Assembly (NCBI GenBank): GCA_902595815.1
Contig: CACJRL010000001.1
Span: 1 to 64,000, forward strand
Length of the DNA stretch: 64,000 bases
Reading direction: 5' to 3'
From: an uncultured Pelagibacteraceae bacterium
GTDB taxonomy: Bacteria; Pseudomonadota; Alphaproteobacteria; Pelagibacterales; Pelagibacteraceae
This document shows positions 1 to 64,000 of the stretch, piece after piece. Numbering within the stretch: the stretch's first letter is position 1; every line of letters starts with the position of its first letter. Made by a program: the position numbers and the translations under genes. The notes under the pieces were generated by a model. It saw only the letters and a list, made by a program, of their open reading frames with translations. It had not been told where the DNA came from and did no database searches.

Positions 1-1933
1 TTTGACTAAAGGTACCTCTACCAGAATCCTGACCTACTAACCTTACTGGATAACCTTCAACTAATAATGAACCAAATGCTAAAGACTCAGCTGTTGCCCA
101 ATCAATTCCTGAGCCTTCATTAATAGTTTTTTTTCTATTTTCCATAATTTTTGTTATGGTTTTGTGAATATTTTTATCAGTCGGAAAAACATGTATTCTG
201 TCAGAAATATTGTTTAAAATTTTCAAATCTGATCCAGTTACACCTCTTTTATCTTTACCTCTTTCAGGTTTATATCTCGACCAAGTTCCCTCAAACCACC
301 TAATTTTAGGTTTATAATCTTTCGCATTTTTAAATTGATCATCTAATAAATTTTTAAAATCAATAATTTGTTGATCTAAATCTTGTTTCGTAAAAAGTCC
401 TTCATTTACGAGCTTTTCACCATAAATTTTAATTGTAGATGGATGAGATCTAATTTTTTTGTACATAAGTGGTTGGGTGAAAGATGGCTCATCTCCCTCA
501 TTATGTCCAAATCTTCTGTAACATATTAAATCAATTACAACATCTCTATTAAATTTTAATCTAAACTCAGTTGCTATTCTAGTTGCGTAAACAACTGCCT
601 CAGGATCATCTCCATTAACATGGATGATTGGTGCATCAACCATTTTACCTACGTCAGAAGGATAAGGGGAAGATCGCGCAAATCTAGGACTTGTTGTAAA
701 TCCAATTTGGTTGTTAACAATAATATGGATTGTCCCTCCAGTGTTATGACCAGGGAGTCCAGACATTGCAAAGCACTCTGCTACTATTCCTTGTCCTGCA
801 AATGCAGCATCGCCGTGAATTAATATTGGTATAACTTTATTTCTTTGTTTGTCTTTGTGGAAAAATTGTTTAGCTCTGGTTTGGCCAAGAACAACAGGAT
901 TAACCGCCTCTAAGTGTGAAGGATTATCTGTTAAACTTACGTGTACAGGATTTCCATCAAATTCTCTATCAGATGAGGCTCCTAAATGGTATTTTACATC
1001 TCCAGCACCATCTTCTGATCCATCCATTTCACCAGCAAATTCATTAAAAATTCTTTTATAAGATTTTTGTAAAACGTTTGCTAAAACATTTAGTCTTCCT
1101 CTATGTGACATTCCTATTTTAACTTCTTTTATTTTAGATTGTCCTCCAATTTTTATAATTTGCTCAAGAGCAGGTATTAGACTTTCTCCGCCATCTAAAC
1201 CAAATCTTTTAGTACCAACATATTTTGTATTTAAAAATTTTTCAAAGCCCTCTGCTTGTATTAATTTATTTAAAATCGCTTGCTTTCCATTTTTTGTAAA
1301 CTTGAGTGCATTTTCGTCTTTTTCAACCCTATCTCTAAACCACATTCTCTCAGTTGGATTTGAAATATGCATATATTCATAACCTATAGGGCCACAATAA
1401 GTTTTTTTTAAAAACTTGAGTATTTCTCTAATATTTGCACTTTTTTTATTTATTATTCCGTTAAGAAAAATTTCTTTGTCATAATCTTCTTTTTTAAAAC
1501 CATAGTACTCAGGATGTAATTCGTCTAAATATTCTGACTTCATCAATTCTAAAGGATCTAATTTTGATAATAGATGTCCCCTTAGCCGATAAGCTCTTAT
1601 CAAGGCTACAGCACTTATTGAATTTTTATTTGAATTTGCAATTACTTGGAAATTAAACTTGCTAGAGTTATCTTTGTTTTTTTCGTTTTCTTTAGCTGTT
1701 TTCTCGACATCCTCAATATTAATTTTTTTTGAAAAAGGTTTCCACGACGGTCCATTTATCTCGTCGACTAATATCTTCATATCCTCATCTACACTTGAGA
1801 AATATTCAATCCAACTTTCAGAGAGAGATGGATCTTTGTTTATAAATTTTACATACATTTCTTCAATAAATGCACTATTGGTCTTATTTAAAAACGATGT
1901 TTTTTTATATTCCAGATTTTTAGGAGAACTCAT
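1..1933 (-). CDS. sucA: 2-oxoglutarate dehydrogenase E1 (SucA), 3' part beyond window
   Basis: Thiamine-diphosphate E1 subunit of the 2-oxoglutarate dehydrogenase complex, which decarboxylates 2-oxoglutarate and passes the succinyl group to the E2 lipoyl domain. About 644 residues are visible from an ATG at 1933-1931 (MSSPKNLEYKK); the family is usually above 900 residues, so the C-terminal third lies off the window. Supporting segments are an N-terminal E2-binding-like stretch, then HRGRLNVLAN, the ThDP-binding HGDAAFAGQG with a later NNQIGF, and YRRFGHNEGDEPSFTQP. It is the last visible gene of the run and starts 30 bases after the end of sucD. The expected downstream partners sucB and lpd would lie outside the window. 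Confidence 0.96.
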   Translation of the reverse strand, partial: MSSPKNLEYKKTSFLNKTNSAFIEEMYVKFINKDPSLSESWIEYFSSVDEDMKILVDEINGPSWKPFSKKINIEDVEKTAKENEKNKDNSSKFNFQVIANSNKNSISAVALIRAYRLRGHLLSKLDPLELMKSEYLDELHPEYYGFKKEDYDKEIFLNGIINKKSANIREILKFLKKTYCGPIGYEYMHISNPTERMWFRDRVEKDENALKFTKNGKQAILNKLIQAEGFEKFLNTKYVGTKRFGLDGGESLIPALEQIIKIGGQSKIKEVKIGMSHRGRLNVLANVLQKSYKRIFNEFAGEMDGSEDGAGDVKYHLGASSDREFDGNPVHVSLTDNPSHLEAVNPVVLGQTRAKQFFHKDKQRNKVIPILIHGDAAFAGQGIVAECFAMSGLPGHNTGGTIHIIVNNQIGFTTSPRFARSSPYPSDVGKMVDAPIIHVNGDDPEAVVYATRIATEFRLKFNRDVVIDLICYRRFGHNEGDEPSFTQPLMYKKIRSHPSTIKIYGEKLVNEGLFTKQDLDQQIIDFKNLLDDQFKNAKDYKPKIRWFEGTWSRYKPERGKDKRGVTGSDLKILNNISDRIHVFPTDKNIHKTITKIMENRKKTINEGSGIDWATAESLAFGSLLVEGYPVRLVGQDSGRGTFSQ

Positions 1934-1963
1934 TTTATTTTATTATAATACTAAATTTTGTTT

Positions 1964-2839
1964 TCAATTGGACAATTTATTTAACAATGTTTTTCCAATT
2001 TCTGAAGGTGATGTGGCTACTTCTATGCCACAATCTTCCATTTTTTTGATCTTATCTTTAGCCCCACCTTTACCACCTGATATTATGGCCCCTGCATGTC
2101 CCATTCTTCTACCCGGTGGTGCTGTAACTCCTGCAATAAAACCAACCATGGGTTTTTTTATTTCATGATTTTTTACAAATTCAGCTGCTTCTTCTTCAGC
2201 TGATCCTCCTATTTCACCAATCATTAAAATTGATTTAGTTTCCTCATCCTTTAAAAATAAATCTAAACAATCAATGAAGTTCGTACCATTTATTGGATCA
2301 CCACCTATACCTATACATGTTGATTGTCCCAAATCATTCTCTGTAGTTTGTGCGACAGCCTCATAGGTCAAAGTTCCAGATCTTGATACAATACCAACAG
2401 AACCCTTTTTATGTATATTTCCTGGCATTATTCCGATCTTGCATTCATCAGGCGTAATTATCCCTGGACAATTGGGACCGATTAATCTTGATTTTGAATT
2501 AAGTAACTTTTTTTTGACCTTAATCATATCAAGAACTGGTATTCCCTCAGTGATACAAACAATTAATTCTAAGTTAGCTTCAATGGCCTCTATGATTGCT
2601 GCGGATGCAAATTTCGCAGGAACATAAATCATAGTTGCGTTGGCACCAGTTTTATCGACTGCTTCCTTTACTGTATTAAATACTGGTCTATCTAGATGAG
2701 TTTGACCACCTTTTTTTGGTGTAACCCCTCCGACTAAATTTGTTCCATATTTAATTGCTTGCTCCGAATGAAAGGTTCCATGACTACCCGTAAAACCTTG
2801 GCAAATTAACTTTGTGTTTTTATTAACTAAAACTGACAT
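1964..2839 (-). CDS. sucD: Succinyl-CoA synthetase alpha subunit
   Basis: Alpha subunit of ADP- or GDP-forming succinate-CoA ligase, the substrate-level phosphorylation step of the TCA cycle. It has 291 residues, the usual family length. The N-terminal CoA-binding region has [12 protein letters not shown] (residues 13-24). The phosphorylated active-site histidine is His248 in [18 protein letters not shown]. The start codon follows the sucC stop without a gap, so the two subunits are probably translationally coupled. It sits between sucC and sucA in a TCA gene block. Confidence 0.98.
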
Positions 2840-4000
2840 TTATTTAATTTCCTCTACAATTTTTTTGGCAGCATCTGATAAATCAGATGCAGAAATTAAC
2901 TCAAGACCTGAATTATCAAGTATTTTTTTTCCCTCTTCAAAATTTGTTCCGGCTAATCTTACAACTAAAGGAACATTCATTTTTATTTCTTTTGCAGCAT
3001 CCACAACACCTTGGGCAAGAACATCACATCTCATTATTCCGCCAAAAATATTAATCAATATTCCTTTAACATTTTTATCTGATAAAATTATTTTAAATGC
3101 AGCTGCCACTTTTTCTTTAGAAGCCCCACCACCAACATCTAAAAAATTTGCTGGTTCCTTTCCATATAATTTAATTATGTCCATAGTTGCCATTGCAAGC
3201 CCAGCTCCATTAACCATGCATCCAATTGTTCCATCAAGTTTAATATATGCTAAATCATGCTTGCTAGCTTCTATCTCTGTTTCTTCTTCTTCATTGAGGT
3301 CTCTCAACTCAATTAGCTCTGGATGTCTGAATAAAGCATTTCCATCAAAATTCATTTTTGCATCTAAACAAATCAACTCTTTTTCTTTTGTTAAAATTAA
3401 AGGATTAATTTCAATTAAATTAGCATCCGTTTCTATAAATAATTTGTATATGGACTTGATTAGACTAATTCCTTGCTCTTTTGTTTCTTCATCTAGATTA
3501 AAAATACTTATTATTTTAGTACAATTTTCATCAGATATTTCGTTATCTAAGTCTACTTTTGTTGTTAAAATTTTCTCAGGAGATTTGATTGCGACTTCTT
3601 CTATATCCATACCCCCTTGATCACTTGAGATAAAAGCTATCTTTGAGCTCGCACGATCTACAACACAAGACAAATAAAATTCTTTATCAATGTTAGATGA
3701 AACTTCGACATATAATCTTTTAACAATTCTTCCGCTAGGTCCTGTCTGATGAGTGATTAATTTTTTTCCAAGCAAGGATTTTGCCTCTGTTTCAAGACTT
3801 TTTAAATCATTTACTATTTTAACTCCACCAGCTTTACCTCTACCTCCAGCATGAATTTGTGCTTTCAACACATATTTATCAGTTTTAAGATTTTTAGCTT
3901 TTTCCAATAATTCATTTACATCTAGAGCATAAACTCCATCCGGAACTTTAGCTCCATATTTTCTAAGTATATTCTTTGCTTGGTGTTCGTGAATATTCAT
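2840..4000 (-). CDS. sucC: Succinyl-CoA synthetase beta subunit
   Basis: Beta subunit of succinate-CoA ligase, with an N-terminal ATP-grasp domain that binds the nucleotide and a C-terminal CoA-ligase domain. It has 386 residues, as usual for the family. It opens with [16 protein letters not shown]; the glycine-rich nucleotide loop is [15 protein letters not shown] near residues 47-61. The C-terminal domain has [15 protein letters not shown] and [10 protein letters not shown]. It abuts sucD and lies 3 bases after the end of mdh, so mdh-sucCD-sucA is very probably one transcript. Confidence 0.98.
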
Positions 4001-4003
4001 TAA

Positions 4004-6464
<2,461 letters not shown>

Positions 6465-6484
6465 GGATGTATTTAAATAAGTAA

Positions 6485-7258
6485 TTATGTGGTTGCAAGC
6501 ATTTTCTTTATCTCAGCAATAGCTTTTGCTGGATTTAATCCTTTTGGACATGCGTTAGTGCAGTTCAAAATCGTATGGCATCTATAAAGCTTAAGTTCAT
6601 CTGCAACCTTTTGAAGTCTTTCCTTTCTATCTTCGTCTCTGCTATCCATTATCCATCTATAAGCTTGTAATAAAACAGCAGGACCTAAATACTTATCACC
6701 GTTCCACCAATAACTAGGACATGAAGTAGAACAACAAGCACACATTATACATTCATAAGCTCCATCAAGTTTAGCTCTATCTTCTGGAGATTGATGAATT
6801 TCTGTTGTTTCACTTTTTGAATTATTTTTTAACCAAGGTTCAATGGATTGGTATTGTTTATATAATCCACTTAAGTCTCCTATTAAATCTTTTTTTACTT
6901 TTAAGTGAGGCAAAGGGTATATATCTATATCTCCCTTAATTTCTGCATGTGGCTTAGTACATGCAAGACCATTTTTTCCACCCATATTCATTGCACAAGA
7001 ACCACAAACTCCATGCGCACAAGATCTTCTATATGCAAGTGTTGGATCAATTTCGTTTTTAATTTTATTTAGTATGTCTAAAACTTTAGATGGACAATTA
7101 TCCATGTCTACTTCATATGTGTCTATTCTTGGGTTCTCTCCAGTTGATGGATCCCATCTGTAAACATTTACTTTTCTGATATTCTTTGAACCGGTTTTGT
7201 CTTTAAAATATTTACCTTTATTAACTTTTGAGTTTTGTGGTAAATTTAATTGAACCAT
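6485..7258 (-). CDS. sdhB: Succinate dehydrogenase iron-sulfur subunit
   Basis: Electron-transfer subunit of complex II, carrying electrons from the SdhA flavin to quinone. It has 257 residues. The 2Fe-2S ligands are Cys80, 85, 88 and 100 ([15 protein letters not shown]...AC). The 4Fe-4S and 3Fe-4S ligands are in [18 protein letters not shown] (170-180) and [19 protein letters not shown] (227-237). Its start overlaps the sdhA stop by one base. Gene order in transcription is sdhC-D-A-B, as in most proteobacteria. Confidence 0.98.
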
Positions 7259-9033
7259 TAATACACTCTTTCTTGTGGAGGAAAATATTGGACTTCATTT
7301 GTTAATGTTGAAGTATGTACATCTCTGTATTCAATTTTAGTATTTTTTCCATCACACCAAGATAATGTATGTTTCATAAATTTTTCATCATTTCTTTTCG
7401 GATAATCTTCACGAGCATGAGCTCCTCTGCTTTCTTTTCTGTGATATGCAGAATCTACAGTTGTTATCGCTTGTCTAATTAAATTATCAAATTCTAAAGT
7501 CTCAACTAAATCAGTATTGAATACCAACGATTTATCTTTAACAGAAATCGATTCCATGCCATCATATGTTTTTCTGATCTCATCTACACCCTCTTTAAGA
7601 TTCTTTTCAGTTCTAAATACAGCACATTTAGACTGCATTGTTTTTTGCATCGCCAGTCTAAGTTCAGCAGTTCCATTATCTCCCTCTGCATATCTCAGTT
7701 TATCAAATCTATTTAGACATTTTTCAGTTTCGCTTTCACTAACTTCTTCGTGAGGCGTACCAGGTTTTACTAATTCCGCTGCTCTCTTAGCTGCGGCTCT
7801 TCCAAAAACAACCAAATCAATTAGTGAATTTGAACCTAATCTATTTGCTCCATGCACAGATACGCATGCGGCCTCACCAATCGCCATCAAGCCTGGGACT
7901 GTTTTTTGAGATCCGTTTACTGTTAAAACTTCAGCTTTATAATTTGTTGGTATACCACCCATATTATAATGAACAGTTGGAACAACTGGTATTGGTTCTT
8001 TAGTTACATCTACATTTGCAAATAATCTTGCTGCTTCTGTGATACCTGGCAATCTATCTTCAATAACTTTTTTATCTAAATGACTTAAATATAAATGAAC
8101 ATGGTCTTGATCTTTACCAACACCTCTTCCCTCATTGATTTCAATTGACATTGATCTACTAACTACATCTCTTGATGCAAGATCTTTAGCGTTAGGAGCA
8201 TATCTCTCCATAAATCTCTCACCTTTAGAGTTTACCAAATATCCACCTTCACCCCTTACACCTTCAGAAATAAGTGTTCCATGTCCATATATTCCTGTTG
8301 GGTGAAATTGTACAAACTCCATATCTTGAAGAGGTAATCCAGCTCTTAATACCATTGCATTACCATCACCAGTACAAGTATGTGCGGATGTTGCTGAGTA
8401 ATACACTTTCCCATATCCCCCTGTGGCTATAATTGTTATGTGAGATCTAAAACGATGAATTGTTCCATCATTTAAATTCCAAGCAATTAAACCTTTGCAT
8501 TGCCCATCTTTCATAATTAAGTCTAATGCAAAATATTCAATAAAAAATTCTGTATTGTGTTTAAGTGCTTGACCATACAATGTATGAAGAATTGCATGAC
8601 CAGTTCTGTCTGCTGCAGCACAAGTTCTTTGTACAATTCCATTTCCATAATTTTTTGTCATTCCTCCAAATGGTCTTTGATAGATTTTTCCGTCTTCTGT
8701 TCTACTAAAAGGAACACCATACTTTTCTAATTCTAGTACTGCTTTTGGAGCTTCCTTACACAAATATTCAATACTATCTTGATCGCCTAACCAATCTGCT
8801 CCTTTTACAGTATCGTACATATGCCAACGCCAATCGTCTTCTCCCATGTTTCCAAGGGCTGCCGAAATTCCACCTTGAGCAGCTGATGTATGACTTCTGG
8901 TTGGAAAGACTTTAGAAATGCATGCAGTTTTTAATCCAGCTTCACTTAAGCCAACCGCAGCTCTTAGGCCAGAACCTCCAGCACCAAGGACAACGACATC
9001 GTATTCATGATCTATAATATTATAAGATTTCAT
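7258..9033 (-). CDS. sdhA: Succinate dehydrogenase flavoprotein subunit
   Basis: Catalytic subunit of complex II, oxidising succinate to fumarate. It has 591 residues, a normal length. The FAD Rossmann loop is [13 protein letters not shown] (residues 14-26), and the covalently flavinylated histidine is His48 in [11 protein letters not shown]. Further features are the substrate loop [17 protein letters not shown] and the C-terminal REDYPKRND. It overlaps sdhD by 4 bases and sdhB by 1 base. Confidence 0.98.
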
Positions 9034-9359
9034 ATAGTTAGTTTAAATACCGTAAATATTGTAATTAAAGGAATTGTTATAGCAAAAAAATTTAAAGCTT
9101 TGTTTGCGGCATTTTTGATTTTTTCATCTTTAATATAGTCTTCAAAAACCTCGCTGATGCTTAATGCCGAGAAAAAGTAAGCAAAAATAAGAAAAAGACT
9201 AAATATAAACTTTGAAGGTTGAGAAGTTAGAAAAGTTAATATCTCTAAGTAGCTTTTGTCATAAATACTAACCAAATTTAAAGCAAACCATAACATCAAA
9301 GGTACTAATATGAGAGAACTCACTTTTAAAAATACCCATTTTTTTGTTACTGCTCTCAT
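9030..9359 (-). CDS. sdhD: Succinate dehydrogenase membrane anchor SdhD
   Basis: Small hydrophobic membrane anchor of complex II, 109 residues with three predicted transmembrane helices (about residues 11-31, 48-68 and 86-107). It opens with a basic stretch ([14 protein letters not shown]). Sequence conservation in this subunit is weak. The call rests on size, hydropathy and its place between sdhC and sdhA. It overlaps sdhA by 4 bases (ATGA type) and touches sdhC by 1 base. Confidence 0.88.
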
Positions 9360-9739
9360 TAAAATAAATTTCGTCCTATTAAATAAATTGAAACGGTTAA
9401 TATAAAAGATCCAAATATTACAATTAAGCCAGTAATTTTTGTGGTTTTTAACTCAAATCCATAACCAAAATCCATAATTAAATGTCTTATCTCACTTAAG
9501 ATTTGAAAACTAAAAGACCATGTAATACCCAAGATGAAAAATTTCCCAACAATAGATTGGAGGAATAATTTTATAAATTCATGACTTCCTTCGCTAAATG
9601 AAAAAAAAATAAAAAAGATACAAATTAAAGTTATTGCTAATATATTTATTATTCCTGTAATTCTATGAGATATTGAAACTAAAGATGAAACATGCCATCT
9701 ATAAATTTGAATATGAGGAGATAAAGGATTATTTTCCAT
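9359..9739 (-). CDS. sdhC: Succinate dehydrogenase cytochrome b556 subunit SdhC
   Basis: Haem- and quinone-binding membrane subunit of complex II, 126 residues with three helices. It shows the SdhC N-terminal signature SPHIQIYRWHVSSLVSISHR (residues 6-25), followed by ITG. The conserved haem histidine is in RHLIMDFG. Its start lies 11 bases inside the end of asd, so asd and sdhCDAB are physically linked. Confidence 0.94.
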   Translation of the reverse strand: MENNPLSPHIQIYRWHVSSLVSISHRITGIINILAITLICIFFIFFSFSEGSHEFIKLFLQSIVGKFFILGITWSFSFQILSEIRHLIMDFGYGFELKTTKITGLIVIFGSFILTVSIYLIGRNLF

Positions 9740-10739
9740 TTTGATTTGCTTTCATAATTGTTTCTGCAATTTCAACAGAATTTAATGCGGCGCCTCTTAA
9801 TAGGTTATCTGAAACAATCCACAAATTAATTGAATTCTCTTTTGTTTTATCATCTCTAATTCTTGAGATAAATGTTTCATCACTACCAGTTGCTTCTATT
9901 GGTGTACTATATCCTCCATTTTCTCTTTTATCTATAACTCTACAACCATCAGCATTATTTAATGCTTCTCTGATTTGTTCTAGAGAATAAGGATTTTCAA
10001 ACTCTATATTTACTGATTCTGAATGTGATACAAGAACAGGGATTCTAACGCACGTAGCTGTTAGCTCTATATTATTGTCCAGTATTTTTTTTGTTTCATT
10101 AGTCATTTTCAATTCTTCTTTTGTGTATCCATCATCCGAAAAAACATCAATGTGAGGAATGATATTGAAAGCTATTTGTTTAGTAAAATTTTTAGATTCA
10201 ACAGAATTTCCATCAAGGTAAGATTTAGTTTGTTCAATCAATTCATCCATAGGTGCTTTTCCGCCTCCAGAAACAGATTGATAAGTGGAAACTATTACTC
10301 TTTTTATTTTATATAAATCATGTAATGGTTTAAGAGCTAATACTAACTGAGCTGTTGAGCAGTTAGGATTTGCCACAATATTTTTTTTCATTTCATTAAT
10401 TTTTTCTGCATTCACTTGAGGTACAATAAGTGGAACGTCAGGATCCATTCTAAAAAAACTAGAATTATCAATTACAGTTGTTAATTTTGCTGCACTTTCT
10501 GCATATTGTTCTGCAATTTTACCACCTGCTGCAAAAAAAGTTATATTTGCATTTGAAAAATCGTATTTTTCAAGATCATGGACTTCATAATCTTTGCCCT
10601 TAAAACTTATTTTTTTTCCAGCACTATTAGAAGAAGCTACTAAAAAAAGGTTATTAAATTTAATATCCTTTTTTTCTATAACTTCTAGTGTCTTTCTTCC
10701 AACATTACCGGTTGCACCGATGATAGCTATATTAGTCAT
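9729..10739 (-). CDS. asd: Aspartate-semialdehyde dehydrogenase
   Basis: NADPH-dependent reduction of aspartyl phosphate to aspartate semialdehyde, the branch point to lysine/DAP, threonine and methionine. It has 336 residues. Features are the NADP loop IGATGNVGRKT (residues 7-17), nucleophile Cys127 in NPNCSTAQLV, and YQSVSGGGKAPMDEL. It lies between dmdA (14 bases) and sdhC (11-base overlap). A link to methionine supply beside the DMSP demethylase is possible but is only an inference. Confidence 0.97.
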   Translation of the reverse strand: MTNIAIIGATGNVGRKTLEVIEKKDIKFNNLFLVASSNSAGKKISFKGKDYEVHDLEKYDFSNANITFFAAGGKIAEQYAESAAKLTTVIDNSSFFRMDPDVPLIVPQVNAEKINEMKKNIVANPNCSTAQLVLALKPLHDLYKIKRVIVSTYQSVSGGGKAPMDELIEQTKSYLDGNSVESKNFTKQIAFNIIPHIDVFSDDGYTKEELKMTNETKKILDNNIELTATCVRIPVLVSHSESVNIEFENPYSLEQIREALNNADGCRVIDKRENGGYSTPIEATGSDETFISRIRDDKTKENSINLWIVSDNLLRGAALNSVEIAETIMKANQNGK

Positions 10740-10753
10740 TTTAAAGATTTATA

Positions 10754-11863
10754 CTAAATGAAAGGTAAATCGCAAACTGTTCCGTTAAAACTATTACCAT
10801 TTATATCAATTTTGAATGTTTGCTTTGCTTCAAAATATGGTTTTTTTATCATAGCTATACCAATTACCTGTTTAAAAGTTGGATTGTAACAACCTGATCG
10901 TAGTTCTCCGATTATATTATTTTTTTCATCTGTTAAATTCATTGAACCAGTTACGCTTATTTTATCAGTATCAATTTTAACGCCCATTAGTTTTCTTTTA
11001 ATTCCTTCAGACTTTATTTTTTTTAATTGCTCTTTTCCTAAAAATTCAACATCACTATCAATATTAATATATTTATCAAAGCCACATTCGTATGGGTTGT
11101 CTCCATTGTCCATATCGTTTCCTTGAGAAAGTAATCCACTTTCGATACGTTCAATTAAATTAGGACATCCTGCTCTAATATTAAACTCATCTCCAATTTC
11201 AAATAAATGATCGTATAGTTTTAAACCCGCCTCATTATTCTCTACATAAATTTCATATCCACCTTGTTTAGACCATCCTGATTGAGCAATTAAATGTTTG
11301 GCTCCTGCAAAATCAAAATAATCAAAACCAAAAAATTTTAATTTTGTTATCTTTTCTCCAAAAACTTTTTCCATCAATTTAAAAGATTTAGGCCCTTGCA
11401 CAGCCATAATGTCAACTTCGGGTTCGATAATATTTACATCAAATTTATTTCCAATTGCCAATCCTTTTGCAAATAAGATTACATCCGTATCTGCAATAGA
11501 AACCCACCATTTATTCTCATTAAATCTTAGAACAACTGGATCATTAATTAATCCAGCATTATCATCTATTATTGGACAATAATAACATCTTCCGTCTTTT
11601 GATTTCGAAAGATCTCTACAAGTCATAAGTTGAACCAATTTTGCAGCATCTTTTCCAGTAATCTCTACTTGTCTTTCAGCAGCCACATCCCAAACTTGAA
11701 CATGCTCTTTTAAATGATGATATGAGTCTTCTAAAGAACCAAATGCAGCAGGAAGCAACATATGATTGTATATTGTGTAAGCTGTAACACCTTGTTTTTC
11801 AATTCTTGATGTATAAGGCGTACCTCTAAGTCTTCTTGATTTTGCAATAGAAAAGTTTTTCAT
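10754..11863 (-). CDS. dmdA: DMSP demethylase DmdA
   Basis: Tetrahydrofolate-dependent removal of one methyl from dimethylsulfoniopropionate, giving methylmercaptopropionate (MMPA) and 5-methyl-THF. It has 369 residues in the GcvT/aminomethyltransferase fold. Recognisable segments include [20 protein letters not shown], the early [44 protein letters not shown] and [15 protein letters not shown]. The length and these segments match SAR11 DmdA as I remember it, rather than GcvT. It follows dmdB by 65 bases. A related GcvT-like methyltransferase is the alternative, but the dmdB-dmdC neighbours make DmdA much more likely. Confidence 0.93.
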
Positions 11864-11928
11864 TTTTTAGCTTAGTGTCATCTTTTTATCTATTTGTAAA
11901 GAAAGTAAGTTGTTAATTTGAAAGAAAT

Positions 11929-13557
11929 CTAAGTAAGTTCCTTAGCTCTTTTTCTTAATTCAAATTTTTGGATTTTACCTGTTGATGTTTTTGGAAGTTC
12001 ACAGAAGTCTATTTTTTTTGGAATTTTGAACCCTGCTAGAGTTTCTCTACAAAAATCGATTAATTCTTTTTCATTTGTCTCTTTATCTGCCACTTTCTCT
12101 ATAAATGCGCATGGAACTTCTCCCCATTTCTCATCTGGTTTTGCTACTACAGCAACAATTGAAACAGCTGGGTGCTTAGAAAGTGTGTTTTCGATTTCGA
12201 TAGAAGAAATATTCTCTCCGCCTGAAATAATAATATCTTTCGACCTATCTTTAACCTTGATGTATCCATCTGGATAAATAACTGCCAAATCACCAGAGTG
12301 AAACCATCCATCTTTCATAGCCTTTTCAGTGGCCTCTTTGTCTTTAAAATACCCTTTCATAACAACATTACCTTTGATCATTATCTCGCCAATGGTTTCT
12401 CCATCCATAGGCACGGGTTTCATAGTTTCTGGATCTAAAACAACCACTCCTTCTGTGTTTGGAAATCTCACACCTTGTCTTGCTTTAATTTCATTAATTT
12501 TGTCTTCTTCAAAACCATTCCATTCATCATTCCAAGCACATTGTAAAACATGTCCATATGTTTCTGTTAAACCATAGACATGCATTACCTCAAATCCTAA
12601 TGCTTTCATTTTTTTGAAAATAATACTTGGAGGTGGTGCTCCAGCAGTTAAAACATAAACTTTGTTTTTTAATTCTTTGATATCATTTTGTGATGCACCT
12701 GTTATCATATTAAGTACAATAGGTGCCCCTCCAAAATGGGTAATGTCGTGCTTTTCAATTAATTCAAATATTTTTTTTACATCAATAGCTCTTAAACAAA
12801 CTGTTTTTCCATTTAACATTGGTATTGTCCACGGGTACCCCCATCCATTACAGTGGAACATTGGTACAACTGTTAAAAAATTTAATCTATTTGGCATATT
12901 CCAAGCAACAGCACTACCTGTTGACATTAAATAAGAACCTCTATGATGATAAACAACACCTTTTGGATTTCCGGTTGTTCCAGACGTATAACTTAAAGAA
13001 ATTGCTTGCCATTCATCCTTTGGTTTTTTCCAAATATAATTTTCATCACCAGTGCTTAAAAATTCCTCATATTCTCTATCTCCAATTTTTTTTAACAATG
13101 ATTGGTCAGCAAAATCATCTTGAACATCAATTACGATTGGTTTTTCTTTTAAAGTTGATAAAGCCTTTTCTGCAACTGCATGCAATTGTCTATCTATTAT
13201 TAATACTTTTGCTTCACTGTGTTCTAAAATATAAGCAACAGTTTTTGCATCAAGTCTTGAATTAATTGTATTTAAAACGGCTCCCGTCATAGGAACAGAA
13301 TAATGTGCTTCAAAAATCTCTGGAGTATTAAAGGTCATAACTGAAACTGTGTCTCCTTCAACAATACCAATTTTCTCTAGTGCACTTGCAAATTTGGTGC
13401 ACCTGTTAAATACTTCAGTCCATGTGAAAGATTTTGTTTCATATACTAAAGCCTCATAATTTGGATAAATATCTTTTGCTCTTTCTAGAAAGCTAAGCGG
13501 TGTTAACGGGACATAATTTGAAGGATTTTTATCTAAGTTTTGATTATATTTATTCAT
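11929..13557 (-). CDS. dmdB: MMPA-CoA ligase DmdB (acyl-CoA synthetase)
   Basis: ANL-superfamily acyl-CoA synthetase of 542 residues; in the DMSP demethylation pathway DmdB activates methylmercaptopropionate to MMPA-CoA with ATP. It has the AMP-binding P-loop SYTSGTTGNPKGVVYHH, the mid motif YGLTETYG, the hinge region GWFHSGDLAVIYPDGY and KDIISGGENISSIEIE-like A8, and the C-terminal catalytic lysine in TSTGKIQKFELR. By sequence alone it could be a medium-chain fatty acyl-CoA ligase. Position between dmdA and dmdC, with a one-base stop/start overlap (TGATG) with dmdC, supports DmdB. Confidence 0.85.
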   Translation of the reverse strand: MNKYNQNLDKNPSNYVPLTPLSFLERAKDIYPNYEALVYETKSFTWTEVFNRCTKFASALEKIGIVEGDTVSVMTFNTPEIFEAHYSVPMTGAVLNTINSRLDAKTVAYILEHSEAKVLIIDRQLHAVAEKALSTLKEKPIVIDVQDDFADQSLLKKIGDREYEEFLSTGDENYIWKKPKDEWQAISLSYTSGTTGNPKGVVYHHRGSYLMSTGSAVAWNMPNRLNFLTVVPMFHCNGWGYPWTIPMLNGKTVCLRAIDVKKIFELIEKHDITHFGGAPIVLNMITGASQNDIKELKNKVYVLTAGAPPPSIIFKKMKALGFEVMHVYGLTETYGHVLQCAWNDEWNGFEEDKINEIKARQGVRFPNTEGVVVLDPETMKPVPMDGETIGEIMIKGNVVMKGYFKDKEATEKAMKDGWFHSGDLAVIYPDGYIKVKDRSKDIIISGGENISSIEIENTLSKHPAVSIVAVVAKPDEKWGEVPCAFIEKVADKETNEKELIDFCRETLAGFKIPKKIDFCELPKTSTGKIQKFELRKRAKELT

Positions 13558-15317
13558 CAGTTAAATTTTGCGCTCATAGTATATTTACTACCAGAAATAG
13601 CAGATTTATAATGGCTCTCAGCTCTAGGCAAAATTTTGTCAAAATAATAATTTCCTGTATTTAATTTATCTTCATAAAACTCTTTATTGTTTTCCAAATT
13701 TTCATAGCTTTTTCTCATTGTTTTTAGCCATATAAATGAAAGACAAAAATAACCAAAAAATCTTAAATAATCGTTACATGATGCGCTTATATCGTCTTTT
13801 GGCGTATTGCCATTAGGAGATATCCAGTCCGTGAAATCTGACAATATATTTTTTAATTCAGATATTTTTTTTACATGTTCATTTAAATTGTCTACTTTTG
13901 AACAATTTTGTATTTCTGTATCTACATATTTCATAAAATTTTCAAAAACTTTTTTCTGACTAATTTTTCTAAATACAAAATCAATTGCCTGCACAGAATT
14001 AGTTCCTTCGTAAATAGGTGTAATTCTATTATCTCTAAATAATTGTTCTATCCCTTGGTCTTTGGTATAACCATAGCCACCAAAAACCTGAATTGCTTCA
14101 TTGGTTATTTCCATACCCATATCTGTAAAAAATGACTTAATTACTGGGGTCATAAGACCTACAATATCCGATGCATCTTTTTTTACTTCCTCTGAACTAT
14201 GACTTAAGCTTACATCTACCTGCTGAGCCATCCAAAAAGATAAGGATCTTTCTCCCTCAATTATAGACTTCATATTTAATAAACTTCTTCGAATATCTGC
14301 GTGCTTAATAATTAAATCTGTTTCTCCATTAGAATTATTATTTGATTTACCTTGTTTTCTCTCTTTAGAATAACTTAAAGCAGTTTGATAAGCTGTTTCA
14401 GATAGACCTAATCCTTGTATACCGACAACGATTCTTTCTAAGTTCATCATTGTAAACATAGAATTTAAGCCTTTGTTCTCTGGTCCGATCATATACCCTT
14501 TGGCATCATCAAAACTTAATACACATGCGGGTGAACCTTTAATACCCATTTTTGATTCAATTGAAACAGTATTGACGCCGTTTCTTGGACCAATTGATCC
14601 ATCATCATTAATTTCATATTTTGGTACTAAAAATAAACTTATTCCCTTCGTTCCTTTTGGTGCGTCCTGCGTTCTTGCTAAAACAAGGTGTATAATATTT
14701 TCAGTTAAATCGTGGTCACCAGAAGTAATAAAGATTTTTTGTCCACTTATATTATAAGTACCATTTTCATTTTTAATTGCCTTTGTTTTTATTAATCCTA
14801 AATCTGTTCCACATTGAGGCTCTGTTAAACACATTGTCCCACTCCATTTACCCTCAACAATTTTAGGAAGATATGTGTTTTTGATTTCTTCAGTTGCATG
14901 ACTCAAAATACAATTGTATGCACCTATACTTAATTCACTATATAATTTAAAAGATAAACTTGATGATGAAAGCATTTCATCAAAAAAAGCACTTACAGTT
15001 TTTGGCATTCCTTGACCACCATATTTTGGATCACAAGTTAAAGATACCCATCCATCTTCTATAAATTTTGAATATGCCTCTTTATAACCTGGAGGAGTTC
15101 TAACTACTCCATTTTCATAGACACAAGGATTTTCGTCTCCAGCTTTTGCTAAAGGAAGAAGCATTTCTTCATTAATTTTTGCAGCTTCCTCTAATATATC
15201 TTTTACTAGATCAGAAGTAACTTCTTTATACTTTTCAATTTCGTTATAATTTTTATTATCTTTTAGATGTTCAAATAAGAACATCATATCTTTCACAGGT
15301 GCAGAATAAACAGTCAT
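13557..15317 (-). CDS. dmdC: MMPA-CoA dehydrogenase DmdC (acyl-CoA dehydrogenase)
   Basis: Long acyl-CoA dehydrogenase of 586 residues; DmdC oxidises MMPA-CoA to methylthioacryloyl-CoA, using FAD and passing electrons to ETF. Features are the FAD/substrate motif MCLTEPQCGTDLGLIKT, the helical C-terminal half with VFGGYGYTKDQGIEQLFRDN, and the catalytic glutamate in PIYEGTNSVQAID. The extra C-terminal helical region explains why it exceeds the usual 380-400 residues and matches the DmdC class. No dmdD or acuH hydratase follows here. It is separated from leuB by 32 bases. Confidence 0.85.
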   Translation of the reverse strand: MTVYSAPVKDMMFLFEHLKDNKNYNEIEKYKEVTSDLVKDILEEAAKINEEMLLPLAKAGDENPCVYENGVVRTPPGYKEAYSKFIEDGWVSLTCDPKYGGQGMPKTVSAFFDEMLSSSSLSFKLYSELSIGAYNCILSHATEEIKNTYLPKIVEGKWSGTMCLTEPQCGTDLGLIKTKAIKNENGTYNISGQKIFITSGDHDLTENIIHLVLARTQDAPKGTKGISLFLVPKYEINDDGSIGPRNGVNTVSIESKMGIKGSPACVLSFDDAKGYMIGPENKGLNSMFTMMNLERIVVGIQGLGLSETAYQTALSYSKERKQGKSNNNSNGETDLIIKHADIRRSLLNMKSIIEGERSLSFWMAQQVDVSLSHSSEEVKKDASDIVGLMTPVIKSFFTDMGMEITNEAIQVFGGYGYTKDQGIEQLFRDNRITPIYEGTNSVQAIDFVFRKISQKKVFENFMKYVDTEIQNCSKVDNLNEHVKKISELKNILSDFTDWISPNGNTPKDDISASCNDYLRFFGYFCLSFIWLKTMRKSYENLENNKEFYEDKLNTGNYYFDKILPRAESHYKSAISGSKYTMSAKFN

Positions 15318-15349
15318 AAATTTAATAGTATCAAATTAAGTTAATTTTT

Positions 15350-16459
15350 TTATTTTTGCAAATATGCAATAATCGCATCTCCCATACCAGAAGTTGAAGT
15401 TTCTTTTGTTCCTTTTGACATAATGTCTTTAGTTCTTAACCCATCATCTAGTACATTTTGCACTGCTTTTTCTAAGTCATCAGCTTCTTTATCTAAGTCA
15501 AGAGAGTACCTCAAAGCCATTGCAAAACTCAAGATAGTTGCTATTGGATTTGCAATTCCTTTTCCAGCGATATCTGGAGCAGATCCATGAACAGGCTCAT
15601 ACATTGCTCTCATTTCACCATCTTTATTTTTTGCACCCAAAGAAGCTGAAGGTAATAAACCTAAAGATCCCGTCAGCATAGATGCTTCATCTGACAACAT
15701 ATCACCAAACAAATTATCTGTCACAATTACATCAAATTGCTTTGGATTTCTCAAAAGTTGCATTGCACAATTATCTGCAAGCATATGATTTAACTCAACA
15801 TCTTTAAATTCTTTATCGTGAAGATTTTGAACTTCCTCTTTCCATAATTGACCTGCTTCCATAACATTCGATTTTTCACAGGAAGTAACTTTATTGTTTC
15901 TCTTCTTTGCTAGATCAAATGCAACTCTAGCAACTCTTTTAATTTCTGATGAAGTATAAGTATGAGTATTTATTCCTTTACGTTCACCATTATCAATTGG
16001 CTTGATACCTCTCGGCTCACCAAAATAAATACCACCTGTCAATTCTCTAACAATCATGATGTCTAGACCTGATACGATTTCAGGTTTTAGCGTAGATGCC
16101 TCAACTAATTGTTTAAAACAAATTGCAGGCCTCAAATTTGCAAATAATTTTAATTCTTTTCTTAGCTTAAGAAGAGCTCTCTCAGGTCTTTTGGAAAAAT
16201 CTAAATTATCATATTTTGGTCCACCCACAGCTCCTAAAATGACTGCTTCACATTCTAATGATTTATAAAATACTTCATCTGTAATCGGTGTTCCGTGCTT
16301 GTCGTAAGATGCTCCTCCAACTAAGGCCTCTTCCATATCAAAATCAAGAGATTTATTTACATTAAACCAAGTTATAATTTTTTTAACTTCACCAATAACC
16401 TCGGGACCAATACCGTCACCTGGTAATAATAAGAATTTTCTTTTTTTGACTTTAATCAT
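15350..16459 (-). CDS. leuB: 3-isopropylmalate dehydrogenase
   Basis: NAD-dependent oxidative decarboxylation of 3-isopropylmalate in leucine synthesis, 369 residues. Motifs are [11 protein letters not shown] near the N terminus, [26 protein letters not shown], and the metal/substrate aspartates in [17 protein letters not shown], plus [18 protein letters not shown]. Its start overlaps the end of leuD by 8 bases. leuC-leuD-leuB form one unit; leuA is not in the window. Confidence 0.98.
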
Positions 16460-17057
16460 TAAATATCCAAGGCTTTGCGGATTTTAATTTTTCTTCAAAT
16501 GAAATTATTTTATTAGACTTTTCCAAAGACAGTGCAATATCATCTAGTCCCTCAATTAAACATTTTTTTTTAAATTCATCTAATTCAAATTTGATTTCTT
16601 TATTTCCAAAAATTATTTTTTGATCTGGTAAATTTATTGCAATTTCTTCTTGTCTCTTAGAATATTCAGAAAGTTCTTTTATCTGTTCATCATTAACTTT
16701 AATAGGCAATATTCCATTTTTAAAACAATTATTATAAAATATATCTGCGTAACTAGTACTTATAACGCAAGTGATACCAAAGTCTAAAAGTGCCCATGGC
16801 GCATGTTCTCTAGATGATCCACATCCAAAATTATTCCCTGCAATTAGAATCTTAGAATTATCATATGGGGATTTATTTAAGATAAAGTCATCTACTACTT
16901 TACCTTTTTCGTCATATCTCATTTCATAAAATAAATTTTTTCCAAGTCCTGTTCTTTTTATTGTTTTTAAAAATTGCTTTGGAATAATCATATCTGTATC
17001 AATATTTACAATTGGTAAATATGCAGGAATACTTTTTAATGTTGAGAATTTGTTCAT
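16452..17057 (-). CDS. leuD: 3-isopropylmalate dehydratase small subunit
   Basis: Small swivelling subunit of isopropylmalate isomerase, 201 residues. It has [19 protein letters not shown] near the N terminus, the [17 protein letters not shown] loop typical of LeuD, and [13 protein letters not shown]. It starts directly after the leuC stop and overlaps leuB by 8 bases. It partners LeuC encoded immediately upstream. Confidence 0.98.
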
Positions 17058-18461
17058 TTAACTATTGTATTTTCTAACATCATCTAAATTTCCAGATATA
17101 GCAGCTGCAGCAGCCATAGCTGGGCTAACTAAATGTGTTCTTCCGCCTCGTCCTTGTCTTCCTTCGAAATTTCTATTTGATGTTGATGCACATCTTTCTT
17201 CTGGCTTCAACTTATCTGCATTCATAGCTAAACACATTGAACAACCTGGCTCACGCCATTCAAATCCAGAATTTTTAAATATTACATCTAAACCTTCTTG
17301 CTCTGCTTGTTGTTTTACTAATCCTGAGCCGGGAACTATCATTGCATTTACATGAGAAGCAATTTTTTTATCTTTTAAGATTTTCGCAGCTTCTCTTAGA
17401 TCTTCGATTCTTCCATTTGTGCAACTTCCAATAAAAACTTTATCAATTCTAATATCTTTTATTTTAGTTTTCGGCTTTAAACCCATATATTTTAATGATC
17501 TATTAATAGAATTTTTTCTGTCTTCGTTTAGCTCATTTTCAGGATCAGGAACAATTCCATCAATATCTACTACATCTTGAGGCGAAGTTCCCCAAGTTAC
17601 CATTGGTTTAATATCTTTGCCCTCAAGACTGATTTCTTTGTCAAATACTGCATCACCATCAGACTTTAATTTACTCCAGTATTCTAATGCTTTGTCCCAA
17701 TTTGAATTCTTTGGAGACATTGGTTTACCTTTTAAATAATTAAAAACTTTTTCATCTGGCTCTATTAATCCAGCCCTTGCTCCACCTTCAATTGTCATAT
17801 TGCAAATCGTCATTCTTTGTTCGACACTTAAATTAGAAATTAAGTTTCCAGCATATTCAATTACATAACCAGTGCCGCCAGCTGTACCAATTTTTCCAAT
17901 TATTTGTAATATTACATCCTTTGATGTTACTCCAACAGGAAGAGAGCCATTAACGTTTATTCTAAAATTTTTTGATTTTTTTTGAACTAAAGTCTGCGTT
18001 GCCAATACATGCTCTACTTCTGAAGTTCCAATTCCAAATGCTAATGCACCGAATGCTCCATGAGTAGCTGTGTGACTATCACCACAAACGATAATAGTTC
18101 CAGGTTGTGTGAATCCTTGTTCTGGACCAATAATATGAACTATTCCTTGTCTTTTATCGTTCATTCCAAAAAGATTTATTCCAAATTCTGCACAGTTTTT
18201 TTCTAGTGTCTCAATTTGTATTTTTGAATCTTCGTCAGTAATAGGCACTGATCTATCCGTTGTTGGAACATTATGATCTGCTACTGCTAAAGTTAAAGAA
18301 GGTTGTCTAACTTTTCTATTAGAATTTCTCAAACCTTCAAATGCTTGTGGACTAGTAACTTCATGAATTAAATGTCTATCAACAAATAAAAGTGAAGTCC
18401 CATCCTCTTGTTGATGAACAAGATGATCATTCCATATTTTATCGTATATAGTTTGAGGCAT
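17058..18461 (-). CDS. leuC: 3-isopropylmalate dehydratase large subunit
   Basis: Aconitase-family large subunit, 467 residues, carrying the 4Fe-4S cluster. Visible motifs are [52 protein letters not shown], and [13 protein letters not shown] with the paired cluster cysteines. It opens the leucine block, only 9 bases after rplS. Leucine genes therefore appear to be transcribed behind ribosomal-protein genes. Confidence 0.98.
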
Positions 18462-18470
18462 TGTAAAAAA

Positions 18471-19052
18471 TTATTTTTTTACTTCAGGATTTTCTTTTTT
18501 TTCATCAGTTTTTTTTTCTACTGATGGGGTTTCTTCTTTAGTTTCTTTTTTTTCTTCTGGTTTTTTTGCTTCTACTTTTGGAGCATCATTATTAGAATCT
18601 TGTTGGTTATCTGCTGTTTTTTGTTCTGTATCAGGCATAACATTTTCTTCTGTTACTTCGTGAATCTTAGTTTCAACATCTATACCTATTTTCTTTTTAA
18701 TTTTTTCTGCAATTCGTGCAGATTTACCTGTTCTATCTCTCAAATAATATAACTTGGCTCTTCTAACTTTTCCTGACCTTACAACTTTAATTGTATCTAC
18801 AATCGGACTATATAAAGCAAATGTTCTTTCCACACCCTCACCAAAAGAAATTTTTCTGACAGTAAAAGAAGAATTGATATCTCTATTTTTTTTTGCAATA
18901 CACACACCTTCAAAATATTGAATACGATCTCTTTTTCCCTCAGTTATTCTAACTCCAACTTTAACAATGTCCCCTGGGAAAAATTCTGGATGCTTTCTCT
19001 CAGAAATAATTTTTTTTACTTTAGATTGATTAATTTCTTCAATTGTCTTCAT
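18471..19052 (-). CDS. rplS: 50S ribosomal protein L19 with charged C-terminal tail
   Basis: Large-subunit protein L19. The core (about residues 1-125) has [56 protein letters not shown] and [17 protein letters not shown]. The family is usually about 115-150 residues; this one has 193 because of a Lys/Glu/Pro/Asp-rich tail from about residue 135 that looks disordered. It begins 1 base after trmD ends. The neighbouring S16 also has such a tail. Confidence 0.96.
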
Positions 19053-19053
19053 T

Positions 19054-19749
19054 TTAATTCTCTTTAGTCTTTTTATATAATTGCCACAAATCTGGTCTTC
19101 GGTCGCGTGTTATAGCCTCAGATTGAGATAAACGCCAGTCTTTAATTTTGGCGTGATCGCCTGATAATAGCACATCTGGAACACTTTTTTCCTCCCATAT
19201 TTGAGGTTTTGTAAATTGAGGATACTCTAAAAGTCCGTTTTCAAAACTTTCTTCTTTAGCTGAATTTGTATTGCCAAGAATACCAGGAATAAATCTTAAA
19301 ATTGCATCAAGAATTACAAATGAAGCTCCTTCACCTCCAGATAAAACAAAGTCTCCTATACTTACTTCCTCAATATTTCTTGTTTTTAATAATCTTTCAT
19401 CAACTCCTTCAAAGTGTCCACAAATTATATTTATTGTTTTTTCTTGAGATAGTTGTTTTGCTAATTGATGATTGAACAACTTACCCTTCGGACTTAGATA
19501 AATAATCTTTTCGCCATCTTTAACATTCTTATCTATTGATTTTGCTAATACATCTGCTTTCATTAACATACCTTCACCTCCTCCATAGGGAGTGTCATCA
19601 ACAGTTTTATGTTTGTCAAATGCATACTCTCTTATATCCACAGTATCTATTTTCCATTTATTCTCTGATAGTGCTTTACCAAAAATACCTTGACCTAAAT
19701 AACCTGGAAAAAAATCTGGATAGAGTGTGAATATACGAGCTTCTAACAT
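19054..19749 (-). CDS. trmD: tRNA (guanine-N1-)-methyltransferase TrmD
   Basis: SAM-dependent SPOUT methyltransferase making m1G37 in tRNAs, which prevents frameshifting. It has 231 residues, normal for the family. The trefoil-knot region has [13 protein letters not shown] and [31 protein letters not shown] and the C-terminal DLWQLYKK are also seen. Its ATG overlaps the rpsP stop by one base (TAATG). In most proteobacteria rimM lies between rpsP and trmD; here there is no room for it. Confidence 0.97.
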
Positions 19750-20195
19750 TATTTTTTTTCTTCTTCCTTAGGTGCTTCTGCTGGCTTAGCTTCTTCCTTA
19801 GGTGCTTCTGCTGGCTTAGCTTCTTCCTTAGGTGCTTCTACTGGCTTAGATGCATCTCCTTCTGGTTTCGCTTCTCCACCTTCGTCAGCTTTTTTTCTAT
19901 CTTTTTTAGGAATTGCTTTTTGAGGATTGTTTCCTTTTTCAGGCATTGACATTATATCGTTTTCTCCCAATAACCTTGCAACTCTTGTTGTTGGCTGAGC
20001 TCCTTGACCTAACCAATATTTAATTCGCTCAGAATCTAAGCCAATTCTTTCCTTTTTATCCTTCGGTAATAACGGATTATAAAAACCTAATTTTTCTATA
20101 AACCTTCCGTCTCTTGGAAACCTACTATCAGCCACAACAATTTTATATACTGGCCTTTTTTTAGTACCTCCCATTGATAGTCTCATTTTTAACAT
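19749..20195 (-). CDS. rpsP: 30S ribosomal protein S16 with repetitive C-terminal tail
   Basis: Small-subunit protein S16. The core has [40 protein letters not shown] and [14 protein letters not shown]. The family usually has 80-100 residues; this has 148. Beyond about residue 95 comes a [14 protein letters not shown] stretch, then a 10-residue unit ([10 protein letters not shown] and variants) repeated about three times and ending in EEEKK. The tail is encoded by a 30-bp tandem repeat. The gene lies 14 bases after ffh and overlaps trmD by one base. Confidence 0.96.
19761..19850. repeat. 30-bp in-frame tandem repeat in rpsP
   Basis: Three consecutive 30-bp units at 19761-19790, 19791-19820 and 19821-19850. 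The first two are identical, and the third differs at two bases. On the coding (minus) strand each unit encodes a 10-residue Ala/Pro/Lys/Glu block of the S16 tail. The 30-bp period keeps the reading frame, so copy-number slippage would change tail length without a frameshift. Confidence 0.95.
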
Positions 20196-20209
20196 TACTT
20201 ATATCTCCT

Positions 20210-21568
20210 TTATTTTAATTGATTAAATAGTTCAGGCGGGATCCCTTTATCCGCCATTCCTTTCATGTTTCCTTTAGACATTTTTTTCATCATTTCTGAC
20301 ATCATCTTAAATTGTTTTAACAACTTATTGATAGTGGCAATGTCTGTACCTGAGCCATTAGCAATTCTTTTTTTTCTTGATCCATTTATAATTTTAGGAT
20401 TTTCTCTTTCTTGCTTTGTCATTGATAAAATAACAGCTTCATTTTGAGTTATAATTTTTTCATCTATTCCTGATTGGTCCATTTGTGATTTAATTTTTGA
20501 AACTCCAGGGAGAAATGACATTATGCCTTCTATTCCACCCATCTTTTTCATTTGACGTAATTGAGAAAGATAATCTTCCATCGAGAATTGACCTTTTTTA
20601 AGTTTCTCTTCTGTTTTCTTTAAATTTTCTTGATCTAAATCTTCTGAAGCTTTTTCAACTAAGGAAACGATATCTCCCATTCCCAAAATTCTATTTGCAA
20701 TTCGATCAGGATGGAAAACTTCAAAATTCTCAATTTTTTCTCCAACACCAAGAAACTTTATGGGGACCTCAGCAACATATTTCATACTCAATGCAGCTCC
20801 ACCTCTTCCATCTCCATCTGCTCTTGTAAGTATAATGCCGCTCAAATTTACTGTATTTTTAAATTCCTTTGCTACATTAGCAGCAACTTGACCTGTTAGA
20901 GAATCTGCTACCAGTATAGTTTCTGCAGGATTAATAATAGTTTCAATTTGTTTGATTTCATTCATCATTTGAAAATCTATTTGTGTTCTTCCAGCAGTAT
21001 CAAATAAAACTACTTCACAACCATTTAAATTTGCAGCACTTAAAGCTCTTCTACAAATATCAGCAGGAAGCTGGCCTTCTATAATTGGCAAAGTTTCAAT
21101 ATTATTTTGTTCACCCAAAAGTCTCAATTGCTCTTGCGCGGCAGGTCTGTAAACGTCCAAACTGGCCATCATAACTTTTTTCTTATTATTTTTTTCTAAA
21201 AATTTCGCTAATTTTGAGGTTGTTGTAGTTTTTCCTGAACCTTGCAACCCAACTAACATGATTGGAACTGGAGGGACAGCATTAAGGGAGATTTCAGAAT
21301 TCTTATCACCTAAAAAAGATACTATTTCGTCATAAACGATTTTTACAACCATATCCCCGGGAGAAGTTGATCTTATAATTTCTTGACCTAGCGCTTTAGG
21401 CTTAACTCTACTAATAAACTCCTTAACTACGTCTAAAGAAACATCGGCTTCTAATAAGGCCAACCTTATACCTTTTAAACCCTCATCAACTTGTTTTTCA
21501 TCAAGAGAAGGAGCTTTTTTTAATGAAGAAAAAATTTCTTCAAATTTATTAGTTAAATTTTCAAACAT
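20210..21568 (-). CDS. ffh: Signal recognition particle protein Ffh
   Basis: SRP54 GTPase that, with SRP RNA, targets nascent membrane proteins to FtsY. From the ATG at 21568 it has 452 residues, the usual length (start MFENLTNKFEEIFSSLKK). Motifs are GLQGSGKTTTTSKLAKFLEK (G1), DVYRPAAQEQL, DTAGRTQIDFQMM, TRADGDGRGGAALS, and a Met-rich M domain near the C terminus. The frame is open upstream to 21649, but those extra 27 codons fall in a structured element and do not resemble Ffh, so I place the start at 21568. It heads the ffh-rpsP-trmD-rplS cluster; the receptor gene ftsY lies nearby at 22552 on the other strand. Confidence 0.97.
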   Translation of the reverse strand: MFENLTNKFEEIFSSLKKAPSLDEKQVDEGLKGIRLALLEADVSLDVVKEFISRVKPKALGQEIIRSTSPGDMVVKIVYDEIVSFLGDKNSEISLNAVPPVPIMLVGLQGSGKTTTTSKLAKFLEKNNKKKVMMASLDVYRPAAQEQLRLLGEQNNIETLPIIEGQLPADICRRALSAANLNGCEVVLFDTAGRTQIDFQMMNEIKQIETIINPAETILVADSLTGQVAANVAKEFKNTVNLSGIILTRADGDGRGGAALSMKYVAEVPIKFLGVGEKIENFEVFHPDRIANRILGMGDIVSLVEKASEDLDQENLKKTEEKLKKGQFSMEDYLSQLRQMKKMGGIEGIMSFLPGVSKIKSQMDQSGIDEKIITQNEAVILSMTKQERENPKIINGSRKKRIANGSGTDIATINKLLKQFKMMSEMMKKMSKGNMKGMADKGIPPELFNQLK

Positions 21569-21573
21569 AATTT

Positions 21574-21674
21574 CGCACAGCAAGTATCGCACCAGTGGGC
21601 GAACCCTCGCTGACTGGTGTCGATCTCTTTGTTTCCAAAGACACCGCAAATTGCTGTATTTTGCGGAAGTGCGC
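21574..21674 (-). ncRNA. Structured leader or small RNA upstream of ffh (unassigned)
   Basis: About 100 bases of locally GC-rich DNA with many complementary segments. Outer pair: 21574-21578 with 21669-21673. Others: 21577-21583 with 21651-21657 (7 bp); 21590-21596 with 21613-21619 (7 bp); 21616-21621 with 21640-21645 (6 bp); 21626-21631 with 21636-21641 (6 bp, 4-base loop); 21644-21650 with 21660-21666 (7 bp). Several are mutually exclusive, which suggests a switch or a pseudoknot. A minus-strand -10-like TATAGT lies just upstream, and the structure ends 5 bases before the ffh ATG, which favours the minus strand. It lacks the conserved SRP RNA domain IV sequence and is not a tRNA. The class is unknown to me. 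Confidence 0.55.
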
Positions 21675-21678
21675 GTAA

Positions 21679-21707
21679 ACTATATTAGAGGTTCAAAAAG
21701 TCAATAA
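21679..21707 (-). promoter_or_regulatory. Candidate promoter for ffh leader
   Basis: On the minus strand a TATAGT -10-like hexamer occupies 21684-21679. An A/T-rich stretch with TTGACT and an overlapping TTATTG lies just upstream; TTATTG gives about 17 bases of spacing. Predicted transcription would begin near 21672-21674, the 5' side of the outer stem of the structured element. The dapF start on the plus strand is at 21728, so the intergenic space is shared by divergent genes. Confidence 0.35.
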
Positions 21708-21727
21708 ATAAGTTAAGTATTATTTAT

Positions 21728-22552
21728 ATGGAATTTGAAGCATTTAAAATGGATGGATTAGGTAACGACTTTGTTATTATTGATCAGAGAATAAATAATT
21801 TAAACTTATCAACTGACCAAATCTTAAAAATTTGTGACAGAGATTTCATAGGGTGCGATCAGTTGATCTACATAAAAAAAAGTCAAAAAGCTGATGCTGA
21901 TGTTGCTTTTTTTAACTCGGATGGAAGCCACTCAGAAGCATGTGGAAATGGAACTAGATGCGTTGCTTATTTACTAAGTATTGAAAAAAATAAAAAAGAA
22001 ATTGAAATTTCAGTATCCTCAAAAATATTAAAATCTAAGGTCCTTAATAATAAAGATGTTGAAACAATAATTGGAACTCCAAATTTAGAGTGGAACAAAA
22101 TTCCTTTAAGTAAAAATCTTGATACTAAAAATCTATCACTTGGTATGATTGATATTGACGGAAATAAAATGGATGGTGGTATTGCAGTGAATGTTGGAAA
22201 CCCTCATGTCGTATATTTTTGCGAGGATATAGAAAAAATAAATTTAAAAAAATATGGACCATTAATAGAAAATCATGAAGTTTTCCCTGAAAAATGTAAT
22301 GTCACAATAGCTCAAAAAATTAGTGAACAACATTACAAAATTAAAGTTTGGGAGAGGGGCGCTGGTTTAACAAAAGCTTGTGGGACTGCGGCGTGTGCAA
22401 CGGCAGTCGCAGCTAATTTAAATCAACTACAAAATAGTAATTCAAAAATAGAATTTTCAACAGGAATTTTAAATATTCAAATTGATAATGAATTAAATAT
22501 AAAAATGAGAGGTCCTGTATCTGAAATTGAAAAAATTAATATCAAAATATAA
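21728..22552 (+). CDS. dapF: Diaminopimelate epimerase
   Basis: PLP-independent epimerisation of LL-DAP to meso-DAP for lysine and peptidoglycan. It has 274 residues. It starts MEFEAFKMDGLGNDFVIID. The two active-site cysteines are in SEACGNGTRCVAY and TKACGTAACATAVA. The stop overlaps the ftsY start by one base (TAATG), so dapF and ftsY are coupled. It is divergent from ffh. Confidence 0.97.
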   Translation: MEFEAFKMDGLGNDFVIIDQRINNLNLSTDQILKICDRDFIGCDQLIYIKKSQKADADVAFFNSDGSHSEACGNGTRCVAYLLSIEKNKKEIEISVSSKILKSKVLNNKDVETIIGTPNLEWNKIPLSKNLDTKNLSLGMIDIDGNKMDGGIAVNVGNPHVVYFCEDIEKINLKKYGPLIENHEVFPEKCNVTIAQKISEQHYKIKVWERGAGLTKACGTAACATAVAANLNQLQNSNSKIEFSTGILNIQIDNELNIKMRGPVSEIEKINIKI

Positions 22553-23469
22553 TGGGTATTTTTGAAAAATTTAAAATCGGATTTAAAAGAAGTGCAAGTA
22601 ATATAGCATCAGGTCTTAAAGAAATAATAGTTAAGAAAGAAATTGACGATACAACTCTTGATAAAATAGAGGAATTCTTGATCGGCTCAGACGTGGGCAT
22701 AGATGCAGCATCAGAGATAAAATCTATAATTGCTCAAAAAAAGATTGATCCTAAAAATGATCCAATAAAGGAAGTTTTTGAAATTCTTAATAATTATATT
22801 TTAGAACTAATGAAACCCCTAGAAAAGAAAGATTTTTTCTTAAAAAAAGAAAAGACAAATATAATATTAGTTTCAGGTGTTAATGGAGTTGGTAAGACAA
22901 CTACTATTGGAAAATTAGGAAAAATATTTATACAAAATAATAATAAAGTTCTTTTTTCAGCATGCGATACATTTAGAGCAGCTGCTATTGATCAATTAGA
23001 AGAATGGGCTAACAGGGTTGATGCTAAAATTGTAAAATCAGATCCCGGATCAGATCCAGCTTCAGTTGCTTTTAAAGCAATGGAAATAGCTCAAAGTCAA
23101 AACATAAATCAAGTAATAGTAGACACGGCAGGAAGATTACAAAATAAAAAGAATTTAATGGATGAATTAAAAAAAATAGGAAATGTAATTAAAAAAAGTG
23201 ATGAAACAGCACCTCACGAGGTTATTTTAGTTTTAGATGCAACATCGGGACAAAATATAATTAATCAACTCGAAGAATTTAATAAATTACTTCCAATCAC
23301 AGGCATCATAATGACAAAACTTGATGGAACTGCAAAAGGTGGAATATTGATTGCGATTTCAAAGAAATATAAAGTACCTATTGTTGGTCTCGGGCTTGGA
23401 GAAAAAGAGGATGACTTACAAATATTTGAAGCTGAGAAGTTTGCAAGTGCTTTTACCCAAGTTAATTAA
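22552..23469 (+). CDS. ftsY: SRP receptor FtsY
   Basis: SRP-family GTPase receptor at the inner membrane. It has 305 residues, essentially the NG domain without the long acidic A domain of E. coli FtsY. Motifs are SGVNGVGKTTTIGKLG, DTFRAAAIDQLEEW, DTAGRLQNKKNLMDELKK, TKLDGTAKGG and GLGEKEDDLQIFEAEKFASA. It is convergent with the next gene, and the two 3' ends overlap by 8 bases. Confidence 0.97.
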   Translation: MGIFEKFKIGFKRSASNIASGLKEIIVKKEIDDTTLDKIEEFLIGSDVGIDAASEIKSIIAQKKIDPKNDPIKEVFEILNNYILELMKPLEKKDFFLKKEKTNIILVSGVNGVGKTTTIGKLGKIFIQNNNKVLFSACDTFRAAAIDQLEEWANRVDAKIVKSDPGSDPASVAFKAMEIAQSQNINQVIVDTAGRLQNKKNLMDELKKIGNVIKKSDETAPHEVILVLDATSGQNIINQLEEFNKLLPITGIIMTKLDGTAKGGILIAISKKYKVPIVGLGLGEKEDDLQIFEAEKFASAFTQVN

Positions 23470-24025
23470 GCAAATTTTTAGAAATTAAAGGTTTATAAAT
23501 GTTGCACTCAAAATTATTTTTTAGAGATTTATAACCACAGTTTTCAGCATAAGAAGAGATTATAAAATTTAATTTGCCAGAGGTATTAGCAATTTCTAGC
23601 TTATTATTTTTTATGTCATATTTTAAATTTTCATAAAATTTTTTTTTTGCACTTATCAAAATTAAAGTGTTGTTGTCATTTAATAAATAATAAGCAAAAT
23701 CCTCTGGGAAAAGTGGGTAATTATATTTTTTTGATATTTTTTTAACTTTTTTTGGAAACCAGTCATATGAAATCAGAGGGTAATCTTTATTTAAATTTTT
23801 ATCATATAAATATAAATCCTGTGGAAAATCATTAATATAATTAGAAAATTCTCCCTTTGCTAAAATAGCTTTCTTCCGTGTTTTAAAATATAGAGTGAAC
23901 TCACTATTGTAAGAGTTCATTTTTCCAATATGAAAATAATTGTTATCATAGTACTCATTATTTATTTCTGAACTAAGTTTTGTTGGCAATATTAATAAAA
24001 AAAGTAAAAAAAAGAATTTAAACAT
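23462..24025 (-). CDS. Exported protein of unknown function
   Basis: 187 residues. The N terminus (MFKFFFLLFLLILPTKLSS, cleavage near residue 19) looks like a Sec signal peptide, so the protein is probably periplasmic or outer-membrane attached. The mature part is rich in Tyr, Asn, Lys and Phe with two cysteines (in ENCGY and FECNIY) that could form a disulfide. I do not recognise a family. It overlaps ftsY at the 3' end and lies downstream of the hydrolase gene on the same strand. Confidence 0.65.
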   Translation of the reverse strand: MFKFFFLLFLLILPTKLSSEINNEYYDNNYFHIGKMNSYNSEFTLYFKTRKKAILAKGEFSNYINDFPQDLYLYDKNLNKDYPLISYDWFPKKVKKISKKYNYPLFPEDFAYYLLNDNNTLILISAKKKFYENLKYDIKNNKLEIANTSGKLNFIISSYAENCGYKSLKNNFECNIYKPLISKNLLN

Positions 24026-24073
24026 ATCTAAAATTAGAATTTAAAAGTGATGTGGATTTGTTTAAATTATGTC

Positions 24074-24886
24074 TTAATTTAAACTTTTTATAAAATTGTC
24101 GATTGATTGAATTAAATTTTTATTAAATTCCATCATATGATCGTCGTTGTCATTAAAGTAATTTGACTTAACACCACCATATTTATTAAATATTTCTTCG
24201 CCCATATAAAATGGAACAATATTATCCTTTTTCCCGTGCATTACATGCATGGGAAAATTTATTTTGTTAATTTTTTCAATGGATTTGTATTTATCTTTTA
24301 AAATAATTTTTGCAGGAAGATATGGGTAATATTTTTGTGCCAAAATCTCCATGGATGTAAATGGGGACTCTAATATTATACCTGCAAATAAATTCTTACT
24401 TGCGGTCTCTATTGCTACAGCAGTGCCAAGAGACTCTCCATAGAGAACAATATCTTTATCTTCTATATTGTTTTGATTAAGCCATTCCTTGGCTTTAATT
24501 GCATCTTTATAAAGTCCAATTTCTGTTGGTTTGCCTTTGTTTCCACTAAAGCCTCTATATGCAAAAATTAAATAGTTTAAATCTAAATCTGCAAACTCAT
24601 TTAGTTTATAAATTCTATTATCTAATTTTCCAGCATTTCCGTGAAAAAAAAGCAAAGTTTTAGAGTTATTATTTTTTTTGTAATACCATCCAACTAGATC
24701 ATTATCAGATTGAATAGTTACTTTCTCGATTTTGTGAGATAGAGGTCCCTCATCTAAATAATTATTTTCTCCAGGATGGTATAATAATTTTCTTTGATAA
24801 AAATAAACTATTAGAGAAACTCCAAAGTAAATAATAAAAATATAAAACAGAATTTTTGCAAATAACATTTTAGGCTTTAATTTCAT
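24074..24886 (-). CDS. Membrane-anchored alpha/beta hydrolase (BEM46/ABHD13-like)
   Basis: 270 residues with one N-terminal transmembrane helix (about 10-30) followed by QRKLLYHPGE, typical of the BEM46/ABHD13-type group. The nucleophile is Ser152 in LYGESLGTAVA. The acid is probably the Asp in HGKKDNIVPF and the base His in NDDHMM. FHGNAGKLDNR would shape the oxyanion hole. The substrate is unknown; an esterase or thioesterase role is possible. It overlaps the upstream EamA gene by 17 bases. Confidence 0.85.
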   Translation of the reverse strand: MKLKPKMLFAKILFYIFIIYFGVSLIVYFYQRKLLYHPGENNYLDEGPLSHKIEKVTIQSDNDLVGWYYKKNNNSKTLLFFHGNAGKLDNRIYKLNEFADLDLNYLIFAYRGFSGNKGKPTEIGLYKDAIKAKEWLNQNNIEDKDIVLYGESLGTAVAIETASKNLFAGIILESPFTSMEILAQKYYPYLPAKIILKDKYKSIEKINKINFPMHVMHGKKDNIVPFYMGEEIFNKYGGVKSNYFNDNDDHMMEFNKNLIQSIDNFIKSLN

Positions 24887-25772
24887 TTTTACTTTTTCTT
24901 CTTACCAAATAAATACCAAAAAACACAAATATGGTACCTATTAAATGATAATTTTCCAAAATCTCTGAAAAAAATATTATTCCATAAAAAGCTCCATAAA
25001 TTGTATAGAGGTATAGCGTGAAACCAGTTGTTGATGGTCCTAAATATTTAATAGTTAATGTGTATAGTGAGAAAGCGATTATACCTGGAGAAATTGCTGC
25101 AAACAAAATCCAATAATAAAATTCTTCATTAAATAAAGTTTTTTCAAAATAAAAATGCTCTATAAAATAAAAAGGCAAAATAGATAAAAAACCAAAGAAA
25201 GATATAATTGTTAGTCTTGGAAAAAATTTAAGTTCTGAATTCCATTGAAAAAGCATAACTGTATAAATTGCCCAGCCTAATGCTGCTCCTAACATCCAAA
25301 AATCTCCCGAAGCAAATTTTAATTCAAGAAGTAAATTGATATCGCCCTTTAAAATTACAGCAAACACTCCAACTAGACAAAAAAGTAAGCCAATAAATTG
25401 GAAAATATTTATCTTATCTTTAAAAAGAAAATATGAGATTAAAATTATAAATATTGGTGAAGAAGTATAAAGAATTCCCATATTAACGATGGTTGTAGAT
25501 GAACCAGCCATATATGGAAATATTCCACAAACACCACATCCCATCAAACCTAGAAAAAAACTTCTTTTACTCTCTCTTTTAATAGTCCGAAAATTATCAA
25601 ATAAATACTTAAAATTTAGGACGAATAAAATAATGAAAAAAATAAACCATCTCCAAAAAGATAAAGATATGGGAGGAACATCATCAACACCACCTCTTGC
25701 TACAATTAAATTACTAGCCATAAAAAGTGGCTGAAATAATAATAGAAAATATCCGATAAAATTTTTATTCAT
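24870..25772 (-). CDS. EamA/DMT-family transporter
   Basis: 300-residue inner-membrane protein with about ten hydrophobic helices in two EamA repeats. It starts MNKNFIGYFLLLFQPLFMASN; the repeat features include the SFWRWFIFFIILF and GWAIYTVMLFQW regions. Members export or import small metabolites. The substrate cannot be read from sequence. It overlaps the MFS gene by 8 bases and the hydrolase gene by 17. Confidence 0.88.
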   Translation of the reverse strand: MNKNFIGYFLLLFQPLFMASNLIVARGGVDDVPPISLSFWRWFIFFIILFVLNFKYLFDNFRTIKRESKRSFFLGLMGCGVCGIFPYMAGSSTTIVNMGILYTSSPIFIILISYFLFKDKINIFQFIGLLFCLVGVFAVILKGDINLLLELKFASGDFWMLGAALGWAIYTVMLFQWNSELKFFPRLTIISFFGFLSILPFYFIEHFYFEKTLFNEEFYYWILFAAISPGIIAFSLYTLTIKYLGPSTTGFTLYLYTIYGAFYGIIFFSEILENYHLIGTIFVFFGIYLVRRKSKNEIKA

Positions 25773-26973
25773 TTTTATTTAATATTAAAAAAAATAAGTA
25801 ACTTAAAATGCATAAAAATAAAAAAATTGAAAAAGAAATTTGATAGCTCATTGTAATAGTAGCACCTAAATTTCTGGAAAAATCTATTATTAAACCAATT
25901 ATCCATTGTACAAAAAAAGTACCAGAAAATAAAAATACATTGAATGAAGTTAAAGATTTTCCTGCTAGTTTAGTAGGAAAATTTAATGCTATTGCTGGTT
26001 GGGTTAAAGAAATTACTATTGATGATAAAATATAAAAAGTGAACATGGTTGCACCAGCTTTGTCTCCCATTATGACTATTAAAAATAAAATTATATAACT
26101 TACAGGAAGTGTAAATTTTACAATTCTCATACTGTCAATTCCCTTGGAAGATAGTTTTGGCAAAAAATATCCCCATATTAAAAAAGAAAAAAGCATAGTT
26201 ACATTTATCCAAAATAAACCTGTCGCACTTTGTATTGCATCATAACCCGTCACATTTAGCATCCATGGGCCAGCCCACAATGTTTGTATTGCTTGAACAC
26301 CTCCATAATTAAAAAATGCAAGCGGTACTAAGCTAATAAAGAATTTATTTTTCCATATGTAAGAAAGATTTTGAAGATTATTATTTTGGTCTTCATCCCT
26401 CTTAGTTTCCCACGAAGGTATTAAAATTGATATTAATATTATGCTTATCAAAATTAAAGAGGCTATAATTAAAAAAATAGATCGCCAACCAATTATTGGT
26501 AATAAAATTTGAACTGGTAGAGTTGATGCAACAAATCCAAAATTTGCAACCATCAACATCCATGAATTTGCACGTTGTTGATATTTTTCTTCAAACCATA
26601 CTCTGTAACCAGTTAAAGGACCCATTAAACAAGCAGCAACACCTACACCAATGAAAATTCTAGAAATTAATAAACCTGCAAAACTTTTAGCAAAAGCAAA
26701 TGAAATAGTTCCAATAAGAGCAATGATTAATAAATATCCGATAACTTTTTTTGGACCAAATCTATCTAATAACATACCAGTAGGAATTTGCATGAGCGAA
26801 AACCCTAGAAAATATCCTCCAGCTAAAAGTCCAAGATTTGCAGCACTTAAATTGAATTCAGTTGAAAGAGCAGGTGTTAATGTTGCGGTAATTGATCTCA
26901 GTAAATTTGATATAAAAAAGCCAAAGGCAAATACAGAAAAAATTAGAATACTTTTATTTATTTTATTGATCAT
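25765..26973 (-). CDS. Major facilitator superfamily transporter
   Basis: 402 residues with about twelve hydrophobic helices. The loop 2-3 MFS signature is GMLLDRFGPKKV. The N-terminal helix runs INKSILIFSVFAFGFFISNL. It is a nitrate/sugar-phosphate or organic-anion type by general look; the substrate is unknown. It is divergent from the gamma-glutamyltransferase gene with only 30 bases between the two starts. Confidence 0.9.
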   Translation of the reverse strand: MINKINKSILIFSVFAFGFFISNLLRSITATLTPALSTEFNLSAANLGLLAGGYFLGFSLMQIPTGMLLDRFGPKKVIGYLLIIALIGTISFAFAKSFAGLLISRIFIGVGVAACLMGPLTGYRVWFEEKYQQRANSWMLMVANFGFVASTLPVQILLPIIGWRSIFLIIASLILISIILISILIPSWETKRDEDQNNNLQNLSYIWKNKFFISLVPLAFFNYGGVQAIQTLWAGPWMLNVTGYDAIQSATGLFWINVTMLFSFLIWGYFLPKLSSKGIDSMRIVKFTLPVSYIILFLIVIMGDKAGATMFTFYILSSIVISLTQPAIALNFPTKLAGKSLTSFNVFLFSGTFFVQWIIGLIIDFSRNLGATITMSYQISFSIFLFLCILSYLFFLILNKNE

Positions 26974-27003
26974 TTATATTTTTTATGAAATTACAGTTCT
27001 ATT

Positions 27004-28587
27004 ATGAATAATCATTCAACAAAAGATAAAGATGCCATTTCTTCAAATGGTATGGCCGCAACATCACATCCAATAGCTACAGAAGAAGCTCTTAGAATAT
27101 TGCAAAAAGGTGGAAATGCAGTGGATGCAGCTATTGCAGCTTCTGTTGTTCTCTCTGTTGCAGAGCCTAATGCCACAAGTATAGGTGGAGATTGTTTTGC
27201 AATAATAAAAATGAATGGCAAAGACCCTGTTTCGTATAATGGATCAGGTATTGCTCCAGCAAAAGCAAATTTTGATTATTTCAAGGAAAAGAATATAGAT
27301 AAAATCGGTTTAACAAGTCCTCACGCGGTAACTATTCCTGGTGCATTACATGCTTGGAATTCAATTCATAATGATTTTGGAAAACTCGATTTTGAGGAGT
27401 TGTTTCACAAAGGTATAGATATTGCAAAGAATGGTTTTAAAGTGACTAAAGTTGTTGCTAACGCCTGGAGCAACGTATTTAATAAATTAAACGATAACCC
27501 ATATTCTAGAAAACATATGCTAAATAATGGTAAGAGTTATCAATTTAACGAGGTAAATAAAAATGCTGCACTTGGAGAAACTCTTGAAAAAATTTCAAAA
27601 AATGGAGTTAAAGAATTTTATGAAGGATCAATTGCTGAAGATTTAGTTAAAACTTTAAAAGAGTTTGGGGGCTTACATACAATTGAAGATTTCCATAAGC
27701 AAAAAACTATTAAATCAGACACTTTATCAGATAGATATAGAGATATTATAATTCATCAATGTCCTCCGAGTGGCCCTGGAATAACAGTTTTAGTGATGAT
27801 GAAATTATTAGAAAAGTTAGGTATTGAAAAATATGATGTGAATTCATTTGAAAGGTTCCATCTTGAAGCAGAAGTTACAAAGCAGGCTTATAAACTTAAA
27901 GAGGAAAATATTGGTGATCCAGAATTTGTAGATTTAGATTTAAAAAAAATATTAAGTGAACAAAACATAGATAATATCTCAAAAAATATATCTATTAATG
28001 GCTGCGCAGATGTAGGAGATCTAAATATTCCAAACCATCCTGAAACAGTTTATTTAAGTGTAGTAGACAGAGATTTAAATGTAGTTTCAATAATAAATTC
28101 TGTTTGCTATGCTTTTGGATCTGGAATAACAGGTGATAAATCTGGAGTGGTTCTTCACAATAGAGGAACTAATTTTAGAGTTGAAGAAGGTCATCCCAAT
28201 TGTATTCAAGGATTAAAAAGACCACTACATACCATAATTCCTGGAATAGTTATGAACAACAAAGGAGAATGTGAATTATCTTATGGAGTAATGGGAGGAC
28301 AATATCAACCTGTTGGACAAGTTCATGTTTTAAATAGCATTATTGATTATAACTTAACTCCTCAACAAGCCATTTCATTTCCTAGAGCTTTCCATTTCAA
28401 TAACATTTATAAATTAGAGAAAAGTATTGATGAAAAAATTTTTAATAATTTAAAAGAAGTCGGTCATAATGTTGAGTATATAGATGGTACTCATGGAGGT
28501 GGACAAGCAATTCAAATAGATAGAGAAAAAGGAAATTTAGTTGGCGGTTCAGATCCAAGAAAAGATGGATACGCAAAAGGTTATTAA
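27004..28587 (+). CDS. Gamma-glutamyltransferase-like Ntn hydrolase, cytoplasmic
   Basis: 527 residues of the gamma-glutamyltransferase/cephalosporin-acylase family. It opens with MAATSHPIATEEALRILQKG and has GGNAVDAAIAASVVLSVAEP and GGDCFAIIKM. The self-cleavage nucleophile is predicted as Thr348 in ETVYLSVVDRD. Classical enzymes read TTHxSVVD there and have an SPGG loop later, whereas this protein reads VMGGQYQPVGQ. There is no signal peptide. It therefore resembles the YwrD-like branch rather than periplasmic glutathione GGT; true substrate uncertain. Met17 is an alternative start. It heads a plus-strand operon with the ligase and reductase genes. Confidence 0.85.
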   Translation: MNNHSTKDKDAISSNGMAATSHPIATEEALRILQKGGNAVDAAIAASVVLSVAEPNATSIGGDCFAIIKMNGKDPVSYNGSGIAPAKANFDYFKEKNIDKIGLTSPHAVTIPGALHAWNSIHNDFGKLDFEELFHKGIDIAKNGFKVTKVVANAWSNVFNKLNDNPYSRKHMLNNGKSYQFNEVNKNAALGETLEKISKNGVKEFYEGSIAEDLVKTLKEFGGLHTIEDFHKQKTIKSDTLSDRYRDIIIHQCPPSGPGITVLVMMKLLEKLGIEKYDVNSFERFHLEAEVTKQAYKLKEENIGDPEFVDLDLKKILSEQNIDNISKNISINGCADVGDLNIPNHPETVYLSVVDRDLNVVSIINSVCYAFGSGITGDKSGVVLHNRGTNFRVEEGHPNCIQGLKRPLHTIIPGIVMNNKGECELSYGVMGGQYQPVGQVHVLNSIIDYNLTPQQAISFPRAFHFNNIYKLEKSIDEKIFNNLKEVGHNVEYIDGTHGGGQAIQIDREKGNLVGGSDPRKDGYAKGY

Positions 28588-28592
28588 TTTAA

Positions 28593-30101
28593 ATGAACTC
28601 TAGAATTGTTAGGAATATTATAGAATCACAAAATGATAATCGAATTGCAATAACATCTGAAAGTAGTTCTCCACTAAAATTTGTAGATTTAAAATCATTA
28701 ATAGAAAGAATTTCAAAACAATTATCAGGTAATGGTATTAATAATAAAGATCGTGCAGCAATAGTTTTGCCAAACGGTCCTTATATGGCAACTAGTTTTT
28801 TGGCGATTTCAAGCTACATGTCTGCTGCACCTTTAAACCCTAACTATAAATCTGAAGAATTCGAATTTTACCTAGAGGATTTAAAGCCAAAGATAGTGAT
28901 TGTAGAGAAAAATTCTAAAAATCCAGTAGTAGAAGTCGCAAATAAATTAAAAATTCCTGTTTGCGAAATAAAATCAGACGGAAATAATTTAAGCGGAGAT
29001 TTCAATCTTTTTGAAAAAAGCAGTAATTATGTTTTGCCAGGCGAAGATCATGAAGCTCTTGTGCTGCATACTTCGGGCACTACATCAAGACCTAAGATTG
29101 TTCCATTAACAAATAAAAATATTTTTTCTTCGGCAGATAATATCTCCAAAAGTCTTAATTTAACTGATAAAGATCATTGTCTAAATATTATGCCATTATT
29201 TCATATACATGGCTTAATTGCGGTTCTTGCAGCATCTATGAAGGTGGGGGCATCTGTATGTGCAAGTAGTGGATTTAATGCATTAAAATTTTTAGATAAT
29301 GCAAAAAGAGAGAAAATAACTTGGTATTCTGGAGTACCAACAATGCATCAAGCAATATTGATGAGAGCAGATAAAAATCTAGAAACTGCTAAACAATTAA
29401 ATCTTAGATTTTTAAGATCATCATCAGCATCTCTACCTCCAGCTGTATTTGAAAAACTAAATGAGGTATTTAATTGTCCAGTAATAGAAGCATATGGGAT
29501 GACGGAAGCTACTCATCAAATGACCTCAAATCCATTACCGCCTAAGTCCCAAAAACCTGGATTTGTAGGAATTCCTGCTGGGCCAGAAGTTTGTATTATG
29601 GATACTAATAACAAGATTTTAAATCAAGGAGAAGAGGGAGAGGTTTGCATTAGGGGTGAAAATGTTACTACCGGATATGAAAATAATCCAGATGCAAATA
29701 AAAATAGCTTTTCAAATGGTTGGTTTAGAACAGGCGATCAGGGATATTTTGATAAAGATGGTTATCTAAAAATCTCTGGAAGATTAAAGGAAATAATAAA
29801 TAAAGGTGGCGAAAAAATTTCACCTTTAGAAGTCGATAATATTCTTATGGATCACCCAAATATTGAGCAAGCCGTTTGCTTTGGATATGAGGATAAAATG
29901 CTTGGAGAAGATATAGCTACCGCAATAATCATAAAAGAAGGTATGAAGTGTACAGAAGATGATATAAAAATTTATGCAAATGAAAAACTTGCAAAATTTA
30001 AAATTCCAAAGAAAATATTTTTTGTAAATGAAATTCCTAAAGGTGCAACAGGTAAACTACAAAGAAATACTTTAGCTAAAAAGTTTGGATTAGTGAACTG
30101 A
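28593..30101 (+). CDS. Acyl-CoA synthetase, oxalyl-CoA-synthetase-like
   Basis: 502-residue ANL-superfamily ligase. The P-loop LHTSGTTSRPKIVPLTNKN closely resembles that of oxalate-CoA ligases (Pcs60/AAE3 type), which carry HTSGTTSRPK. Other motifs are FHIHGLIAVL, EAYGMTEATHQM, WFRTGDQGYFDKDGYL, GRLKEIINKGGEKISPLEV and the catalytic lysine in KGATGKLQR. It starts 5 bases after the GGT-like gene and its stop overlaps the next start by one base. Oxalate or another small dicarboxylate is a plausible substrate, not proven. Confidence 0.85.
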   Translation: MNSRIVRNIIESQNDNRIAITSESSSPLKFVDLKSLIERISKQLSGNGINNKDRAAIVLPNGPYMATSFLAISSYMSAAPLNPNYKSEEFEFYLEDLKPKIVIVEKNSKNPVVEVANKLKIPVCEIKSDGNNLSGDFNLFEKSSNYVLPGEDHEALVLHTSGTTSRPKIVPLTNKNIFSSADNISKSLNLTDKDHCLNIMPLFHIHGLIAVLAASMKVGASVCASSGFNALKFLDNAKREKITWYSGVPTMHQAILMRADKNLETAKQLNLRFLRSSSASLPPAVFEKLNEVFNCPVIEAYGMTEATHQMTSNPLPPKSQKPGFVGIPAGPEVCIMDTNNKILNQGEEGEVCIRGENVTTGYENNPDANKNSFSNGWFRTGDQGYFDKDGYLKISGRLKEIINKGGEKISPLEVDNILMDHPNIEQAVCFGYEDKMLGEDIATAIIIKEGMKCTEDDIKIYANEKLAKFKIPKKIFFVNEIPKGATGKLQRNTLAKKFGLVN

Positions 30102-31120
30102 TGACTAAAATTTGTATATTTGGAGCAGGGTCTATTGGTGGATTTATTGCTACGAGTCTAAAAAAAACAAATGCACAAGTCTCTTTAATTGCTAGAGGAG
30201 AACATAAGAAAGCAATAGAGCAAAATGGATTAACTTTTATAAGAGATGATAATAAAGTTAATTTTAAATTTGATGTAACTGACAATCCTAAAGATTTGGA
30301 TGAACAAGATTTCATAATTATTTCTGTAAAAGCTAATGCTATTAGTAAAATTTCAGAAAGCTTAAAACCAATTATGGGTAAAAAAACTTCTATTATATCC
30401 GCCATTAATGGATTGCCTTGGTGGTACTTTCATAAAGCTAATACGGGCACCAAATTAGACAATCAAATAGTCGAAAGTGTGGATCCAGGCGGAAAGATAT
30501 GGCAAACTCTAGGACCTGAAAGAGCAATTGGTTGTGTAGTTTATCCAGCCTGTCAGATATTAGAGCCAGGTGTTATTAAACATAATGGTAATGGTGAACG
30601 ATTTTCTTTAGGTGAACCAGATGGAACCAGATCAGAAAGACTAAAAATAATTTCAAGTTTATTCATAGAAGGGGGTTTAAAAGCTCCTCAGAAGAAAAAT
30701 TTAAGAGACGAAATTTGGGTGAAACTGTGGGGAAACTGTTCGTTCAACCCAGTAAGTGCTCTAACGAATAAAACTATGGATGAGATGGGTAATGATCCAG
30801 AGACTTACAATTTAATAAAAGTTTTAATGCAAGAATGCCAACAAGTTGGGGAAAAAATTGGAGTTAAATTCAATATATCAATTGAGGATCGAATTAAGGG
30901 TGGAGTCTCAATTATAGGACATAGACCTTCGACAGCTCAAGATCTAAATGCTGGTAAACCATTAGAAATAGATCCAATAATTGGATCAATTATAGAAATT
31001 GCAAATAAACTTGATTTAAATGTTCCAAAATTAAAAGAGATTAATGAAAAATTAAAGTCCAAGGCAGAAGACATGGGTCTTTATACAAGATCAGAATTAA
31101 TTGATAAATTAACAGTTTAA
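30101..31120 (+). CDS. 2-dehydropantoate 2-reductase-like protein
   Basis: ApbA/PanE-family NADP-dependent reductase, 339 residues. The Rossmann loop is IFGAGSIGGFIA near the N terminus. The C-terminal helical domain has the family region KLWGNCSFNPVSALTNKTM, with Lys and Asn expected for catalysis, and HRPSTAQDLNAGKPLEID. It is slightly longer than PanE (about 300). Family members also act on other 2-oxo acids. Neighbours are not pantothenate genes, so I do not assign panE. It is convergent with the TRAP permease gene (4-base overlap of ends). Confidence 0.85.
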   Translation: MTKICIFGAGSIGGFIATSLKKTNAQVSLIARGEHKKAIEQNGLTFIRDDNKVNFKFDVTDNPKDLDEQDFIIISVKANAISKISESLKPIMGKKTSIISAINGLPWWYFHKANTGTKLDNQIVESVDPGGKIWQTLGPERAIGCVVYPACQILEPGVIKHNGNGERFSLGEPDGTRSERLKIISSLFIEGGLKAPQKKNLRDEIWVKLWGNCSFNPVSALTNKTMDEMGNDPETYNLIKVLMQECQQVGEKIGVKFNISIEDRIKGGVSIIGHRPSTAQDLNAGKPLEIDPIIGSIIEIANKLDLNVPKLKEINEKLKSKAEDMGLYTRSELIDKLTV

Positions 31121-33780
31121 AAATTTAGTGAAATATCTCTATGTATTGAATTACATTTAGATACATAGATAGCTTGCTCTTTGGTTAGTTTAGACTGCAA
31201 CCTTAGTCCAATTGTTTCTTTGATTGCATTATTATATTCCTCAAGTTTTGGCATTAAGTTTTCTTTAGCATTTGCTCTCCAGCTAACTTCTTTATTGAAT
31301 AACTCAACAACTTCTTTTGATTTTGTTCTAATCGCCATTGGATCAAGTTCGTCTGAGTCAACCATTGATAATAAATCATCTACACTATTTAAAAATTCAT
31401 CCATTCCAGAGATCTCACTCAACTTGTCAAACAATCCATCCATAATTGTAACTGATCTTTCATATACTTTTGTATTGCTTTCCATAGCTATAAAATAATC
31501 TAACTGTTTAATATCTTTTGATACTTCTTGAAGTTTTACTCCATCGTTTATAAACATTGCGAACTGATCAAGTAGATCATAGGCTTCATCTACATTCTTT
31601 CTATATCTTTTTGTTGTTGTATTTTTAGCTTTATTTATTTTGTCGAATTCTGAATTCTTAGCTTGCCAAGTTTCTGGGATTGAGTTTTGAATTTCCTCAA
31701 TTTCAAGTTTTACATCCTCAATTCTTAATTCTATTTTATTTTTTTCATCTAATTCGTCATCATCTAAATTTCTAATTTCTGCTTTATATTTTTCAATTTT
31801 TTTATTTAATTTAAGTATTTTCTTTTGCTTTTTTCTAACAGTGAAATGCAGATCCCTATAATCAACAGCATATGCGTTGTATTCGACCTCAACTTTTTTT
31901 AATTTATCGACTAGAGCAAAAGTTCCTAATGCACTATCAAAATGATCTTCTAAAATTTCCATTTTATCATCTGGCAGATTAGTTGGTGCCTCAGATTGAA
32001 ATTTTAATATTGCATTTTTAATTGTCTCACCGTTTGTATCAAATCTTGCAAATTTGTACTCTTGCAAACAGTACTGTAATTTAGGATTCATTGGTGGAGG
32101 AGCAACATTCGAAGTTAAATATACCCTATTTGGCAGATAATTTACTAAGCTAGGGTATGCACCAACTATTCCTAATCCTATAAGCTGAAGAATTATAAAA
32201 GGCACAACACCTTTCCAAATATCAAGTGTTTTAACAATTTTGGGAGCTACACCTTTCAAATAAAAGAGTGCAAATCCAAATGGTGGCGTTAAGAATGAAG
32301 TCTGTAAGTTAACACCAATCATAACTCCCAACCAAACGGCTGTGACGTTAGCCCCTGTTTCAGCTAATAATATTGGTGCAATTATTGGAACAACAACAAC
32401 TGCAATTTCAATAAAGTCTAGGAAAAATCCAAGCAAGAAAATTACAATCATCACAACAACAAATTGTGTCCAAAAACCGCCTGGTAAATCTTGTAAAAAG
32501 TCTCTGACTAATTCTTCTCCCCCAAAAGCTCTAAATCCTGAAGTAAGCATTGCTGCTCCTAAAAGAATAATAAATACCATTGAAGTAGTCACACAAGTTT
32601 CTGTTACAACTTCTTTTAAAACATTTTCTGTTTTAAAAGTTCTCCAAAAACTCCAACCTATTCCGTATACAAGTATGACCACAAAGAAAGCGGTAATAAA
32701 GATTGCGCTTAAATCTCTTTCCTCCAAATTTTTTACATTTAATTCATAATTTGAAGCAAAGAATGTAATTGGAATTAGAGATCCAATAATTAAAATTAAA
32801 GGATAGAACGCACTTTTCTTTCCTTCATATAATCTATAACCAGCCATCAAAGTGGCACCAATTGCTCCAATTGAACCTGCTTGGTTTACAGTAGCAATAC
32901 CCATTAAAATTGAACCTAATACAGCGAATATTAATGCAAGTGGTGGTATGATAATTACAACTACTCTTAACCAAAATTTTAAATCAAAATTTCCTTTAAA
33001 TGGAACTGGCGGTGCAACACCTTTCTTTATTCTAGCAAAAATAAATACATAGATCATATAAAGAGCAACTAACACAAGGCCTGGTAAAAGTGCTCCTAAG
33101 AACATATCACCTGCACTTGATGAACCTACTCTAAATTCACCTGGCATATTAAATTCACCAGTTAAGGCTTTATAATCATTTTGTCTTAAGTTGTTTGCAA
33201 CATCAGATGCACTTGCCAACTGGTCAGCAATAATAATTAAAACAATTGATGGAGGAATAATTTGACCTAATGTTCCTGATGAACAAACTATTCCACTAGC
33301 AAGTTGTCTGTCATACTTGTTATTTAACATCGTTGGTAACGAGATTAGTCCCATCGCAATTACAGTTGCTCCAACGATACCAGTCGTTGCTGCTAATAGA
33401 GCTCCAACAAATATAACTGAAATTCCTAAACCACCAGGAATTGGTCCAAATAATTGGCCCATTGTTATTAATAAGTCTTCGGCAATTTTTGATTTTTGAA
33501 GCATAATTCCCATGAAAATAAATAAAGGAATTGCGATCAAAGTATCTGTTTCTACATCCCAGTAATTACTCCTAAAATTTGTAATACCGGCAACGAGCCA
33601 TTCTATAGGTCCATCTACAGCAAAAAAGGCACTGGAGTCTCCCTCGAATATGTAGCCAAAAAATGCAGCTAAACCAATTGCAATTATAGCTGAACCAGGT
33701 AGTGCAAAAGCAACCGGGTAACCCGATGCAAGAGCAACAATCATTATGACAACTAGAACAGCTAAAAAGAACGTTTCCAT
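31117..33780 (-). CDS. TRAP transporter large permease with long soluble C-terminal extension
   Basis: DctM-type large membrane subunit of a sodium-driven TRAP importer. Typical DctM proteins are about 430 residues; this has 887. Residues 1-548 are largely hydrophobic helices with DctM features (GYPVAFALPG, IPLFIFMGIMLQKS, SSGTLGQIIPPSI, FLDFIEIAVVVVPI, SFLTPPFGFALFYLKG). Extra hydrophilic loops lie near 200-225 and 345-355. Residues about 555-887 form a soluble, charged, helix-rich tail with strong coiled-coil character (about 640-720: KKQKKILKLNKKIEKYKAEI). I do not recognise this tail. It follows the DctQ-like gene by 3 bases. Confidence 0.92.
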   Translation of the reverse strand: METFFLAVLVVIMIVALASGYPVAFALPGSAIIAIGLAAFFGYIFEGDSSAFFAVDGPIEWLVAGITNFRSNYWDVETDTLIAIPLFIFMGIMLQKSKIAEDLLITMGQLFGPIPGGLGISVIFVGALLAATTGIVGATVIAMGLISLPTMLNNKYDRQLASGIVCSSGTLGQIIPPSIVLIIIADQLASASDVANNLRQNDYKALTGEFNMPGEFRVGSSSAGDMFLGALLPGLVLVALYMIYVFIFARIKKGVAPPVPFKGNFDLKFWLRVVVIIIPPLALIFAVLGSILMGIATVNQAGSIGAIGATLMAGYRLYEGKKSAFYPLILIIGSLIPITFFASNYELNVKNLEERDLSAIFITAFFVVILVYGIGWSFWRTFKTENVLKEVVTETCVTTSMVFIILLGAAMLTSGFRAFGGEELVRDFLQDLPGGFWTQFVVVMIVIFLLGFFLDFIEIAVVVVPIIAPILLAETGANVTAVWLGVMIGVNLQTSFLTPPFGFALFYLKGVAPKIVKTLDIWKGVVPFIILQLIGLGIVGAYPSLVNYLPNRVYLTSNVAPPPMNPKLQYCLQEYKFARFDTNGETIKNAILKFQSEAPTNLPDDKMEILEDHFDSALGTFALVDKLKKVEVEYNAYAVDYRDLHFTVRKKQKKILKLNKKIEKYKAEIRNLDDDELDEKNKIELRIEDVKLEIEEIQNSIPETWQAKNSEFDKINKAKNTTTKRYRKNVDEAYDLLDQFAMFINDGVKLQEVSKDIKQLDYFIAMESNTKVYERSVTIMDGLFDKLSEISGMDEFLNSVDDLLSMVDSDELDPMAIRTKSKEVVELFNKEVSWRANAKENLMPKLEEYNNAIKETIGLRLQSKLTKEQAIYVSKCNSIHRDISLNF

Positions 33781-33783
33781 AAT

Positions 33784-34773
33784 TTAATTTTTGACACCTT
33801 TTAAAATTTTGTGACTACTTTCCATAAAATAGCTAGTAAATTGAATTAACATCGTAACAGCAAAAACAGCTAGATAAACAGCCATCAAATATAAAAGATA
33901 AAGACCATTAGATCCTTGTTGCGTAACTTCAAAAGCTACAACAGGACCATTTATAATGCTTGCTTTTCCGTTTAGACCTAAAAATATAACTATTAATGTA
34001 AGTGGAACTCCTAGAACTGCCGATCCAACCATATTTGTCCATGCCTTCTTTTTTTCACTAAAAGAAGAATAGAGTACGTCAACTCTTACGTGCCCTTCAT
34101 GAATTAATGCGTATGCACTAGCAAATAAATAAAGTGCAGCATACCAAAATCTAACTAGATCCCCTTGAAATGCTTGTTCGTATGAAAAAATAAATCTTGA
34201 TAATACAATTACGAATTCACTTACAACAACCAATACTGCTAGCCAAATAAAACCAACTGATTTTGTAAAATATCCAATCACGAAAGAAATTAATATTATT
34301 GGAAAGTGAATATAAGTAATTCTTACAGGGGCTTTAACCATCAATGCTTTTACTTCAGGACTGAAGATTGCTTCCCATAATCTTTCAACAACCATAAAAG
34401 ATATTACAAAGTCAGCTACGCCAACTAAAAATACTGCCCAAAATGATGATCTAACAAGATATGCTGAAAACCTTGATAAAATTTTTGAATCTTGCTCCAA
34501 AGTTTGGCTATATGTTTTAAAAACATAAAAAACAACTGCAGCAATACAAATCAAATACAATCCAATTTGCATATAACCATAATTTAAATCAGATCCCTCT
34601 AGAGCTTTTTTCTTAAATCCAAACATCTCATGATGTGAAAAAATTTTTTTTATTCCTGGCCAATCACTCCAAACTGTTAAAACATTATTAATAAGAAATG
34701 CTAAAGTAAAAGCTAGAACTGAATAACTGATTATTCTGAGATATAGAGAAAGATTTGAATTTTTTGTCACCAT
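33784..34773 (-). CDS. TRAP transporter small permease, enlarged
   Basis: DctQ-type small membrane subunit, 329 residues against the usual 160-200. The C-terminal half has the DctQ hallmark HEGHVRVDVLYSSFSEKKK. The N-terminal half carries additional helices (about 12-32, 66-86, 108-130). Both membrane subunits of this TRAP system are thus oversized. It lies between an intrinsic terminator that follows the binding-protein gene and the large permease gene. Confidence 0.88.
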   Translation of the reverse strand: MVTKNSNLSLYLRIISYSVLAFTLAFLINNVLTVWSDWPGIKKIFSHHEMFGFKKKALEGSDLNYGYMQIGLYLICIAAVVFYVFKTYSQTLEQDSKILSRFSAYLVRSSFWAVFLVGVADFVISFMVVERLWEAIFSPEVKALMVKAPVRITYIHFPIILISFVIGYFTKSVGFIWLAVLVVVSEFVIVLSRFIFSYEQAFQGDLVRFWYAALYLFASAYALIHEGHVRVDVLYSSFSEKKKAWTNMVGSAVLGVPLTLIVIFLGLNGKASIINGPVVAFEVTQQGSNGLYLLYLMAVYLAVFAVTMLIQFTSYFMESSHKILKGVKN

Positions 34774-34810
34774 AGTATTTTAAAATACCTAAGTAATACT
34801 CGATTTTGTT

Positions 34811-34841
34811 TAAAAAAAAAGGGCCCAATTAAGGGCCCTTT
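34811..34841 (-). terminator. Intrinsic terminator after TRAP binding-protein gene
   Basis: On the minus strand a 9-bp perfect stem (AAAGGGCCC with GGGCCCTTT, arms 34833-34841 and 34818-34826) and 6-base loop is followed by a run of U residues (34820-34812). It sits 20 bases after the dctP-like stop and before the small permease. It would allow partial read-through and high binding-protein expression. Confidence 0.9.
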
Positions 34842-34861
34842 AATAACTAAATTTAGTTAGA

Positions 34862-35992
34862 TTACATTCCTAATGCTCTGTTTCTTTGAGAAATGTAAGG
34901 TGAGTCAGACAAGTTGGTCCAAGAACCAATGTCTTTTCTAGCCTGTAAGAAACTAGAGTGGATTCTCTCAGCGAGACCACTGCTTGCTCTTGTTTCCTCA
35001 AATACTTCATTAGCAGCTTTAGCAAAACCATCATAAACTTTGTCGCTAAACTTCTCTAGTTTAACACCATGATCGTTTATTAATCTTGCAAGCGCAGCAC
35101 CATTTTTAGCATTGTACTCTGACATCATAACGTCATTTTCCATCGCAGCTGCAGCTTCAATTAATAGCTGATCTGATTTTGATAAGCTTGTAAACCAAGA
35201 TTTGTTAGTACCACATGCTAACATAGATCCTGGCTCGTGCATTCCAGGATAGTAGTAGTATTTAGCAGCTTCTTGGAATTTCATAGCTTCATCATTCCAT
35301 GGACCTACCCACTCTGTTGCATCAATTGCACCAGAAACAAGGTTTTCGTAAATTTGTCCACCAGGAAGTGAAACTGGAGATCCTCCAAGTTTACCGATAA
35401 CTTGTCCACCTAATCCAGGCATACGCATTTTGAGACCTTTGAAGTCATTAGGGCTTCTAATTTTCTTGTTAAACCATCCACCCATTTGAACTCCTGTGCT
35501 TCCACACATAAAGTTTTTTAGACCGAATTTGTCTGATAGTTCATCCCATAATTGTTGACCACCAGCAAATCTAATCCATGCGTTCATTTCAGTATAAGTG
35601 AAACCGAAAGGTACAGCTGTAAAGTAACCCCAAGCTGGATCTTTTTTAACCCAGTAGTAGTCAGCAGCGTGATACATTTGCGAGTTACCTGAAGCAACTT
35701 CATCAAATGAGTCAAACGCTTTAACCCTTTCGTTTGCTGCATAGTAAGTGACTTGAATTCTTCCATCACTCATGTCTGTAATTCTTTGAGCAAATCTTTG
35801 CGCACCAGTTCCTAAACCTGGGAAATCTCTTCCCCATGTAGCTACCATAGAAGCTTCAATTCTTTCTTTGGCAACGGCTGGAGCAGCTAAAGATGATGCA
35901 GCTACAGCAGCAACACCAGTCGCAGCAGCAGCCTTAAAGAATTTACGTCTTGAAGGAGTTTTACCCTTCAATAGTTTTTTTTCTTTAATCAT
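34862..35992 (-). CDS. TRAP substrate-binding protein, Tat-exported (TakP-like)
   Basis: DctP-family periplasmic binding protein, 376 residues. The N terminus has a twin-arginine signal (SRRKFFKAAAATG, Arg15-Arg16, cleavage near APAVA/KE at 42). The conserved ligand-binding Arg190 lies in LKMRMPGLGG, with EWVGPWND (Trp228) and AAKYYYYPGMHEPG. These match the 2-oxoacid-binding TakP-type branch as I know it, so pyruvate-like 2-oxo acids or related carboxylates are candidate ligands (inference). A strong Shine-Dalgarno (AGAGGAG, about 5 bases before ATG) is present, unusual for this AT-rich window. Confidence 0.93.
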   Translation of the reverse strand: MIKEKKLLKGKTPSRRKFFKAAAATGVAAVAASSLAAPAVAKERIEASMVATWGRDFPGLGTGAQRFAQRITDMSDGRIQVTYYAANERVKAFDSFDEVASGNSQMYHAADYYWVKKDPAWGYFTAVPFGFTYTEMNAWIRFAGGQQLWDELSDKFGLKNFMCGSTGVQMGGWFNKKIRSPNDFKGLKMRMPGLGGQVIGKLGGSPVSLPGGQIYENLVSGAIDATEWVGPWNDEAMKFQEAAKYYYYPGMHEPGSMLACGTNKSWFTSLSKSDQLLIEAAAAMENDVMMSEYNAKNGAALARLINDHGVKLEKFSDKVYDGFAKAANEVFEETRASSGLAERIHSSFLQARKDIGSWTNLSDSPYISQRNRALGM

Positions 35993-36061
35993 TATTTCTC
36001 CTCTTTAAGTTAATTAACTGATGCATTTAAAGCATATATGTTTCTTAGAGTCATTTTAAAA

Positions 36062-36100
36062 AAGTGAGGATTTTTCACTTAATTACAATCTATGATTGTA
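36062..36100 (-). promoter_or_regulatory. Inverted repeats between amidase end and dctP-like start
   Basis: Two small palindromes lie in the 120-base gap. One is a 6-bp stem (36075-36080 with 36062-36067) followed on the minus strand by a run of U, which could terminate the amidase transcript. The other is a perfect 7-bp inverted repeat with a 3-base spacer (36084-36090 and 36094-36100). The second could be an operator for the TRAP operon or part of the same terminator. Confidence 0.4.
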
Positions 36101-36112
36101 AATGTTTATGAA

Positions 36113-37417
36113 TTATCTATAGTTATTGAATATTTTGGCATGGTTTAACATGCTTAGATCTTCAAATTGTTTGCCTATAATTTGCACTCCTAAAGGCAAA
36201 TTTTGTTCACCTTTCAAAATTGGCAGTGAAATGCAGGGCACATGTGCTAGAGACCAAATCTTATTAAATTCTGGACTCCCAGTTGTCTTAAATCCTTTGT
36301 CAGCAATTCCACAACTACTTGGCGTTATAATTGCATCAAACCTTTCAAATATACTATCTAAGTTTTTTGAGTACGTTCTCATCGCATCTAAAGCTAAAGC
36401 ATAATCTTTTGCCGAATGTTTTAGTCCATTAATAATTGCTTTCTTAATTTCTATAGAAAGTTTTCTTTTTGAAGTTTTGAAATAATGATGGAAATTTTGA
36501 GCCATCTCTGTCTCATATATAATTGTATGACAATCAATCATATCTTCAAAATATTTGGGAGCAGTCTCAACCTTTAATATTTTTTTATTATTTAAAATAA
36601 ATTTGTTAAATGATATTTTTGAAATAGTATCAACATTTCTCCAGCGTTTTGTTTTATAAAAAACAAATTTTGATTTTTTTTTTTTTATTTTTTTATTTAG
36701 AAAATTAATACTTGTTGTTGTTTCATCTGCATCGTCTCTAGCAAACAAAACTTTCGATAAGAGTTCTACATCGCTAATTGTTTTTCCAAATACTCCGACT
36801 TGATCTAAATTATATGATGTTTGCAAAACACCATTTCTAGAGATTAATCCATAAGTAGGTTTATAACCAACAACTCCACAATAAGAGGCTGGCCTAATTA
36901 CAGATCCACCCGTTTGAGTTCCAATTGATAATGGTGCCATATCAGATGCAATAACAGCTGCAGAGCCACTAGATGAACCTCCTGGTGTTCTTGAATAATC
37001 ATGTGGGTTTTTGGTTTTTGATGGCGATAAGAAAGCTAATTCACAAGTTACGGTTTTGCCCATAATTATTGCTCCAGCCTTTTTTAAGAGCTCAACAATT
37101 TTAGCATCTAAATTATTCTTTTTTTTTAATTTTATTCTTGCACCATATTTTGTTGGCATCTCAGATGTTGAGATAATATCTTTAAGTGCTACTGGTAGAC
37201 CATGCAAAACCCCTAAAGATTTTAATTTTTTTCTCTGATTGTCAGATTTTTTTGCATCACTTAGGAGTTTTTTTTCATTAAAATATTCCCAAGCTTGAAC
37301 ATTGTTATCATATTTTTTTTTTTGATTGATATATGCTTTACAAAGTTCAACGGAAGTTAATTGTTTATTTTTAAGTTTTTTTAAAAGTTGTTGTGCTGAT
37401 AAATTTAGGAGTTTCAT
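36113..37417 (-). CDS. Amidase-signature family hydrolase
   Basis: 434 residues of the amidase-signature family (GatA-like fold). The Ser-cisSer-Lys triad is visible: the lysine in GLPVALKDIIS and the serines in TPGGSSSGSAAVIASD, with QTGGSVIRPASYCGVVGYKP. Substrate is an amide of unknown type. It is not likely to be GatA itself, because gatB/gatC are absent here and the C terminus ends soon after LGVQIIGKQFED. It lies between the ABC importer and the TRAP operon and may process an imported compound (inference). Confidence 0.88.
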   Translation of the reverse strand: MKLLNLSAQQLLKKLKNKQLTSVELCKAYINQKKKYDNNVQAWEYFNEKKLLSDAKKSDNQRKKLKSLGVLHGLPVALKDIISTSEMPTKYGARIKLKKKNNLDAKIVELLKKAGAIIMGKTVTCELAFLSPSKTKNPHDYSRTPGGSSSGSAAVIASDMAPLSIGTQTGGSVIRPASYCGVVGYKPTYGLISRNGVLQTSYNLDQVGVFGKTISDVELLSKVLFARDDADETTTSINFLNKKIKKKKSKFVFYKTKRWRNVDTISKISFNKFILNNKKILKVETAPKYFEDMIDCHTIIYETEMAQNFHHYFKTSKRKLSIEIKKAIINGLKHSAKDYALALDAMRTYSKNLDSIFERFDAIITPSSCGIADKGFKTTGSPEFNKIWSLAHVPCISLPILKGEQNLPLGVQIIGKQFEDLSMLNHAKIFNNYR

Positions 37418-37424
37418 TTATCCC

Positions 37425-38498
37425 TTAAACTAATTTTTCATCAGAATAAACGCAACATTTCTCTGGCGGAAAATATAAATTTAATTCTCCGTCTGGAATA
37501 GGTTTTTCTCTTTCTACTTTTGACTTAATCACTAAATCACCCATTTTTCCTGTAAGGAGCTTAAAATTACCAAAGTCCTCAACTCTTGTGAGTTTAATTT
37601 TAACTGTATTACTTTTTTCTTTTTCAGCCAATTCTATGAACTCGGATCTAATTCCTAGTTTAACATTTTTATCTTTTAAATTTCCTAAATTTGAATTTGT
37701 CTTAATAGTGGTATCATTAATTTTTACTTCATGATCAGAGGATACAGTTGAATGAAAAATATTCATCGCAGGGGAGCCAATAAAATAACCAACAAAAGTT
37801 GTTTTAGGTTTTTCAAATAAATCTTTTGGCAATCCAACTTGCACGATTTCACCTTGATCCATAACAATTATATTTTCGGCAAAAGTCATAGCTTCGTTTT
37901 GATCATGAGTTACATAAACCAATGTTGTTTTATATTGTTCATTGATTTCTTTTAAATTTCTACGAAGTCTAAATTTTAAATCTGGGTCTATAACCGTAAG
38001 AGGTTCGTCCATTAAAACAGCTGCAACGTCTTCTCGAACCAACCCTCTACCTAAAGAGATAAGTTGTTTTTGATCAGCCGTTAATTTTCTTGCTGGTGAA
38101 TTTAAAAATGAAGATAAGTTTAAAGTATCTGAAACTGCTTTTACTCTTTCTTCAATTTTTTCTTTTGTAAATTCCCTACATCTTAGAGGAAAAGCTAAAT
38201 TATCATAAACAGTCATTGTATTGTAAATTACTGGGAATTGGAAAACTTGGGCAATATTTCTATCTTCTGTTTTTAAATCGGTCACAGGTGTTTCATCGAA
38301 TAATATTTCACCTTTGGATGGCCTCACTAATCCAGAAACAATGTTTAACATTGTTGTTTTTCCACACCCAGAAGGTCCCAAAATTGCGTACCGCTTGCCA
38401 TTTTCCCAAGTCATTGAAAACGGATTAAGAGCATATGTTGGTTTTGGATCTATAGGATTATAAGTATGAGAAATATTGGATAAATCAATTTTAGCCAT
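37425..38498 (-). CDS. ABC importer ATPase 1 (MalK/UgpC class, divergent signature motif)
   Basis: ATP-binding subunit of a CUT1-type importer with a C-terminal regulatory/TOBE region. I place the start at 38498 (MAKIDLSNISH) because GGAGGA lies 5 bases before this ATG; an upstream ATG at 38510 has no such site. This gives 357 residues and an 8-base overlap with the other ATPase gene. Walker A is GPSGCGKT (41-48), Walker B VLMDEP (161-166), and the switch His198 is in YVTHDQNEA. The ABC signature LSGGQ is replaced by LTADQ (139-143). Its partner has the complementary pattern. Confidence 0.92.
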   Translation of the reverse strand: MAKIDLSNISHTYNPIDPKPTYALNPFSMTWENGKRYAILGPSGCGKTTMLNIVSGLVRPSKGEILFDETPVTDLKTEDRNIAQVFQFPVIYNTMTVYDNLAFPLRCREFTKEKIEERVKAVSDTLNLSSFLNSPARKLTADQKQLISLGRGLVREDVAAVLMDEPLTVIDPDLKFRLRRNLKEINEQYKTTLVYVTHDQNEAMTFAENIIVMDQGEIVQVGLPKDLFEKPKTTFVGYFIGSPAMNIFHSTVSSDHEVKINDTTIKTNSNLGNLKDKNVKLGIRSEFIELAEKEKSNTVKIKLTRVEDFGNFKLLTGKMGDLVIKSKVEREKPIPDGELNLYFPPEKCCVYSDEKLV

Positions 38499-39570
38499 TT
38501 GTTCCTCCATATGGAGATGAAACTAATTTTTCATCTTCTGAAAAAGCATAAAACTTATTTGCATTAAAATTTATTTTTACTTTCTCATGAATTTTAAAAT
38601 TCATTACTTCCTCGATTAAAGCGATTATTTTTGAATTTCCTCTTTTTAAGTGAAGCAATGTTTCTGAACCACTAATCTCTGCTAATTCAATTTCGAATTC
38701 TTCACCATCTTTATCAAGTTTTATTTCTGAAGCCCTAATTCCAAAATTATAATCTTTATCTTCTAAATTCTTAAAATGATTTGGAATTTCTAAAGAAATA
38801 TTCTCAAAGTTCAGATTTTTTGAATTTTTTGAACCCTTCAGAACATTCATTGGTGGATCATTTGATATTTCTGCAACTTTTAAATTAGATGGATTTTCAA
38901 AAATCTCTTTGGCGGGCCCTTTTTGTAATACCTTCCCTTCATCTAAAACAATTACTTCTCCATTTAGTTCCATTACTTCTTGAGGATCAGTTGTTGAATA
39001 AATTAAAATTGTATCTTGAGACAGTCCTTCTGAGAAAATTCTTTTAAATTCTTCTCTTAATTGTTCTCTGAGTTTGTAATCTAAATTAACTAACGGTTCA
39101 TCTAGCAACAAAATTTTTGCTTTTTTTGCAAGTGATCTTGCAAGTGCAACCCTTTGTTGCTGTCCGCCAGATAATTCCTGAATTTTTCTATTTTCAAATC
39201 CAACTAATCCAACAGTTTTTAGAGCTTCATTTACATCTTTTTTTATTTGCTCAGGACTTAATTTTCTTTGTTCTAATGGAAAAGTTATATTTTCATAAAC
39301 ATTTAAATGAGGGTAATTAATAAATTGTTGATAGACCATAGCAACATTTCTTTCCCAAACTGGTATTTTAATAAAGTCTTTTTCCTCAAAAGAAATTGAG
39401 CCTTGATCTGGATTTAATAATCCTGCAATTGTTTTTAAAAGAGTCGTTTTGCCAGATAATGTCCTGCCTAAAATAGTATACAAATTACCTTTTTTAAAAT
39501 TAAACGAGACATCGTTTAAGTGAAATTGCTCATCGGGTTTATAAGAAATTTTCTCTCCAACTAAATTCAT
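38491..39570 (-). CDS. ABC importer ATPase 2 (switch histidine replaced)
   Basis: Second ATP-binding subunit of the same importer, 359 residues. Walker A is GRTLSGKT (35-42), signature LSGGQQQR is intact (133-140), and Walker B is ILLLDEP (153-159). In the H-loop, the usual YVTHD reads YSTTD, with Thr194 in place of the switch histidine. The C-terminal half is a TOBE-like regulatory region. Two-ATPase CUT1 operons are known for glycerol (GlpS/GlpT) uptake, so a polyol-type substrate is possible but not established. Its ATG overlaps or abuts the permease stop by one base. Confidence 0.92.
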   Translation of the reverse strand: MNLVGEKISYKPDEQFHLNDVSFNFKKGNLYTILGRTLSGKTTLLKTIAGLLNPDQGSISFEEKDFIKIPVWERNVAMVYQQFINYPHLNVYENITFPLEQRKLSPEQIKKDVNEALKTVGLVGFENRKIQELSGGQQQRVALARSLAKKAKILLLDEPLVNLDYKLREQLREEFKRIFSEGLSQDTILIYSTTDPQEVMELNGEVIVLDEGKVLQKGPAKEIFENPSNLKVAEISNDPPMNVLKGSKNSKNLNFENISLEIPNHFKNLEDKDYNFGIRASEIKLDKDGEEFEIELAEISGSETLLHLKRGNSKIIALIEEVMNFKIHEKVKINFNANKFYAFSEDEKLVSSPYGGTNG

Positions 39571-40418
39571 TATTTTAATGCTCCTGATAAATTTCCTTTT
39601 GATAGATATCTCTCAACTATAAATGCAACGATTATTAATGGTGCAACTGAAACCAAAGCAGATGCAGAAAGGCTCCACCATGGTGTTATTGATGAATTAA
39701 GTGCAACGACTTTTACAGGTAATAATTGTACTTCAGTAAATGTTAAAATAAATGCAAAAAAGAAATCTATCCATCCAAAAATAATACAAAACATTCCCGC
39801 AACAATTAAACCAGGTATTGAATTTGGTAAAACAACTTTATAGAAAGCTTGATAGGGATTACACCCATCAATTAATGCAGTCTCATCTAATTCTTTTGGA
39901 ACTCTATTAAAAAAATCTACCATAATCCAAACAGCAATTGGCATCAATAAAACGATATATACGACCACTAGACCTAATAAACTATCAAGCAATCCTATTG
40001 TGCTTAGAAAAATAAAGAAAGGAATTGATAATACAATTGGAGGCATGATTCTTTGTGAAATGAAGAAAAAAGTAATATCGTTGTTTCTTACAAATCCGGC
40101 TTTAAAAGTAAATCTTGATAGTGCGTAAGCAGCGAGAGTACCAAGAACAATACTTATTAAACTAGCAGTACAGGTTACAAAAATACTATTAAAATAAGGC
40201 TCAACGATATCTACTCCACCTTTCGCAGGAGACTTAATTAAAACTCTCCAACCCTCCAATGTTGGTTCGAAATCTAACCAAGGAATATAAGTAACTTTAC
40301 TATTTACAGATTGGAAGTCTTTAAAAGATGTTGATACAGCCCACAGAAATGGCGCAACAACAAATACAGTCCAAAATGTAATAAAGAAATATTTAAGAAA
40401 AGTGTAAAGTTTGCTCAT
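39570..40418 (-). CDS. ABC importer permease, MalG type
   Basis: 282-residue inner-membrane permease with about six helices. The EAA coupling motif is ELDETALIDGCNPYQAFYKV, followed by VLPNSIPGL. It is the MalG/UgpE-like partner of the adjacent MalF-type permease. It lies 2 bases after that gene, and its stop meets the ATPase 2 start. Confidence 0.94.
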   Translation of the reverse strand: MSKLYTFLKYFFITFWTVFVVAPFLWAVSTSFKDFQSVNSKVTYIPWLDFEPTLEGWRVLIKSPAKGGVDIVEPYFNSIFVTCTASLISIVLGTLAAYALSRFTFKAGFVRNNDITFFFISQRIMPPIVLSIPFFIFLSTIGLLDSLLGLVVVYIVLLMPIAVWIMVDFFNRVPKELDETALIDGCNPYQAFYKVVLPNSIPGLIVAGMFCIIFGWIDFFFAFILTFTEVQLLPVKVVALNSSITPWWSLSASALVSVAPLIIVAFIVERYLSKGNLSGALK

Positions 40419-40420
40419 AG

Positions 40421-41287
40421 TTATTCTTTGATCATTAATTTGGTTAAAACTTTAGCTATTATCGTTAAACTGATAATCATTATGACAAGATAGGTGAAAG
40501 ATAAGGTTGCTGCATAACCCATCTGAAATTCTCTTAATCCTTTAATATAAATATAAAAACTTGAGGTCTCAGTTGCAGTACCTGGTCCTCCTGAAGTCAA
40601 AACAAATACTGTATCCATTATTTTTGAAGCCTCGATAAGTCTTATTATTATTGCTCCAATTGATATTGGAGCCATCAAAGGAAAAGTTACATAAACAAAT
40701 TTTCTAAATGGACTTGCTCCATCTATAGCGGCTGCCAAAAAGGGTTCTTTTGGAAGTGACAAAAGTCCAGCTAGTAAAAGTAAAAACATAAACGGTGTCC
40801 ATTGCCAAACCTCAACAATTATAACAGTAAACTTCGCAATAACTGGATCACTCAACCATAAAATAGGTTTTACTCCTAATCCGCCTAACAAATCATTTAC
40901 AGGACCTAGCGATTCATGAAAAAATGTTCTCCAAATAACTGTCATTATTACTGGAGTTGTCATCATGGGTACTAGAAAAATTACTCTAAAAAATCTTTTA
41001 AATTTTATTTCTCTCCAAACCATCATCGCTAGAGCAAATCCGATAACATATTGAAGAATAACTGTGGTAACAGATAAAAAACTTAACCTAAAAAAAGACT
41101 CCCAAAACCTAGGGTCATCAGTAAATAACCTTATATAATTCGTAATACCTATGAAGTTCATTTCTGGAGTATAACTATTCCATCCAGAAAGACTTAATCT
41201 AATAGTAAAAATAATTGGAAAGATTAAAATTCCAATAAGTACAAACAATCCTGGGAATAAAAAAACAAACTTGTGTTTAAAATTCAT
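40421..41287 (-). CDS. ABC importer permease, MalF type
   Basis: 288-residue permease with about six helices. The EAA motif is EPFLAAAIDGASPFRKFVYV, then TFPLMAP. The short N-terminal cytosolic part (MNFKHKFVFLFPGLFVLIG) is typical of UgpA-like subunits rather than E. coli MalF with its large periplasmic insert. A hairpin separates it from the upstream binding-protein gene. Confidence 0.94.
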   Translation of the reverse strand: MNFKHKFVFLFPGLFVLIGILIFPIIFTIRLSLSGWNSYTPEMNFIGITNYIRLFTDDPRFWESFFRLSFLSVTTVILQYVIGFALAMMVWREIKFKRFFRVIFLVPMMTTPVIMTVIWRTFFHESLGPVNDLLGGLGVKPILWLSDPVIAKFTVIIVEVWQWTPFMFLLLLAGLLSLPKEPFLAAAIDGASPFRKFVYVTFPLMAPISIGAIIIRLIEASKIMDTVFVLTSGGPGTATETSSFYIYIKGLREFQMGYAATLSFTYLVIMIISLTIIAKVLTKLMIKE

Positions 41288-41313
41288 AATTTTTTTTTGG
41301 ATTATTTTAAAAT

Positions 41314-41335
41314 GTGGCCGTTAAAAAACGGCCAC
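41314..41335 (-). terminator. Hairpin after ABC binding-protein gene
   Basis: A perfect 9-bp stem (GTGGCCGTT with AACGGCCAC; arms 41327-41335 and 41314-41322) with a 4-base loop, 13 bases after the binding-protein stop and 27 bases before the permease start. The following minus-strand sequence is AU-rich but has only a short U tract. It may act as a partial terminator or as a 3' stabilising stem for the binding-protein mRNA. Confidence 0.75.
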
Positions 41336-41348
41336 AAGTTTTACAAAA

Positions 41349-42884
41349 TTATTGCTTATTATCTTCCATTGCTACACCAACAGCATAGGCTTTTCTTACG
41401 TTATCTTTTCCTACTCTGTTAAGTATATCTTCCCACTGTTTAGCAGCTTCGTCTAAAGCAGCTTGTGGAGATAATTGACCAGCTAATGCTTTTGCAGCAG
41501 CAGTAGCCAATGCAGCATTAAACTCGAAAGTTCCAGGAACTCTTAATGGAAATACTCTATTTTTACTTTGTTCCATTTGTGCAAGAGTATCAACATATGA
41601 TTGAGCAATATCTTTATCCCAACCAATTTGTGTCCATACATCAACTTTAAAGTCATCATTTCTAAATGGGTTTACACCAAATCTACCAATTCCAATATCC
41701 GCTTGGTGGTTAGCTTCGTTAGCAAAGAAACATAGGTAATCAAAAGCCATTTCTTTCTCTTTACTTTTCTTAGCTACTCCAACTGCCCATCCCCATACGA
41801 AGAAAGGAGCTTGGTTAAAGCCTTCATCCCAAGAGTTAGTTTTTCTATTCCAAACTTTCATTGCTCCTGGTAACTGTGCGGCACCAACTTTATTGTTTAT
41901 TGGACTATCTGGTTGCATAGCAGCAACAAATGCATCATCCCATGAAAAACTAAACAAAGTTTGTCCTCCACCAAATGATCCAATTTCATCACCTAAACCA
42001 AAATTTATTCCTCCTGGAGGAACATATTTAGTTGCCTCAACCCAGTCAGTTAAAGCTTCAACAAAACCTGGATTGTTAATTAATGGTTTCATAGTTTCTA
42101 AATCAAAGAAAAAACCACCAGGTGTTTTAGGATTTTTTGAGTAAGCAGCAGATCTTGAATAGAAAGCAGCATACATTAGATCGTCTTTTTTCATTACTTC
42201 AGCAGATCCGTATTCTTTCTCGCCATCTCCATCCCAGTCCCAATTATTAAAGTAAGCTGCCATTTCTCCATACTCTTTCCAAGTTTGAGGAACTCTTAGT
42301 TCTTTACCAGTAGCTTCCTTATATTGTTTTTGGTACTCAGGATTATCAATTACATCTTTTCTATATTTTAGATAATGTCTGTCTCCATCAACCGGAAACT
42401 GATACATAACACCATCCCAAGATGCTACACCAATGTGCGATGGAGTAACGTCTTTCATTTGTTTCATCTCAACGTATTTCTTTGGAACTGGCTCTAAGTA
42501 TCTTCTCCAATCGTTAATGAAGTTTGAAAACCCAAAAACGATGTCATATGGAGCTTGTCCAGCCTGAAATGGTACCATTGCTTTCGCATATAAGTCACCT
42601 GCTGGTGTATGAGTAACATCAACTTTTGCTCCTGTAAGTTTAGCGAACTGCTCAGCATGTAAAGCTGTTGGCTCTCCCATGACTGGTACAGCATGTGTAT
42701 TAATCTTAAGCGTCTTGCCTTTATAGTTTTTCTTAGACATTGACTCGTAAGAACAATCACCAGGAATATCCCCAGTTGCTTTGATATGTGGAAACTGATC
42801 ACTCCACTTATCAGCATACGCAACAGGACTAAATACCAGTAAAGCTGATATTAGAGCGGTTACGCAAGTTTTTATTGTCTTCAT
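41349..42884 (-). CDS. ABC importer solute-binding protein (family 1)
   Basis: Periplasmic binding protein of 511 residues with a Sec signal (MKTIKTCVTALISALLVFSP, cleavage near VAYA/DKW). Early mature features are GKTLKINTHAVPVMGEPTAL and FAKLTGAKVDVTHTPAGDLY. It belongs to the large binding proteins of CUT1 transporters and is longer than typical sugar binders (about 400-430), which fits the long GlpV-like group by size. A good Shine-Dalgarno (GAGAGGAA) precedes the ATG. Substrate not determined. Confidence 0.92.
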   Translation of the reverse strand: MKTIKTCVTALISALLVFSPVAYADKWSDQFPHIKATGDIPGDCSYESMSKKNYKGKTLKINTHAVPVMGEPTALHAEQFAKLTGAKVDVTHTPAGDLYAKAMVPFQAGQAPYDIVFGFSNFINDWRRYLEPVPKKYVEMKQMKDVTPSHIGVASWDGVMYQFPVDGDRHYLKYRKDVIDNPEYQKQYKEATGKELRVPQTWKEYGEMAAYFNNWDWDGDGEKEYGSAEVMKKDDLMYAAFYSRSAAYSKNPKTPGGFFFDLETMKPLINNPGFVEALTDWVEATKYVPPGGINFGLGDEIGSFGGGQTLFSFSWDDAFVAAMQPDSPINNKVGAAQLPGAMKVWNRKTNSWDEGFNQAPFFVWGWAVGVAKKSKEKEMAFDYLCFFANEANHQADIGIGRFGVNPFRNDDFKVDVWTQIGWDKDIAQSYVDTLAQMEQSKNRVFPLRVPGTFEFNAALATAAAKALAGQLSPQAALDEAAKQWEDILNRVGKDNVRKAYAVGVAMEDNKQ

Positions 42885-42908
42885 CTTTTTTCCTCTCTTT
42901 GTTGTTAA

Positions 42909-43970
42909 TTATGGAACTAACACTGCACGACCTTTGACTTTTCCGTCATTAAGATCATGTAGCGCCTTGTTAGCATCATCTAATTTATATTCCTGCATAG
43001 ATAGCTTGACTTTACCTCTGTCAGCTAATTCCATGAGCTCGTATAATTCAGACCACGTTCCTACTAAATTTCCGACTATTGTTTTTTCAGATATTATTAA
43101 ATCTACGGCTAAAGATTTGATCTCCTCTCCATAACCCACAATATAATAAAAACCTCCATTTGAAGTCATTTGAATTCCCATTGCAGTCGATCCTTTTTCA
43201 CCAACGAAATCAATTACAGCCTCAGAACCTTTTCCCTTGGTTAACTCTTGAACTTTTTCAATTTCGTTTCCATCAATCAAAACTCCGTGATCTCCACCCA
43301 ACTCCATTGCATGTTTAAGAGCTTTTTCTGATTTCTCTACAATAATTATATCTGCTGCACACATTGCTTTTAAACATTGAATAGCAATATGTCCTAAACC
43401 CCCAGCACCTATGATTGTACAACTTTGACCAGGTAGTAAATGTCTAGTAGCTTTTTTTACAACTCTATAAGCAGTTAAACCAGCATCAGAAAATGGAGCA
43501 ACATCTTTAGGTGCCAATACTGTTGGCAATTTAATTAAATTCCTCACACTTGTTTTTAAAAGTTCTGAATATCCACCTTCTTTAATACTTAATCCTGGGA
43601 AAGCTCCAGCGGCGGCATGCATATCGTTACCTCTTCTACAGTCAAGACATGTTCCATCTGTTCCAGATATAAGTGGATGCAAAATTACTGGATCTCCTTT
43701 TTTAAATTCTGTAACGTCTTTTCCAACATCTTCTATCCAACCAGCATTTTCGTGACCCATAACGCAAGGAAGAAGTTTTCCGTCTGGATCTTGAATATGT
43801 TTCCAAACTCCTTCAATTATGTGTAGATCGGTTCTGCAAACACCAGCTGCACCAATTTTAACTATTACATCAGAAGCCTTTTCTATTTTTGGATCAGGCA
43901 TTTCTTGATTTGTGACCCAAGTTCCGTCTTTCATTTCTGGGTCGTACTTATGTAAAACCTGTGCTTTCAT
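42909..43970 (-). CDS. Zinc-dependent alcohol dehydrogenase (MDR family)
   Basis: 353 residues of the medium-chain dehydrogenase family. The catalytic zinc region has VCRTDLHIIEG and GHENAGWIEDVGKDV; the NAD loop is GAGGLGHIAIQ. The structural-zinc lobe, normally four cysteines, keeps only two (GTCLDCRRGNDMHA), with Asp and Ala at the other two positions. A strong Shine-Dalgarno (GAGAGGGA) precedes the ATG. It lies 24 bases upstream of the ABC binding-protein gene, which hints that the importer carries an alcohol or polyol that this enzyme oxidises (inference). Confidence 0.9.
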   Translation of the reverse strand: MKAQVLHKYDPEMKDGTWVTNQEMPDPKIEKASDVIVKIGAAGVCRTDLHIIEGVWKHIQDPDGKLLPCVMGHENAGWIEDVGKDVTEFKKGDPVILHPLISGTDGTCLDCRRGNDMHAAAGAFPGLSIKEGGYSELLKTSVRNLIKLPTVLAPKDVAPFSDAGLTAYRVVKKATRHLLPGQSCTIIGAGGLGHIAIQCLKAMCAADIIIVEKSEKALKHAMELGGDHGVLIDGNEIEKVQELTKGKGSEAVIDFVGEKGSTAMGIQMTSNGGFYYIVGYGEEIKSLAVDLIISEKTIVGNLVGTWSELYELMELADRGKVKLSMQEYKLDDANKALHDLNDGKVKGRAVLVP

Positions 43971-44077
43971 TATTTCCCTCTCTAAAATTAATTTTTTAAA
44001 GTTAAATCTTAAAATGAAAAAAAAAATATGTCTAGAAAGTTAGAATAATTTTAAATACCAATTACAACTTGAGATTG

Positions 44078-45031
44078 TTAATTAACTTTATTTTTGCATC
44101 CACCCGTTTTAAAAAACTCGTCCATATTATCTATGGCTAGATTAGCCATTGCAGTTCTAGTTTCTTTGGTTGCGCTGCCTAGGTGAGGGAGAATAAAAGC
44201 ACTTTTGTGTTTAAGATATCCAGGATTTAAATTTGGTTCATTTTTATATACGTCCAGCCCAACTGCATAAACTTTTCTTCTTTCCAAAGCATCTATTAAA
44301 GCTTCATCTTCAATAATATCTCCTCTTGCAACATTGGTCACGACTGCACCTTTTGGTAATAGTTCTAGTGTATCTTTATTGATTAAATTTATTGTCTCTT
44401 TAGATGCGGGGCAACATACCGAAAGGACATCAGAGACTTTCATCAAATCATTTAAGTTGTCGTGGTAAGTTGCGCCTTGTTCTTTTTCTTCGCTTAATTT
44501 TGAACGATTGTGATAATGAATTACCATACCTAAAGATTTAGCTATTTTAGCTATTTTTTGACCAATTCTACCCATGCCAAGTATTCCAAGTCTAGTGCCT
44601 GTTAATTGTTTACCAATCAACATATCTGCCGACCAAACCCAGCCGCCTACTCTTGCTTTTTCAATTCCTTCAGATGCTCTTCTGCATGCACCTAATATCA
44701 ACAAAACCCCAATTTCAGCAGTGGCATCAGTTAAAACATCTGGCGTGTTTGTAACTGCGATCCCTCTTTTCTTTGCAGCTTCTAAATCTATATTTCCAAA
44801 ACCTACAGCAAAATTTGATATAATTTTAACACTATCAGGTAATTGATTAATTGTTTCTGCATCGAGCTTATCTGTTAAAGCTGATAAAATACCATCACAG
44901 CCTGCACTCATCTCTATTAGCTTCTTTTGAGAGTAGAGTTCATCATTTAAATTAAAGTTAGCATCAAATAATTCTTTAGCTTTATCCTCACAAGATCTTA
45001 AAAGCCTTCTCGTGATTAAGATTTTTTTCAT
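44078..45031 (-). CDS. D-isomer-specific 2-hydroxyacid dehydrogenase (glyoxylate/hydroxypyruvate reductase-like)
   Basis: 317 residues. The NAD(P) loop is LGILGMGRIGQKIAKI. Catalytic residues are the Arg in NVARGDIIEDEALI and the His in LPHLGSATKETRTAM. SNFAVGFGNIDLEAAKKRGI is the substrate-side loop. It is most like GyaR-type glyoxylate reductases. It precedes a GlcD-like flavoprotein by 11 bases in the chromosome and probably shares a transcript with it, suggesting glycolate/glyoxylate or lactate turnover. Confidence 0.9.
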   Translation of the reverse strand: MKKILITRRLLRSCEDKAKELFDANFNLNDELYSQKKLIEMSAGCDGILSALTDKLDAETINQLPDSVKIISNFAVGFGNIDLEAAKKRGIAVTNTPDVLTDATAEIGVLLILGACRRASEGIEKARVGGWVWSADMLIGKQLTGTRLGILGMGRIGQKIAKIAKSLGMVIHYHNRSKLSEEKEQGATYHDNLNDLMKVSDVLSVCCPASKETINLINKDTLELLPKGAVVTNVARGDIIEDEALIDALERRKVYAVGLDVYKNEPNLNPGYLKHKSAFILPHLGSATKETRTAMANLAIDNMDEFFKTGGCKNKVN

Positions 45032-45042
45032 TTTGTTTTAGA

Positions 45043-46416
45043 TTAATTTAGATCAAAAACCTTACCAGGATTCATGATATTGTTTACATCAATACTTCTT
45101 TTAATAGCTTTCATCACTGGTAAATTATCTGGATGCTCTCTTAAAAGGTAATGTTTTTTTTGAAGACCAATTCCATGTTCTCCTGTAATTGTTCCCTCTA
45201 ACTCTAAAGCTTTGTTAATTAAATCATCGCTGTACTGCCTAATTTTTTTTTGTTTTTCTTCATCATCAGGATCATACAATATTATAGAATGAAAATTTCC
45301 ATCCCCGACATGACCAACCATCGGTGCAGTTAGACCTAACTTTTTAACCTCTTTTTCTGCCCACGAAATACACTCTACTAACTTTGAAATTGGTACACAA
45401 ACATCTGTAGAGTAAACTTTCATATCATGACCTAAAGCTTTTACTGAATAATAAACATCATGTCTTGCTTTCCAAAGTATTTTTTGTTCTTCCGGAGAAG
45501 ATGCCCATTGAAAATCACTTCCACCATTATTTTTTGATAATTCTTCTACAATTTTAATAGACTCATTATTCGATAGCTCACTTCCATGAAATTCAAAGAA
45601 TAAAGTTGGTGATGCTTTGATGTTTTCTAGCTTTGAATATTTAATGCTAATTTCCATTTGGTCTTTGTTTAACATTTCAATTCTTGCAATTGGAACACCA
45701 TACTGAATAACTTCTTGCGCTGTCTTTACTGCTGAGTCTAAATCTGGAAAATAGCAAACTGCACTCATTATGCTTTCAGGTATTGGTGATAGTCTTAATT
45801 GAACTTCTGTAATAATTCCTAATGTTCCCTCAGATCCAATAAACAAATTAGTTAAGTTATATCCCGCAGAAGTTTTTTTAGTTCTTGCACCAGTTTTAAT
45901 TATGTCTCCATTTGGTAAAACAACTGTTAAGCCAGAAATTACTGTTCTCATTGTTCCATATTTCACTGCCATTGTTCCTGAAGCTGAAGTAGATGCCATT
46001 CCACCGAGTGCAGCATCCGCACCAGGATCTATTGGAAAAAATACTCCATCTTCTCTTAAATATTCATTTAATTGCTTTCTTGTTACATTTGCTTGCACTC
46101 TGCAGTCAAAATCCTCAGCATTTACACTTAAAACTTTGTTCATTTTTTCTAAAGAAATCGTAATACCATTTTGATTTCCAACAACATGGCCTTCAAGAGA
46201 TGTGCCGGTTCCAAATGGAACCACTGGAATTTTATGCTCGTTACAAATTTTTAGAATTTTTGAAACTTCTTCATTAGTTTCTGGAAATACAACTGCCTTT
46301 GATAATATTGGGTTATAGGTATCTTCCCCTCTTGCATAATTTGCACGAGTAGACTCTGAGGTAGAAAATCTTCCGTTAAATATCTTTTTTAATTCTGCTT
46401 GGACGGTTTCGTTCAT
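45043..46416 (-). CDS. FAD-linked 2-hydroxyacid oxidase/dehydrogenase (GlcD / D-lactate dehydrogenase type)
   Basis: 457 residues with an N-terminal PCMH-type FAD domain (VVPFGTGTSLEGHVVG; DPGADAALGGMASTSASGTM; LFIGSEGTLGIITEV) and a C-terminal FAD-oxidase domain (MVGHVGDGNFHSIILYD; GTITGEHGIGLQKKHYL; IMNPGKVFDL). Such enzymes oxidise glycolate or D-lactate. glcE and glcF are not next to it, which leans towards a single-subunit D-lactate/D-2-hydroxyacid dehydrogenase. Confidence 0.9.
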   Translation of the reverse strand: MNETVQAELKKIFNGRFSTSESTRANYARGEDTYNPILSKAVVFPETNEEVSKILKICNEHKIPVVPFGTGTSLEGHVVGNQNGITISLEKMNKVLSVNAEDFDCRVQANVTRKQLNEYLREDGVFFPIDPGADAALGGMASTSASGTMAVKYGTMRTVISGLTVVLPNGDIIKTGARTKKTSAGYNLTNLFIGSEGTLGIITEVQLRLSPIPESIMSAVCYFPDLDSAVKTAQEVIQYGVPIARIEMLNKDQMEISIKYSKLENIKASPTLFFEFHGSELSNNESIKIVEELSKNNGGSDFQWASSPEEQKILWKARHDVYYSVKALGHDMKVYSTDVCVPISKLVECISWAEKEVKKLGLTAPMVGHVGDGNFHSIILYDPDDEEKQKKIRQYSDDLINKALELEGTITGEHGIGLQKKHYLLREHPDNLPVMKAIKRSIDVNNIMNPGKVFDLN

Positions 46417-46453
46417 TCTTTAATAATACAAAAATATTGATTAAAAATACAGT

Positions 46454-47623
46454 TTATTTAGAAAGCATCTTGCCTATATTTTCTAAGGCTTGCATTATAT
46501 TATCTCTAGATGCGGCAAAACTAAATCTAACGTAATCATTACAAGTTTTACCAAACGCAGTGCCAGGAACAATCGCAACTCCAGCTTCATGCATAGCTTT
46601 TTTGCAAAACTCAGATCCATTCATGCCAGTCCCTTTTATATTCGGAAAAGCATAGAAAGCTCCTCCTGGCAAACTACACTCAACTCCTGGTAAATCATTT
46701 AATCCTTTGTGAATTAAATTTCTTCTTAATGTAAATTTGTCTAACATATCTTTAATAGAATCTTCTGGACCATCTAATGCAGCTATACCAGCATATTGGG
46801 CTGCTGCATTTACACATGATACACTATTAATCAAAAGTTTGTTTACATGTTCAACCAAATGCTCTGGCCAGTAACTCCAACCAAGTCTCCATCCAGTCAT
46901 AGAATATGCTTTACTCCAACCCTCAAGAACAATTAATCTATCTCTTAAGTTAGGATAATTAAAGAAAGTCGGCATTTCTTTATAATCAAAAATTTGTCTA
47001 CTATAAATTTCATCACTTAAAATTGTGACCTGCGGATGTTTTTCTAATTCTTTTGCTAAGTAGTCAATTGCAGGTTTTTCAACAAAGCTTCCAGTTGGGT
47101 TGTTTGGATTTATTAGAATTAAAAGTCTAGTTTTGTCAGTTATTAAAGACAGAATTTTGTCTGGATCAAATTTTAAGTCTTTATCCTCAGTTAAATCATA
47201 TGGAACAGCTTTTGCTCCAGAATAATTAATCATTGACTCATAAATTGGAAAAGCTGGAGTAGGATGAATTATTTCAACACCTGGTTCACCATAACAAGTA
47301 ATTGCATAATACATTGTAGGTTTACCACCTGGCATTATTAAAACTCTATTTGGATCAATATCAGCATTGTAAAGTCTCTTGACCCATCTTGCGACAGCTT
47401 CTCGACATTCTGGAATTCCATTTGATAAAACATAACCATGATGACCGTCATCTAGAGCTTTTTTTGCAGCTTCAACAACATGTTTTGGAGTTTTAAAGTC
47501 AGGCTGTCCAAGACCTAAATGGATCATAGGTTTGCCTTGTGCTTCTAATTTTTTTGCTTCTGCTAGAACAGAAAATGCACTTTCAGTTCCTAAACGATCT
47601 AATGCTTTTGCTAATTCAATCAT
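46454..47623 (-). CDS. Class I/II aminotransferase (PLP)
   Basis: 389 residues, fold type I. The PLP lysine is in EGWSKAYSMTGWRLGW; other features are GLGQPDFKTPKHV, NPNNPTGSF and LSDEIYSRQIF. It resembles aspartate/alanine-type aminotransferases of the AspC family. Neighbours acting on 2-hydroxy/2-oxo acids suggest it interconverts a 2-oxo acid and amino acid, but the substrate is open. Confidence 0.9.
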   Translation of the reverse strand: MIELAKALDRLGTESAFSVLAEAKKLEAQGKPMIHLGLGQPDFKTPKHVVEAAKKALDDGHHGYVLSNGIPECREAVARWVKRLYNADIDPNRVLIMPGGKPTMYYAITCYGEPGVEIIHPTPAFPIYESMINYSGAKAVPYDLTEDKDLKFDPDKILSLITDKTRLLILINPNNPTGSFVEKPAIDYLAKELEKHPQVTILSDEIYSRQIFDYKEMPTFFNYPNLRDRLIVLEGWSKAYSMTGWRLGWSYWPEHLVEHVNKLLINSVSCVNAAAQYAGIAALDGPEDSIKDMLDKFTLRRNLIHKGLNDLPGVECSLPGGAFYAFPNIKGTGMNGSEFCKKAMHEAGVAIVPGTAFGKTCNDYVRFSFAASRDNIMQALENIGKMLSK

Positions 47624-47712
47624 AATTTTTCGACGACAAACTAACTGAAAAGCAACTTCATGTCTATTTATTTAAAGTGAAAATAATAATAAAAATTATT
47701 TACAAAAAATAT

Positions 47713-48864
47713 TTAATTTCGGTAAATTATCTTTGATCTATCTAACTCTTTTACAGTTTTGCAGCCCATAAGGATCATATTTCTTCTAATTTCATCGTGC
47801 ATATTTTGAAGCAGCCTCTCTACTCCTTGCTGACCACCTGCTCCTAAACTGAACAAAAAGGCTTTACCAAAACTACAAGCAGTAGCACCTGCAGCTAAAG
47901 CCTTGAGAACATGAGTTCCCCGTCTAACACCTCCATCTAAAATTATCTCAAGTTTATCACCTACAGCATCTGAAATAGCCTTTAGTTGATCAAAAGGAGT
48001 CCTAGATCCATCAAGTTGTCTTCCTCCATGATTTGATATTATTATTGCTGTACAACCAATATCAACTGCTCTCTTTGCATCCTCTACAGACATTACACCC
48101 TTCAAGGCAAAAGGTCCGTCCCACTTTTTTATACAGTATTCTGCATCTTCCCAATTCATTTGTGGATCATACTGTTCATTGACATAGTCTATTACGGATT
48201 TTGTAATGTTAGTTCCCTTGTCAGTTTTGTGTTTAATATTTGCGAGTTCAAATTTCTTATTCGTAAAATATCTGAATAACCATCCTGGTCTCATCGCGAA
48301 ATTCATTATACTTTCTAATGTGAATTTAGGAGGAGTTGTAAAACCAGTTCTGTGATCTCTTTCTCTATTTCCTGCAACCAAAGTATCAACAGTTAAACAT
48401 AAACCGTCAAAGTTTGCTCTTTTACACCTATCAATCAAATCATCAGTAAATGATTTATCTTTATGGATATAAAGTTGAAATAATTTTGGTCCACTTGATA
48501 TGTTAGCAATTTCTTCAATCGAAAATGAAGCCATTGTTGACATGCTATACATTGTACCAAATTTTTCTGCAGCTCTAGCTGAAGCTTTATCTCCATCAGG
48601 ATGATATAAACTTTGCATAGCAGTAGGTGATAAAAAAATTGGCATATCTATTTTTCTACCAAAAACTGTGGTTGATATATCTGGTTCTCCTACGCTTCTA
48701 AGAATATTAGGGATTAAGTCACAATCATCAAATGAATTTGTATTTCTTTTTAAAGTGGTTTCATCATCTGCACCACCATCAATGTAATGAAAAATTGGAG
48801 CTGGAAGTTTTTTTTTGGCTAGCTTTCTAAAATCTTCAAAATTGTAACAATTCTTTAAGCTCAT
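47713..48864 (-). CDS. FMN-dependent 2-hydroxyacid dehydrogenase, copy 2 of tandem pair
   Basis: 383 residues of the LldD/glycolate-oxidase family. It begins with the motif LPAPIFHYIDGGADDETTL. The FMN region has LSPTAMQSLYHPDGD. The catalytic His-Arg block is ISNHGGRQLDGSRTPFDQL. L-lactate or another L-2-hydroxy acid is expected. It overlaps the 3' end of its upstream paralog by 4 bases (ATGA type) and shares many identical blocks with it. Confidence 0.92.
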   Translation of the reverse strand: MSLKNCYNFEDFRKLAKKKLPAPIFHYIDGGADDETTLKRNTNSFDDCDLIPNILRSVGEPDISTTVFGRKIDMPIFLSPTAMQSLYHPDGDKASARAAEKFGTMYSMSTMASFSIEEIANISSGPKLFQLYIHKDKSFTDDLIDRCKRANFDGLCLTVDTLVAGNRERDHRTGFTTPPKFTLESIMNFAMRPGWLFRYFTNKKFELANIKHKTDKGTNITKSVIDYVNEQYDPQMNWEDAEYCIKKWDGPFALKGVMSVEDAKRAVDIGCTAIIISNHGGRQLDGSRTPFDQLKAISDAVGDKLEIILDGGVRRGTHVLKALAAGATACSFGKAFLFSLGAGGQQGVERLLQNMHDEIRRNMILMGCKTVKELDRSKIIYRN

Positions 48865-50015
48865 GCATTTCGGAATCTTAAATTATTTCGATTAAGATCA
48901 CTGATCTTCGTGCAGCCCATTAATTTCATGTCTCTTACTAATTCAGTTTTATATAAGTTAAGTGCTCTCTCAACACCTTCTTGACCTGCTGCAGCTAAAG
49001 CATAAAGATATAATCTTCCACCAGCACATGCTTTTGCACCCATGGATAAAGCTTTTAACATATGAGTTCCTCTTTGAAATCCACCTTCACAAATAACATC
49101 TAACTTATCACCAACTGCATCAACAATTTCAGCTAATTGATCGAAAGGTGATCTAGATCCATCAAGTTGTCTTCCTCCATGATTTGATACCATTATACCA
49201 GTGCATCCGATATCAACCGCTCTTTTAGCATCTTCAACACTCATAACTCCCTTAAGCGCGAAATGGCCACCCCACTGAGAGCACAATTTTTCAGCGTCGT
49301 CCCAGTTCATAGATTGATCCAACATAGTAGAAAAATAATTACCAATTGAAGTATTTGTGTCAGTGCCTTCTTTAACGAAATCTTGAAGATGTGGTAGTTC
49401 AAATTTTCCTTTGGTTAAATAATTTATTCCCCACATTGGTTTTGTGGCAAAACTAAACAAACTCGAAAGTGTTAATTTTGGAGGTGATGTAAATCCAGTT
49501 CTTAAATCTCTTTCACGATTTCCTCCTGTTATTGTATCAACAGTTAAAGCCATCACATCAAATTTTGCTGCTTTTGCTCGTTCTAAACAAGAGTCATTTA
49601 ATCCTCTGTCTTTATGGAAATAAAATTGAAACATTTTTGGTGTGTCTATTAAAGATGAAATTTCCTCAACACTAACTGTAGCCAATGCCGAAACACCAAA
49701 CATCGTGTTAAACTTCTTTGCAGCTTTTCCAACTGCTCTTTCTCCTTCGTAGTGGAATAGCCTTTGCAGAGCTGTTGGGGAACAATAAAAAGGTAAATCT
49801 AATTTTTTTCCAAAAATAGTTGTCGACAAATCCACATTTTCAACACCTCTTAAGACATTTGGAACTAAGTCAACGTCATTAAATGCACTACTATTTCTTG
49901 CATAAGTTATTTCATCATCAGCAGCCCCGTCAATATAATGAAATATTGGAGATGGAAGCTTTTGTTTTGCCAATTTTCTAAAGTCATAAAAGTTATGACA
50001 ATCTTTTAATCTCAT
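48861..50015 (-). CDS. FMN-dependent 2-hydroxyacid dehydrogenase, copy 1 of tandem pair
   Basis: 384 residues, LldD family. It begins MRLKDCHNFYDFRKLAKQKL and has LPSPIFHYIDGAADDEITY and the catalytic VSNHGGRQLDGSRSPFDQL. The FMN-side motif is CSPTALQRLFHYEGE. Differences from its downstream paralog fall in the middle (about residues 200-245), the region that often shapes substrate access. The pair may be one enzyme with two substrate ranges or a heteromer (inference). Confidence 0.92.
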   Translation of the reverse strand: MRLKDCHNFYDFRKLAKQKLPSPIFHYIDGAADDEITYARNSSAFNDVDLVPNVLRGVENVDLSTTIFGKKLDLPFYCSPTALQRLFHYEGERAVGKAAKKFNTMFGVSALATVSVEEISSLIDTPKMFQFYFHKDRGLNDSCLERAKAAKFDVMALTVDTITGGNRERDLRTGFTSPPKLTLSSLFSFATKPMWGINYLTKGKFELPHLQDFVKEGTDTNTSIGNYFSTMLDQSMNWDDAEKLCSQWGGHFALKGVMSVEDAKRAVDIGCTGIMVSNHGGRQLDGSRSPFDQLAEIVDAVGDKLDVICEGGFQRGTHMLKALSMGAKACAGGRLYLYALAAAGQEGVERALNLYKTELVRDMKLMGCTKISDLNRNNLRFRNA

Positions 50016-50023
50016 ATCTTAAG

Positions 50024-50509
50024 TTAAAATTTTTTTGTAAAATTAAACATATAACTATTTGCCCCAGGATTTTTATCTCCAAGACTTGCATTAGAAATAT
50101 GATTATAAGAAATACCTAATTCAGAATTAGATGAAATATCAAATAATATCTGTATTTGTGTCTTAAATTCAATTTCGTGACCTAAGTCCTTGCCATCACC
50201 TTCATCGTAATATCCAATTGCAAAACTAGGAGAGAAAGTAGTTGAATTAGATTTTTGATTTAATTGATAACCTTTATAAATATATAATGCATCATCAGCC
50301 GTTATCATTGCACCTGTCACAGGCTGAACATTTCCTAAGAACATATCTTTGCTAGCATTAAAATTTATATATTCGGCACCAAATAGATTTGCTCTCTTAC
50401 CATCATCGCTGAAATCGAACATTCCAGTGTAAAAACTCCATTTATTTTCTGCATTAGAAAATGAAACAGTAAGAAATGAAATTATTAAAGTTTTAATTAA
50501 AATCTTCAT
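50024..50509 (-). CDS. PagL-like lipid A deacylase / acyloxyacyl hydrolase family outer-membrane protein
   Basis: 161 residues with a signal peptide (MKILIKTLIISFLTVSFSNA, cleavage before ENKW). Alternating hydrophobic residues and a C-terminal Phe fit an outer-membrane beta-barrel. The PagL signature NHISNASLG gives His137 and Ser139, the catalytic pair in PagL. The glutamate expected 14 residues after the His is Asn151 here (NPGANSY). It could be a deacylase with an altered triad, or a structural relative. It lies between ccmH and the hydroxyacid dehydrogenases on the same strand. Confidence 0.7.
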   Translation of the reverse strand: MKILIKTLIISFLTVSFSNAENKWSFYTGMFDFSDDGKRANLFGAEYINFNASKDMFLGNVQPVTGAMITADDALYIYKGYQLNQKSNSTTFSPSFAIGYYDEGDGKDLGHEIEFKTQIQILFDISSNSELGISYNHISNASLGDKNPGANSYMFNFTKKF

Positions 50510-50523
50510 ATTAAAAATCCCTG

Positions 50524-50883
50524 CTACTTTATAGATACTTTTCTAATAATTAAAAGGCCGCCAAAAGCGAACAAAATCAAAGGTATTAACCAAAGTAATA
50601 ATGTATTTTGGTTTAATTCTGGTTCATATACAATCCACTCTCCATATTTATTTTTTAAATAATCATATATTTCTTCTTCTTCTTTACCTTCATCAATCTT
50701 ATTTTTTACAACAAGCTTCATACTAATAGCAAAATCGGACTGAGAATCGTAAACAGATTGACCTTGACATATCAAACACCTTAAGTTTTTTGTAATTTGA
50801 TCTACTTTAGTATTTATTTCATTAGCAAAGGAAAAATTAAAACTAAAATATAGCAGCAATATTAATTTTAAAATTTTAAGCAT
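50524..50883 (-). CDS. ccmH: Cytochrome c maturation protein CcmH (CycL domain)
   Basis: 119 residues. It has a signal/anchor N terminus, the redox motif LRCLICQGQSVYDSQSD (two cysteines that reduce apocytochrome c), and one C-terminal transmembrane helix. This is the short CcmH form without the CcmI-like TPR domain. Its start lies within the ccmG stop region (8-base overlap). No ccmI is next to it. Confidence 0.95.
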   Translation of the reverse strand: MLKILKLILLLYFSFNFSFANEINTKVDQITKNLRCLICQGQSVYDSQSDFAISMKLVVKNKIDEGKEEEEIYDYLKNKYGEWIVYEPELNQNTLLLWLIPLILFAFGGLLIIRKVSIK

Positions 50884-51406
50884 TTTTTTTTAATAAATTT
50901 TTTATTTCTATTAAATTGTCACTCGTCAATGGACCAATATACTTTTTTATTATCTCATTTGTTTTACCGCTTATAATAAAAGTTTCAGGAACACCAATAG
51001 CTCCAAATTCTATTGATTTTGTTCCATCATTATCGGTAATAACTTCTGAATAAGGATTTCCAAGTGAGCTTAAAAAAATTTTCGCATTTTTTGGACTGTC
51101 TTTATAATTAATTCCAATTATATTTATGTTCATATCTTTTAATTTCATTAAAAACTGATGCTCTTCTCTACATGGTGCACACCAAGATGCCCAAATATTT
51201 ACTACTGAAGGACTATTTTTATCAAATAAGTCTGAAATATTAATTATTTCATCAGAAAATAATTTTTTTGCATTAAGTGAAAAATCTATTTTACTTTTTA
51301 ATTTCTCGTTAGAGTAATCTTTCGATACGTTCAATCCCTTAAGCAAGATAATAAAAATTATTATTAATGTTAGTAGTAATCCTAAAAATTTAATATTTTT
51401 GCTCAT
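50876..51406 (-). CDS. ccmG: Thiol:disulfide interchange protein CcmG/DsbE
   Basis: Membrane-tethered periplasmic thioredoxin that keeps apocytochrome c cysteines reduced. The start chosen is ATG 51406 (MSKNIKFLGLLLTLIIIF), which gives a normal N-terminal anchor; a GTG five codons upstream is the alternative. It has 176 residues. The active site is WASWCAPCREEH, and GVPETFII is the cis-proline region. It overlaps ccmF by 17 bases. Confidence 0.95.
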   Translation of the reverse strand: MSKNIKFLGLLLTLIIIFIILLKGLNVSKDYSNEKLKSKIDFSLNAKKLFSDEIINISDLFDKNSPSVVNIWASWCAPCREEHQFLMKLKDMNINIIGINYKDSPKNAKIFLSSLGNPYSEVITDNDGTKSIEFGAIGVPETFIISGKTNEIIKKYIGPLTSDNLIEIKNLLKKNA

Positions 51407-53270
51407 TTTTTCTAATAACACTTAATAAACCACCAAAACCAATAAATATAGTTGAGATCCATATCCAAATCATTAAGGGTTTATATTGATATCTTACATT
51501 ATAATAACCATCGTCTTTTAGAATATTAAATACTAAAAAATTATCTGAAAATAATGTTGTCTTAATATCTGCTTCACTCGTAATAGTTAGAGGCTGCTGG
51601 TAAATCCTAACTTCTGGGTATAAAGCAAAAGAGGAATTTTTATTTGTTACTTCAAAACTAGCTTTAAGAGATTTATAATTGTCCACATCTGTAACATTAA
51701 CTTCTTTTAATTTTACAACTTTGTCATTGAATATTCTTTCATCTCCTACTTTCATATTTGAATTGAATTCATTAGAAAAAAGTCCATTCAATAAGATACT
51801 TGTAATTAATAAGCTAAAACCAAAATGTGAAATTTTTTGGCTAATCGAGGATTTGCTAACAAAAAAATCCTTAATTGTTACTAATAAAAGATAGATGCTC
51901 AAAACTATCAGAGGAATAGACAACAGAAATGAATTTTCGGTTTTTGTTAAAATGACATATGAAATAAGTAGTGAAACTAAAAAAATAATTAAAATATTAT
52001 AGTTAAACTTTTTTAATTTATCTTTAATCCATTTCAAACTTGGGCCAAAGCTCATGAATATTAAAAAAGGAATTAAGAAGGGTATTAAAAGATTATGATA
52101 AAAAGGCGGACCAACAGAAATTTTTGAACCATTTAAAACTTCAAGAAAAATTGGATAAATTGTACCAACAAGAACAACAGATAAAAAAAACATCATAAAC
52201 CAGTTATTCACTAATATTGCAGTCTCTTTACTTAAAATAAAATTCTCTTTGGCTGTGTTTGATATTTTATTCTGATTAAAAAAGAAAATTAATATAGACA
52301 TCAAAATTAGGATAAAGAGAAAACTTAATATATATAGCCCTCTTGATGGATCGTTTGCAAAAGTGTGAATTGAATTTAAAATTCCAGACCTAACAAGAAA
52401 AGTGCCACTCATACTCAGTGAGAAAGTTGTAATTGACAAAATAATAGTCCACTCTTTAAACGAATTTCTTTTCTGTAATACAATTACAGTATGTAGTAGC
52501 GCTGTTAAGCAAAACCATGGCATTAATGAAACATTTTCTACAGGATCCCAAAACCAAAAACCTCCCCAGCCCAGCTCATAATATGCCCATATAGATCCAA
52601 GCAAAATACCAATTGTTAAAAATACCCAAGATACCAAAACCCATTTTTTAATGTGCCTTGCCCACTTATCTCCAATATTTCCGCTAATCATTGAGGCAAG
52701 TGAAGCTGAAAAGATAATAGATGTTCCAACATAACCTAAATATAAAATTGGAGGATGAATAGCTAAAGCAGGGTCTTGTAAAATAGGGTTCAAACCTAAT
52801 CCCTCGCTAGGAATTGGATATAGCATTTTGAATGGGTTGGAAGTTAATAAAATAAAAACTAGAAAACCTGAAATAATAATTTGTTGAAATAGTATCGTTA
52901 AAAGTTTGTATTTAGTATCTTGTGATCTTGAATTTAATAAAAAAATAAATAGAAAAATTGAAAGAACTAATAACCACAATAATAAACTTCCCTCGTGATT
53001 TCCCCATGTGCCTGATACTTTATAAAATAAAGGTTTTAAAGTATGAGAATTGTTGAAAACAGTTTCATTACTAAAATCTGAAATTACAAAAGCTGCAACT
53101 AGACTAAAAAAACTTACCGTAATCATTATAGTTTGTATTGAAGTAATTAAAATAAAGTTTTTATCTAAATATTGATTTTCTGAATTTGCATCCAAGTATG
53201 ACTTAAAAATTAAATAAACAGATGCTATTAAAGCAATATATAAAGAATAATTTCCTAAATAATTAGACAT
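51390..53270 (-). CDS. ccmF: Cytochrome c haem lyase subunit CcmF
   Basis: Large inner-membrane protein (626 residues, about 13-15 helices) that ligates haem to apocytochrome c. The tryptophan-rich haem-handling motif WGGFWFWDPVENVSLMPW is present, with GTWGNHEGSLLLW upstream and HPPILYLGYVG. It follows ccmE by 5 bases and overlaps ccmG. Confidence 0.97.
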   Translation of the reverse strand: MSNYLGNYSLYIALIASVYLIFKSYLDANSENQYLDKNFILITSIQTIMITVSFFSLVAAFVISDFSNETVFNNSHTLKPLFYKVSGTWGNHEGSLLLWLLVLSIFLFIFLLNSRSQDTKYKLLTILFQQIIISGFLVFILLTSNPFKMLYPIPSEGLGLNPILQDPALAIHPPILYLGYVGTSIIFSASLASMISGNIGDKWARHIKKWVLVSWVFLTIGILLGSIWAYYELGWGGFWFWDPVENVSLMPWFCLTALLHTVIVLQKRNSFKEWTIILSITTFSLSMSGTFLVRSGILNSIHTFANDPSRGLYILSFLFILILMSILIFFFNQNKISNTAKENFILSKETAILVNNWFMMFFLSVVLVGTIYPIFLEVLNGSKISVGPPFYHNLLIPFLIPFLIFMSFGPSLKWIKDKLKKFNYNILIIFLVSLLISYVILTKTENSFLLSIPLIVLSIYLLLVTIKDFFVSKSSISQKISHFGFSLLITSILLNGLFSNEFNSNMKVGDERIFNDKVVKLKEVNVTDVDNYKSLKASFEVTNKNSSFALYPEVRIYQQPLTITSEADIKTTLFSDNFLVFNILKDDGYYNVRYQYKPLMIWIWISTIFIGFGGLLSVIRKNEQKY

Positions 53271-53275
53271 ACAAA

Positions 53276-53698
53276 TTAATTGTTTTTCATAGCTTCGCTG
53301 ACTTCAGGAGGCATATAATTTTCATCATGTTTTGCTAAAATCTTGTCAGCATTTAGAAAACTTTTATCCTTTAAGAAACCTTCAGCAACTACACCCTTAC
53401 CCTCTTCAAACAGATTAGGTACAGATCCATTAAAGTTGACTAATAATTCATTTTTGAAATCCGTAATTACGAAAAAAATTTCTTTATCGTTTATTTTAAT
53501 AGAATTTTTTTTCACCATTCCACCAACTCTAATTTTTTGAGCATTTTTGATTTCATTAAGATTTTTAATGTCTGTTGGAGACTTAAAATATACTACGTTT
53601 TCCTCAAGAGATTTAACCACCAAAAAAATTGTAAGAACTAATGAAATTAAAATTAAAAAAATAAAAAGGGCTCTAAATTTAACTTTTTTTCCGTACAT
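53276..53698 (-). CDS. ccmE: Cytochrome c maturation haem chaperone CcmE
   Basis: 140 residues: one N-terminal transmembrane helix then an OB-fold beta-barrel. The covalent haem-binding histidine is in [12 protein letters not shown], the classical HxxxY motif. [12 protein letters not shown] and [14 protein letters not shown] are barrel segments. It lies between ccmD (11 bases) and ccmF (5 bases). Confidence 0.97.
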
Positions 53699-53709
53699 GT
53701 GAATTTTAG

Positions 53710-53943
53710 TTAAACTTTAGATGTGGAAGTGTTTGCTAATATCTCTCTGTACGTTTTTTGCTTAGCTACTGATGCAAGTTTCTTTTCATCTAGTGATTTA
53801 TAATTTTCCTCAAATTTCTTTTTCTCTTTAATTAAATTTAATTTTACTACCGCGTACAAGAAGCTAAAAGAAAATAGAGTAAATATAAATGATGACCAAA
53901 CGTATACACCGTATCCATTCATATTTAGTAGTTCACTAATCAT
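53710..53943 (-). CDS. ccmD: Haem exporter protein CcmD
   Basis: 77 residues with a single transmembrane helix (about 15-37) and a charged cytosolic tail. It starts [19 protein letters not shown], with the Gly-Tyr/Tyr-Val-Trp block typical of CcmD. It is somewhat longer than usual (40-70). It overlaps ccmC by 4 bases. It helps release holo-CcmE from CcmABC; ccmA and ccmB are not in the window. Confidence 0.9.
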
Positions 53944-54647
53944 AATCTATTAAGACCTTTATTTTTAATCTTTAACAGTTCTGTATTATATTTCATTAAA
54001 AATATCAAAAGTGAAAATAGAGCAAATGCCGCAGTCATTATAGCTAATGGTGTCAACATTGAAGAATGAATTGTTGTTTCTTCCAAAATTTTTACTGACG
54101 CAGGTTGGTGTAAAGTATTCCACCATTCTACTGAAAATTTTATAACTGGAATATTTATAAGACCAATAATTGCTATTATTGAGCTAATTTTTTCTGCTTT
54201 ACTAGTGTCTGTCGTAATCTTCCAAGAAGTAATGAACAATAAATAAAAAATTGAAAGTAAAAGCATTGAAGTTATTCTTGCATCCCAAGCCCACCAAGTT
54301 CCCCAGGTTGGTTTTCCCCAAATTGATCCTGTAACTAAAGCTATAATGCTAAAAACAAAACCAGAAGGTGCTAAACTTTTTGTTATTAAAGAGAAATTTT
54401 TATTTTTAAAAACAAAAACTCCAAAAGAAAGAATGGAAATAAATGAAAATATTCCGAGTGATATCCAAGCTGATGGAACATGGACATACATAATCCTAAC
54501 TGAGTCACTCTGCTTATAATCCTCGGGAGAAAGAACTAAAGCTTCAACTAATCCAAGTAACAATACAATTATAAATAGCGCAAATACAAACTTTTGTATT
54601 TTATTAATTATCTTTAAAGTATTATTTGGATTGAAATAATTAATCAT
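53940..54647 (-). CDS. ccmC: Haem exporter protein CcmC
   Basis: 235 residues with six helices. The WWD haem-handling motif is WGKPTWGTWWAWDARITSML. YVHVPSAWISL and WWNTLHQPASV hold the two conserved histidines. It attaches haem to CcmE. It is the first ccm gene of the cluster in the window, with a 167-base gap upstream that contains a hairpin. Confidence 0.97.
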   Translation of the reverse strand: MINYFNPNNTLKIINKIQKFVFALFIIVLLLGLVEALVLSPEDYKQSDSVRIMYVHVPSAWISLGIFSFISILSFGVFVFKNKNFSLITKSLAPSGFVFSIIALVTGSIWGKPTWGTWWAWDARITSMLLLSIFYLLFITSWKITTDTSKAEKISSIIAIIGLINIPVIKFSVEWWNTLHQPASVKILEETTIHSSMLTPLAIMTAAFALFSLLIFLMKYNTELLKIKNKGLNRL

Positions 54648-54692
54648 AATTTTTTATAACATATAAATTTTAGATTAAAATTGTTCAAAATT

Positions 54693-54746
54693 TTCTGACC
54701 AAGAATACAGAGGGAGATAGAGGAAAAACAGTACTCTTGATCAGAA
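54693..54746 (-). promoter_or_regulatory. Long-loop hairpin between hspQ and ccmC
   Basis: Arms 54693-54704 and 54735-54746 pair over 12 positions with one mismatch. The 30-base loop is pyrimidine-rich on the minus strand (purine-rich on plus). It lies 46 bases before the ccmC start and about 70 bases after the hspQ stop. The long loop and weak U tract make an ordinary intrinsic terminator less likely, so a 5' UTR element for ccmC or a small RNA is possible. Confidence 0.4.
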
Positions 54747-54814
54747 TTAAATATTTTATAACAAACAGATATGACAGAGATTTGGGACAATTGTGTTTAA
54801 ATATTGGCTATTAG

Positions 54815-55135
54815 TTAATTTGAAGGCTTGAAGTAGCTTGATCCACGCTTACCTGAAAAAATTTCGTTAATTAGAGGGTGTTTTATAGGCTCTTCAGAGT
54901 CATCAAATAATAGATTTTGCTCAGACACATAAGCCTCGTAAGTAATTTCGTCATTCTCTGCTAGTAAATGATAAAATGGCTGATCCTTTCTAGGTCTCAC
55001 GTTTTTTGGAATTGATTGATACCACTCCTCTGAGTTATTAAATTCAAAGTCAACATCGTAAATCACACCTCTAAAATCGAAGTGTCTATGTTTTACAACG
55101 TCTCCAATTGAAAATTTAGCTTTTTGAGTACTCAC
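54815..55135 (-). CDS. hspQ: Heat-shock/hemimethylated-DNA-binding protein HspQ (YccV family)
   Basis: 106 residues. The YccV-type signature is clear: KFSIGDVVKHRHFDFRGVIY, VDFEFNNSEEWY, RPRKDQPFYHLLAEND, and ITYEAYVSEQNLLFD. In E. coli HspQ binds hemimethylated DNA and acts as a specificity factor for Lon. The role here is inferred from the family. It is divergent from yciB. Confidence 0.93.
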   Translation of the reverse strand: MSTQKAKFSIGDVVKHRHFDFRGVIYDVDFEFNNSEEWYQSIPKNVRPRKDQPFYHLLAENDEITYEAYVSEQNLLFDDSEEPIKHPLINEIFSGKRGSSYFKPSN

Positions 55136-55213
55136 GATATTAAATATGGATATTTGATGAAAAAAATCAATAAAAAAAATATAAATGTTTTATTAATCTG
55201 TTAATATGTAGCA

Positions 55214-55765
55214 GTGAATAAATCACTTCTAAAATTCATTACAGACGTTGGGCCTTTAGCTATTTTTTTCTTCTTTTATTATAACAGTGATAAAAATTTA
55301 AAAGTTGCAATACCACCTCTAATTGTCGCAACAATAATTTCTGTTCTCTTGGTTTGGATACTGGAAAAAAAAGTTCCGATGGTTCCTTTGTTAGGAGGAA
55401 TTTTAATTACTCTATTTGGAGGTTTAACAATTTATTTTGATAATCCAATTTTTATTTATATGAAACCCACTATTATAAATATTTTATTTGCCTTAGCTTT
55501 ATTCTTTGGAAAATACTTCACCAATGAACCAGTTTTAAAATTAATACTTGGAAAAACACTGCCAATGTCTGATGAAGGTTGGAAAATTTTGAATAACAGA
55601 TGGACTTATTTTTTTATTTTTTTAGCTGTATTAAATGAAATTGTTTGGAGAACTCAAACAGAGGAATTTTGGGTTAACTTTAAAGTTTGGGGAATGCTAC
55701 CAATTACATTCATCTTTACAGCATCACAAGTTGGGTTGATTAATAAACACAAATTAAATGAGTAA
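55214..55765 (+). CDS. yciB: Inner-membrane septation protein YciB (IspZ/IspA family)
   Basis: 183 residues with about five to six helices. It starts with GTG (MNKSLLKFITDVGPLAIFFF), a family-typical beginning. Other family features are FGKYFTNEPVLKLILGKTLP and the WFIF-like RWTYFFIFLAVLNEIVWRTQ. It is involved in cell-envelope/septum integrity in enterobacteria. It overlaps the DUF2794 gene by 8 bases (ATGAGTAA). Confidence 0.93.
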   Translation: MNKSLLKFITDVGPLAIFFFFYYNSDKNLKVAIPPLIVATIISVLLVWILEKKVPMVPLLGGILITLFGGLTIYFDNPIFIYMKPTIINILFALALFFGKYFTNEPVLKLILGKTLPMSDEGWKILNNRWTYFFIFLAVLNEIVWRTQTEEFWVNFKVWGMLPITFIFTASQVGLINKHKLNE

Positions 55766-56093
55766 TTTAAAATTAGTAATAAATAATTCAAACAAAGAAC
55801 AAAACCAAAGGTATTTTTTTGAAAAAAAAGAACTAAAAATTATATTAGACCTATATGCTAAAATGGTATCTGAAGGATCTTGGAAAGACTATGGCCTCTC
55901 AATATCAAGTAAAAGAGTAAGTTTTAGTATTTTTAAAAATGCAGCAGAAAAAGCTATCTACAACATTTGTAAAAATTTTAAACCTTCTAATAAGAATTTG
56001 AAATATTTAATAACTGATAGAAATGGTAAAATATTAAATAATGCTTATGATTTAGAAATACTTCTAAAAAAAACAAATTGGAAAAAACTATAG
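55758..56093 (+). CDS. DUF2794 family protein
   Basis: 111 residues matching the alphaproteobacterial DUF2794 pattern: RYFFEKKELKIILDLYAKMV, then SEGSWKDYGLSIS, VSFSIFKNAAEKAIYNICK and a C-terminal GKILNNAYDLEILLKK. The family has no known function. It is coupled to yciB by an 8-base overlap and convergent with the BI-1 gene. Confidence 0.85.
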   Translation: MSNLKLVINNSNKEQNQRYFFEKKELKIILDLYAKMVSEGSWKDYGLSISSKRVSFSIFKNAAEKAIYNICKNFKPSNKNLKYLITDRNGKILNNAYDLEILLKKTNWKKL

Positions 56094-56100
56094 TTTTTAA

Positions 56101-56859
56101 TTATCTTCTTTGACCGAACAATCTTAAAAGCATTATAAATAAATTTATAAAATCTAAGTATAATGTTAAAGCTCCCATAACAGCTTTCTTGCCAATTACT
56201 TCACCTGAATCTGATGCTGCGTACATATTCTTAATTTTTTGTGTATCGTATGCAGTTAATCCAACAAATATAAGAACTCCAATGATTGAAATAGCAAAGT
56301 ACATCATTGAAGATTTTAAGAAAATATTTACTAAAGATGCGATTATAATACCGATCAAACCCATCATTAAGAATGATCCAAATTTTGTGAGGTCTCTTTT
56401 AGTTGTGTAACCATATATACTCATAGCTCCAAATGTTGCTGAAGATATGAAAAATACTCTCGTCACACTAAGACCTGTGTAAACTAATAAAATTGATGAT
56501 AGTGACAAACCCATCAAGGCTGCAAAAATCCAAAAAGTAGTTTGAGCTTTTGAAGAACTCATTTTATTTATCCCAAAACTCATATAAAAAACAATTCCGA
56601 GAGGAGCTAACATAACCACCCATTTCAATCCTGATAGATAAATTGCATTTCCGAACTCAGTTAAAGCAACTATTGATCCGCTTGCATCTGTAACTACTGA
56701 CATTTTAAAAGATAGCAATGCAATGATTCCCGTTAACAAAACTCCAGTTGCCATGTAGTTGTAAACTTTAAGCATGTAGGCTCTAAGGCCTTCATCCATC
56801 ACAACAGCTTTTTTTGCTGTTGTTGATCTATTTAAGATATTGTCTCTATTGAATTCCAT
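56101..56859 (-). CDS. Bax inhibitor-1 / YbhL family membrane protein
   Basis: Seven-helix membrane protein of 252 residues from the chosen ATG at 56859 (MEFNRDNILNRSTTAKKAVV). The upstream ATG at 56895 adds 12 hydrophobic residues unlike the family, so I reject it. Family features are LRAYMLKVYNYMATGVLLTG, TAYDTQKIKNMY and the C-terminal GALTLYLDFINLFIMLLRLF, with the conserved Asp residues thought to gate calcium/proton leak. Confidence 0.93.
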   Translation of the reverse strand: MEFNRDNILNRSTTAKKAVVMDEGLRAYMLKVYNYMATGVLLTGIIALLSFKMSVVTDASGSIVALTEFGNAIYLSGLKWVVMLAPLGIVFYMSFGINKMSSSKAQTTFWIFAALMGLSLSSILLVYTGLSVTRVFFISSATFGAMSIYGYTTKRDLTKFGSFLMMGLIGIIIASLVNIFLKSSMMYFAISIIGVLIFVGLTAYDTQKIKNMYAASDSGEVIGKKAVMGALTLYLDFINLFIMLLRLFGQRR

Positions 56860-56931
56860 AATTAAATATATAGTAATAATTTTAAAATTTTTCAAGCAGT
56901 CAAAATATAGGTAACAAATACTTAATATTTA

Positions 56932-57966
56932 ATGAATTATAAAAAATTAGGAACAACTGATATAGATATTAGCACAATTTGTCTCGGCACAATGACTTGG
57001 GGTGAACAAAATAGCCAAGAAGAGGCCTTCGAACAAATGGATTACTCACTAGAAAATGGGGTTAATTTTTGGGATACAGCAGAACTTTATGCGGTACCTC
57101 CTAAAGCTGAAACTTTTGGTCATACAGAGACGATCATTGGAAATTGGTTTGAAAAAACAAAAAAAAGAAAAGATGTGATACTTGCAACTAAAGTTTGTGG
57201 TCCTGCAAGAGATTATATTAGAAATGGTGAAAATAGTTTTGTAGGGAAGAATCTCGAAACTGCACTTCATAACAGTCTTAAAAGACTTAAAACTGATTAT
57301 ATAGATTTATATCAACTTCATTGGCCAGAAAGAAATGTAAACAATTTTGGAAGACTTGGTTATGTGCATAAAGAAAATGAATGGAATAAATTCGAAGACG
57401 TGTTGGTTGAATTACAAAAGTATATTGAGCAAGGTAAAATTAGACATGTAGGTTTATCTAATGAAACTCCTTGGGGTGTTATGAATTATCTCAAACTCTC
57501 AAAGGAAAAGAGTTTGCCAAGAATGATGTCCATACAAAATCCCTATAGTTTATTAAATAGGTCATATGAAGTTGGATTAGCCGAGGTGTCTATAAGAGAA
57601 AATATTGGCTGTTTATCTTATTCTCCTTTAGCCAGTGGTTTTTTAAGTGGTAAATATAGAAATAAGCAATTTCCAAAAGGATCTCGGATGGAAAGAGATT
57701 GGGATTTTTGGACAAGATATCGAAAACCAAATACTAACGAAGCTGTTGATGAGTATTTTAATATTAGTGAAAAATACAACATTGATATGAGTCAAATGTG
57801 TATAAAATTTTGTGAGATACAGGATTTCATGTCTAGCGTTATTATTGGTGCAACAACAATGGAGCAGTTGAAAACAAACATAGAAAGTGTAAAAGTGAAT
57901 CTTGATAAAGAAATAATTAATGAAATTAATGAAATTCAAAAAAAATATCCAAATCCATGTCCATAA
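56932..57966 (+). CDS. Aldo/keto reductase (Tas-like)
   Basis: 344 residues of the AKR superfamily. The catalytic Asp-Tyr motif is NFWDTAELYAVPP and the lysine is in ILATKVCGPARD. The substrate loop is DYIDLYQLHWPERN and the NADP end is SVIIGATTMEQLKTNI. Length and the ELYAVPP motif resemble E. coli Tas. The stop overlaps the start of the IalB-like gene by 10 bases. Confidence 0.92.
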   Translation: MNYKKLGTTDIDISTICLGTMTWGEQNSQEEAFEQMDYSLENGVNFWDTAELYAVPPKAETFGHTETIIGNWFEKTKKRKDVILATKVCGPARDYIRNGENSFVGKNLETALHNSLKRLKTDYIDLYQLHWPERNVNNFGRLGYVHKENEWNKFEDVLVELQKYIEQGKIRHVGLSNETPWGVMNYLKLSKEKSLPRMMSIQNPYSLLNRSYEVGLAEVSIRENIGCLSYSPLASGFLSGKYRNKQFPKGSRMERDWDFWTRYRKPNTNEAVDEYFNISEKYNIDMSQMCIKFCEIQDFMSSVIIGATTMEQLKTNIESVKVNLDKEIINEINEIQKKYPNPCP

Positions 57967-58457
57967 TTTTTAAAATAATTTTTTTTATTCTCTTATTTGG
58001 ATCAACTTCTTATTCAGAAGAATTAAATAAGATAGGAACATTTAAAGACTGGGATGCAATTGTTGTTACTAATGGGGATAGTAAAGTATGTTTTGCTCAA
58101 TCTAAACCTGTTCTTCAATCTCCTAAAAAAAATGATAGAGATGCAAGATTATTTGTAACTTTTAGACCATCTGAAAAAATTAAAGACGAAGTAAGCACAA
58201 CCTCAGGCTATGAATACAACAGTCAAAATTCAATTACAGCTAGCTCTGGTAAATCAAAATATAAATTTGATATAGCTCAAGATAATTTTGCATGGATTTC
58301 AAGTAATAAAATTGAAAAAAAAGTTGTTAGCAGAATGAAAAAGGCCTCAAGATTAATGGTTACTGGATATAATAAATCTGGATCTCAAACAATTGATCAT
58401 TATTCTTTGATGGGCTTCACTAAAGCATATAACGCGGCTAAAAAAAGCTGTAGTTAA
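57957..58457 (+). CDS. Invasion-associated locus B (IalB) family exported protein
   Basis: 166 residues with a signal peptide (MSIIFKIIFFILLFGSTSYS, cleavage near SYS/EE). Mature features are IGTFKDWDAIVVTNGDSKVC and CFAQSKP, ending in KKSCS, so the two cysteines could pair. IalB-family proteins are common in free-living alphaproteobacteria; the pathogen name does not imply virulence here. It overlaps the AKR gene and lies 3 bases before argG. Confidence 0.82.
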   Translation: MSIIFKIIFFILLFGSTSYSEELNKIGTFKDWDAIVVTNGDSKVCFAQSKPVLQSPKKNDRDARLFVTFRPSEKIKDEVSTTSGYEYNSQNSITASSGKSKYKFDIAQDNFAWISSNKIEKKVVSRMKKASRLMVTGYNKSGSQTIDHYSLMGFTKAYNAAKKSCS

Positions 58458-58460
58458 ATA

Positions 58461-59645
58461 ATGAAATCAAAGAAAAAGATAGTTCTTGCCTATTCTGGAG
58501 GTTTGGACACATCAATCATATTAAAATGGTTACAGGAAAATTATGATGCAGAAGTAATTTGTTATACTGCAGACATTGGTCAAGAAATAGATAGAAATAA
58601 AATTTTCAGAAACGCAAAAAAACTTGGCGTAAAAAATATTATTATTCAAGATCTAAAAGATATTTTTGTAAAAGATTACGTTTATCCAATGATTAGGGGC
58701 CATGCAATATATGAAGGTGTTTATTTGCTTGGAACCTCAATTGCCAGACCTTTAATAGCCAAAGATCAAATTAGAATTGCTAAAAAATTTAATGCCTATG
58801 CTGTGTCTCATGGATCAACAGGAAAAGGAAATGATCAAGTAAGATTTGAGTTAGGTTATCATTATTTTGGTCCTAAAATAAAAGTTATTGCGCCTTGGAG
58901 AATTTGGAAACTGAAATCTAGATCAGATCTAATTAATTATGCAAAAAAAAATAAAATTGAAATACCTAAAGACAAGAAAGGAGCGCCACCTTTTTCGGTA
59001 GACGATAATATTTTTCATACATCAACAGAAGGAAAGGTGTTAGAAAATCCAAAAAACTCTGCACCTAACTTTATCTTTCAAAGAACGTTATCTCCAGAAA
59101 AAGCACCTAATAAATCTTCAATTGTAAAAATAGACTTTAAAAGTGGAGATCCAATTGCAGTGAATGGGAAAAAATTATCTCCGTCTAAATTGCTTGGAAA
59201 ATTAAACGACATTGCTGGAAAAAATGCTGTTGGAAGAGTTGATCTAGTAGAAAATAGATTTATCGGTATAAAATCAAGAGGTGTATATGAAACACCAGGC
59301 GGAACTTTATTAATGCACGCTCATAGGGCTATAGAGTCTGTTACACTTGATAAAGATACAATGCATAAAAAAGAAAAAATTATGCCTAGATATGCGGAAC
59401 TGATTTACAATGGATATTGGTTTTCTAAAGAGAGATTTAAATTACAAAGAATTGTAGATCTTAAGAGAAGTAAAGTTAATGGATCAGTTAAATTGAGGTT
59501 ATATAAAGGGAATGTTATTATTCATTCAAGAATAACTAAAAGTTCAGCTTATTCTATGAAAAAAGTTTCATTTGAGGAAAATAAAACTTTTAATAAATCA
59601 AATGTTGAAAGATTTATTAATTTTCACAAGAAAAAATTAAAATAA
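58461..59645 (+). CDS. argG: Argininosuccinate synthase
   Basis: ATP-dependent joining of citrulline and aspartate in arginine synthesis, 394 residues. The PP-loop is LAYSGGLDTSIILKWL near the N terminus. Other motifs are GTSIARPLIAK, SHGSTGKGNDQVRFELG and VGRVDLVENRFIGIKSRG. argH is not adjacent. It lies 3 bases after the IalB gene and 6 bases before the photolyase-like gene. Confidence 0.98.
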   Translation: MKSKKKIVLAYSGGLDTSIILKWLQENYDAEVICYTADIGQEIDRNKIFRNAKKLGVKNIIIQDLKDIFVKDYVYPMIRGHAIYEGVYLLGTSIARPLIAKDQIRIAKKFNAYAVSHGSTGKGNDQVRFELGYHYFGPKIKVIAPWRIWKLKSRSDLINYAKKNKIEIPKDKKGAPPFSVDDNIFHTSTEGKVLENPKNSAPNFIFQRTLSPEKAPNKSSIVKIDFKSGDPIAVNGKKLSPSKLLGKLNDIAGKNAVGRVDLVENRFIGIKSRGVYETPGGTLLMHAHRAIESVTLDKDTMHKKEKIMPRYAELIYNGYWFSKERFKLQRIVDLKRSKVNGSVKLRLYKGNVIIHSRITKSSAYSMKKVSFEENKTFNKSNVERFINFHKKKLK

Positions 59646-59651
59646 AATAAC

Positions 59652-60806
59652 ATGAATTTTGAACCAAGTCGGGCGCAAGCCATTAATAAACTAGATAATT
59701 TTGTTGAAAATAATCTTTCTGAATATTCAAGATTGAGAAATTTTGATTTTGGTCCAGATAAAAGATCAAATATATCCTGTATTTCTCCATATATATCTCA
59801 TGGAATATTAAATGAGTTAGAAGTTATAGATAAAGCCTTAAAGAAATTTTCATTTTCTAAAAATGAAAAATTTATTCAGGAGGTTTTGTGGCGTACTTAT
59901 TGGAAAGGATGGTTAGAATTAAGACCTAATGTATGGACAGATTACATAATAGAACTAAAAATTATAAGAGAAAAATACAAAGATAATAAAGATTATTTAA
60001 ATGCCATTGATGGAAATACAAATATAGAATGTTTTAATGAATGGGTTAAAGAATTAAAAAAATTTAATTACCTTCATAATCATACAAGAATGTGGTTTGC
60101 CAGTATCTGGATTTTTACTTTAAATTTACCTTGGCAATTAGGAGCTGAATTTTTTATGAAGCATCTCTATGATGGAGATGCAGCATCTAATACATTAGGA
60201 TGGAGATGGGTTGCTGGGATACAAACACAAGGTAAGCATTATTTGGCAAGTGAATGGAATATAAAAAAATTTACTAATAACAGATTTAATAACATTAATT
60301 TAAATGAAAATGCACCACCTAAAGTTAGCGAGAAAATATACAAGGCTCTCTTAAAAGATTTTAGTAATCCAGTAAGTTTGGATGAGCAAAATTTAATTAT
60401 TTTTGATAATAATCTTTCTTTTGAGTTGACTGATTTCAAAGACCATAAATTTAAAAAAATTTATTTAGTTAATAATAATAACGGCAGTAGGAATATTAAA
60501 CTTAGTGAAAAAACAGTGAAATTTAAGACTAATATAATTCAGGATCAAAAAAGAAGGTTGGATGAAAAATCTTTGGAATGTGAAATTATTGATATTGATA
60601 ACCTTAAAACAATTGAGAATAGTTATGTTTTATATCCTTGTGTTGGAGAAAACTTAGATTTTTTAACTTCTCAAGGAATAAATAATATAAAATTTCTTTA
60701 TCGTAATTTAGATCGAAGTTCTTGGAAATATTGCAATAAAGGTTTTTTTAATTTCAAAAAGTATATACCAACAATAATTAAAGAATTTTTTAAAGAACTA
60801 TTGTAA
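59652..60806 (+). CDS. Photolyase/cryptochrome-like protein with FAD domain at the N terminus
   Basis: 384 residues. Residues about 40-212 match the FAD-binding (C-terminal) domain of photolyases: ISPYISHGILNE, FIQEVLWRTYWKGWLELRP, LHNHTRMWFASIWIFTLNLP and DGDAASNTLGWRWVAG (174-189). The usual N-terminal antenna domain is absent. Instead residues about 245-384 form a small alpha/beta-looking domain after the FAD part (NLIIFDNNLSFELTD, KKIYLVNN, SYVLYPCVGENLDFL). I recall similar FAD-first proteins in other marine alphaproteobacteria. Repair activity is unproven. Confidence 0.82.
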   Translation: MNFEPSRAQAINKLDNFVENNLSEYSRLRNFDFGPDKRSNISCISPYISHGILNELEVIDKALKKFSFSKNEKFIQEVLWRTYWKGWLELRPNVWTDYIIELKIIREKYKDNKDYLNAIDGNTNIECFNEWVKELKKFNYLHNHTRMWFASIWIFTLNLPWQLGAEFFMKHLYDGDAASNTLGWRWVAGIQTQGKHYLASEWNIKKFTNNRFNNINLNENAPPKVSEKIYKALLKDFSNPVSLDEQNLIIFDNNLSFELTDFKDHKFKKIYLVNNNNGSRNIKLSEKTVKFKTNIIQDQKRRLDEKSLECEIIDIDNLKTIENSYVLYPCVGENLDFLTSQGINNIKFLYRNLDRSSWKYCNKGFFNFKKYIPTIIKEFFKELL

Positions 60807-60834
60807 ATTATCAAAATTATGAGATAACAATAAT

Positions 60835-61065
60835 ATGAATAACCCGCAAGTTCTTGAAATTATTGAAAATCTTAAAGGCAGAAGGAATTACGAAGAAAAG
60901 AAAGCTTCAAAATTAGGTTTCAACTCTCTTTACGCATACATTGAAAATAAAATATTAAAAGAGAAAGAAGCTGAAGCAGCAAAAATTCTTGAGCAATCAG
61001 CCCCTAAAGAAGAAGTGATTGAAACAAAAAAACTAGAGAAAAAGAAAAGCTGCTCTTGTTGTTAA
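60835..61065 (+). CDS. Small charged protein with C-terminal Cys cluster, unknown
   Basis: 76 residues, very rich in Lys and Glu, probably helical (IENLKGRRNYEEKKASKLG; YIENKILKEKEAEAAKI). It ends KKKSCSCC, with three cysteines in the last four residues. I know no family. It lies between the photolyase-like gene (28 bases) and the convergent DUF2256 gene (stops adjoin). The terminal cysteines could bind metal or be lipid- or redox-modified. Confidence 0.6.
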   Translation: MNNPQVLEIIENLKGRRNYEEKKASKLGFNSLYAYIENKILKEKEAEAAKILEQSAPKEEVIETKKLEKKKSCSCC

Positions 61066-61194
61066 TTAGTTATTTTTTGAACATTTCTTAGAACAATATT
61101 TCACTTTATCCCAGTTTAGTTTCCATTTTTTTCTCCAAGTAAAAGGTCTCTTACATGCGGGGCAAATTTTTGTGGGTAAATTTTCTTTTCTCAC
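61066..61194 (-). CDS. DUF2256 zinc-ribbon-like small protein
   Basis: 42 residues from a GTG at 61194-61192 to a TAA at 61068-61066. The translation has LPTKICPACKRPFTWRKKW followed by KVKYCSKKC, the complete DUF2256 pattern with two Cys pairs that should bind a metal. The start overlaps the stop of the upstream photolyase-family gene by one base (TAGTG), indicating translational coupling. DUF2256 genes commonly accompany photolyase/cryptochrome genes; function unknown. Confidence 0.88.
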   Translation of the reverse strand: MRKENLPTKICPACKRPFTWRKKWKLNWDKVKYCSKKCSKNN

Positions 61195-62684
61195 TATGCA
61201 GTATTTTGTTTAATAAATTTTTCTGCCTCAGCTAAAATTAATTTTTTTCTATCAGGTTTCATTTTATCGAAAATTCTAACCATCATAGAAAGTCTAGGAT
61301 TTTTTAAAAAGAAGGCTCTATTTCTATTTATGAATCTCCAATAAAGACCATCCATGGTATTGCACCATTCTCCTTTTTTAAAATCCATCATTTTCATGAA
61401 ATAAGCGGAGCCGCAAATATATGGTTTTGTTGCAAAGATTCCTCCATCACTGAAAAGCCCCATTCCATAAACATTCGGGACCATTACCCAGTCAGAGGAA
61501 TCCACAAACATTTCCATAAACCATTTGTAAACATACGTTGGCTTAACTTCACATAAATTCATTATGTTTGATAAGATCATTAACCTTTCAATATGATGTG
61601 ACCAACCATAATTCACTGCATTTTTAATAGCATAATCTAGAGGTGGTAATCCTGTTGTTCCTTCGTACCATGAGTTTTTCATTTTTCTATTTTGTTTAAA
61701 AAAATTTCTAGTTTCCATTTCTTTTGAATAGCTTTGATATATTCCCCTCATAAATTCTCTCCACCCGATTACTTGACGAATATAACCCTCTAAGGAATTT
61801 AATCTTATTTTATTTTTGTTGTGAAAATCTAAAACTTTTTTAATTATAAATTCTGGAGTTATAAGACCTAAATTGATGTAAGGACTTAAAGCACTATGAA
61901 ATAATATATTGTCTTTCTGATCAACTGCATCTTCATAATCCCCAAATAAATTTGATTTTTCTTTAATAAAAAAATTTAATAATTTAATTACATCATCATA
62001 TTCCGTAGCAAACCAAAAGTCTTTCGTATTACCTGGGTGACTTTTAAAATTTTTATCAATTAAAATTTTTAGTTTTCTCGTATGAACAGTCTCATTAATT
62101 TTAGGAAATTTGGGTATAGATATATTTTTTGGAAGTTTATTTCGATTTTCTTCGTCAAAACTCCATTTGCCTCCTTCTGGATTACCATCTTTTTTCATGA
62201 GTATATCCAAATCTCTTCTAGTCTCTTTATAAAAAACTGCCATAAAAGGTTTTTTTGATTTCGATAAATAGTTTTTAAATTTTTCTCTAGAATTTAAAAA
62301 CATTGGTGTTTGAATAATATTCCATTTAATTTTTTCCTTTTTTAAAAAATTGGTAATTTTATTTTCAAAAAACTTATCCTCAATTTCAAAACTTGAAATT
62401 TCTTTAATTTTTTTTGTTTTAATTATTTTTTTTAATTTTTCTGTGTAATCCAGCTTAAAAGATTTATCCTCGATCGAAGAATATTCTAATTTAAATTTAT
62501 TTTTTTTTAGTCTATCTGCGTGAGATCGCATGCAAGATAAGAACAATAATATCTTTTGTTTATGATGCTTTTCGTACGTACAAAGCTGATAATCTTCAGC
62601 CATAAAGAAAAAGTGGTCTTTTCTGTACTTTTCTAGATATTTCTCTGAGAAAAGCTGATTTCCAAGTAGAAAAAATAATTTCAT
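61194..62684 (-). CDS. Cryptochrome/photolyase-related protein, PhrB/FeS-BCP-like
   Basis: 496 residues. The N-terminal Rossmann-like domain starts MKLFFLLGNQLF and has HHKQKILLFLSCMRSHA. The FAD-binding half has GYIRQVIGWREFMRGIYQ, YGWSHHIERLMIL and KPYICGSAYFMKMMD, then DGLYWRFINRNRAFF. This matches the PhrB-like prokaryotic (6-4) photolyase family. Of the four iron-sulfur cysteines expected, only positions resembling Cys378 and Cys441 remain; the Asp-Tyr-Cys-x-x-Cys block reads DFKKG. Divergent from the SDR gene. Confidence 0.9.
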   Translation of the reverse strand: MKLFFLLGNQLFSEKYLEKYRKDHFFFMAEDYQLCTYEKHHKQKILLFLSCMRSHADRLKKNKFKLEYSSIEDKSFKLDYTEKLKKIIKTKKIKEISSFEIEDKFFENKITNFLKKEKIKWNIIQTPMFLNSREKFKNYLSKSKKPFMAVFYKETRRDLDILMKKDGNPEGGKWSFDEENRNKLPKNISIPKFPKINETVHTRKLKILIDKNFKSHPGNTKDFWFATEYDDVIKLLNFFIKEKSNLFGDYEDAVDQKDNILFHSALSPYINLGLITPEFIIKKVLDFHNKNKIRLNSLEGYIRQVIGWREFMRGIYQSYSKEMETRNFFKQNRKMKNSWYEGTTGLPPLDYAIKNAVNYGWSHHIERLMILSNIMNLCEVKPTYVYKWFMEMFVDSSDWVMVPNVYGMGLFSDGGIFATKPYICGSAYFMKMMDFKKGEWCNTMDGLYWRFINRNRAFFLKNPRLSMMVRIFDKMKPDRKKLILAEAEKFIKQNTA

Positions 62685-62711
62685 TAACTATATATAACTC
62701 TTTAAAAATTT

Positions 62712-63422
62712 ATGTCAGAAAAATATTTAGTAGTAGGTGCGACAGGATCTATCGGATCTAATTTAGCCGAACAGTTATACGCAGCCGGCAAAGAAGTACA
62801 TTTAATTGGTAGGGATGAAGAAAGAACAAAATCTTTGTCTGAAAAACTAAATTGTAAATATACAGTCTCTGATGTTTTAGAAAATGGTTTTGTTGAAAAG
62901 ATTAAGTCCGAAATAGATGATATCAAAGGTATAGCTTATTGTGTTGGTTCAATTGATTTAAAACCTTTAAGAATGGTTTCAGAACAAGATTTTACAAAAT
63001 GTATGAAACTAAATTTATATTCTGCAGTAGATTTAATTAAAGGTTATCAAGAAAGTTTAAAAAAAAATAAAGGATCGATTGTTTTGTTTTCAACTGTTGC
63101 TGCTCAAAGGGGATTTACAAATCATGCAATTATAGCTTCAACTAAAGCAGCTGTGGAAGGATTAACTGTTTCTTTAGCAGCTGAATTTGCTCCTAATATA
63201 AGAGTAAATTGCATTGCTCCAAGTTTAACTAATTCAAAAATTGCAGAGCCAATGCTTAAAAATAAAGTTTTAGCTGATGGTATAGCAAAAGCCCATCCAT
63301 TAAAAAGACTTGGAGAGGGTAAAGACTCGGCTTCGCTTGCAAAATTTCTAATAACTGAAGACAGTTCTTGGGTTACAGGACAAATTATTGCTGTCGATGG
63401 TGGTAGATCAAAACTTTCATAG
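62712..63422 (+). CDS. SDR-family protein lacking the catalytic tyrosine
   Basis: 236-residue short-chain dehydrogenase fold. The cofactor loop is VVGATGSIGSNLAEQL (7-22), Asn101 is in KLNLYSAVD, and Ser127 is in VLFSTVAAQRGF. The Tyr-x-x-x-Lys motif reads IASTK (141-145), so the lysine is kept and the tyrosine is Ile141. C-terminal DSSWVTGQIIAVDGGRS is typical. It may be an atypical or non-catalytic SDR. One base separates its stop from the next gene's GTG, and it is divergent from the PhrB-like gene. Confidence 0.87.
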   Translation: MSEKYLVVGATGSIGSNLAEQLYAAGKEVHLIGRDEERTKSLSEKLNCKYTVSDVLENGFVEKIKSEIDDIKGIAYCVGSIDLKPLRMVSEQDFTKCMKLNLYSAVDLIKGYQESLKKNKGSIVLFSTVAAQRGFTNHAIIASTKAAVEGLTVSLAAEFAPNIRVNCIAPSLTNSKIAEPMLKNKVLADGIAKAHPLKRLGEGKDSASLAKFLITEDSSWVTGQIIAVDGGRSKLS

Positions 63423-63423
63423 A

Positions 63424-64000
63424 GTGAAGAAATTATTATTTCTTTTATCATTAATACTATTCTCAACTAATTCATTTAGTAAAAATTTAAATTTTAATAA
63501 AATTATTGAATTAGAAGCACCTTGGGGTTCGTCGTTCGTTAATGAAAATGAAATGATTGTTACCGAGAAAGGTGGCAAAATAAAATTTGTAAACATTTCT
63601 ACAAGGGAGATAAATGAAATTGATCATAACTTAAATTTTGTAGAATATGGACAGGGAGGATTATTGGATATTCTGTATCATGAAGATTACATTTACATCT
63701 CATACACAGAAAATAGAAATAATTGGAAGACTAGTACTTCAATTGCACGTGCAAAATTTAATAAAAACAAATTAAATTTTAAAAATATTTTTCAAGCCAA
63801 TCCACCAATTGACTCGCCCTATCATTTTGGTTCAAGACTTGCAATTAAAGACAACTATTTATTTGCTTCTGCAGGTGAAAGAGGCGGGGGAATGATTGCT
63901 CAAGATGGAAATAAACATCCAGGAAGTATAATTAGAATTTATCTAGATGGTGGCATTCCAAAAGACAATCCTCGTTTTGAGGGGAAATCAGACTGGCTAC
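63424..64000 (+). CDS. PQQ-dependent sugar dehydrogenase-like protein, 3' part beyond window
   Basis: 192 residues are visible from a GTG at 63424. The N terminus (KKLLFLLSLILFSTNSFSK) is a signal peptide, so the protein is periplasmic. Segments such as LEAPWGSSFVNENEMIVTEK, EYGQGGLLDILYHEDYIYIS and PYHFGSRLAIKDNYLFASAG correspond to the soluble glucose/sorbosone dehydrogenase beta-propeller (Yli-type aldose sugar dehydrogenase). PQQ use and substrate are inferred. It follows the SDR gene by one base. Confidence 0.85.
   Translation, partial: MKKLLFLLSLILFSTNSFSKNLNFNKIIELEAPWGSSFVNENEMIVTEKGGKIKFVNISTREINEIDHNLNFVEYGQGGLLDILYHEDYIYISYTENRNNWKTSTSIARAKFNKNKLNFKNIFQANPPIDSPYHFGSRLAIKDNYLFASAGERGGGMIAQDGNKHPGSIIRIYLDGGIPKDNPRFEGKSDWL

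Follow-up and report, generated by a model that had tools for sequence, protein, structure and literature searches.

In textbooks, CUT1 importers such as MalFGK2 stand for the symmetric kind of type I importer. As a rule their MalK-type ATPases are homodimeric, and E. coli MalK is a single ATPase with canonical motifs that is used twice. The exporters TAP (ABCB2/B3), MRP1, Pdr5 and TM287/288 depart from such symmetry in combining one canonical with one degenerate composite site. As laid out in sections of PMC7756269, each site of an ABC dimer combines Walker A, Walker B and the A-, Q- and H-loops of one subunit with the signature of its partner; according to the same sections, human ABC proteins with a degenerate site always have a changed signature, Glu to Asp is the second most frequent change and common in degenerate human exporters, and the purpose of the degenerate site is still debated in the exporter literature. 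Excerpts of PMC11466899 describe one degenerate ATP site in RbsA and NupO, type II importers whose halves are fused in one chain and whose second Walker A lacks the Lys. Two unlike ATPase genes are also found in the E. coli dipeptide importer DppD/DppF, with ATP-gamma-S modelled in DppF (in part of PMC12136057); this system imports peptides and is likened to ours by its two-gene make-up. A two-ATPase glycerol operon is discussed in PMC7912956, in the main text of which the terms Walker and signature do not appear.

The first-pass annotation of the locus described here held that ATPase asymmetry is known in exporters and seldom discussed for CUT1 importers. Our title and abstract searches of the open-access literature, which leave most subscription papers outside and are no proof of absence, returned no degenerate site in a CUT1 importer, in line with the second part of that statement; the first part was too narrow, since RbsA and NupO are importers. 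Degenerate sites are already known in exporters (sections of PMC7756269) and in these fused importers (excerpts of PMC11466899), and the CUT1 case described here differs from the latter in being encoded by two genes, with Lys and Glu retained and His lost.

The window, that is, the whole stretch of 64,000 nucleotides that was analysed, has a GC content of 31% and derives from a genome assembly of 1.16 Mb that is 83% complete. Its importer operon consists of five minus-strand genes, for a solute-binding protein, two permeases, ATPase 2 and ATPase 1, and together with the alcohol dehydrogenase (ADH) gene ahead of it the order is ADH-SBP-permease-permease-ATPase2-ATPase1. The features are as follows; the assignment of motifs to sites is predicted.

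37425..38498, minus strand: ATPase 1 (A1-type); canonical Walker A and B, Glu165 and His198, degenerate signature LTADQ and D-loop TVID
37905..37907, minus strand: switch His198 of ATPase 1, in the canonical site
37986..37997, minus strand: D-loop TVID of ATPase 1, residues 168-171 (SNLD in most background ATPases)
38070..38084, minus strand: signature LTADQ of ATPase 1, residues 139-143, at the LSGGQ position; in the degenerate composite site
38491..38498, minus strand: overlap of the ATPase 1 and ATPase 2 genes, 8 bases (ATGGCTAA)
38491..39570, minus strand: ATPase 2 (A2-type); canonical LSGGQ and NLD D-loop, Thr194 for His, altered Walker A GRTLSGKTT
38989..38991, minus strand: Thr194 of ATPase 2 at the switch His position, STTD aligned with VTHD; in the degenerate site
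39160..39174, minus strand: signature LSGGQ of ATPase 2, residues 133-137, in the canonical site
39442..39468, minus strand: Walker A GRTLSGKTT of ATPase 2, Lys retained, loop altered
39570..40418, minus strand: permease 2 (BPD_transp_1), 30% identical to the second glp permease of R. johnstonii (L051)
40421..41287, minus strand: permease 1 (BPD_transp_1), 30% identical to the first glp permease of L051
41349..42884, minus strand: solute-binding protein (SBP_bac_1; 27.5 bits, barely above the cut-off of 26), 20% identical to GlpV
42909..43970, minus strand: Zn alcohol dehydrogenase, upstream of the importer genes; leads the operon in all five relatives in which that side is visible

Two BPD_transp_1 permeases and one solute-binding protein give the operon the make-up of a CUT1-type importer. 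ATPase 1 comprises 357 residues from the Met at 38498 (MAKID...); an alternative start 12 bases upstream is possible, and the switch His would then be numbered 202. Its Walker A (GPSGCGKTT, residues 41-49), Q87, Walker B (D164/E165) and His198 are present. The first-pass annotation had described Walker A, Walker B and His198 as intact in ATPase 1 and the signature as LTADQ, and the translation agrees, with the catalytic Glu intact as well. ATPase 2 comprises 359 residues, with Walker A at 35-43, Q81, D157/E158 and the D-loop VNLD at 161-164. The intact LSGGQ and the Thr at the switch-His position that had been reported for it were both recovered, as was the overlap of the two genes.

Both proteins are predicted to have a MalK-like fold. 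Specifically, their AlphaFold monomer models (mean pLDDT 89.4 for ATPase 1 and 89.8 for ATPase 2) match MalK-type chains over ∼350 residues with Z up to 38.5 and 38.2, respectively, and rmsd values of 2.1-3.5, and the match to MalK of MalFGK2 extends over the full length, the C-terminal regulatory domain included. The best solved-chain matches are MalK-type ATPases of other systems, 28-37% identical in the best rows of the structural alignments. UgpC is the top NCBIfam model for both, at a score far under its cut-off, and OB_MalK is above cut-off for ATPase 1, ATPase 2 not being reported by that domain search.

The GlpS/GlpT glycerol importer (GlpSTPQUV) is a sister type of the window operon. 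The Rhizobium glp operon (R. johnstonii 3841, pRL9, L051) likewise has two permeases and two adjacent ATPases, one with LTADQ and His and the other with LSGGQ and Thr, and the suggestion that GlpS and GlpT may have the same asymmetry thus holds for this operon. The L051 record names both genes ABC transporter ATP-binding protein; we take ATPase 1 to be the GlpT-like and ATPase 2 the GlpS-like subunit. The window operon differs from glp in its alcohol dehydrogenase, its binding protein and the lack of GlpU: no extra ORF of at least 80 aa that could correspond to GlpU (DUF2160) lies between the operon genes on that strand, and GlpD, GlpK and GlpR are not beside the operon, the flanking genes being the alcohol dehydrogenase and an amidase. 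In a single comparison, the window binding protein and GlpV were 20% identical over 480 residues (E 3e-11), which makes the former a distant GlpV relative. For the binding proteins of two loci from metagenome-assembled genomes (MAGs), L060 and L131, comparison with the window protein gave 498 and 671 bits, and comparison with GlpV gave 32 and 50 bits. We rejected the reading of the window operon as a glycerol importer because its binding protein, GlpU and linked genes do not match.

The two ATPases are inherited as a pair. In a sample of 398 genomes of the phylum, profiles found 85 places for ATPase 1 (E ≤ 8.7e-144, with an E limit of 1e-112) and 85 for ATPase 2 (E ≤ 1.3e-134; next best 3e-95), counts that refer to the best four to five candidates scored per genome, so that additional, lower-scoring copies may have escaped. 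The places fall in the identical 85 genomes and are adjacent in 85/85, -5 to 84 bases apart, and the complementary motif split was read at every one of these pairs (30, 4 and 51 across three readings). These genome searches covered one phylum; other phyla are represented through a contig-wide scan and plasmids. In the scan, the split was present in 79 of the best 80 of at least 593 stretches. Candidates were selected by the peptides [FM]DEPLTVI or [ML][IV]YVTHDQ, with the signature not a criterion; these peptides include D-loop and His stretches, and ATPase 1 His and D-loop are therefore favoured among the scan loci. In the exception, L104, ATPase 2 is reduced to roughly its 68 C-terminal residues, and this locus was left out of the pair counts. 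At L104:6774-6980, in Mangrovicoccus ximenensis, the 3' end of an ATPase 2 gene lies beside ATPase 1 and near genes that by eye look like carboxylases, a context that reflects either a rearrangement or a wrong assembly join.

Smaller sets gave the same picture. ATPase 1 adjoins ATPase 2, with the split, in all of 41 loci (the window, 10 from relatives, 29 from a class search and the R. johnstonii glp operon), and the remaining loci of the searches of relatives and of the class hold canonical CUT1-like or more distant ATPases that lie outside both families. In the class search, 48 of 49 places fit the split; at the other, L332, the contig ends beside ATPase 1 where ATPase 2 would be expected, leaving no readable pair. 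A further 65 pairs showed the split in 65/65, the His being replaced by Thr in 57 and by Ser in 8. Some named loci repeat a place (L005 duplicates L001, and there are several others). The locus closest to the window among the best 80 of at least 593 is from Pelagibacteraceae bacterium AG-470-G21, with an ATPase 1 that is 87% identical. Two genomes of the window's genus have a second ATPase 1 copy, ∼48% identical, and in one of them (G012, locus L020) the genes flanking it are Glp-like; this small genome holds both kinds of importer, the window type and a Glp-like two-ATPase type (L020, L014).

Distinct sequences define the two families more closely. In ATPase 1 (n = 147), the GG pair of the signature occurs in none and the His in all. 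Signature position 3 is A, P or V and position 4 is D in 141, the class being mostly L[TSGA][APV]Dx with exact LTADQ in 37, and the D-loop is TVID in 144. In ATPase 2 (n = 144), 143 signatures read LSGGQ and the remaining one ISGGQ, the His position is T in 132, S in 10 and A in 2, Walker A follows GxTxxGKT with T at position 3 in 141, and none of the 144 lacks the Walker Lys, the Walker B Asp or the catalytic Glu. The proposed co-occurrence of LTADQ with a His-to-Thr change therefore holds for the paired types, found together in 85/85 genomes, but not for the exact residues, as LTADQ is a minority form and His is also replaced by Ser or Ala. An LTADQ-type ATPase on its own, or independent occurrence of the two changes, had been named as counterevidence; L104 was the sole locus without an intact ATPase 2 among the best 80 of at least 593, and the changes occur together in all 85 pairs of the 398 genomes. 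Indeed, the asymmetric ATPase pair is a family trait and not an oddity of one genome.

Background ATPases retain what the two families have lost. Of 54 non-family ABC ATPases, 47 are CUT1-like, with scores above 200 bits when compared with the family profiles, and both LSGGQ and His are present in 46 of the 47. The remaining seven of the 54 are more distant, with mixed motifs (LSGGM, LSGGE, LGAAK and one LSGGQ), their His being unread in L105 and, in L008, V by pairwise alignment but part of ITHS in a longer alignment. Two further CUT1-like sets, which overlap with the first in that some places recur (e.g., L175 and L221), have SGGQ and His in 18/20 and 20/20. The three exceptions (L181, L203 and L204) are members of a second asymmetric family, described below. 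We then compared motif columns common to at least 90% of 26 background CUT1 ATPases, 15 of them cis (serving the protein's own site) and 11 trans (lent to the other site), in the alignment of the quick tree (see below), scoring a column as deviating when the background residue was present in under half of the family rows (20 ATPase 1, 20 ATPase 2, 7 X and 7 Y). ATPase 1 deviates at 0/15 cis and 8/11 trans columns and ATPase 2 at 7/15 cis and 1/11 trans columns (Fisher p 0.0014, indicative only because columns within a motif are not independent). The lone deviating trans column of ATPase 2 is a D-loop Ser changed to Ala or Val. Thus, two asymmetric motifs absent from the first-pass annotation, the D-loop with TVID in ATPase 1 and the Walker A with GxTxxGKT in ATPase 2, divide in the same way as signature and His. 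Both ATPases also depart from the background directly after the Q-loop Gln, in what is the permease-docking segment of MalK, which would fit a separate permease partner for each ATPase.

The first-pass annotation had proposed that the complementary defects leave one canonical and one doubly defective site. Assuming head-to-tail pairing, the sequences support this: 15 of the 16 deviating motif columns belong to one composite site, in which a changed signature lies opposite a changed catalytic residue. We consider it likely that the operon encodes a heterodimeric MalFGK2-like (CUT1) importer in which one ATP site is canonical and the other degenerate. ATPase 1 and ATPase 2 would be the two unlike ATPase subunits of one such importer. 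Site 1, built from Walker A, Q-loop, Walker B and His198 of ATPase 1 and from LSGGQ and D-loop of ATPase 2, would be canonical and is predicted to hydrolyse ATP. Site 2 would join Walker A, Walker B and Thr194 of ATPase 2 to LTADQ and the D-loop TVID of ATPase 1; it probably binds Mg-ATP, as Lys, Asp and Glu are retained, and most likely hydrolyses it slowly or not at all, as the His is missing and Ala-Asp replaces Gly-Gly, and it may have a structural or regulatory role. The catalytic Glu is kept in all ATPase 2 sequences, unlike in many degenerate human exporters, where Glu to Asp is common (in the sections of PMC7756269 noted above), and site 2 may for this reason still hydrolyse.

This retention is what gives weight to the main alternative, which we regard as unlikely but worth serious attention, namely that both composite sites hydrolyse, with Thr or Ser plus the altered signature a tolerated variant chemistry and the asymmetry tuning rates. 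The invariant Lys, Asp and Glu of ATPase 2 are as this alternative would have them, and the replacement residues look conserved rather than drifting (Thr or Ser in 142/144 and signature position 4 Asp in 141/147); on the other hand, CUT1-like ATPases outside the asymmetric families keep His and signature in 46/46, 18/18 and 20/20, and Walker A, H-loop, signature and D-loop are all altered in the same site. That each ATPase instead forms a homodimer, for different permeases or states, would accord with the MalK-type rule in CUT1 importers and with the further MalK-like ATPases encoded in the same genome. It is nevertheless very improbable given the adjacency of the two genes in 85/85, and an ATPase 1 dimer would have two poor signatures and an ATPase 2 dimer would lack the His at both sites; in the heterodimer, by contrast, one site is complete. 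Motif loss by itself could also resemble decay under relaxed selection, one ATPase becoming dispensable, but the altered motifs are themselves conserved across phyla, and against six relatives dN/dS was 0.03-0.13 for ATPase 1 and 0.03-0.14 for ATPase 2 (dS above 1, near saturation, in three), so that we give this explanation the least credence of all. By these comparisons, both ATPase genes appear to be under purifying selection, and the degenerate site to be conserved in its odd form.

With the asymmetric pair as the preferred reading, the division into two unequal genes makes either site mutable alone, which is impossible in a homodimer, and provides a clean natural system. Such a large and conserved asymmetric CUT1 branch could be used to ask whether each round of import costs one ATP or two, and what purpose the degenerate site serves.

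A second asymmetric pair came from L181, the sole His-less ATPase among 40 fetched background ATPases. Its operon (L202:6083-11965) has the order X-SBP-permease-permease-Y, and both of its ATPases are of the CUT1 type. X carries LSGGE, the D-loop TNLD and a Pro at the His position; Y carries ISEGE and the D-loop SRLD and retains the His. The split (SGGE and Pro in X, EGE and His in Y) was present in 12/12 loci read (L202, L223, L224 and L255-L263), and 229 genomes of the order gave 10 Y-family places (E ≤ 2.5e-145; next best 2.8e-117). In the column test, the deviating columns number 0 cis and 4 trans for Y and 4 cis and 2 trans for X (p 0.076). Two trees were computed with 7 of the 12 X/Y loci and 26 background rows, a quick one with 20 paired loci and a careful one with 15 paired loci and 70 rows, from which motif columns and the outgroups L006, L008 and L112 were removed. 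In the careful tree, A1, A2, X and Y are each a well supported clade (A1 and A2 100/100 apiece), A2 and X lie on one side of a branch (91/85, not starred), and Y groups with 23 of the 26 canonical background ATPases (85/71, not starred). A tree constrained to hold A1 and Y as one clade was not rejected (p-AU 0.416). The quick tree placed Y inside the background ATPases (starred, 96), yet the held-together tree scored better (p-AU 0.636). A single ancient unequal ATPase pair behind both A1/A2 and X/Y is thus possible on these trees. That a CUT1 design with one working site, using about one ATP per substrate and not two, evolved at least twice (GlpS/GlpT-type and X/Y) through different residues is a speculative idea that we hold to be improbable.

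Among the best 80 of at least 593 loci, GlpV and GlpU are both present in 71, at least one of Glp-type permease, GlpV and GlpU in 75, and GlpD, GlpK or GlpR nearby in 60; four are of the window type (L052, L053, L060 and L131), and L083 is cut short. The complete window-type gene order was found in L060 (an actinobacterial MAG), L131 (a Burkholderiaceae MAG) and on plasmids of Ponticoccus alexandrii, Streptomyces sp. NBC_00271 and Tabrizicola piscis, with the motif split in 5/5. The plasmid binding proteins are 53.5-58.5% identical to that of the window, and the annotation of the plasmid and MAG operons is general only (e.g., sugar ABC transporter permease). Ahead of the importer, at 42909-46416, the window has the alcohol dehydrogenase, a D-2-hydroxyacid dehydrogenase-like gene and a GlcD-like FAD oxidase gene, neighbours that hint at oxidation of a small alcohol or glycol. 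By analogy with the glycerol importer relatives, and from the linked alcohol dehydrogenase, our guess is that the substrate may be a small alcohol or polyol.

Several observations concern the surroundings of these operons. An amidase-like gene at 36113-37417, on the same strand, begins 7 bases past the ATPase 1 stop and may be an operon member. Sigma-54-dependent regulators are annotated beside the window-type operon in Ponticoccus and Tabrizicola (L264:5795-7744 and L266:5723-7585), and a GAF-domain protein lies beside that of the Streptomyces plasmid (L265). Elsewhere in the window, at 31117-33780, a TRAP-type large permease of 887 aa is extended at its C-terminus by a charged stretch a few hundred residues long, as judged by eye.
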